A DNA stretch of 23,397 nt, from positions 1-23,397 of IMG/VR virus record IMGVR_UViG_3300036780_000080; one strand, written 5' to 3'. The stretch is from a virus. Of this stretch, positions 1-23,397 are shown piece by piece. Position 1 is the first letter of the stretch, and every line of letters begins with the position of its first letter. The translations under genes and the position numbers were made by a program. The notes under the pieces were generated by a model. That model searched no databases. It saw only the letters and a list, made by a program, of their open reading frames with translations, and had not been told where the DNA came from.

Positions 1-1
1 C

Positions 2-265
2 GCGGACGGCTGCCAGCAGGTCGACAGCCCTGCTAGCGGCACCCGCTACTACGCCCGCGGCGCGTACGCGCTCGAGGGGAAGGTCCGCGGCGGCGTCTTC
101 GAGATGAGCGACGCCGACGCGAGGCTCGCCGTCCGGATGGGCGGCGCTATCGCGAGCATGGCGGGCGCGACCCGCCGTGCTCTCGGCTGGCGCTGCCCGG
201 GGTGCGGCTTCGGCAGCTTCCTCAAGGCGTGCGGCCGGTGCGGCGCGGAGTGCGAGCGGGAGTGA
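2..265 (+). CDS. Cys-rich zinc-ribbon-like protein, 3' part only
   Basis: The open frame enters from the left edge and ends at TGA 263-265, giving the last 87 residues. The C-terminus carries two CxxC pairs (CPGC and CGRC) about 12 residues apart, plus one more Cys before the end, which is the pattern of a zinc ribbon. The preceding 60 residues are mixed and unremarkable. The next gene starts 13 bases downstream behind an AAGGGAGG site that begins at the last base of this stop codon, so the two are probably co-transcribed. Position just upstream of a head-tail connector suggests a small accessory protein of the phage head module. I do not recognise a specific family, and the start lies outside the window. 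Confidence 0.6.
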   Translation, partial: ADGCQQVDSPASGTRYYARGAYALEGKVRGGVFEMSDADARLAVRMGGAIASMAGATRRALGWRCPGCGFGSFLKACGRCGAECERE

Positions 266-278
266 AGGGAGGCCGACG

Positions 279-1223
279 GTGACCAGTATCCCCGTTCTAG
301 TTCCGCCGGCGTCCGGCGTCGTCACGCAGCCGTACCTGACGCCCGCGATGTTCCGCGCGTTCCCGACGTGGCTCGACACCGACGACTTGATCCCCGGCGG
401 GGTGAGCGCGCTGCAGGACGACGCCCTGGCCGACGCGCTCCTGGCGGCGTCGGACTGGGCGGTCGGCGTCGTGGAGAACATGCCGCTGCACGGTCACCTG
501 GTCAGCGGCGAGAACCAGCGGTGCGTGCTCAAGTCGACGGGCCGCGCCTACGTCCGGCCGGAGCACATCCCCCTGCGGGCCATCACCGCGCTGTCGTGGG
601 GCGGCGACCCGTCGAACATGACGGCCGTCGTGCTGCCTGACGCGTCCATGTGGATCGAGGACAGCCGGCGCATGTCGTGGGCGCCAGGCGGCGGGATCAC
701 GCAGTTCCGCGGCCCGGCGATCCAGTTCGGCCCGCGCGCGGGCGCACCGGGGCAGGTGTACGTGAGCTGGTCGTACGTCGCGGGCTTCCCGTCGACGACG
801 CTCTCGGCGGTCACCTCCGGCGCCATGTCGGTGACGGTGGCGGACCCCACGGGCATCCTGCCGGGCGACACGCTGCGGGTGTACGACCCCGGTCTCACCG
901 AGGCGCTGACGGTCAGCTCGAGCTACGTTCCATCGGTACCAACCGTCCCGCCGACGCCAACAGAGATCCCGCTCGCGGCGGCCACGGCGAACGCGCACGT
1001 CGCGGGCACGGGCATCACCGGCATGCCGCGCAAGGTGCTGCAGGCGGTGATCGCCTACACGGTCGCGCTGCTGATGCGCGAGGACGTGAGCGCGGAAGAG
1101 CCCGCGTCGCCGTTCGGCCCGGCGGCCAGGACGACCGGCAGCGAGCGCGGCGGGCAGGCGAGCGGACTGGTCAACGACGCGCGCGGCTGGCTGCGGCCCT
1201 ACGCCCCGACGCTGAGGGCCTGA
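279..1223 (+). CDS. Phage head-tail connector (adaptor) protein
   Basis: I chose the GTG at 279 because AAGGGAGG sits 6 bases upstream; a longer in-frame extension to 177 would overlap the preceding gene. The product has 314 residues. The N-terminal part (about 15-70) is an alpha-helical region ending in LAAASDWAVGVVENM, like the helical bundle of siphovirus connectors that dock under the portal. Residues about 173-247 form a beta-rich inserted module (AMSVTVADPTGILPGDTLRV and a following beta strand set), after which the helical fold resumes (KVLQAVIAYTVALLMRED). The C-terminus is polar. Order before a tail terminator-like gene and the tail tube gene supports the role. The family assignment rests on recalled similarity to actinophage connectors; a neck protein of another class is possible. 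Confidence 0.7.
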   Translation: MTSIPVLVPPASGVVTQPYLTPAMFRAFPTWLDTDDLIPGGVSALQDDALADALLAASDWAVGVVENMPLHGHLVSGENQRCVLKSTGRAYVRPEHIPLRAITALSWGGDPSNMTAVVLPDASMWIEDSRRMSWAPGGGITQFRGPAIQFGPRAGAPGQVYVSWSYVAGFPSTTLSAVTSGAMSVTVADPTGILPGDTLRVYDPGLTEALTVSSSYVPSVPTVPPTPTEIPLAAATANAHVAGTGITGMPRKVLQAVIAYTVALLMREDVSAEEPASPFGPAARTTGSERGGQASGLVNDARGWLRPYAPTLRA

Positions 1224-1795
1224 TGGCCGGCGACCGGCAGCTCGTCCGCAACGCGGTCGCCGCTTACTTCGGCGGCGCGCTCCAGACGGCGGACGCCGGG
1301 GTCTACTACCAGGGCGGCCCGCTGGCCAGCGCAGGGCTCGGCACCGCATTTCCCTACCTGATCAAGGGCGGCGCGCCGGACACCTACTACACGCTCGGCG
1401 AGGCCCCCGGCACGGCATGGGGCGCGGTGATGACGGTGCACCTCGGCCGGGTGACCAACACCCGCGACTCCTACGGCGGCGCCACGTCCGGCTGGCGGAA
1501 GCGGCTCTACCCGGTCAGCTGCTCGCTCGACGTCATCAGCTACGCCGAGCACCTCGAAGGCGCGGAAGCACCCCTCGACGACCTGGTGAACGCCATGGAC
1601 GCCCTGATCTACGCCGACCGCACGCTCGGCACGACCGGCGAGGACTACCCGGGCGGGCGGCTGATCATCGAGGCCGGCGAGGGCCGCAACGGCATCGTGC
1701 ACGGCGAGCCCGAGTGGGCCGTGGAAGCCGACCGGGGCAGGGGCCGCGGCGGCATGGATTACACGTTCGACGTCCTGACCATGGTCGCGGCATAG
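1223..1795 (+). CDS. Tail terminator / tail completion-like protein
   Basis: ATG at 1223 overlaps the TGA of the connector gene (TGATG), so translation is likely coupled. The 190-residue product has no membrane segment. It begins with a short helix (DRQLVRNAVAAYFGG) and continues with mixed alpha/beta sequence. It lies between the connector and the tail tube gene, where siphoviruses encode the protein that caps the tail tube and joins it to the head. Length (about 130-200 residues usual) and position fit; no diagnostic motif was recognised, so the role is mainly inferred from gene order. It ends 9 bases before the next gene. Confidence 0.55.
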   Translation: MAGDRQLVRNAVAAYFGGALQTADAGVYYQGGPLASAGLGTAFPYLIKGGAPDTYYTLGEAPGTAWGAVMTVHLGRVTNTRDSYGGATSGWRKRLYPVSCSLDVISYAEHLEGAEAPLDDLVNAMDALIYADRTLGTTGEDYPGGRLIIEAGEGRNGIVHGEPEWAVEADRGRGRGGMDYTFDVLTMVAA

Positions 1796-1804
1796 GAGGC
1801 ATAA

Positions 1805-2047
1805 GTGGCGAGGTACCAGTACGCCGGGCCGGGCCCCGTGCCTGACCCGGAGAGCACCGAGATTATCCGGCCGGGGGATATCCGCGAGTTCCCTGAAGAG
1901 CCTGCGTACGGCCCGTGGGAGCTGCTCGACGGGCCCGACACGCCCGCGCCGGACCCGCCCGCCCCGGCCGCGACGCCAGCGCCTCTCTCTGTCCCGAGCA
2001 CGTACGAAAACCCGACGGTCTCGCTGAACACCCCGAAGGGATTCTGA
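1805..2047 (+). CDS. Small Pro-rich protein of the tail module
   Basis: GTG at 1805 is preceded by AGGAGG (1795-1800). The 80-residue product is acidic at the N-terminus and strongly Pro/Ala-rich between residues about 45 and 65, so much of it is probably disordered. It ends three bases before the major tail protein start. Small proteins in this slot are common in actinophage structural operons, but I know no function. It could be a minor capsid or tail accessory protein. Confidence 0.6.
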   Translation: MARYQYAGPGPVPDPESTEIIRPGDIREFPEEPAYGPWELLDGPDTPAPDPPAPAATPAPLSVPSTYENPTVSLNTPKGF

Positions 2048-2050
2048 CCC

Positions 2051-3340
2051 ATGGCACCCCCCGTGACCTTCGGCGTCGTCGCTGAGAGAGAGGTCTACCT
2101 CGTCAAGGAGGCGGTCCCCGGCACGATCCCGGCGACCATCGGCGTCCCCGTCCCGCTGACCAGCTTCAAGCCGAGCAACAAGCCGATGATGCTCTACGAC
2201 GAGAGCTTCCAGGGCAACATGGGCGACTCCTACGGCGCCTACCAGGGGCCGCTGATCGGCTCTGTCGACGCCGGCGGCCACGTGGTCGGAGACCACGGGC
2301 TAGCCGAGGCGCTGTACAACCTCTTCGGCGACTACACCACCACGGGCACCGCGGCCTCTCCCGCCTCGACGACGAGCTCAGGGGTGGCGGCCGGGGCGCT
2401 GGCGCTGCCCGTCGCGTCCGCCGGCACGACGTTCACCGCGGGCATGTTCCTGTGGATCGAGGACGGCGGCACCCCGGCGGCCAACGAGGTCGTCAAGGTC
2501 GGCACCGGGTCGACGACCACGAGCGTGGTCCTGGACCCGTCGACCCCGCTGCGGTTCGCCCACCTGACGGCTACCCCGTTCACGAACACAACCGCCCCCT
2601 ACACGCACGTGTTCGCGCTGCTCAACGGCAGCACCGGCGCGGCCAACGGCCCCGCGCAGGGGCCGACGTACTGCTGGACGGACCGGCAGGGGATCAGCGC
2701 CAACGGTGCCGATCAGTACGCCTATGCCGTCGCCAGCGAGGTCACGCTGACGGGCAACGCCGAGAAGCTCCTTGACTGGAGCAGCAAGTACGTCTGCATG
2801 TCGCGCCAGACGGCACTGTCGGCGGTCGGCATGACGAACGTGTCGAGCGTCGTGCCGTACCCGTCGTGGCGCACCGTGACCGGCATCGGCGGTCCCGCGT
2901 CCGGCGGCACGAAGGTCAGCTACATCGCCGAGCACTCACTGACGTTCACCCGCGCCGTCAGGGCGTACAACACCGAGCAGGGCCTGCAGACCCCGTACGT
3001 CATCGCCCGCGGCAAGCAGTCCAACGCGGGCAAGATCACGATCGCCCCCGCGATCGACGACAGCTCGATGACCGCGTTCCTCGCGAATACGCAGCCGCAG
3101 CTCCAGTTCCTCAGCTCCAACGGGCTGAGCGGCGCGAACCTCGTGTCCGTGCAGGTCGACATCCTGCTGGGTGCCTACGACACGGACGACATCACCGACG
3201 GGTCGGAGCTGTTCGGCTTCGACGTCGCCTTCAAGCCGCAGCACACCGCCGGCAGCTCGGGCGGCATCACCACGACCGGCGCCAGCGGAGGAAAAGGCGC
3301 GGTCAAATGCACGCTCGTCAATGCGGTACCGACCTACTAG
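2051..3340 (+). CDS. Major tail (tail tube) protein
   Basis: ATG at 2051 starts a 429-residue soluble protein. The N-terminus (FGVVAEREVYLVKEAVPGTI) and the long Gly/Ser/Thr-rich beta-strand sequence look like siphovirus tail tube subunits, which polymerise into hexameric rings around the tape measure. Residues about 106-180 form an inserted beta module (AGALALPVASAGTTFTAGMF, then a strand pair ending LRFAHL) similar in pattern to that in the connector at 279. The tail ends in a Gly/Ser-rich stretch (GSSGGITTTGASGG). It is followed directly by small genes and the tail chaperone pair, the standard order. A capsid protein is unlikely because the connector lies upstream. Confidence 0.8.
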   Translation: MAPPVTFGVVAEREVYLVKEAVPGTIPATIGVPVPLTSFKPSNKPMMLYDESFQGNMGDSYGAYQGPLIGSVDAGGHVVGDHGLAEALYNLFGDYTTTGTAASPASTTSSGVAAGALALPVASAGTTFTAGMFLWIEDGGTPAANEVVKVGTGSTTTSVVLDPSTPLRFAHLTATPFTNTTAPYTHVFALLNGSTGAANGPAQGPTYCWTDRQGISANGADQYAYAVASEVTLTGNAEKLLDWSSKYVCMSRQTALSAVGMTNVSSVVPYPSWRTVTGIGGPASGGTKVSYIAEHSLTFTRAVRAYNTEQGLQTPYVIARGKQSNAGKITIAPAIDDSSMTAFLANTQPQLQFLSSNGLSGANLVSVQVDILLGAYDTDDITDGSELFGFDVAFKPQHTAGSSGGITTTGASGGKGAVKCTLVNAVPTY

Positions 3341-3352
3341 GGAGTAGCCAAA

Positions 3353-3553
3353 ATGCATCCCGCAACAACGCAGATCCTGCGGTTCTTCGAGTTCGCCCAC
3401 CTGCCGCCCCGGTTGCAGGAGATCAGCCGCCCGTTCCACGCGCTGGCCCACGACCTGGCCGGCAAGCTCGACGGGCCGGAGCTGACCGTCGGCCTGCGCA
3501 AGCTGCTAGAGGCCAAGGACTGCATGGTCCGCGCCGCCCTGGACGCGCAGTGA
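3353..3553 (+). CDS. Small helical protein, possibly of the Acb2/Tad1 hairpin class
   Basis: ATG at 3353 follows GGGAG with usual spacing. The 66-residue product is predicted almost wholly helical, with the pattern RFFEFAHLPP, a second helix containing HALAHDLAGKL, then LRKLLEAKDCMVRAAL. From memory this layout (RF-aromatic-x-LPP, helix, then ALxxLxEAxxxxxRA) resembles the short helix-hairpin family that includes the cyclic-nucleotide-sequestering anti-CBASS/anti-Thoeris proteins Acb2 and Tad1. That link is an inference from pattern only. The gene sits inside the tail operon between the tube protein and the chaperones. It ends with a stop overlapping the next start (GTGA). A plain structural accessory is the alternative. 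Confidence 0.6.
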   Translation: MHPATTQILRFFEFAHLPPRLQEISRPFHALAHDLAGKLDGPELTVGLRKLLEAKDCMVRAALDAQ

Positions 3554-3978
3554 GAACCGATCTTGAGTCCGGGGCGTGGGTGGAGCACCGGCCCGTCCAG
3601 GACATGCGCGCCAAGGACAAGGACGCGGTGTCGCTGTCGGTGAAGATGGCGATCCCCATCACCGAGGACGGCGAGATCGACCGCTCGCAGGGCCTGCTCA
3701 TGAGCGGCAGCATGCAGCTCGCCGCCCGTAACGCGGCCATCGCCCGCGTGATCACCGCCTGGTCGTACGACTGGCCGGTGCCGTACTTCGAGGCGGGCGA
3801 GGTCCACGGGGCGGAGCTGATCGACGAGATCCCGATCGACGACTTCAACGAGATCGAGGAGCTGATCGAGCCCTACCTGAAGAAGCTGCGGCACAAGCCA
3901 GACCCAAAAAAGGGGACTACCTCCGGCTCAAGTGGGTCGTCCAAGGGAAGCGCGGCGCACGCCTCCCCGAAGGGCTGA
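3550..3978 (+). CDS. Tail assembly chaperone, short (G-type) product
   Basis: GTG at 3550 overlaps the TGA of the preceding gene (GTGA); no strong ribosome site is seen, so coupling is likely. The 142-residue frame-0 product has a soluble mixed fold (AVSLSVKMAIPI, then AARNAAIARVITAW) and an acidic helix-rich end (DEIPIDDFNEIEELIEPYLK). It finishes with a low-complexity Ser/Gly tail that looks non-native, as expected when a ribosome fails to shift frame. Proteins of this type coat the tape measure during tail assembly. Position immediately before gp10-like and tape measure genes and the embedded slippery site make the call firm. Confidence 0.8.
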   Translation: MRTDLESGAWVEHRPVQDMRAKDKDAVSLSVKMAIPITEDGEIDRSQGLLMSGSMQLAARNAAIARVITAWSYDWPVPYFEAGEVHGAELIDEIPIDDFNEIEELIEPYLKKLRHKPDPKKGTTSGSSGSSKGSAAHASPKG

Positions 3979-4136
3979 GCAGCGAGGCGTACGAGGACAT
4001 CATCCGGCTGATCCGGTTCGGGCTCCACCCGGGTGACGGCGGCGGGCGGGACTCGCTGCCGGTGGAGGTCTACACGTGGCTGCTGCCGGTGCAGCAGGCG
4101 ATCGACAAGGCGAGGCAGGAGGCGAGCAAGCCGTGA
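3550..4136 (+). CDS. Tail assembly chaperone, long (GT-type) -1 frameshift product
   Basis: Reading shifts back by one base within 3903-3912 and continues to TGA 4134-4136, giving about 195 residues. The -1 frame after the slip has normal protein-like composition (GDYLRLKWVVQGKRGARLPE, then SSEAYEDIIRLIRFGLHP and VYTWLLPVQQAIDKARQEAS), in contrast to the low-complexity frame-0 tail. It has no good start codon of its own near the slip site. This is the well-known G/GT arrangement of long-tailed phages, where the fused T domain recruits tail tube subunits. Its stop overlaps the GTG of the gp10-like gene at 4133. Confidence 0.8.
3903..3912 (+). promoter_or_regulatory. Tandem -1 ribosomal slippery site
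   Basis: The bases CCCAAAAAAG hold two overlapping heptamers in the correct register for frame-0 codons CCA AAA AAG: C CCA AAA (3903-3909) and A AAA AAG (3906-3912). The second is the strongest bacterial -1 heptamer, as used in dnaX. GGGG follows at once. Placement in the tail chaperone gene and the open -1 frame downstream support function. Confidence 0.85.
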
Positions 4137-4600
4137 CACCCGCGCAGCTTCCCGGCCGCCTCCGCAAGCTCGCCGCCGAGGTTAAGGACCGTGCCGCGAC
4201 CGACGCCGCCGACGCCATGGCGCAGAGCTTCCAGCGCGGCGTGGTCGCGAGCATGCGCGGCGCGTCGCCGTCCGCGCCTGGCACCCCGCCAGCGCGCCGC
4301 ACGGGCACGCTGGCGCGCTCGCTGCGGGCTGAGCCGGCCGCGCTCACCGGGGCAGGCAAGGCGTCGTCCAGCGTCGCCCCGCACACCGTGTACGCGCGCA
4401 TCCAGCAGCTCGGCGGCGACATCTACCCGGTCCGCGCCAAGGTGCTCCACTGGAAGGACAAGGGCGGCTCCCACTGGGCGAAGCACGTCCGCCTCCCCGC
4501 GCGCCCCTACATGGTCATGAGCGACGCACGCCGCACCGAGTGCCGCAGCGCCGCGATCAGGGCCGTCAGCGCCGTCGTGAAAGAGGCGCTCCGTGGCTGA
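4133..4600 (+). CDS. HK97 gp10-like / phage virion morphogenesis protein
   Basis: I chose GTG at 4133 (GTGA overlap with the long chaperone frame, AGGAGG at 4117-4122); an ATG at 4076 would overlap that frame by 61 bases. The 155-residue product starts with a charged helix, then shows PPARRTGTLARSLRAEPAAL followed by YARIQQLGGDIYPV and ends with VRLPARPYMVM and a C-terminal helix. The order 'G-x-L-x-x-S-L, Y-A-x-x-x-x-x-G-G, x-x-P-A-R-P' is typical of gp10/gpS-like neck or tail-completion proteins. Unusually it lies between the chaperones and the tape measure rather than next to the connector. Confidence 0.7.
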   Translation: MTPAQLPGRLRKLAAEVKDRAATDAADAMAQSFQRGVVASMRGASPSAPGTPPARRTGTLARSLRAEPAALTGAGKASSSVAPHTVYARIQQLGGDIYPVRAKVLHWKDKGGSHWAKHVRLPARPYMVMSDARRTECRSAAIRAVSAVVKEALRG

Positions 4601-6980
4601 CGAGCTCGACCCCGTCGAGCAGGTCTTCACCGCCGACGTCGAGGAGTACGAGAACTGGCTTGAGTCGGCGGCGATGACCGCGCAGGAGTTCGCCGACGCC
4701 AACGAGGAAGCGTCGGTCGCCCTCGACAGGGTGCGCGACACCGCGGCCGAGGCGGGCGCGGCCCTCGATGACTCCGCCGGCTCCGCCATCGGGGCGGGCG
4801 AGGCGATGAGCTTCACGCGCGACGAGTGGCTTGCGGCGGCCGAGGCGGCGGCCAGGATCCGCGACGCCGCGGCTGAGGCAGCGTTCGCTGACGACGACCT
4901 CACCGCCTCCGCCGAGGTGGCCGCCACGGCGCTCGGCCACCAGCGGGACGAGGCGGTCGAGGCGTCCGCGGCGATGGGCGAGCTGCGCGACGCCGAGGTA
5001 GAGACCGCCGCGGCCGGAGACGCCGCGGCGGCGGGCGGCCTGCCGATGATGGCCGTCGCCATCGTCGCCCTGGTCGGCGCCATCGCGGCGGTCGCTCCCG
5101 CGGTACTGGCGATGGGCGCCGGCATCGGCGCGTTCGCCGTCTTCGCGATCCCGACGATCATGCAGGTGACCGGCGCGCTCGGCGACACCAAGGCCCAGCT
5201 TGCCGCGCTGCCCGCCCCGATCCGGATGGTCGTCGAGGAGATCAGGAACCTCGAGGGCGAGTGGAAGAGCCTGTCCGCCCAGTTCCAGCTGCCCGTGATC
5301 CAGCTGTTTTCCCAGGCGATCGGCATCGCCGAGACCCTGATGGAAGACCTGGTGCCGCTCGCCCACGCGGGGACGCAGGCCGTCAGCATCATGATGGACG
5401 CACTGGGCAACGGGGTCGACAGCCAGGGGTTCACTGACTTCCTGGCGATGCTGACCCGGCTCGTGGTGCCCGCCACGAAGGCGATCACGCAGCTCGCCGG
5501 GGTCATCCTCGGCATCCTCGGCCAGGCGATCACCCAGCTGGCGCCCATCTCGGTGCCGTTTGTCAACATGCTGACGCAGCTCCTGCGCGCGGCGGGGCCT
5601 GCCCTGATCGGCGCGCTGAAGTTCATCGCCCAGGTGATCATGGACATCGGCAAGGCGATCACGCCGGTGCTCGGCCCGCTCGGCAAGTTCTTCGGCTACC
5701 TCAACGACCACCCGGTGTTCGCGCAGGTCGTGGCCGGGATCATCGGGATCGTCGCCGCCGTCAAGATCTTCCAGGGGGTCATGTCGGCCGTCTCGGTGCT
5801 GTCTAACCCGTGGGTGCTGCTCGCGGTCGCTATCGCCATCGTGGCCCTGCTCATCATCACGCACACGCACCAGATCGCAGAGGCGTTCGACCTGGTGCGC
5901 CACACGGTGGCCTCGTGGGGTCACGACGTCGCAAGTGCGCTCGATACCGTGCGCCACACGGTGGCCAGCTGGGGCCATGACGTCGCCAGCGCGTTCGATA
6001 CGGCACGTCACGCGGTGGCCGTTTTCGGCCATGACATCGTTGCCGGGCTGACTACGGCGGCGAACTGGATCGCCTCGCACTGGAAGGAAATCCTCGCCTG
6101 GCTGGTCGACCCGGTCGGCATGGCGGTCCACGAGATCATCACCCACACCCACCAGATCGCGCAGGCGTTCGATGACCTGCGCCACGACGCGGCGGCGATC
6201 CTAGACGGGCTGCGCCACGACGCGGCCACGGCGTGGGACGGCCTGCGTCATGACGCGGCGGCGTTCGCTGACTGGATACCGCACGCAATCGAAACTGCGT
6301 TCGATGCGGCGCGGCATGACGCGGCGGCAGCGCTCGACGGGGCACGCCACGACGCGGCCACCGCCTGGGACGACATGCGCCACGACGCCGCAGCCGCCTG
6401 GGATGCCCTGGTCGCCGGGGTGTCCCGCATGGTCAGCGACGTGCTCCAGTGGTTCGCCAAGCTCCCCGGCGAGGTGGTCAGCTTCCTGGCGAAGCTGCCA
6501 GGCGAAATGCTCTCCATCGGCGAAAACGTAATAAAAGGGCTGATCAACGGCATCCTCAACGCGGCAGCCCAGATCCCGTCGATCATGGCCGGCCTGGCGT
6601 CCGACGTGGCCAGCTACTTCACCGACCCGCTGAAGCTGTTCTCCCCGTCACGGCTCTTCTTCGAGCACGGTTACAACATCGTGCAGGGCGCCATCAACGG
6701 CGTGAAGGCCAACGCCCCGAACCTGCTCGCCACGATGCGCGGCCTGGGTACCGGCGTCGGCGTCGCGGGCACCGGCTCGTCGCTGGCCGCCGGGGCCATC
6801 GCGCCCGCCAGCGGGTCGTCGTCGATGCACGTCACGGTGCCGGTGACGATCCAGGGCAGCGCGGCGGGCGCCCAGTCACCGCAGTACATGCAGGGCCTGC
6901 AGACGGCCGTCCAGGAGGCCGTCCTGCGCTACGGCCAGCTCAACCCCGGCAACGGGCTCACCACCGCATGGGGTCACTAG
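4593..6980 (+). CDS. Tape measure protein
   Basis: GTG at 4593 overlaps the previous gene by 8 bases. The 795-residue product sets tail length and is probably ejected into the cell. The N-terminal 145 residues are Ala-rich and helical (coiled-coil-like). Hydrophobic membrane-like segments lie at about 148-190 (MAVAIVALVGAIAAVAPAVL) and about 376-430 (WVLLAVAIAIVALLIITHTH). Two repeat blocks follow: three 18-residue units at about 435-488 and seven 11-residue units at about 529-605, both built on an RHxxA..W/F core. The C-terminal third has a segment of the kind common near tape-measure ends (LFSPSRLFFEHGYNIVQGAI). Position after the chaperones and length relative to the operon make this the clear tape measure. 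Confidence 0.92.
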   Translation: MADELDPVEQVFTADVEEYENWLESAAMTAQEFADANEEASVALDRVRDTAAEAGAALDDSAGSAIGAGEAMSFTRDEWLAAAEAAARIRDAAAEAAFADDDLTASAEVAATALGHQRDEAVEASAAMGELRDAEVETAAAGDAAAAGGLPMMAVAIVALVGAIAAVAPAVLAMGAGIGAFAVFAIPTIMQVTGALGDTKAQLAALPAPIRMVVEEIRNLEGEWKSLSAQFQLPVIQLFSQAIGIAETLMEDLVPLAHAGTQAVSIMMDALGNGVDSQGFTDFLAMLTRLVVPATKAITQLAGVILGILGQAITQLAPISVPFVNMLTQLLRAAGPALIGALKFIAQVIMDIGKAITPVLGPLGKFFGYLNDHPVFAQVVAGIIGIVAAVKIFQGVMSAVSVLSNPWVLLAVAIAIVALLIITHTHQIAEAFDLVRHTVASWGHDVASALDTVRHTVASWGHDVASAFDTARHAVAVFGHDIVAGLTTAANWIASHWKEILAWLVDPVGMAVHEIITHTHQIAQAFDDLRHDAAAILDGLRHDAATAWDGLRHDAAAFADWIPHAIETAFDAARHDAAAALDGARHDAATAWDDMRHDAAAAWDALVAGVSRMVSDVLQWFAKLPGEVVSFLAKLPGEMLSIGENVIKGLINGILNAAAQIPSIMAGLASDVASYFTDPLKLFSPSRLFFEHGYNIVQGAINGVKANAPNLLATMRGLGTGVGVAGTGSSLAAGAIAPASGSSSMHVTVPVTIQGSAAGAQSPQYMQGLQTAVQEAVLRYGQLNPGNGLTTAWGH
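5895..6056 (+). repeat. Three 54-bp in-frame tandem repeats in the tape measure gene
   Basis: Units start at 5895, 5949 and 6003. The first two encode almost the same 18 residues (VRHTVASWGHDVASALDT and VRHTVASWGHDVASAFDT); the third has diverged (ARHAVAVFGHDIVAGLTT). They probably extend one amphipathic helix. Confidence 0.85.
6177..6407 (+). repeat. Seven 33-bp in-frame tandem repeats in the tape measure gene
   Basis: Units start every 33 bases at 6177, 6210, 6243, 6276, 6309, 6342 and 6375. Six encode variants of (L/A/M)RHDAA(A/T)x(W/L)D; the fourth (IPHAIETAFDA) is degenerate. The 11-residue period matches three helical turns, so the block should form a continuous helix with a His/Asp stripe. 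Confidence 0.85.
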
Positions 6981-7005
6981 TGGAAACCAACAGGAGGCAC
7001 CGCAA

Positions 7006-7506
7006 ATGATGTACCGTCCTTACCTCGTCGACTCCGGGCTGATCTCGGTCAGCGGCACCGGGCTTCTCGCGCCGCTGCTGTACCTGGCCCCGGCGTCCAC
7101 GGCCGACTGCAACATCATCGCGCTCACCTGCAGCGTCGAGGTGTCCGGCAGCGCCCCGACGGCCGTGTCGAACTCCGACCTGTACTTCTCGCTGAACACC
7201 GTCACCGGCACCAAGGCGGCCGGCGCCGCGGTCACCCCGTCCCCGCTCGGCCCGTCGGCGCTGGCAGCCAATACCGTCGCCAGCTCCGGCACCACCGGGA
7301 TCACCGGCCTGACCCAGGGCACCGAGCTGTGGGGGCACACGGTGCCGTTCACCGCGGGCGCGTTCACCGACCAGGCATGGGAGAACACCGGCCGCGAGAT
7401 CAACCTCGCCGCGAGCTCCAAGACGGCGTTCTACGTGACCGTGCCGTCCGGGCCCGGTGCCGGGACCGGCTTCTCCGTCCGCGTGCTCGCCTGGCTCGCC
7501 GAGTAA
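7006..7506 (+). CDS. Small beta-rich structural protein, probable minor tail protein
   Basis: ATG at 7006 (or 7009) follows a perfect AGGAGG at 6992-6997. The 166-residue product is rich in Ser, Thr, Gly and Ala, with alternating polar/hydrophobic sequence that predicts beta strands and no helices or membrane segments. It ends FSVRVLAWLAE. Its place between the tape measure and the large minor tail protein is that of distal tail or decoration proteins in actinophages. I do not recognise the family. Confidence 0.6.
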   Translation: MMYRPYLVDSGLISVSGTGLLAPLLYLAPASTADCNIIALTCSVEVSGSAPTAVSNSDLYFSLNTVTGTKAAGAAVTPSPLGPSALAANTVASSGTTGITGLTQGTELWGHTVPFTAGAFTDQAWENTGREINLAASSKTAFYVTVPSGPGAGTGFSVRVLAWLAE

Positions 7507-7594
7507 CCACGCCGCCCTGTCCCTGCTGACCGCGTTAGGAGGCGGCCGTCATCGCCAGCACTGACGCCGCCCCCTCCGGTGAACGGGGGCAGGC

Positions 7595-10500
7595 GTGACC
7601 ACCTACACCCTGTTCGGCCAGGCCAGTCCCGGCACGACGACAGCGGGCACGGGCAATAACGGCACGAACGGCCTGCACTTCACCGTGTCGGCGGCTTCCG
7701 CCCTCGCGGGCATCTGGCACTACAGCCCGTCAGGCGCGACGCAGCTGCCGACGTCGATCGGGCTTTACACCATCACGACCCTGGGAACCAGCGGGACGCT
7801 GGTTCACTCGGAGACCGTCAGCTCGTGGTCGGGCGCGGCGGGCTCCGGCTGGGTGCTGGCCCTGTTCGCGTCGCCGCCGTCGCTGTCGCCTGGCACCGAC
7901 TACATGGCGACCCAGTTCAGGAACGACGCCGTCAACCGGTGGTTCGACTTCTACGCGGTCACCTGGCCGGTCAGCAGCGGAATCCTGACCGCGCCCAAGG
8001 ACGAGTCGACCTCCGCCCTGAGCCAGGGCTGGTACAACACCGGCACCGCCATGGCGTTCCCGACTACGCAGACGAGCACCGCCGGCGACAACTTCGGCAT
8101 GGACGTCTCGGTCGCGACCTCCGGCGCCAGTGCCAGCCCGCAGCCGCCGAAGCCCGTCCGCGGGAAGCGGGCCGCGCGCAAGTCCCGCCTGCGGTCGTCG
8201 GCCGGCTCGCCGTACGCCGCCGCGCCGCCCCCTGCCGGCGGCTACCTGCTGACCGAGGCCGGCGGGCGGCTGCTGACCGAGGCGGGCAGCTTCTTCCTCA
8301 CCGAGGCCGGGGCGCCCGCGGCCGCGCCGCCGTTCACCGTGCCCGGCGCCGTCACCCGCGGGAAGGCGGTCCTGCGGAAGGCGCGGCTGCGGTCGTCGCC
8401 CGGCTCGCCCGTAGTTCTCCCGGCCCCGGCTACCCCGTCGCCGTTCGCCGTCCCGCCGAAGGCAGTCAGGGGGAAGGCGGCCGCGCGCAAGTCGCGGCTC
8501 GGCTGGTCGCCAGGCTCTCCCGTTGTCCTGCCCGTCCCGCCGTCGCCGTCGCCGTTCAGGCTGCCCGCCGTCATCCTGCGCGCGCACGCCGCCGCCCGCA
8601 AGGCGCGGCTGGCCGGCTCGCCAGGGTCGCCCGTCGTCCCGCCTGCCGTTTCCCCGTTCCCGGTCCCTCCCTCGGCCAGGCGCGGCAAGCCAGCCGCGCG
8701 GAAGTCGAGGCTCGCGGGGTCGGCGGGATCGCCCGTCGTGCTGCCCGTGTCGTCGCCAGCGCCGTTCAGCCTGCCGGGCAGCGCGAAGCGGGGCAGGCCG
8801 GCGGCCCGCAAGGCGCGGCTGGCCGGGTCCGCCGGGTCGCCGTACGCGGCGCCGCCGCCCGTCGCCCCCGCCGGCACGTGGGCCGGCGCCTACGCGGTCC
8901 CGGGCGGCTACTTCTTCCCCAGTCCCGCCGCCAGGCCGCTGCAGGTCCCCGTCACCAACACGGCCGGCGACTGGCTGTTCGCCGTCATCGCCTGGCGGCC
9001 GTCGGTCACCGGGTCAGGCGTGTCCGCGGTCGTCGCCGACGACGCCCACAACTGGTGGGAGCCCGTCGGCGCGCCGGCTGCGGACTCCGGCGCGCCCGGC
9101 GCGGTCCGCACCGCCGTGTGGGCCGCCCCCGCCGCGCGCGTGGCGAACAGCGTCACCGGCGTCACCAACGTGCAGGTGGCCGCCACCGGCCCGGTGCTGT
9201 CGCTCGCCTGCACGATCGTCGACATGAGCGGCCTGCTGCCCTGGTACCAGGCTGCCGTCATCACCGGGAACTACGGCAACGCCGTCTCGTCGCTCGCGCT
9301 GTCGGCCGGCGCGCCGCCCGCGTCCGCGCTGCTCTTCGCCGCGTTCGGCAGCGACAACAACAGCGACACGGTCACCGGGCCGTCCGGGTGGTCGGGACTC
9401 ACGGGCGCGAGCGCCAGCAACGGCACCGACCACACCGCCGACATCAGGCTCACGCCCGCCTGGCAGGTCACCGGCGCCAGCTCGAGCGCGTCGGTGTCGT
9501 CGTCCGGCAGCCTCGACCTCGCCGGGGTCATCGCCGGGGTGCTCGTCTCCGCGCCGCAGCCGGCCCAGCCGAACCCGGACTGGCCGGTCATGATCACCGA
9601 GGCGGCGATCGGCTCCGGCGTCATGACCCCGCCGTCGCAGATGACCTGGACGACGCTCGCCGGCCGGTCCCTGGCGCTCAGCATCCAGCAGGGCCGCCAG
9701 TACTCGCTCGGGCAGCTCCAGGCCGGCCAGGGCACCATCACCCTCGACGACCCGGACGGGTCACTGATCCCCCCGGGAACCGGCGCCTACGCCGGGATCG
9801 ACTCCGGCACGCCGCTGCGCAGGCGGGTCATCTGGCCGGGCCTGCCCGGCGGCGCGGCCAGCCCGACCCCGAACTACGTCGCGTTCAGCGGCTACTTCCG
9901 CAGGTGGCCGTGGAACATGGACGCGAGCATGCTCCGCGGCCAGGTGCAGGCCGAGATCGCCGACGCCTGGGCGTACGGCAACGGGCAGCTCAACGCCATG
10001 GCGGTCGAGGAGTGCCTCCTCGACAACCCGCACTCGCTCTGGCCGCTGACCGACCCGCCCGGCAGCACCGGGGCGGGCAACCTCGTCCCCAACGGCGCGC
10101 CGCTGCCGCTGCTCACGTCCAAGTTCGGCGACGGGGGCGCGACCGTGACGTGGGGCGCCAACAGCGGCGCACTGACCGGCATGTCCTCCGCGAAGGTCAC
10201 CGCCTCCGGCACGTCCGGCGGCGCCGCCGGCATGTACTCCCAGGACCTCGGCACCGGCACGGCGCTGTCCACCCCCGGCTACGGGTACGCGCTCGCCGCC
10301 TCCGACTCCTCCTACCCGCCTGTTTCCGGCGGGGTGACGCTGGAGTGCTGGGCGCAGCTGCAGCTCGGCGCGACGCAGCGCGGCGGCAGCTCAACCACCA
10401 GCCCCCGGTTCGGCGGCACCTCGTCGCTGAACGCCGGGCAGGCCGTCGTCCTGGAGCCCGTCCCCGGCTTCACCTTCCCCACCGGGCCGTCCGCCGGGGT

Positions 10501-11905
10501 GGGCTACTTCGTGCTGTCCACCGGCACCCAGTACGACCTGTCGGTCACGCCCGGCGGCGGAGCGGTGAACGTCACCGCCAACGGCAGCTTCTACATCACC
10601 CCCACCACCGCGTGGAACCCGGTCATCCTCGCCGCCCGCGGCGTCCACGGCACCGTCGCGCAGCTCGAGGTGGACAAGATCGCCGGGGCGCTGATCCTCC
10701 GCTACCGGCCGGCGGCGGCGGTCAGCGACACGCTGGTCACCGTCGACTCCGCCATCGACTACCGCAACGGCGCCCTGGCCCACTTCTCGCTGTCGTTCAC
10801 CCAGTCGGCATGGCGGGTGATGGTCAACGCGGGCAGCCAGGTGAACGCCTCCGGCACGTTCAGCGGCGCGCTGCCCGCCACGTTCCCCACGGCGTGCTTC
10901 GGCGGCGTCATGGACCGGGTCAACCAGGGCAGCGGCTTCACCGGCAACGTCGCCCTGTGCGGCGTCTTCCCCGGCGTCAGCCAGCAGGACCGGGTCGTGT
11001 CCCGCTACTGGGGGACCGGGTTCGGCATGAGCGGCGAGGGGGCAGACGACCGCGCCGAGCGGCTGCTGGAGTACGCCGGGCTGGCCGGGCGCCGGTGGAT
11101 CGGCCCGCAGGCTTCCGCGGGCGCCGGCGAGGGCGACCTGGTCGTGTCCGGGCAGGACATCGGCGGCCAGGCGGCCGTCAGCAGCATCAGCAACGTCGTG
11201 CAGTCCACGCTGCCCGCCTACGCCGCGGTTGCCCCGACGGGCGACGTGGTCTACCGCAGCAAGCTCTACACGTGGAACGAGCCGGCGCGGTGGACGCTCG
11301 GCGACGACACGGCGGCGGGCGAGATCCCGTTCGCGCCCGGCAGCATGGCCACCGACTACGACCCGAGCCGGGTCACCGCCGACGTGCAGCTGACCCAGCT
11401 GGACACGCAGGCCGTCACCGTCCCGTCCGGCGTCATGAGCGCAACCACCATGGCGGCCGTCGCCGCCACGGCGGAAGGCCAGTACGGGGGCACCCCGTAC
11501 CAGAACACCGGCTACCTGGACTTCGACTGGAGCTCGGCCTACAACGCGGGCGGCAGCCTCACCGACCTGGCCAACTGGGTCCAGGCCGTCTACGCGAAGC
11601 CGGCCAACCGCATCCAGGCCGTCACGGTCGACGCCGCCCGGCACCCCGCGGCATGGCCGTTCTGGGCGGCGGCCGCGGTCGGCGACATGGTGACCGTGAA
11701 CGTGCGGCTGCCCACCGCCGCCACGTCGCCGCTGATCTCGCTTGTCGCCCGCATCACCCAGACGGCCCGCTCGTCGCAGTTCTCGCAGGAGACGGCCGCG
11801 GCGACGATCACGGCGACGCTCGACTTCGCACCGGAGTACAACGCCTTGACCTGTGATGACCCGGTGCGCGGCAAACTCGACGGATCAAATGTGATGCCCT
11901 GGTGA
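7595..11905 (+). CDS. Large multidomain minor tail protein
   Basis: GTG at 7595 is preceded by GGGGGCAGG. The 1436-residue product is modular. Residues about 5-160 resemble a DUF4082-type beta domain (FTVSAASALAGIWHYSPSG and, later, SLSPGTDYMATQFRNDAVNR). Residues about 187-420 are a Pro-rich basic linker with six copies of an RGKxAARKxRLxxSxGSP motif, interrupted by three LLTEAG-type units. A further beta domain follows (about 425-650), then a conserved tail-protein core (TWTTLAGRSLALSIQQGRQY, and DDPDGSLIPP). Residues about 913-1139 look like a LamG/concanavalin-like fold (GVTLECWAQLQL). The rest resembles the C-terminus of actinophage tail-tip proteins. It ends by overlapping the next gene (GTGA). 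Confidence 0.8.
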   Translation: MTTYTLFGQASPGTTTAGTGNNGTNGLHFTVSAASALAGIWHYSPSGATQLPTSIGLYTITTLGTSGTLVHSETVSSWSGAAGSGWVLALFASPPSLSPGTDYMATQFRNDAVNRWFDFYAVTWPVSSGILTAPKDESTSALSQGWYNTGTAMAFPTTQTSTAGDNFGMDVSVATSGASASPQPPKPVRGKRAARKSRLRSSAGSPYAAAPPPAGGYLLTEAGGRLLTEAGSFFLTEAGAPAAAPPFTVPGAVTRGKAVLRKARLRSSPGSPVVLPAPATPSPFAVPPKAVRGKAAARKSRLGWSPGSPVVLPVPPSPSPFRLPAVILRAHAAARKARLAGSPGSPVVPPAVSPFPVPPSARRGKPAARKSRLAGSAGSPVVLPVSSPAPFSLPGSAKRGRPAARKARLAGSAGSPYAAPPPVAPAGTWAGAYAVPGGYFFPSPAARPLQVPVTNTAGDWLFAVIAWRPSVTGSGVSAVVADDAHNWWEPVGAPAADSGAPGAVRTAVWAAPAARVANSVTGVTNVQVAATGPVLSLACTIVDMSGLLPWYQAAVITGNYGNAVSSLALSAGAPPASALLFAAFGSDNNSDTVTGPSGWSGLTGASASNGTDHTADIRLTPAWQVTGASSSASVSSSGSLDLAGVIAGVLVSAPQPAQPNPDWPVMITEAAIGSGVMTPPSQMTWTTLAGRSLALSIQQGRQYSLGQLQAGQGTITLDDPDGSLIPPGTGAYAGIDSGTPLRRRVIWPGLPGGAASPTPNYVAFSGYFRRWPWNMDASMLRGQVQAEIADAWAYGNGQLNAMAVEECLLDNPHSLWPLTDPPGSTGAGNLVPNGAPLPLLTSKFGDGGATVTWGANSGALTGMSSAKVTASGTSGGAAGMYSQDLGTGTALSTPGYGYALAASDSSYPPVSGGVTLECWAQLQLGATQRGGSSTTSPRFGGTSSLNAGQAVVLEPVPGFTFPTGPSAGVGYFVLSTGTQYDLSVTPGGGAVNVTANGSFYITPTTAWNPVILAARGVHGTVAQLEVDKIAGALILRYRPAAAVSDTLVTVDSAIDYRNGALAHFSLSFTQSAWRVMVNAGSQVNASGTFSGALPATFPTACFGGVMDRVNQGSGFTGNVALCGVFPGVSQQDRVVSRYWGTGFGMSGEGADDRAERLLEYAGLAGRRWIGPQASAGAGEGDLVVSGQDIGGQAAVSSISNVVQSTLPAYAAVAPTGDVVYRSKLYTWNEPARWTLGDDTAAGEIPFAPGSMATDYDPSRVTADVQLTQLDTQAVTVPSGVMSATTMAAVAATAEGQYGGTPYQNTGYLDFDWSSAYNAGGSLTDLANWVQAVYAKPANRIQAVTVDAARHPAAWPFWAAAAVGDMVTVNVRLPTAATSPLISLVARITQTARSSQFSQETAAATITATLDFAPEYNALTCDDPVRGKLDGSNVMPW
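8150..8850 (+). repeat. Six degenerate in-frame repeats coding a basic Pro-rich linker
   Basis: Six copies of a motif like RGKxAARKxRLxxSxGSPVVLP occur; the last four are about 35-38 codons apart, and the first two are separated by a LLTEAG/RLLTEAG/FFLTEAG insert. Each has two or three adjacent Arg/Lys clusters, then a GSP turn and Pro-rich spacer. Confidence 0.75.
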
Positions 11906-13014
11906 CACTGCCCTCGCTCCCCGCCCCGCGCACCTGGTCACCCGGCGACCTGGTGACCGTGCCGCGGCTGCGCGCCGACCTCGCCAACGCCGTCGCGCTC
12001 CTCGCCCAGCGGCCCTACCTCATCGCCCAGTGCACCACCAGCTACTCCATCCCCAGCGCGAGCGACTCCGCCGTCCCGCTCGACAGCGAGCTGACCGACG
12101 CGTGGAACGGGCACCTGCCGGGAACCGCGGACTACTGGTGCCAGCTGCCCGGCTGGTACCTGTGCGACGCCCGCATGCCGTTCGCCTACACCAGCTCGAC
12201 GCCCGCGCCGTTCATGGCCGGGTTCAGCGGGCTCAGCAACGGCTCGACGATCCCGCTGGCCCACGGGGCGATCGCCTCCAACGGGTCCACCTCGCAGACG
12301 ATCATCGCCCGCTCCGTCGACCTGCTCGAGCAGGTGCTGACCGGCGCGCCGAACGGGGGCGGCGACGTCATCCAGCCGTTCGCCCGCCAGGACTCCGGCG
12401 GAGCGGTCAACCTGCTGTCCCTGGCCGCCGACCTGCCCACCGTCGCGATCCGCTGGGTGTGCGCGCCGGCGGGCACGCAGCCGCTCCCGGTCCCGCCGCT
12501 GACCGCCGTGCCGTCGCCGGTCACGTCGGCGTGGCTCAACGCGAACCTCCGCGACGCCATCCGGTTCCTCACCTACCCGCCCGTCGCCAAGGCGCACTAC
12601 ACGGCCGGGTCCTCGTCGCTGGCGAACACCACCCTGGCGTCCCCGGCGATCGTGCCGCTGACGACGGTCGACGTCGACACCTACGGCGGCTTCACCATCG
12701 GCAGCAGCGCGCACTACACCGCGCCAGTGAGCGGCCGCTACCTGCTCGCCGGGCAGTTCAACCTCGCCAGCTCGAGCACGACCACCTTCTACGCGTGCGG
12801 GCTGCGGGTCAACGGGTCCGCCGTCTACTGGGGCGGCGTCACGCGGTTCGCCGGGTCGTCGGTCGCCGGCGGCGCGGCCGTCGTGAAGCGGCTGCGGCTG
12901 TCCGCGGGCGACACGGTGCAGCTGATCGGCGCGCAGGCCTCCGGCGGGTCGCTCGCCTACAACACGACCGCGTCGAACCAGACGCGGCTCATCGCCGTCT
13001 GGGAAGGGATCTGA
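11902..13014 (+). CDS. Minor tail protein with two C1q-like modules
   Basis: GTG at 11902 overlaps the TGA of the preceding gene. The 370-residue product appears to contain two related beta-sandwich modules. The first covers about 37-205 (RPYLIAQCTTSYSI, then DYWCQLPGWYLC). The second covers about 230-370 (HYTAGSSSLANTTLASPA, APVSGRYLLAGQFNL, RLSAGDTVQLIGAQASGG), which is the jelly-roll pattern of C1q/TNF-like domains in phage receptor-binding proteins. Each is preceded by a short helical stretch (LRADLANAVALL; LNANLRDAIRFLTYPP). The next gene starts within its stop codon (TGATG). Trimerisation at the tail tip is likely from the fold. Confidence 0.7.
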   Translation: MTLPSLPAPRTWSPGDLVTVPRLRADLANAVALLAQRPYLIAQCTTSYSIPSASDSAVPLDSELTDAWNGHLPGTADYWCQLPGWYLCDARMPFAYTSSTPAPFMAGFSGLSNGSTIPLAHGAIASNGSTSQTIIARSVDLLEQVLTGAPNGGGDVIQPFARQDSGGAVNLLSLAADLPTVAIRWVCAPAGTQPLPVPPLTAVPSPVTSAWLNANLRDAIRFLTYPPVAKAHYTAGSSSLANTTLASPAIVPLTTVDVDTYGGFTIGSSAHYTAPVSGRYLLAGQFNLASSSTTTFYACGLRVNGSAVYWGGVTRFAGSSVAGGAAVVKRLRLSAGDTVQLIGAQASGGSLAYNTTASNQTRLIAVWEGI

Positions 13015-13562
13015 TGCCGCAGCCAGCGCCCCCCGTCCCGCAGGTCCCGGCCGGGTGGAAGCCCGTGCAGGCGGACGTGGACCTGTGGGTGACGGACTCG
13101 TTCAGCTTCCTGTCCCAGCTGCCCGTGTTCCGCGCCCAGCGGCAGGCCGCCCAGTCGCTGACGGGCGGCGCATTCACCCTCATCGACCTCGACACCGTGC
13201 TCGAAGACCCGTACTCGGGCTGGTCGGCGACCGCCACCGGCAGCCAGCCGGCGTGGAGCTGGCTGTGCCCGGCCGGGTGCGGCGGCTGGTACGAGGCGAC
13301 CCTGACCGGTTTCACCGCCAGCCAGGGCAGCGGCAGCGCCCTCCAGGCGTCCACCGCGCTCTACCTCAACGGGACGGCGTGGCAGTACGGGTCCGACGAC
13401 TGGGCGGTCCCGAGCGCCCCTACCGGGACGAACGGGACGGTCCAGGTGCCGGTGCTGCCCGGCGACTACGTGCAGCTGTACGTGCTCAGCTCGGCCAGCG
13501 TGAGCACGCCGGTGACGGCGGGCGAGCTGCCCGCGATGGAGCTGGCATGGGTTTCTTCATAG
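13014..13562 (+). CDS. Minor tail protein with one C1q-like module
   Basis: ATG at 13014 overlaps the TGA of the preceding gene. The 182-residue product repeats the layout of its neighbour: a short linker and helix (DLWVTDSFSFLSQLPVFRAQ), then a jelly-roll-like domain (GGWYEATLTGFTA, ALYLNGTAWQYG, VPVLPGDYVQLYVLSSA). It looks like a third copy of the module found twice in the gene before it and is probably a duplicated receptor-binding or tail-tip component. The role in host binding is inferred from fold and position. Confidence 0.68.
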   Translation: MPQPAPPVPQVPAGWKPVQADVDLWVTDSFSFLSQLPVFRAQRQAAQSLTGGAFTLIDLDTVLEDPYSGWSATATGSQPAWSWLCPAGCGGWYEATLTGFTASQGSGSALQASTALYLNGTAWQYGSDDWAVPSAPTGTNGTVQVPVLPGDYVQLYVLSSASVSTPVTAGELPAMELAWVSS

Positions 13563-13575
13563 GAAGCGAGGCGAA

Positions 13576-13911
13576 GTGAAGTGGCTTTCGATCCTGCGGC
13601 AGTTGACACGGGACGTGCTGATACCCGGGCTTGGCGCGTGGATTATCTGGAAGCAGACCGAGGCGGCCGTGCCCAGCACCCCGCTGATCCTGTTCGCCGG
13701 CGCGTGCTTCTTTCCCGCGGCGCGTTCCGCCATCATCTCCATCTTGTCCGGGCCCTGGTCGTCCTCGGGGCCACGGGAGCCGCCGGGGGAGCCGCCGCAG
13801 AAGTCCTTGCCGCCGGGGGGTGGCACTGGTGAAGGCCCGTTACTCCTTCGTGGTGCTCGCCGCCATGGCGCTGCTGCTGTCGGCCGGGAACCTGCTGTTC
13901 ACCACGCATGA
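13576..13911 (+). CDS. Small membrane protein, holin candidate
   Basis: GTG at 13576 is chosen with GGAAGCGAGG shortly upstream. The product has up to 111 residues. Two hydrophobic stretches (DVLIPGLGAWIIW and PLILFAGACFFPAARSAIISIL) predict two membrane helices, followed by a Pro/Gly-rich tail. Small two-helix proteins in this place in Streptomyces-type phages are usually considered holin-like. The last 30 or so residues (GEGPLLLRGARRHG...) overlap the next gene by up to 92 bases and look like out-of-frame read-through, so the working protein may effectively be the first 80 residues. Confidence 0.62.
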   Translation: MKWLSILRQLTRDVLIPGLGAWIIWKQTEAAVPSTPLILFAGACFFPAARSAIISILSGPWSSSGPREPPGEPPQKSLPPGGGTGEGPLLLRGARRHGAAAVGREPAVHHA

Positions 13912-14068
13912 GGTGAGCACGAACAACCGCAAGTTCTGCCAGGTGGTCAACGCCACGACGGCCGTGCCGGTGGCGAAGCCTGCCGACCCGGGGGCGAACC
14001 CGTCGCGGGAGACCAGCTACGAGTGGTACCTGCGGTTCGCCGCGCTCGGCCGCTCGCTCGGCTGCTGA
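13829..14068 (+). CDS. Small secreted or membrane-anchored protein of the lysis region
   Basis: I prefer GTG at 13829, eight bases after a G6 run that can pair with 16S rRNA; GTG 13820 is an in-frame alternative. The 79-residue product starts with VKARYSF, then one hydrophobic segment (VVLAAMALLLSAGNLLF) acting as membrane anchor or signal. The soluble part has RKFCQVVNATT, then NPSRETSYEWYLRFAALGRSLGC. Two Cys, one at each end of the soluble part, could form a disulfide. Similar small proteins recur near actinophage lysis genes; a role as holin partner or spanin-like protein is a guess. Confidence 0.6.
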   Translation: MKARYSFVVLAAMALLLSAGNLLFTTHEVSTNNRKFCQVVNATTAVPVAKPADPGANPSRETSYEWYLRFAALGRSLGC

Positions 14069-14077
14069 GAGGGAACG

Positions 14078-15598
14078 ATGACTGACTACTCGATCGGCGG
14101 CTCGTCCGGCACCACGGGGCTGTCGGAGCTGGCGGAGCCGCTGGCCCTGGGCGACAAGATCCCCCTCGTCAACGTCAGCGACACGACGACGGCCCCGGCC
14201 GGGTCGGGCGGGTCAGACCAGTACATGACCTTCGCCACGCTCGCGAAGGCCATCGGCCCGTTCTACAACGTGCTCGACTACGGGGCCGACCCGGAGGGCG
14301 CCACCGACTCCAGCACGGCAATCCAGAACGCGATCAACGACGCCCTGTTCGTGTCGTCGGCCGACCACTCCGCATGGGACAGCGGCGCGACCGGCTACGG
14401 CTGCGGCACGGTCGTCTTCCCCCGCGGCCGGTACCTGTGTGACAGCAGCCTGAACTGCACGCAGGTGAGCACTGACGGCGGCTACGGGGTCACGCTGATC
14501 GGGGCTGGCAAGCAGGCCACCTCGATAGTCAAGAACTTCACCGGCGCACTGTGCACGTGGGACGGCTCCGGTGGCCCGGGCAGCAACCCGTCGATCTTCG
14601 GCGGGCTGCAGGACATCACGCTGGACGGCGGCGGGAACACCGGGGCACTGATCCAGACGGGCAGCGCCCAGCGGATGTACTTCAGCAACTTCTCGCTGGA
14701 CAACAACCCCGACCTGACGTGGGACCTGACCAGCCTGCAGGACAGCACCTTCATCGCCGGGTCGAGCAACAACTGCGGGTCGAACACGCACCGCGTGATC
14801 GAGATCGCGAGCGACGCCACGGGCACGTGCAACATGCTGCACTTCATCGGCTGCCGGATCGAGTCGTTCCTGCTCGGCGCGGTCGGCATCTCCAACCCGA
14901 GCGACAGCGGCGGCGGCAACAACGGGTTCTTCTTCAGCGACTGCAAGTTCGAGACCGTCACGGTTCGCGGCGACGTCATCACGGCCGACACCTGGACGCA
15001 GCAGCTTTCGTTCCGGGACTGCTTCATCGCCGCTGACTCGTTCGCCTCCGGCTACACCACGAGGTGCAACGGCGTCCTCTACGGCGACGGGACCACCGGG
15101 GCGGGCTTCAGCAAGCTGCGCGTCGACAACCTGTCGGTGTACGGGAGCAGCACGGTCGCGTCCGCCGTCGCCGTCAACGGGACCAACATGTCGGGTGAGG
15201 TCAGGCTCGACAACATCGACTGCTACGACACGCCGAGCGTCGGCCTGCTGAACCTGACGAACATGAACTCCAGCCTGGTCATGACCGGGGACGCCCTGCC
15301 CGTGGTGCGGGCCCTTACCGACGCCGCGACGATCGCGGTGGACGCCAGCTACGGGCAGGAGTTCCGGGTGACACTGGGCGCCAACCGGACGCTCGGCCTC
15401 CCGTCGAACGCGCAGGACGGCAAGAAGATCGTCGTCGTGGTCAGCCCGTCCACGCACACCCTGTCCTATGCCACCGGCTACAACTGGGGCGACGCGGGCG
15501 CGCCGGCGCTGACCGCGAGCAAGGACAACTACCTCGGGTTCTCCTATGACGCCACCGCGTCCCAGTGGCGCGGCCTCGCCGTGGCGACGGGGTTCTGA
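14078..15598 (+). CDS. Tail spike with pectate-lyase-like beta-helix
   Basis: ATG at 14078 is preceded by GAGGGAACG. The 506-residue product has a short N-terminal anchor (LALGDKIPLVNVSDTTTAP, then QYMTFATLAKAI). From about residue 62 the sequence FYNVLDYGADPEGATDSSTA opens a right-handed beta-helix of the Pectate_lyase_3 superfamily, with many short Asn/Gly/Ser turns to about residue 400. The last 100 residues (AATIAVDASYGQEFRVTLGA) form a separate beta domain that may trimerise. Such spikes bind or cut surface glycans. No catalytic pair can be named from sequence, so depolymerase activity is not shown. Confidence 0.78.
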   Translation: MTDYSIGGSSGTTGLSELAEPLALGDKIPLVNVSDTTTAPAGSGGSDQYMTFATLAKAIGPFYNVLDYGADPEGATDSSTAIQNAINDALFVSSADHSAWDSGATGYGCGTVVFPRGRYLCDSSLNCTQVSTDGGYGVTLIGAGKQATSIVKNFTGALCTWDGSGGPGSNPSIFGGLQDITLDGGGNTGALIQTGSAQRMYFSNFSLDNNPDLTWDLTSLQDSTFIAGSSNNCGSNTHRVIEIASDATGTCNMLHFIGCRIESFLLGAVGISNPSDSGGGNNGFFFSDCKFETVTVRGDVITADTWTQQLSFRDCFIAADSFASGYTTRCNGVLYGDGTTGAGFSKLRVDNLSVYGSSTVASAVAVNGTNMSGEVRLDNIDCYDTPSVGLLNLTNMNSSLVMTGDALPVVRALTDAATIAVDASYGQEFRVTLGANRTLGLPSNAQDGKKIVVVVSPSTHTLSYATGYNWGDAGAPALTASKDNYLGFSYDATASQWRGLAVATGF

Positions 15599-16356
15599 TG
15601 ACGACGGTCACGTTCACGACGGCCGGGTCGACCACCTGGACCGCGCCGCCGGGAGTCACGTCCGTCCTGGCTGAGTGCTGGGGCGGCGGCGCCGGCGGAG
15701 GCGGCGCGAACAAGGCTGACGTCGACTTCGGGGGCGGCGGCGGAGGCGGCGAGTACGCGTCCGCTACCCTCACCGTCGTCCCCGGCACCGGCTACTCCTA
15801 CACGGTCGGCGCGGCAGGGACGGCCGGGTCCGGCGCGTCCAGCCCCGGCACCGCAGGGGGCGCGGGCGGCAACTCGACGTTCACCGCCGGCGCGACCACG
15901 GTCACGGCGCACGGCGGAGGCGGAGGTGCCGGAGGCGCCACGGGCACCGGCGGAACCGGGGGCACCGGCAGCAGCAACACGACCCACTTCAACGGCGGCG
16001 CCGGCGCATCCGGCAGCACGGCCTCAAATGACGGCGGGGGCGGCGGCGGCGGCTCGGGCGGCAGCGCGGCGGCCGGCAACGCAGGGTCAGCCTCCGGGGG
16101 CTCCAGCGCGGGAGGCGCCGGGGCCACGGCGGTTACCGGGGGCGGCCCCGGAGGGCACGGCGGCACGGACGGCGGTACCCCGCTCAACGGCTCGGCGCCC
16201 GCAACGGGTCCCGGAGGCGGCGGAGGCGGCGCAGGGGGCAGCTCCAGCGCCAACGGCAACGGGGGCCTCGGCTTCGCCGGGCAGGTGCAGCTCACCTACA
16301 CGGCCGCTGCCGCGAATACCGGCGCGTTCTTCGAGTTCTTCGGGGGCGGCTCATGA
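15598..16356 (+). CDS. Glycine-rich tail tip / adhesin-like protein
   Basis: ATG at 15598 overlaps the TGA of the tail spike gene. The 252-residue product opens with a compact motif (TFTTAGSTTWTAPPGVTSVL, then AECWGGGAGGGG) that is widespread in phage Gly-rich tail proteins. It then continues with long Gly/Ala/Ser/Thr tracts, and ends with a short ordered tail (FAGQVQLTYTAAA, FFEFFGGGS). Gly-rich tracts of this kind form polyglycine-II sandwiches in the gp38 adhesin of phage S16, so receptor recognition is plausible. The gene ends inside the start of a 30-codon ORF. Confidence 0.7.
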   Translation: MTTVTFTTAGSTTWTAPPGVTSVLAECWGGGAGGGGANKADVDFGGGGGGGEYASATLTVVPGTGYSYTVGAAGTAGSGASSPGTAGGAGGNSTFTAGATTVTAHGGGGGAGGATGTGGTGGTGSSNTTHFNGGAGASGSTASNDGGGGGGGSGGSAAAGNAGSASGGSSAGGAGATAVTGGGPGGHGGTDGGTPLNGSAPATGPGGGGGGAGGSSSANGNGGLGFAGQVQLTYTAAAANTGAFFEFFGGGS

Positions 16357-16445
16357 TCCGCGCCCGTCTCCGTCGCTGGCTCTGCCGGCGCGGCCTGCGG
16401 CACGTCAGCCGCAACAACCAGTGGGCAACGAAGGGAAGATCATGA
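16353..16445 (+). CDS. 30-residue Arg-rich ORF between adhesin and lysozyme
   Basis: ATG at 16353 overlaps the previous TGA (ATGA) and its own TGA overlaps the lysozyme ATG (ATGA), so it fits exactly between the two. The product starts MIRARLRRWLCRRGLRH and has nine arginines and no hydrophobic segment. Either it is a short leader that couples translation into the lysozyme, or a real basic peptide. No family is known. The ribosome site for the lysozyme (GAAGGGAAG) lies inside it. Confidence 0.4.
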   Translation: MIRARLRRWLCRRGLRHVSRNNQWATKGRS

Positions 16446-17032
16446 CACTCAACGGCATCGACACCAGCGCCGCAGGCCAGGGCGCATCGTTCAACTGGAC
16501 GCCCTACCGGGGCAAGGTCCAGTTCGCGTTCACCAAGATCTCCGAGGGCCTGACCTTCGCCGACCCGGACGCGCTCCGCAACATCGCGCAGATGCGCGCA
16601 CTCGGCATCACGCCCGGCGGCTACCACTTCCTCCACGCCGGGCTCAGCGGTGCCAGTCAGGCGGAGTACTTCCTGCAGGCTGCCAAGCGTGCCGGGCTCG
16701 GCGCCGGGTGCCTGCTCGCGATCGACGCGGAAGACGGCGGCCTCGACGGCTGCACGCCGGCGGAGATGGAGAACGCCGCCGCCGAGTTCGTGGGCGAGCT
16801 ACGGAGGCACTTCCCGGGTTTCTGGCCCGAGCTCTACACGGAGATCAGCCTCGCGCCCGCGTTCACGTCGCTCGGGAACTGCCCGCTGTGGCTGGCCAAC
16901 CCGAGCGGCAAGACGATCAAGAGCATCGGCCCGTGGAAGCAGGTCAGCTTCGAGCAGACCGGGCAGCGCGGCGTGGACACCGACGAGTTCTACGGTGACG
17001 CGGCGGCGCTCGCCAAGCTCACGGTCCGGTGA
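16442..17032 (+). CDS. Endolysin: GH25 lysozyme (muramidase)
   Basis: ATG at 16442 follows GAAGGGAAG. The 196-residue product is a single GH25 domain without signal peptide, so it needs a holin. It has the family opening GIDTSAAG with Asp7, then FAFTKISEG (Glu35). The catalytic DxE is D95-A-E97 (LLAIDAEDGG). WLANPS and the C-terminal FEQTGQRGVDTDEF complete the barrel. GH25 enzymes cut the MurNAc-beta-1,4-GlcNAc bond of peptidoglycan, here to release virions. No cell-wall-binding domain follows; the length is that of a bare catalytic domain (about 190). Its stop overlaps the start of the next gene. Confidence 0.9.
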   Translation: MTLNGIDTSAAGQGASFNWTPYRGKVQFAFTKISEGLTFADPDALRNIAQMRALGITPGGYHFLHAGLSGASQAEYFLQAAKRAGLGAGCLLAIDAEDGGLDGCTPAEMENAAAEFVGELRRHFPGFWPELYTEISLAPAFTSLGNCPLWLANPSGKTIKSIGPWKQVSFEQTGQRGVDTDEFYGDAAALAKLTVR

Positions 17033-17256
17033 TCTTCCTCGACCACACCGCCCGGCTGGCGTTCATCGCCGGCGCGGTCGCCGGCGGAGGCGGCGGCTTC
17101 TGGCTGGGAGGCTGCGCGTGGCGGCTCGTCATGCGCAACCCGCTGGCCGGCGTGATCAGGGCCTACCGGGAGCTGTTCGCGGACATCCGGTACCTGTGCG
17201 AGACGGGCGAGCTGCGGCAGCGGGGGCGGCGGAACTGGCGGGGAGTGTGGCGCTAG
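17029..17256 (+). CDS. Small membrane protein after the endolysin
   Basis: GTG at 17029 overlaps the TGA of the lysozyme gene. The 75-residue product has one Gly-rich hydrophobic segment (LAFIAGAVAGGGGGFWLGGC, about residues 10-30) followed by a basic, Arg-rich cytoplasmic tail. It is the last gene of the + strand operon. A holin or antiholin role is possible, since endolysin-holin pairs are usually adjacent, but a single Gly-rich helix is not diagnostic. Confidence 0.6.
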   Translation: MIFLDHTARLAFIAGAVAGGGGGFWLGGCAWRLVMRNPLAGVIRAYRELFADIRYLCETGELRQRGRRNWRGVWR

Positions 17257-17309
17257 AAGCGCGAAGCCCGACGGTTGCCATCGCAGGGGATGCCGCCGGG
17301 CTCCGCTTC
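17256..17309. terminator. Hairpin after the phage late operon
   Basis: A left arm at 17256-17274 (GAAGCGCGAAGCCCGACGG) pairs with 17293-17309 (CCGCCGGGCTCCGCTTC) with a few mismatches and an 18-base loop. It starts at the stop codon of the last + strand gene. No T-run follows, as is common for GC-rich actinobacterial terminators. Confidence 0.55.
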
Positions 17310-17618
17310 AGGCCTCTCGGCCGCTTTGGTGCCCCGTTGCGCCACGTACGGGGCCAGACGTGCCGGGCGCTCATCTCCGGTCGCGAGCACAGAAGTCTGG
17401 CGCCGACACTTCCGGTGGTCCTATCTCGCCTCGGGCGCGGGCGAGCGGCCGCAATGCGGCCGATGAAGTTTTGGTGCCGCCCGATCGCTGCGGCACGCCC
17501 AGCCTAGCGCGCGGCAGCGGCAGGCAGCGCGAAGCCCGGCACCCCCGGCACTCCGTCGCCAACGGCGGGCCAGCAGGGCGCCGGGCTTCGTGTCTCAGAG
17601 GCCGAACGCAAGCCAACC
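17257..17618. other. Noncoding region between the convergent operons
   Basis: 362 bases without a convincing gene. Open frames here have atypical composition and no good ribosome sites. It holds hairpins near each end with related arms (containing GCGAAGCCCG), a CGGCCGC/GCGGCCG inverted repeat at 17446-17462 with a 3-base loop, and a GTGCCGC...GCGGCAC inverted repeat at 17474-17496. The position between two operons that end towards each other suggests transcription termination, but the extra inverted repeats are more than that needs. Confidence 0.6.
17528..17592. terminator. Hairpin at the end of the minus-strand operon
   Basis: CGAAGCCCGGC (17530-17540) pairs perfectly with GCCGGGCTTCG (17580-17590), extendable by two pairs. 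The 39-base interior contains further GC-rich self-complementarity. It lies about 30 bases beyond the stop of the last minus-strand gene (17619), so it could end that transcript; a two-way terminator is possible. Confidence 0.5.
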
Positions 17619-17747
17619 CTAGCGCGACTCCGGCAGCAGCGCCGTCATCGCCTCAAGTCGTTCCGCCGCCTGCGCGTCGCCCTCCGCCGCCTGCTCGCGC
17701 AGGTCGCGCACGTACAAGTCAGCAAGCCACACGGGCAGCGCAAACAC
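17619..17747 (-). CDS. 42-residue small protein, last gene of the minus operon
   Basis: On the minus strand GTG (17747-17745) is preceded at 6 bases by a perfect GGAGG (17758-17754) and runs to TAG 17619. The product (starting VFALPVWLADLYVRDLREQA) is helical and acidic in its second half. No membrane segment or Cys is present. The strong ribosome site and operon position are the evidence; function unknown. Confidence 0.55.
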   Translation of the reverse strand: MFALPVWLADLYVRDLREQAAEGDAQAAERLEAMTALLPESR

Positions 17748-17782
17748 CAGGGACCTCCGGGAGCGGGTGCGCGAGCGCGCGG

Positions 17783-17944
17783 CTAAATCGTATCGCCCCC
17801 GCGTGCCGCGTCCCGCCGTGCCTCCAGCTCGTCAAGCCTCGCGTGCACCTCCTCCGGCGACAGCCCCGCCATCCGGCCGTTCAGCCAGGTGACGCCGATC
17901 AGGTACGCCAGCTCGGCGCGCAGCGCACGCCACCACGCCCTCAC
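17783..17944 (-). CDS. 53-residue small protein
   Basis: I chose GTG at 17944 because it overlaps the TGA of the upstream gene (GTGA) and follows a GAGG; a longer frame would run deep into that gene. The product begins VRAWWRALRAELAYLIGV and ends with a charged helix (LSPEEVHARLDELEARRD). The N-terminal half is amphipathic with aromatic residues and the C-terminal half could pair as a coiled coil. No family recognised. Confidence 0.55.
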   Translation of the reverse strand: MRAWWRALRAELAYLIGVTWLNGRMAGLSPEEVHARLDELEARRDAARGGDTI

Positions 17945-18381
17945 GGCTCGCGTTCCTCGTGCCGCCACTCGCCCAGGATCATCCGGTCGCACACGATCCG
18001 CTTCCCGCACCGGCACACCGCCTCAACCGGGTAGTGCAGGGCGTTCCGCAGGTCCGCCCGGTTCCCCGCGTAGCGCGGGCCGATGCTGTACGCGGTGCGC
18101 CGCTGCGGCACGATCTCGTGGCCCCTTGGCAGTGCGGGCTCGCCCCGGTCGAAGCGGGCCTCCAGGTAGTCCATCAGCCAGCCGAGGTGCTCCCGCGCCT
18201 CGCGCCGCGGCTCGCCGTCGCCCGGCCCCGCGCACGCCTCGGTCCATGACGCGGTCCAGCCCTGGGGCGTCGCGGTGACCGACACGTGCCGGTGGCGCCT
18301 CACGAACGCCGCGGCCCGCGCCGCGTGGTCCGGTGCGCGGTCCACGCCGGGCACCTCTGGCAGGTCGCTGAACGGCCCCAT
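17941..18381 (-). CDS. Hypothetical protein with C-terminal Cys motif
   Basis: ATG at 18381 has GGGAGAAG just upstream; an earlier ATG at 18405 is possible but lacks such a site. The 146-residue soluble product has a central stretch with Trp and acidic residues (GWTASWTEACAGPGDGEP, then REHLGWLMDYLEARFDRG). Near its end it has CRCGKRIVCDRMILGEWR, with three Cys that could hold a metal together with a His. Its ATG overlaps the stop of a 24-codon ORF, and its stop overlaps the next start, so it is part of the chain of coupled genes. Function unknown. Confidence 0.6.
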   Translation of the reverse strand: MGPFSDLPEVPGVDRAPDHAARAAAFVRRHRHVSVTATPQGWTASWTEACAGPGDGEPRREAREHLGWLMDYLEARFDRGEPALPRGHEIVPQRRTAYSIGPRYAGNRADLRNALHYPVEAVCRCGKRIVCDRMILGEWRHEEREP

Positions 18382-18455
18382 CACTTCTCCCTTCCTGCGC
18401 CCCATCGGCGCACCCTGCCTGTTGCGGCGGCCAGCAGCACGCAGACGACGGCCAT
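18381..18455 (-). CDS. 24-residue hydrophobic micro-ORF
   Basis: ATG (18455-18453) overlaps the TGA of the upstream 40-residue ORF (TGATG), and its own TGA overlaps the ATG of the 146-residue gene in the same way. The peptide starts with MAVVCVLLAAATG, long enough for a short membrane segment, and ends basic (RVRRWGAGREK). No ribosome site of its own is seen. It may be a real membrane micropeptide or simply a coupling device. Confidence 0.35.
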   Translation of the reverse strand: MAVVCVLLAAATGRVRRWGAGREK

Positions 18456-18577
18456 CAGTGGACGTGGGGGTAGCAGGCCAGGCACTTGCCGCACTGCGGG
18501 CACCGGACGCGCCAGCCGCAGCCGTCGCCCCCCGTCCATGCGGCGCGGATCTTGTTCATCTGCCGCTTGAGTTCCAT
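18455..18577 (-). CDS. 40-residue zinc-knuckle-like protein
   Basis: ATG (18577-18575) has GGAGG (18590-18586) at good spacing and lies 3 bases after the stop of the preceding gene. The product has a basic N-terminus (MELKRQMNKIRAAWTGG) and a compact Cys/His cluster at its end (CPQCGKCLACYPHVH), giving four closely spaced Cys plus two His, enough to bind one zinc. No known family is assigned. Confidence 0.55.
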   Translation of the reverse strand: MELKRQMNKIRAAWTGGDGCGWRVRCPQCGKCLACYPHVH

Positions 18578-18580
18578 TTC

Positions 18581-18943
18581 TCAGTCCTCCATGTTTTCGA
18601 CGGTGCCCCTAACCAGGGGCGCCCAGCTGGCCTCCCCGGCGGTCTCGCCGGGGAGCGTGTGAACGTAGTGGTGGTGCTCCACGACCGCAGGCTTGGCCAT
18701 GTCGGCGCGGAGAGCGGCGGCCTGCCTGGCGACCGACGGGGAGTAGTCCGGGTAGCGGCGCCGCATCCACACCGCGGCGCCGACGAGCAGCACGGCCAGG
18801 ACCGCGAAGATGATCGCGAGGATCAGCAGGATGGTGGCCAGCCAGCCCGCGATCGCAACGGCCACGACAGCGGCGATTCCGGGGACGACGGGGATGTCCG
18901 GGCCGCCGCCCCCGGTGACCTGCCAGGTTCCGTGAAGGGGCAT
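18581..18943 (-). CDS. Membrane protein, SpdB-like small transfer-associated candidate
   Basis: ATG at 18943 has GGAGCGG upstream and sits two bases after the previous stop; longer frames overlap that gene. The 120-residue product has a hydrophobic block at about residues 20-62 (IAAVVAVAIAGWLATILLIL, AIIFAVLAVLLVGAAVWM) that predicts two closely spaced membrane helices, followed by RRRYP, so the C-terminus is probably cytoplasmic. The tail contains VEHHHYVH and is otherwise polar. Small membrane proteins downstream of FtsK/TraB-type genes in Streptomyces plasmids take part in spread between mycelial compartments; this role is inferred only from context. Confidence 0.6.
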   Translation of the reverse strand: MPLHGTWQVTGGGGPDIPVVPGIAAVVAVAIAGWLATILLILAIIFAVLAVLLVGAAVWMRRRYPDYSPSVARQAAALRADMAKPAVVEHHHYVHTLPGETAGEASWAPLVRGTVENMED

Positions 18944-18945
18944 GG

Positions 18946-19179
18946 CTACCGCTCCGCCCGTGCCTGCTGCAAAGACAGCTTCAGCTCGTGGACCTTCCGC
19001 GCGCCCAGCCGCCAGGTGCACCGCGTCCCCCTGCACCGCCAGCAGCGCAGGTGCAGGCGGCCGAACGCCGGGCACCAGCGGCACTCCCGCTCCGGGCTGG
19101 CGTACACGAACACCGCCCAAGCGACCACGGCCACCAGCACGAACGCCGCCACGGCGAGTACCGCCTCGATAACGTGCAT
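18946..19179 (-). CDS. Membrane-anchored zinc-ribbon protein
   Basis: ATG (19179-19177) has GAGGGAGAG upstream and follows the previous stop by one base. The 77-residue product starts with one membrane helix (AVLAVAAFVLVAVVAWAVFV) and then a cytoplasmic Cys cluster: CRWC, about 11 residues, CWRC, then one more Cys (GTRC). The end is basic and helical (RLGARKVHELKLSLQQARAE). Such helix-plus-ribbon proteins are, from memory, common next to FtsK-like genes in actinomycete mobile elements. They have no assigned function. Confidence 0.65.
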   Translation of the reverse strand: MHVIEAVLAVAAFVLVAVVAWAVFVYASPERECRWCPAFGRLHLRCWRCRGTRCTWRLGARKVHELKLSLQQARAER

Positions 19180-19180
19180 G

Positions 19181-19648
19181 TCACTCTCCCTCGTGCAGGC
19201 GCGGGCAGTCGTCCATCCCGCGCCAGTAGTTCTTGCACCCGTATCGCGGGCAGTCGCGGTCGCCGCAGGTGCCCGGCTCGTGACTCTCGCCCTTCGGCCG
19301 CGGCGTGCGCGGCCTGGTCCCGGCGCCCTTCTTGCGGGCACTGTCGCGGGCCCGCCGCTCGGCAGCGGCCTGCTTGCGCCGCGCCGCCTGCCGCTCCCTG
19401 GTGGCCCTCTTCTTGCGCTTCTTCTCGTCGGTCGCGGCCCGCCGCTTGCGGCTCTTGAAGTCGCTCGGCGCGTGGCAGGTGTGCCGTAGCCCGCGGTCCT
19501 GGTGGCACTTCGGGCACTCCCACCCGACCGGGTTGCGCAGCGTCGTGCGACCCCGGCGTCGCCTGCCCGGCGAGCACACGTGAGTACCGAGGCCGCGCGG
19601 CTTCCCGCACGCCCCGCAAAGGAAGGCCCCCGTCAGCTTCAACCCCAT
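19181..19648 (-). CDS. Basic protein with several zinc-finger-like Cys clusters
   Basis: ATG at 19648 starts a 155-residue product; an AAGGA lies about 12 bases upstream. Cys/His clusters occur at both ends: CGACG...HVC and CPKCHQ...HTCH in the first 60 residues, then CGDRDCPRYGC and a final DDCPRLH. The middle (about 65-110) is almost wholly Lys/Arg/Ala (KKRKKRATRERQAARRKQAA) and should form a long basic helix. This composition suggests nucleic-acid binding. The gene is the first after the GTGCCGCG repeat cluster, so binding to DNA there is an attractive but untested idea. Confidence 0.65.
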   Translation of the reverse strand: MGLKLTGAFLCGACGKPRGLGTHVCSPGRRRRGRTTLRNPVGWECPKCHQDRGLRHTCHAPSDFKSRKRRAATDEKKRKKRATRERQAARRKQAAAERRARDSARKKGAGTRPRTPRPKGESHEPGTCGDRDCPRYGCKNYWRGMDDCPRLHEGE

Positions 19649-19709
19649 GGGGCCGGCATCCTTCGTTGTCGTCGATCAGCGCACGGAACCGCAAAACCGC
19701 AGGCCGGCG

Positions 19710-19823
19710 CGCGGCACGCCCCGCGGCACGGATCGCGATGTGCCGCGCCCCGTGGCGTTTTCCCAGGTCAGCGCGTGCCGCGCCAGCGCGGCACATGTGC
19801 CGCGGCATCATGGCCGTGCCGCG
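19710..19823. repeat. Cluster of seven GTGCCGCG repeats, candidate clt/TRS transfer site
   Basis: Exact copies of the 8-mer lie at 19740-19747, 19775-19782, 19797-19804 and 19816-19823 (+) and at 19710-19717, 19722-19729 and 19787-19794 (-). Pairs form palindromes, including CGCGGCACATGTGCCGCG at 19787-19804 and a 20-bp one at 19775-19794. The last copy is inside the 3' end of the FtsK/TraB-like gene. In Streptomyces plasmids TraB binds 8-bp TRS repeats in the clt locus, often next to traB; the sequence differs, but the layout is the same. Elsewhere in the window I found only isolated copies. An operator for the downstream gene is the main alternative. Confidence 0.7.
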
Positions 19824-21919
19824 GCGGCTAGGTCGGCCTTCTTGCACCCCTTGCGGTTGGTGCCAGCACGGCCGGGAGGCCACCGGACATCGGTGCTCGG
19901 CACGCCCCGGCCGCGCGCCGCGGCGCTCACCGACTCGGTGGTCGCGTCCGCGTGCCGCATCGGCCACCGCTTCTCCAGCCGCTCGGCGGCCGTCTCCCAC
20001 CACAGCCCGGAGTCGCCTTCCATCACCGCCAGCAGGTCGGCGACGATGTCCGACTCCGGCTCGTCGAGCTCGTAGGCGGCGGCATCGCCGGACAGCGTGC
20101 GGTGCTTCTCCCGGAGCTTGCGCGCGGCGAGGCAGATCGCCTCGGCGTCTCCGCCGTCGGCCAGGTAGGTCCGCACGGTGGGCGCGTCGTCGGTGAGGCC
20201 GTACAGGATCCCGATGCCCTTGCGGTCGTCGCCAAGCGGCAGGCCGGAGGCGTCGTAGCCCTCGCCGTAGGACTCGTTCCCCATAATCGCCATGGACACG
20301 TCGCGCGTCGCGCACCGCAGCGCGAACCGGAGGATGTGGTTATCCCTGAACCGGTTGAACAGCCGCGTCATGTCCTGGCCGGACCCGACCCCTGACGGCT
20401 TCTGGGACAGGGACTCGATGATGACGCCCGCGGCCGGCCCGAGCGCCCCGATCCGCGACAGCACCGCCGCGAACTCCTTGCACTTCTTCTGGTCGTCCAG
20501 TTCGTAGTAGACCTGGAACTCTTCCATGACCAGGAGCTGGACGTGCAGGTCAGGACGCCGGTACAGCTTGAAGGTGAGCTTGCCTTCGGGGCACTCCGAC
20601 ACCGGCAGCTTGGCTAGTTCCTCGTTCACGTGCACGATGTGCCGGTCGATCTCGTACAGCGCGTCGAGGGCGCGCTGTACCGGGTCGCCGTCCTTCGTCG
20701 GGTGAGTGCCCTGGATGAACCGGTGCGCGACCATGCGGAGCGGCTGCCAGTCCTTCGACGCCTTCCCGTCGATCAGCGTGATGTCGACGAACGGGTCAAG
20801 CGCGGCGAACAGCGCGATCAGGCGCCCCGCGAAGGTCTTCCCGCGCCTCGGCTGCGCGCCGATCAGCAGTGAAGTCCACAGCAGGCAGAAGGCCGTCTTC
20901 TGCCCGAACTGGTCGAGGCCGAACGGGATCTTGTGCCAGATCGACCGCTGCTTGAGGTCGAGCAGCGGCGTCCGCCCGGCGGGCTCGGCGAGCGGGTCCG
21001 CGTCGAGGACGCGCAGCGTGTGACGCCGCTCGGACTTCCCGTCGCGGGTGGGGTACACCTGGCTGTCGAGCACGTCGAGGCCGGACGCGATCTTTGTCTT
21101 CGCGTTGACTACCTGCTCGAACGTGCCACCGAACGGCAGGTGGATGACGACCTGTGACCCCTTGTCGAGCGCGTCGCGGGACATCGTGGAGCCGAACGCG
21201 AGGTGGTCGGCGGGCTTCTTCGGGTCCGTCGAGCACAGGCCGGCCCGCTCGTAGGCGCGGACGATCGCGTCGGTGCTGATCTTCCGTATGAGTGGTGTCG
21301 TCACCGCGGACTGGACGATCGGCCGGTGCCTTGGCCTGCCCGCGTGGGCGAGCGGCGGCATGGCCGCCGCGGCGACGATGAGCCACGCCCACCAGGGGGC
21401 GAACGCTGCGACCAAGACGAACGTGAGCAGGATCGCGAACGCCTCAAGGCCGACCACGAAGCCCCGCACGCGGCGGGTCTTGCGGGCCGCGGCCAGCAGG
21501 GCGCGGTACTCAGGGGAGTTGCCCTCGACCACGGCCTTCGACCGCAGGTAGCCGTGCTCAGCCAGCCACCACCAGCCGACCTGCCGGCGGGTGACCTTGA
21601 CGGCGCCGGCGCACGCCCAGACGACGCCCCAGAACAGGTACCCGAGCAAGCGGATCAGGTGGAACAGGGTGTGGAAGCGGGCGGCGTCAGCGTGCTTGCC
21701 CGCGGTGCTCCTGATGCCCTTCCATGTGCGGAGGTGCTCGGGGACGATCAGCTTGCGTTCCCCGCCGAGAGAGGGGATCTCGATCCCGTCACCGTCGTGG
21801 ACGGGCTCGGGCTTCGGCGCGGTCTCGTCGAGGGCGTGCTCGAACGATGTGTCGCGGGGCACCAGGTGCAGCTCCGGCACCGCATCGTCGTCGTCGCCGG
21901 GGTGCAGCTGCGTCACCAT
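19808..21919 (-). CDS. FtsK/TraB-like DNA translocase
   Basis: I chose ATG 21919 (GGAGG 21931-21927 at 7 bases); an in-frame start 13 codons earlier exists. The product has 703 residues. An acidic, flexible N-terminus (1-70) is followed by membrane helices at about 89-107, 152-173 and 175-192. The motor domain follows: Walker A GAQPRRGKT (354-362), and a Walker B-like LLVMEEFQVY with Glu466/Glu467. The final 75 residues, with WETAAERLEKRWPMRHAD and a Lys/Arg-rich end, look like the winged-helix DNA-reading tail of FtsK/TraB. Such proteins pump double-stranded DNA between cells in mycelium. DUF2637 and GntR neighbours favour a conjugative TraB/TraSA-like role over cell division. Confidence 0.85.
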   Translation of the reverse strand: MVTQLHPGDDDDAVPELHLVPRDTSFEHALDETAPKPEPVHDGDGIEIPSLGGERKLIVPEHLRTWKGIRSTAGKHADAARFHTLFHLIRLLGYLFWGVVWACAGAVKVTRRQVGWWWLAEHGYLRSKAVVEGNSPEYRALLAAARKTRRVRGFVVGLEAFAILLTFVLVAAFAPWWAWLIVAAAAMPPLAHAGRPRHRPIVQSAVTTPLIRKISTDAIVRAYERAGLCSTDPKKPADHLAFGSTMSRDALDKGSQVVIHLPFGGTFEQVVNAKTKIASGLDVLDSQVYPTRDGKSERRHTLRVLDADPLAEPAGRTPLLDLKQRSIWHKIPFGLDQFGQKTAFCLLWTSLLIGAQPRRGKTFAGRLIALFAALDPFVDITLIDGKASKDWQPLRMVAHRFIQGTHPTKDGDPVQRALDALYEIDRHIVHVNEELAKLPVSECPEGKLTFKLYRRPDLHVQLLVMEEFQVYYELDDQKKCKEFAAVLSRIGALGPAAGVIIESLSQKPSGVGSGQDMTRLFNRFRDNHILRFALRCATRDVSMAIMGNESYGEGYDASGLPLGDDRKGIGILYGLTDDAPTVRTYLADGGDAEAICLAARKLREKHRTLSGDAAAYELDEPESDIVADLLAVMEGDSGLWWETAAERLEKRWPMRHADATTESVSAAARGRGVPSTDVRWPPGRAGTNRKGCKKADLAAAARP

Positions 21920-22098
21920 GCGAACCGCCTCCTGCACGGCTGGACGCCCCACCCGCACTCGGCCACCAGGATGGCGATGGACAGCCCGAGCGCCGCGAGG
22001 ATCACGACGATGACGGCCGCGGCGACCGCGAGCGCCAGGTGCACGCCAAGGAACGCCACGGCGGCCGCCAGGACGGCGAGCAGGGCACGCGCGATCAT
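21913..22098 (-). CDS. Small two-helix membrane protein (SpdA-like position)
   Basis: ATG (22098-22096) overlaps the TGA of the DUF2637 gene, and its end overlaps the translocase start by 7 bases. The 61-residue product is mostly hydrophobic (ALLAVLAAAVAFLGVHLALA, then VIVVILAALGLSIAILVAEC), giving two membrane helices and a short basic tail with two Cys (CGWGVQPCRRRFAW). Small membrane proteins next to traB-like genes are a hallmark of Streptomyces transfer operons. The specific role is unknown. Confidence 0.65.
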   Translation of the reverse strand: MIARALLAVLAAAVAFLGVHLALAVAAAVIVVILAALGLSIAILVAECGWGVQPCRRRFAW

Positions 22099-22775
22099 GA
22101 CCCGCCTCCGCTCAGCGCCTGGAGGATCTCGTCGCCCGGCTCGCCGTGCGCCGCGATGACCAGCTGGCGGACGGTGTCGTGGTGGACGTCGAACGCCGCC
22201 CCGATTCCCCGGTAAGAGGGATTCGCGCCCAGGCAGTTGCGCAGGTGCAGGTAGGCGTCAAGCAGCCGCTCGTCGCGGTCGTCCGCCACCCCGTGCCCGC
22301 ATCCGACAGTGACGACGGTGGCGGCCGGGACGGAGGGGGTGACACCGTCCCTGCCGCGCCTGACGAGCCCCGCGAGGGACTCAAGCGCGAGGGTGAACGC
22401 CAGTGCCGGCCACCCGTTGACCAGCCACTTCGGCACGTCGTGCGGGTTGCCCGCCGCCACGTTCAGGGCGAGGGTGACCACGATGCCGACACTCAGCGCC
22501 ACCATCGTCAGCCGCGGCCGGCCAAGGCCCGCGCGGGACGCGGCGAGCAGGTCGGCCGACGCGCCGAGGATGACGAGGTCCGCCAGGGCGGGCACGAGGT
22601 ACGACACCGGCGGCCGGGCGCCGGAGGCGTCCACCACGGCGAAGGCGTGGAAGTAGCTGGCGACCCCGGCGATAAGGGAGACGCCGCCAAGGGCCAGCCA
22701 GCCGACGACACGCGGCGCGCGGGCGGCGCGGCCTGGCGCTGTAGCGGCTGCTGGGGGGGAATCTGTAGGCTCCAT
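22095..22775 (-). CDS. DUF2637 / SpdB-family membrane protein with C-terminal HTH
   Basis: ATG (22775-22773) has CCAGGAGAGG upstream (22790-22781). The 226-residue product has four membrane helices at about 23-45 (GWLALGGVSLIAGVASYFHA), 56-80, 88-109 and 117-138, matching DUF2637 proteins, which are seen with FtsK/TraB in actinomycete plasmids and AICEs. The C-terminal 55 residues (DERLLDAYLHLRNCLGANPS, then YRGIGAAFDVHHDTVRQLVI) look like a helix-turn-helix, so it may bind DNA while membrane-bound. It heads the minus operon. Spread or transfer support is the known family context; the biochemical function is not known. Confidence 0.8.
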   Translation of the reverse strand: MEPTDSPPAAATAPGRAARAPRVVGWLALGGVSLIAGVASYFHAFAVVDASGARPPVSYLVPALADLVILGASADLLAASRAGLGRPRLTMVALSVGIVVTLALNVAAGNPHDVPKWLVNGWPALAFTLALESLAGLVRRGRDGVTPSVPAATVVTVGCGHGVADDRDERLLDAYLHLRNCLGANPSYRGIGAAFDVHHDTVRQLVIAAHGEPGDEILQALSGGGS

Positions 22776-22822
22776 CTGGGCCTCTCCTGGTGATGTCAGG
22801 TTGTAGGTGAGGGCTTCGCCCC

Positions 22823-22860
22823 CGGGGCGTCAGGTTGGTTCGCAGCCACCTGGCGCCCCG
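22823..22860. other. Stem-loop in the leader of the minus operon
   Basis: CGGGGCGTCAGGT (22823-22835) pairs with ACCTGGCGCCCCG (22848-22860) with a single T-G pair and a 12-base loop. Read on either strand it is stable. In the minus operon leader it could attenuate or block transcription; it could also be a repressor site. On the + strand it is followed by TTTT at 22867-22870, terminator-like, but no + strand gene precedes it closely. Confidence 0.5.
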
Positions 22861-22904
22861 CCGTCGTTTTATGGCGGCGTCAAGTGCCAATGTACGCCGC
22901 AAAC

Positions 22905-22934
22905 CCACGCGGTGCCTAGCGCTGCACCGCGTGG
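22905..22934. promoter_or_regulatory. Perfect inverted repeat, probable GntR operator
   Basis: CCACGCGGTGC (22905-22915) and GCACCGCGTGG (22924-22934) are exact reverse complements separated by 8 bases (CTAGCGCT). It lies 42 bases before the GntR start codon and about 130 bases before the DUF2637 start. GntR proteins bind palindromes as dimers, so autoregulation and control of the transfer operon are likely. Confidence 0.65.
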
Positions 22935-22975
22935 CCTGCGTAAGCCCAGCTAGGGAGTGTGATGGAGTGCGGTGC

Positions 22976-23254
22976 ATGGCAGGAACAGACGTCCCGCGGT
23001 GGGACCCGGAGAGCGACGAGCCCGGCTACCTGTACCTGCGGCTGGCCGATCACATCGCCGCGCGCATCGCAGCCGGAGAGCTTCGCCCGAACGCGATGCT
23101 GCCCAACGAGCGCGAGATGGTGCCCGAGTACGGCGTGTCGATCGACACCGTGCGCCGCGCCGTCGCCGAGCTGCGGGCCCGCGGGCTGGTGGTCACCTTC
23201 CCGTCCAAGGGAACTTACGTGGTCCCGGCAGGGCACGAACAGGGTACATCGTAA
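22976..23254 (+). CDS. Short GntR-family repressor (KorSA-like)
   Basis: ATG at 22976 follows GGAG at 22964-22967. The 92-residue product is a bare winged helix-turn-helix: LYLRLADHIAARIAAGEL, then RPNAMLPNEREMVPEYGVSI, then DTVRRAVAELRARGLVVTFP and the wing SKGTYVVPAG. This is the GntR DNA-binding domain. The usual C-terminal effector domain is absent, so it may not respond to a small ligand. In Streptomyces integrative elements (for example pSAM2 KorSA) small GntR proteins repress transfer and replication genes. Divergence from the DUF2637/FtsK operon with a palindrome between supports that role. Confidence 0.85.
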   Translation: MAGTDVPRWDPESDEPGYLYLRLADHIAARIAAGELRPNAMLPNEREMVPEYGVSIDTVRRAVAELRARGLVVTFPSKGTYVVPAGHEQGTS

Positions 23255-23397
23255 CCCTCGCGAACCCACGGCAACCCACGGTAAAGAACTGGAAAAGTAG
23301 CAGGGCAACTAAGAGGAAACGAACGCGCTTTCCCGTCACCTGCAAAGGCGCCAGGGCACTGCGTAGATGATCAGCATCTACGGCGCACCGCCTCCGG
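23255..23397. other. Right-end noncoding stretch
   Basis: No convincing gene seen. It contains two adjacent 10-bp copies of AACCCACGGY (23263-23272 and 23273-23282) and an inverted repeat CGTAGATG/CATCTACG at 23362-23382 with a 5-base spacer. Lower GC in the middle may mark a control region for the next gene outside the window. Confidence 0.35.

Follow-up and report, generated by a model that had tools for sequence, protein, structure and literature searches.

Candidate zinc-binding companions of a TraB-type DNA-transfer pump in a temperate actinophage contig

Judged by its genes, the window, by which we mean the whole 23.4-kb stretch of DNA analyzed, is a contig of a temperate actinophage in which a DNA-transfer pump of the Streptomyces conjugative-element type adjoins the lysis genes. 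Its run of small genes belongs to an operon that, by gene content and order, makes up the 3΄ portion of a transfer module for double-stranded DNA of the TraB (FtsK-like) type known from pSVH1 and AICEs; the order runs from a DUF2637-type protein and a small membrane protein through TraB and a cluster of repeats to the tri-zinc protein, the membrane zinc ribbon and the two-helix protein (Table 1). The comparisons below support two of the four Cys/His proteins, the ribbon and the tri-zinc protein, as members of this module. We consider it likely that both serve TraB-mediated DNA transfer, although we are less sure of what each does biochemically.

Table 1. Features of the predicted transfer module and of the small frames that follow it
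Feature	Position	Strand	Basis
DUF2637-type membrane protein, first module gene (SpdB2 position)	22095..22775	-	Pfam DUF2637 19.1 bits, cut-off 22.8
61-aa membrane protein overlapping translocase start	21913..22098	-	G001 and G002 have counterparts; viral contig L138 matches at 4.9e-11 (phmmer)
TraB/FtsK-type DNA translocase, whose C-terminal DNA-reading region extends to about 19808	19808..21919	-	phrog_1358 FtsK/SpoIIIE-like 2.3e-13
Candidate clt, with GTGCCGCG/CGCGGCAC present seven times at 19710-19823	19649..19823	.	159-nt gap plus last 16 nt of translocase gene
Tri-zinc, Lys/Arg-rich protein, 155 aa, 10 Cys: CxxC-x8-HxC, CxxC-x7-HxC, long basic helix, H-x4-C-x4-C-x4-C	19181..19648	-	Open frame and relatives
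Membrane-anchored zinc ribbon, 77 aa, one N-terminal hydrophobic helix, two CxxC, 5 Cys, basic C-terminus	18946..19179	-	Open frame and relatives; predicted model helix 2-27
Two-helix membrane protein, 120 aa, long hydrophobic stretch, 0 Cys, His-rich tail EHHHYVHTLPG	18581..18943	-	Counterpart in G002
40-aa Cys knuckle, 5 Cys	18455..18577	-	Open frame; GGAGG upstream
CRCG protein, 154 or 146 aa, 4 Cys	17941..18405 (or 18381)	-	Open frame; C-terminal stretch common to sister phages
Small frame, same direction	17783..17944	-	Open frame after CRCG protein
Small frame, same direction	17619..17747	-	Open frame after the 17783..17944 frame

The window itself encodes a GH25 lysin and a protein with a tail-tube match below the cut-off, and its two sister phages, G001 and G002, encode portal, terminase or capsid genes; counted together, the window and sister phages thus contain virion genes along with a terminase or portal. 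G001 encodes a serine recombinase and G002 a tyrosine integrase, whereas the window contig stops short of the corresponding position. A GntR-type regulator is encoded close to the transfer module in the sister phages. The translocase aligns over its full length with plasmid FtsK proteins and combines an FtsK-like pump with N-terminal membrane segments, identified as hydrophobic segments in the sequence, and a C-terminal DNA-reading region. Pfam gave zero matches for the window translocase, including FtsK_SpoIIIE, which was also below the cut-off in its relative L053. The DUF2637 score of the first module protein is likewise below the cut-off; its counterpart in G001 passes (29.5 bits), and SpdB2 of pSVH1 itself has no DUF2637 match. 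Relatives of the translocase were collected from 46 plasmid records, and 80 genome loci were retained. Searches of phage records with the region at the DNA level, and with the single FtsK, tri-zinc and CRCG proteins by tblastn, yielded zero matches.

All five small-protein genes reported downstream of the translocase in the sequence-only reading proved to be real, open frames on the minus strand in a tight operon. The first four (155, 77, 120 and 40 aa) are separated by 1, 2 and 3 nt, the CRCG frame lies 49 or 73 nt further, and third-position GC is 0.81–0.94 in all five (two frames taken in upstream-extended form). The observation of four proteins with Cys/His clusters and a two-helix membrane protein among them is confirmed. 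For both the tri-zinc protein and the ribbon, dN/dS was below 1 (ranges 0.30–0.68 and 0.23–0.63, respectively, from short sequences). None of the window's own small proteins scored above the cut-off in Pfam or NCBIfam.

Relatives of the ribbon were found just 3΄ of TraB, on the same strand, in 69 of the 80 actinobacterial loci, a count obtained with a model iterated on the same frames as those counted; two analyses provide independent checks. When 246 whole genomes were searched from the ribbon, TraB was located upstream in 24/24 strong loci, compared with 0/6 weak loci, and 22 of the 24 were new relative to the ribbons collected earlier. Within the 1.5 kb that follow the translocase, the sense strand contained the ribbon pattern (a hydrophobic stretch plus two CxxC) at 63/78 loci, compared with 0/78, 0/74, 0/74, 0/70 and 0/70 control stretches. 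Because 11/80 genome loci (two cut by a contig end, seven from Frankia/Pseudofrankia, plus L094 and L097) and 9/37 viral loci lack a ribbon match by HMM, the ribbon is not strictly required; one of the nine viral loci, L156, has a ribbon by eye. In plasmids and phages, tblastn with two single ribbons returned the query itself or nothing, and these blanks say little because the known pPaSha2 copy was also missed.

Within the transfer reading, the ribbon might be a TraB assembly factor or chaperone, in which a DnaJ-like zinc center binds protein, or an antiterminator Q-like transcription factor, rather than a part that contacts DNA. In favor of such a role, 30/36 ribbon members match the DnaJ central domain weakly (E up to 0.1), and PDB profile searches hit antitermination protein Q (1.6e-5) as well as DnaJ (0.014). 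The ribbon shares CxxCxGxG pairs with the zinc modules of the DnaJ central domain, anti-TRAP and antiterminator Q; in phage ribbons, the GxG glycines are lost. However, the ribbon differs from these modules in its membrane anchor and basic tail, and the DnaJ and anti-TRAP matches of the first ribbon member fall under the family cut-offs (16.2 versus 32.7 bits for the DnaJ central domain, PF00684). The single membrane helix, the strongly basic C-terminus and the lack of a J-domain, as read in the sequence, also argue against such a role, although they do not decide between roles. The structure model of the ribbon is weak (pLDDT 73.6), and Foldseek returned zero PDB matches for it. We regard a chaperone or Q-like ribbon as rather unlikely, and it would not be exclusive of the explanation that we prefer, in which the ribbon is an accessory of the pump.

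The tri-zinc protein is rarer than the ribbon, being found in 7 of the 80 genome loci, each time between TraB and the ribbon position. Its twelve Cys/His ligands are invariant in 17/17 aligned relatives, and in a search of 200 genomes that started from this protein, TraB lay upstream at 6/6 loci and a ribbon downstream at 5/6. Its structure model is weak (pLDDT 61.7) and was kept out of fold searches. Matches to Yae1_N in 5 of the 17 family proteins (best 7.4e-6) were rejected as due to Gly-rich C-terminal repeats of the relatives; the window protein matched zero families. For a pFP11 zinc protein encoded at the same position, the comparison probability was 12%, and we claim no kinship. The RRQRL motif-containing zinc-binding protein (NF041638) is likewise a small zinc protein encoded beside FtsK, but the window proteins do not match its model.

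It had been suggested from the sequence alone that the small proteins might form an undescribed DNA-handling complex at the membrane helping the pump, which should then co-occur with FtsK/TraB-DUF2637. Of the four Cys/His proteins, two showed this linkage in both search directions, so that the suggestion is supported in part: the ribbon and the tri-zinc protein are probable transfer accessories that may act in such a complex, whereas the 40-aa knuckle and the CRCG protein may lie outside the module. The transfer reading gains further weight from the clt-like repeats and from the way in which they covary with TraB. The word 'undescribed' fits the ribbon and tri-zinc families within the libraries scanned, but Spd proteins, which are membrane-associated and likewise encoded alongside TraB, are already known. 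In the accessible text of PMC12857230, Spd proteins are membrane proteins whose genes accompany traB and which intramycelial transfer requires; that of PMC4170104 describes them as very diverse and without similarity to characterized proteins. The ribbon and the tri-zinc protein appear similar to Spd proteins in position but not in sequence: against proteins of pSVH1, pIJ101, pFP11 and two more plasmids, the best full-sequence E values were 0.022 (ribbon) and 0.053 (tri-zinc), neither of them to a pSVH1 or pIJ101 protein.

The pSVH1 module of Streptomyces venezuelae comprises a GntR regulator, a small membrane protein, SpdB2, TraB, clt and further ORFs, and the module described here resembles it in the succession of regulator, multi-helix membrane protein, TraB, repeats directly after traB and small genes beyond them. 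It differs in that the host element is a phage and in that no ribbon or tri-zinc relative was found among the pSVH1 proteins tested. Neither of the two was detected among the tested proteins of the well-studied plasmids pSVH1 and pIJ101, so that they are dispensable for TraB transfer as such. AICEs are alike in having a single FtsK-like Tra protein, and the likeness extends to the integrase and GntR regulator of the sister phages and to relatives carried by chromosomes and by an integrative plasmid; unlike AICEs, the sister phages bear portal, terminase or capsid genes. Phage and transfer genes are also combined in one element in the plasmid-phage pZL12, according to a passing mention, and in plasmid pPaSha2 (holin, Bet), where DUF2637, FtsK and ribbon occur in order.

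An alternative is that the phage uses the translocase and its companions for its own maintenance or movement and not for conjugation, either in segregation of an extrachromosomal prophage or to move phage DNA across septa within a single mycelium only. Extrachromosomal actinobacterial prophages are described in the available part of PMC7157519, Spd proteins act in intramycelial spread (PMC12857230), and the matching FtsK-like PHROG has been assigned to the category 'moron, auxiliary metabolic gene and host takeover'. Nevertheless, we judge this improbable: an integrative plasmid and many chromosomal loci carry the same gene set, integrase genes are present in the sister phages, and the repeat cluster is placed like the clt of a conjugative plasmid (PMC3583192).

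The interval between TraB and the small genes, with its repeats, had been overlooked in the first reading. The repeats, of ∼8 bp and located beside traB, have only three further copies elsewhere in the 23.4-kb window. Among the other loci, 55/79 gaps contained repeat clusters exceeding all 100 dinucleotide shuffles and 15/79 had no cluster; at least four copies were present in 44/79 gaps, compared with 0/79, 1/77, 0/79 and 0/76 nearby control stretches. For viral gaps, 15/30 failed to exceed every shuffle; these represent 30 of the 37 viral loci, as G001 (L139) and G002 (L140) were tested separately and L168, L169, L173, L174 and L175 were omitted (partial translocase matches). As a positive control, the same count on pSVH1 yielded GACCCGGA five times after traB. 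As stated in the accessible text of PMC3583192, the clt of pWTY27 spans the tra gene end and the adjacent 159 bp, and pSVH1 TraB recognizes 8-bp repeats through a C-terminal winged helix.

We compared repeat motifs with TraB residues, and found that one residue near the C-terminus, corresponding to position 653 in L053, separated the GCTACC and GCGACC variants at 52/52 loci (33 + 19; truncated L096 dropped), the best of all alignment columns, with the relatedness of the loci not modeled. Three loci outside this set (L099, L123 and L130) agree with the rule, and one TraB pair is 88% identical yet has different motifs. These results suggest that the short repeats are probably read by the TraB pump. 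Their location in an intergenic gap and the GntR-type regulator gene that the sister phages carry close to the module would also suit operators or other regulatory sites; however, the single-residue prediction, which includes the 88%-identical pair, the position shared with a known clt (PMC3583192) and the repeats found in the same place in pSVH1 make such sites very unlikely.

The remaining small genes are less widely conserved. On sequence comparison, the two-helix protein is common to near phages, with a relative in G002, a weaker one in L142 (phmmer 1.9e-5) and none in the 80 genome loci. The 40-aa knuckle had no relative in the five neighborhoods tested and is probably variable cargo; its GpA_ATPase match (0.015) was below the cut-off and was taken as chance. 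The CRCG protein is 41% identical to a G001 protein over residues 93–153, where the C-terminal HYPVEAVC...W.H is common to the sister phages and the N-terminus is not; 12 stretches in viral contigs fit its pattern, and none was confirmed. As no relative of the knuckle was detected and those of the CRCG protein match in part only, the claim for these two proteins rests on composition. Anti-defense and host-control roles are frequent for phage genes next to lysis and integrase genes, and the last operon genes differ between the sister phages, but PADLOC models matched 0/10 proteins and the ribbon and tri-zinc protein follow TraB even in non-phage elements, so that the earlier proposal of such genes, which would follow the translocase by chance, is highly improbable, though it may be true of the knuckle and the CRCG protein.

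In the mechanism that we propose for conjugative transfer, the module would be derepressed from the GntR-type regulator after excision, or in a circular prophage. TraB would then use its C-terminal domain to assemble on the clt repeats and would pump double-stranded phage DNA across a membrane into a neighboring compartment or hypha. The N-terminal helix of the ribbon would anchor it at the membrane, leaving its basic zinc domain on the cytoplasmic side to touch DNA or TraB at the pore, and the tri-zinc protein would bind DNA or bridge DNA to TraB; with these roles at the pump, the two would therefore be Spd-like accessory proteins. The phage would gain a second, virion-free route of spread within the mycelium. 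A wider reading is plausible but tentative: many temperate actinophages would also be conjugative elements that send their double-stranded DNA genomes via a TraB pump besides virions, the clt repeats would be recognized by a simple residue-to-base code, and the pump would have two previously unrecognized zinc components, the membrane zinc ribbon being near-constant across actinobacterial TraB elements of this kind.

A limited literature search of partly available sources revealed no earlier description of the ribbon, of a zinc partner of TraB or of a clt code, which does not prove that they are new. With a ribbon beside most such pumps, a candidate TraB-DNA code and the presence of the module in temperate phages, it becomes possible to test how a single FtsK-like protein carries double-stranded DNA from hypha to hypha and what the surrounding small spd-type genes contribute; predicted clt sites are now available for tens of elements. 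If the wider reading is true, some actinophages would be able to spread while remaining inside the mycelium.

The sequence-only reading had claimed a run of five small Cys-rich and membrane proteins at 17941-19648, downstream of a DNA translocase, and all five were present as described. The 23,397-base window is in its entirety a viral contig. The genes of the five proteins, the first four of which are spaced by 1 to 3 nt, lie on the minus strand and are convergent with plus-strand phage genes, namely a tail-tube match (below the cut-off), a pectate-lyase-type protein, a glycine-rich protein and a GH25 lysin. Co-occurrence with the translocase held in both search directions for the membrane-anchored zinc ribbon protein (ribbon) and the Lys/Arg-rich Cys/His protein (tri-zinc protein). 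The two-helix protein had no relative in the best 80 of at least 545 translocase loci.

Genes of the five-protein region and its surroundings in the window
Feature	Position	Strand	Remark
DUF2637-type membrane protein			upstream of the five small genes; Pfam match below cut-off in the window copy, above it in the sister phage contig G001
61-residue membrane protein			upstream of the five small genes, with the TraB/FtsK and DUF2637-type proteins
TraB/FtsK translocase	19808-21919	minus	upstream of the five small genes
Tri-zinc protein (155 aa)	19181-19648	minus	
Ribbon (77 aa)	18946-19179	minus	
Two-helix protein	18581-18943	minus	
40-residue knuckle	18455-18577	minus	
CRCG protein	17941-18405	minus	
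Small frame	ends 17256	plus	after the GH25 lysin

These genome loci, the best 80 of at least 545 translocase relatives, were obtained by searching a translocase alignment against genome contigs. A ribbon model matched 69 of the best 80, always on the sense strand and downstream of the translocase; it was iterated on frames of the same loci in which matches were counted, and its first pass, built from six sequences, already gave 73 matches. Of the 11 loci without a ribbon, seven come from Frankia or Pseudofrankia and contig ends truncate two (L018 and L061); the other two are L094 and L097. The plain ribbon motif was found in 63 of 78 downstream stretches, compared with 0 of 366 control stretches (five sets). 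The genes immediately following FtsK in pPaSha2 (a Pseudonocardia plasmid), Nonomuraea and an integrative plasmid of Streptomyces also encode proteins similar to the ribbon.

For the reverse test, a ribbon alignment was searched against 246 whole genomes of the class; 24 genomes matched, and 30 of the matching loci were fetched. The translocase lay immediately upstream in all 24 loci with E ≤ 1.7e-7 (22 new and two already among the loci used; the L113 translocase is degraded) and in none of the six with E ≥ 4.9e-4, three of which sit in DnaJ-sized frames of 381-488 residues.

The outer two of the four cysteines never vary in 75 ribbons, nor do one proline, one arginine and one glycine; the inner two cysteines are conserved at 96-97%. 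The pattern consists of a helix, Y, C, PF, CRxCxGxG, a linker and CRRCxGxGxRLRxGRR; in the window and in the sister phage contigs G001 and G002, the four cysteines are kept and the GxG is lost. DnaJ, anti-TRAP and antiterminator Q contain similar zinc modules that serve other functions. By the positive-inside rule, a basic part after a single helix lies on the cytoplasmic side; because the basic C-terminal part of the ribbon follows a single helix, the ribbon would face the cytoplasm. In two loci, the ribbon is followed by a further membrane protein, distinct from it, that has two pairs of the CxxCxGxG type (L020:9319-9564 and L021:9329-9544). The genome to which locus L025 belongs (G003) carries three identically scoring ribbon copies at intervals of 8127 and 8130 bases (contig 1, 7370631-7387142), a pattern suggesting that an integrated element of about 8.1 kb is repeated in tandem.

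Relatives of the tri-zinc protein were found in seven of the best 80 of at least 545 loci, always between the translocase and the ribbon position; an eighth, weak match on the other strand (L067, 0.0017) was left out of the count. Searched alone against 200 genomes of the order, the tri-zinc protein was found in six, with the translocase upstream in all six loci and the ribbon downstream in five, the contig ending at the sixth. Two loci appear under two handles each (L018/L128 and L020/L129), and the match of L133 is confined to the last part of the protein. Twelve presumed ligands (C11 C14 H23 C25, C45 C48 H56 C58 and H123 C128 C133 C138) are invariant in 17 aligned tri-zinc proteins, an alignment excluding L130 and L133, each without a finger, and we infer that the protein binds metal. 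By eye, the C-terminal ends of L131, L132, L019 and L079 show Gly-rich GxxxGY-like repeats, and Yae1_N matches five of the 17 family members (best 7.4e-6); both are absent from the window protein. In pFP11, TraB is followed by a Lys-rich protein (L180:6779-7489) that contains several CxxC pairs and is placed like the tri-zinc protein; comparison of the two revealed no sequence relation. Two Streptomyces plasmids have a further kind of small zinc protein next to the pump, an RRQRL zinc-binding protein flanking FtsK (L014:6327-6674, from an NF041638 match; L017:8718-9062, from annotation).

The two-helix protein is present in G002 and has a weak relative in locus L142 (1.9e-5), and no relative of the 40-residue knuckle was found in the five neighbourhoods tested. 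The CRCG protein and G001 have the C-terminal stretch alone in common (41% over residues 93-153; weaker in G002), to which an 82-residue protein after the L141 ribbon is similar by eye. Other small genes occupy the places of these three in the sister phages, and we regard all three as probable variable genes.

Beyond the span covered by the sequence-only reading, the window carries seven copies of GTGCCGCG at 19710-19823, in the gap that follows the translocase and the very end of its gene, and three elsewhere; G001 and G002 share this cluster. The most repeated gap 8-mer was above all 100 shuffles in 55 of 79 genome loci and was reached by 1-3 shuffles in nine; by this count against 100 shuffles, a repeat cluster was absent from 15 of the 79 gaps. 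Four or more copies of an 8-mer occurred in 44/79 gaps, compared with 0/79, 1/77, 0/79 and 0/76 control stretches. For pSVH1, the same count gave five copies of GACCCGGA after traB, which we take to be the published recognition motif. According to PMC3583192, published clt sites, the DNA sites read by TraB, consist of repeats, the clt of pWTY27 adjoins its tra gene, and the 8-bp repeats are read by the C-terminal winged helix of pSVH1 TraB.

The repeats were of the GCTACC type in 34 loci and of the GCGACC type in 19. We compared every sparsely gapped column of the translocase alignment across 52 loci (33 and 19, the truncated L096 being left out), and in this plain count, which ignores kinship of the loci, one column split the motif groups fully: loci with GCTACC have V, T, N or P there, and loci with GCGACC have A or K. 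In the L053 protein, this column is 19 residues from the C-terminal end, and its neighbour ranks second (48/52). The translocases of L079 and L018 are 88% identical, and the two loci differ in both motif and separating residue. Loci beyond the 52 that clearly carry these motifs are in agreement: the residue is T in L099 and L130 and A in L123; A occurs with a GCGAC motif in L131 and L132; and L105 and L106 have N with four copies of GCTACC versus two and one of GCGACC. Most others beyond the 52 have different motifs or no cluster. The separating TraB residue may be one that contacts the repeat base.

The translocase alignment matched 37 viral contigs, and the ribbon model matched 28 of these; in L156, a ribbon was seen by eye. 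One counted match (L164:12155-12310) lacks the zinc core but retains the membrane anchor, the PF motif and a basic RLRLGRR tail. By the models used, a portal was found in 18 and a terminase in 20 of 38 viral records (the 37 plus L138), and one or both in 22, of which 20 have a ribbon match (L164 counted), indicating that the transfer module is common in phages of this kind. The 8-mer count was beyond every shuffle in 15 of 30 viral gaps tested. Small proteins just upstream of the translocase genes in two records (L142:9475-9750 and L138:2571-2852) resemble WhiB regulators by motif.

The sister contigs G001 (51,386 bases) and G002 (53,085 bases, with a 99-base end repeat) come from one metagenome and, taken together, carry portal, terminase, head-protease and capsid genes; GntR-type regulators adjoin their modules. 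DNA identity to the window is 90% over 18.6-22.0 kb in G001 and 88% over 18.6-23.2 kb in G002. Because the transfer module (window 18607-22035) is 88-90% identical among the sister phages, G001 has no DNA match to the window's structural genes, and the sisters' integrases are of different classes (serine in G001, tyrosine in G002), the module seems to be exchanged as a block.

Structure models were weak and gave no help on mechanism. The two-way linkage, the conserved ligands, the clt-like DNA and the published biology of TraB and the Spd spread proteins underlie our reading of the ribbon and tri-zinc protein as probable transfer-accessory proteins, in which the ribbon may bind DNA, TraB or both as candidate contacts. 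Systems of this kind are known: PMC3218068, PMC4170104, PMC9513070 and PMC12857230 describe TraB, clt and Spd proteins for plasmids and AICEs, and the plasmid-phage pZL12 is cited in PMC7157519 and PMC4487206 under a title that names transfer functions. As far as the libraries and literature searched show, the association of the two zinc families with TraB, the correlation between TraB residue and repeat, and the extent of the transfer module in temperate phages would be new.

Follow-up and report, generated by a model that had tools for sequence, protein, structure and literature searches.

Translocase gene and carrier element

The window, by which we mean the whole stretch of 23,397 nucleotides analysed here, is itself a record of 23.4 kb from a virus collection; it has genes for a tape measure protein and an endolysin, and it encodes on its minus strand an FtsK/TraB-type DNA translocase of 716 AA (19808-21958). 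The protein matched the FtsK/SpoIIIE-like family phrog_1358 (E = 2.4e-13), and its structural model, which was of modest confidence, matched FtsK motor structures (E about 1e-6); a Pfam search of the translocase at 0.001 gave no match. The Walker A motif reads GAQPRRGKTF, and long hydrophobic helices near the N-terminus of the model are the probable membrane helices. The C-terminal domain, at about residues 638-716 (19811-20047, minus strand), has the secondary-structure order H-S-H-H-S-S, and the isolated C-terminal 118 residues were modelled with a pLDDT of 80 as helix-strand-helix-helix-strand-wing-strand, a topology that identifies the modelled domain as a winged helix. Winged-helix matches in a fold search with this domain were weak, and FtsK-gamma lay outside the top 50. 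The wing, at about residues 693-700 (19859-19882, minus strand), exceeds that of most AICE homologues by four residues, and the neighbouring wing columns are those that covary with the array motif in AICE relatives (see below). With a RecA-like motor containing a Walker A motif, predicted N-terminal membrane helices, and a C-terminal winged helix, the gene product is an AICE-type FtsK/TraB translocase.

Upstream of the translocase lies a gene at 22095-22775 (minus strand), the positional counterpart of which in the related phage G002 weakly matches DUF2637, a family that also precedes the translocase in AICEs. On the other side, a small, Cys-rich, and very basic protein is encoded at 19181-19648 (minus strand), adjoining the array described below. 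A Cys-rich reading frame seems to be present behind the array at the AICE loci L040 and L041 as well, as in the phage, and this gene possibly belongs to the module.

The window record is probably a fragment of a longer genome. The two nearest relatives, G001 (51 kb, from a 51.4-kb record) and G002 (53 kb), have translocases 94% and 84% identical to that of the window. Both have genes for terminase, portal, tape measure, integrase, and O-like replication proteins; a major head protein was identified in G001 and a head maturation protease in G002. The two ends of G002 overlap by 99 bp, as those of a closed circle would. In the phage relatives, integrase and regulator genes adjoin the translocase-array module, the regulator being of the GntR type in G001 and of the HTH type in G002. 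A second, distant phage (G003) likewise carries the module, and phage structural genes are present in the window and in all three of these genomes. The carrier, with tail and lysis genes in the window and head and packaging genes in its relatives, is a temperate actinophage and not a plasmid. Because the relatives encode head and packaging genes and an integrase, the module belongs to temperate phages, and because the window and its relatives carry virion genes, the module is AICE-like while the element itself is a phage; an AICE would combine an integrase, a replication initiator, and tra with no virion genes. No translocase homologue was found by tblastn in 50,697 named phage records. The G001 record, which encodes a serine integrase (L013-L015), starts and ends with the identical 12 bp CCCTGGTCAGGG, possibly an attachment core.

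The repeat array and its conservation

At the 3' end of the translocase gene lies a clt-like array of seven exact copies of the 8-mer GTGCCGCG within 114 bp (19710-19823), four on the plus and three on the minus strand. Copy 1 (19816-19823, plus) is within the final translocase codons, copies 2 (19797-19804, plus) and 3 (19787-19794, minus) pair to form the 18-bp palindrome CGCGGCACATGTGCCGCG, and copies 4 (19775-19782, plus), 5 (19740-19747, plus), 6 (19722-19729, minus), and 7 (19710-19717, minus) follow; read 5' to 3' on the translocase strand, the order is -,-,+,-,-,+,+. Our recount agreed with the first-pass annotation on the number, coordinates, and strands of these copies and on the occurrence of isolated copies only elsewhere, of which there are three in the 23.4-kb window. 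The density of GTGCCGCG was about 61 per kb inside the cluster, compared with an ordinary background of 0.10-0.21 per kb outside it in the window, G001, and G002. The copies fall in different reading frames, as had been noted; of greater weight is that only the first overlaps coding sequence, inside the last codons, and that the remaining six are non-coding, in the gap behind the gene.

At a G+C content of 71.6%, lone copies of GTGCCGCG are expected, and chance or compositional GC-rich repetition might be thought to have produced the cluster. As a scan statistic we used the maximum count of any 8-mer per 120-bp window, with Markov simulations as the null. Against the observed value of 7, simulations of the whole window gave 3-4 at order 2 (n = 150, with one value of 6) and 3-5 at order 4 (n = 150), and local simulations (n = 3000, 400 bp) reached a maximum of 5 copies. 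With the simulated maxima below 7 at both scales, a chance origin was rejected, and it is further contradicted by the conservation of the array in relatives and by its recurrence behind homologues; we regard its probability as negligible.

Conservation was assessed in a close set of five phage contigs, the window and L002, L003, L024, and L025, with translocases 75-94% identical to that of the window. The array was conserved in all four relatives, with copy 1 lost in L003. For the six intergenic copies, 47 of the 48 motif columns were invariant across the five contigs, compared with 62 of the 112 other columns, and no circular shift of the motif mask scored as well; between L025 and the window alone, 48/48 motif positions matched and 72/112 elsewhere. 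The 8-mer has been kept while its flanks drifted, which the first-pass annotation had proposed as a check, and this pattern indicates that the GTGCCGCG array is under selection. In a collection of 2.9 million viral contigs, from which the window's own record may be excluded, the 18-bp core CGCGGCACATGTGCCGCG occurred in only three contigs, all of them close relatives and all with the core adjoining the translocase gene. A looser pattern, GGTAGCGG...CGCTACC, was dropped from the reverse scan of viral contigs as too unspecific; the 18-bp core was specific.

Homologous arrays in AICEs

The array is not unique to the element in the window; homologous arrays occur in many AICEs. Among about 120 wider homologues of the translocase, the characterised bacterial ones reside in integrative conjugative elements; the translocases of the aligned AICE-like loci are about 46-51% identical to that of the window, and the examined loci carry Prim-Pol, DUF3631, or DUF3987 replication proteins and/or tyrosine integrases. 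When homologues above 430 bits (n = 121) were searched for a single 8-mer with at least 5 copies within -20 to +300 of the stop codon, 5-9 copies of one 8-mer were found behind 74 of them; the same criterion picked out 1 of 719 windows taken from gene bodies and 7 of 320 taken farther downstream. Some distant homologues showed no clear array. As a positive control, the same blind search behind pJV1 tra returned CCGCACA nine times, from +5 to +122 after the stop, which is the published pJV1 clt repeat as cited in PMC3583192. An array behind tra of pIJ101 was not recovered by the blind search, consistent with the placement of its clt near korB in the literature.

The AICE words are mainly GGTAGCGG or GGTCGCGG, at the same place behind the translocase, and GTGCCGCG was not seen as an array among the AICE homologues collected. 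These words have a common core, GTNNCG, and in 96 loci with at least 4 sites its two variable bases were AG (55 loci), CG (31), GC (5, the clade of the window), TC (3), AA (1), and TG (1). The GGTAGCGG and GGTCGCGG arrays also have a common layout, +4, -17, +25, -35, -47/48, +80/81, and +87/88, continuing at about -151 and -157 (the sign gives the strand and the number the bases after the stop). Because the positions and orientations of the sites coincide across different words, six to nine sites must have changed the same base together. At L004, L029, L027, L026, and L041, a longer wing insert of the DPDHFDSGKGQG type accompanies GGTAGCGC-like words, a combination that is a candidate for another specificity class.

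In a set of 78 homologues at greater distance (270-360 bits for most; loci L074-L113 and L183-L222) we found a striking array of CTAG behind the stop codon, with counts of 158, 145, and 109 in the first three 40-bp bins compared with 0.24 expected from gene bodies, an excess of hundreds-fold. The sites recur at positions 14, 20, 36, 42, 54, 85, and 92, mostly with 6-8 per locus, and the one locus checked has DUF2637, DUF3631, and integrase genes. The CTAG array is a candidate for the clt of a separate AICE clade.

Covariation of the word with the wing and exchange of the cassette

Of the 650 alignment columns, the best two predictors of AG versus CG words were wing columns 714 (0.64 bits) and 715 (0.86 bits), with mutual information of at most 0.46 among the 569 N-terminal and motor columns. 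Column 715 was Ala with GGTCGCGG in 28 of 28 cases and Val or Thr with GGTAGCGG in 44 of 44. The wing of L073, a GGTCGCGG-type translocase, has Lys-Ala, and those of L147 and L169 have Gln-Thr or Gln-Val. On a tree of the motor region, the CG motif class needs at least seven switches, and in seven independent contrasts column 715 followed the motif in five, opposed it in none, and was undecided in two (sign test, p = 0.06); two motor control columns, the first listed, followed the motif in about 1-2 contrasts. A distance-based partial Mantel test, which is crude, gave a weak and uninformative 0.16 (17/2000), and motor distance correlated at least as well. Since only one motif occurs in the clade of the window, the specificity residues of that clade are not mapped by covariation.

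For translocases with motors at least 85% identical, the word was the same in 138 of 140 pairs when the winged helices were at least 80% identical and in 21 of 46 pairs when they were less than 80% identical, the pairs being non-independent. In L040/L041 and L073/L147, identity was 93-100% in most motor bins and downstream, and 32-71% across the winged helix and the array. At the DNA level, L040 and L041 were 95-100% identical from -1560 to -420, 32-51% from -120 to +120, and 90-100% from +300 to +480, and their words are GTTCCGCG and GGTAGCGC, respectively, while L073 and L147 are two copies within one genome with different words. The identity dip was absent from the same-word pairs L163/L165, L118/L119, and L130/L131. 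These identity profiles indicate that the winged-helix end and the array were exchanged as one block in both different-word pairs, and the two appear to behave as a specificity cassette. In the wider family, the word changes together with its cognate winged helix.

The first-pass annotation had matched the site to the C-terminal winged helix of the translocase; within that domain the strongest covariation lay in the wing and not in the recognition helix alone. A one-residue D/N code, suspected from eight loci, was abandoned when D was found with both words in the larger set. In genome G875, L166 and L176/L178 are paralogous elements with motors 90-92% identical, different 8-mers, and a wing insertion, which suggests selection against cross-recognition between these paralogues. 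Genome G025 likewise holds a pair of AICEs with different words.

Function of the array

Based on these comparisons of sequence, the 114-bp cluster is very probably clt, the array of recognition and loading sites of the adjacent FtsK/TraB-type translocase. A site matched to the translocase had been proposed in the first-pass annotation, and its position, its conservation, the concerted switching of its words, the wing covariation, the cassette swaps, and the pJV1 control all strongly favor such a match. The C-terminal winged helix of each translocase subunit would read one GTGCCGCG, and several sites on the two strands would let a hexamer load and assemble on the double-stranded DNA of the element itself. 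The motor might then pump this DNA through a membrane from one hypha or hyphal compartment into another, in the way that Streptomyces plasmids and AICEs are transferred, and we infer that the (pro)phage DNA is transferred in double-stranded form.

Two other uses of such repeats were considered. The GntR and HTH regulators encoded nearby in G001 and G002 and the position of the gap ahead of the same-strand gene at 19181-19648 would suit an operator, at which a repressor of the GntR/KorSA-like or HTH kind would control tra or the small-protein genes. The array is, however, behind the tra gene and not before it, a promoter/terminator scan was negative, with no promoter-like site in the array (weak evidence in actinobacteria), and at least six loosely spaced copies on two strands are unusual for operators. 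The word also covaries with the translocase wing and is swapped jointly with the winged helix while the flanking DNA is unchanged, and the proven clt of pJV1 and pWTY27 are at the same place, all of which makes an operator improbable. We consider replication iterons, or an origin for a phage or AICE Rep/O-like protein, more improbable still: short words repeated on both strands do look iteron-like, and the phages have an O-like initiator and the AICEs RepAM/Prim-Pol, but the homologous arrays, invariably located behind the translocase, accompany unrelated replication genes (Prim-Pol, DUF3631, DUF3987/DnaB, and O-like), and the word tracks the translocase winged helix.

A further alternative has the clt-like recognition step in common with our preferred explanation and differs in purpose alone, the translocase-read site serving segregation of the prophage or plasmid into spores or hyphal compartments, or phage DNA entry, and not cell-to-cell transfer. 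In its favor, the phage that carries the module encodes a virion of its own, and FtsK/SpoIIIE relatives function in segregation. The closest homologues, however, are in AICEs, where the Tra proteins are transfer proteins (PMC3218068), and no feature specific to phages turned up in the module. We think this purpose unlikely, if deserving of some weight. No documentation of phage-genome transfer by such a system was found in the literature searched.

On the most far-reaching reading, a family of temperate actinophages carries an AICE-type TraB together with its own clt, a complete single-protein conjugation module, and the prophage or circular form may pass between hyphae as dsDNA without virions. 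In AICEs and phages alike, the winged helix and the array would form an exchangeable cassette with a readable wing-to-base code, probably preventing cross-mobilisation of co-resident elements. We hold this broader picture with as much doubt as conviction. From the arrays, clt words can be predicted for well over a hundred translocases of AICEs and phages, the relation of wing to word offers a testable rule of protein-DNA specificity, natural swaps of putative specificity cassettes occur between elements and in one case within one genome, and a conjugation-type module is placed inside temperate phages.

Comparison with known systems

Sites of the clt kind were previously known for a few Streptomyces plasmids. 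The clt/TRS of these plasmids (the 8-bp TRS of pSVH1, CCGCACA of pJV1, and TGACACC of pWTY27) are likewise words of 7-9 bp, overlapping or behind tra and cognate to an FtsK/TraB-type translocase, and the array in the window is such a clustered word. It differs from them in its word, its mixed orientations in a conserved order, and its phage carrier, and the translocase of the AICE relatives matches plasmid-borne FtsK/TraB proteins at only about 26-32%. In pWTY27, clt takes in 16 bp of traA together with the 159 bp behind it, and the TraA protein binds and protects this stretch (PMC3583192); reading of the 8-bp repeat has been assigned to helix alpha-3 of the pSVH1 TraB winged helix (Vogelmann et al. 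2011, as cited in PMC3583192).

The transfer module of AICEs (DUF2637, tra, and array, with RepAM/Prim-Pol and integrase) has a homologous translocase, the same logic of array layout, and a similar upstream gene, whereas phage tail and lysis genes accompany the module in the window, and head and packaging genes accompany it in the relatives. In the chromosomal systems, KOPS of FtsK and SRS of SpoIIIE, a hexameric dsDNA pump likewise reads an 8-bp word through its C-terminal winged helix. In contrast to KOPS and SRS, GTGCCGCG forms a local cluster on both strands, and a KOPS-like genome-wide polarity was rejected, the word being at background density elsewhere with no strand pattern. The kind of site described here is thus already known from clt/TRS; what is new is the motif, its carriage by phages, the apparent protein-DNA specificity code, and the exchange of the cassette.
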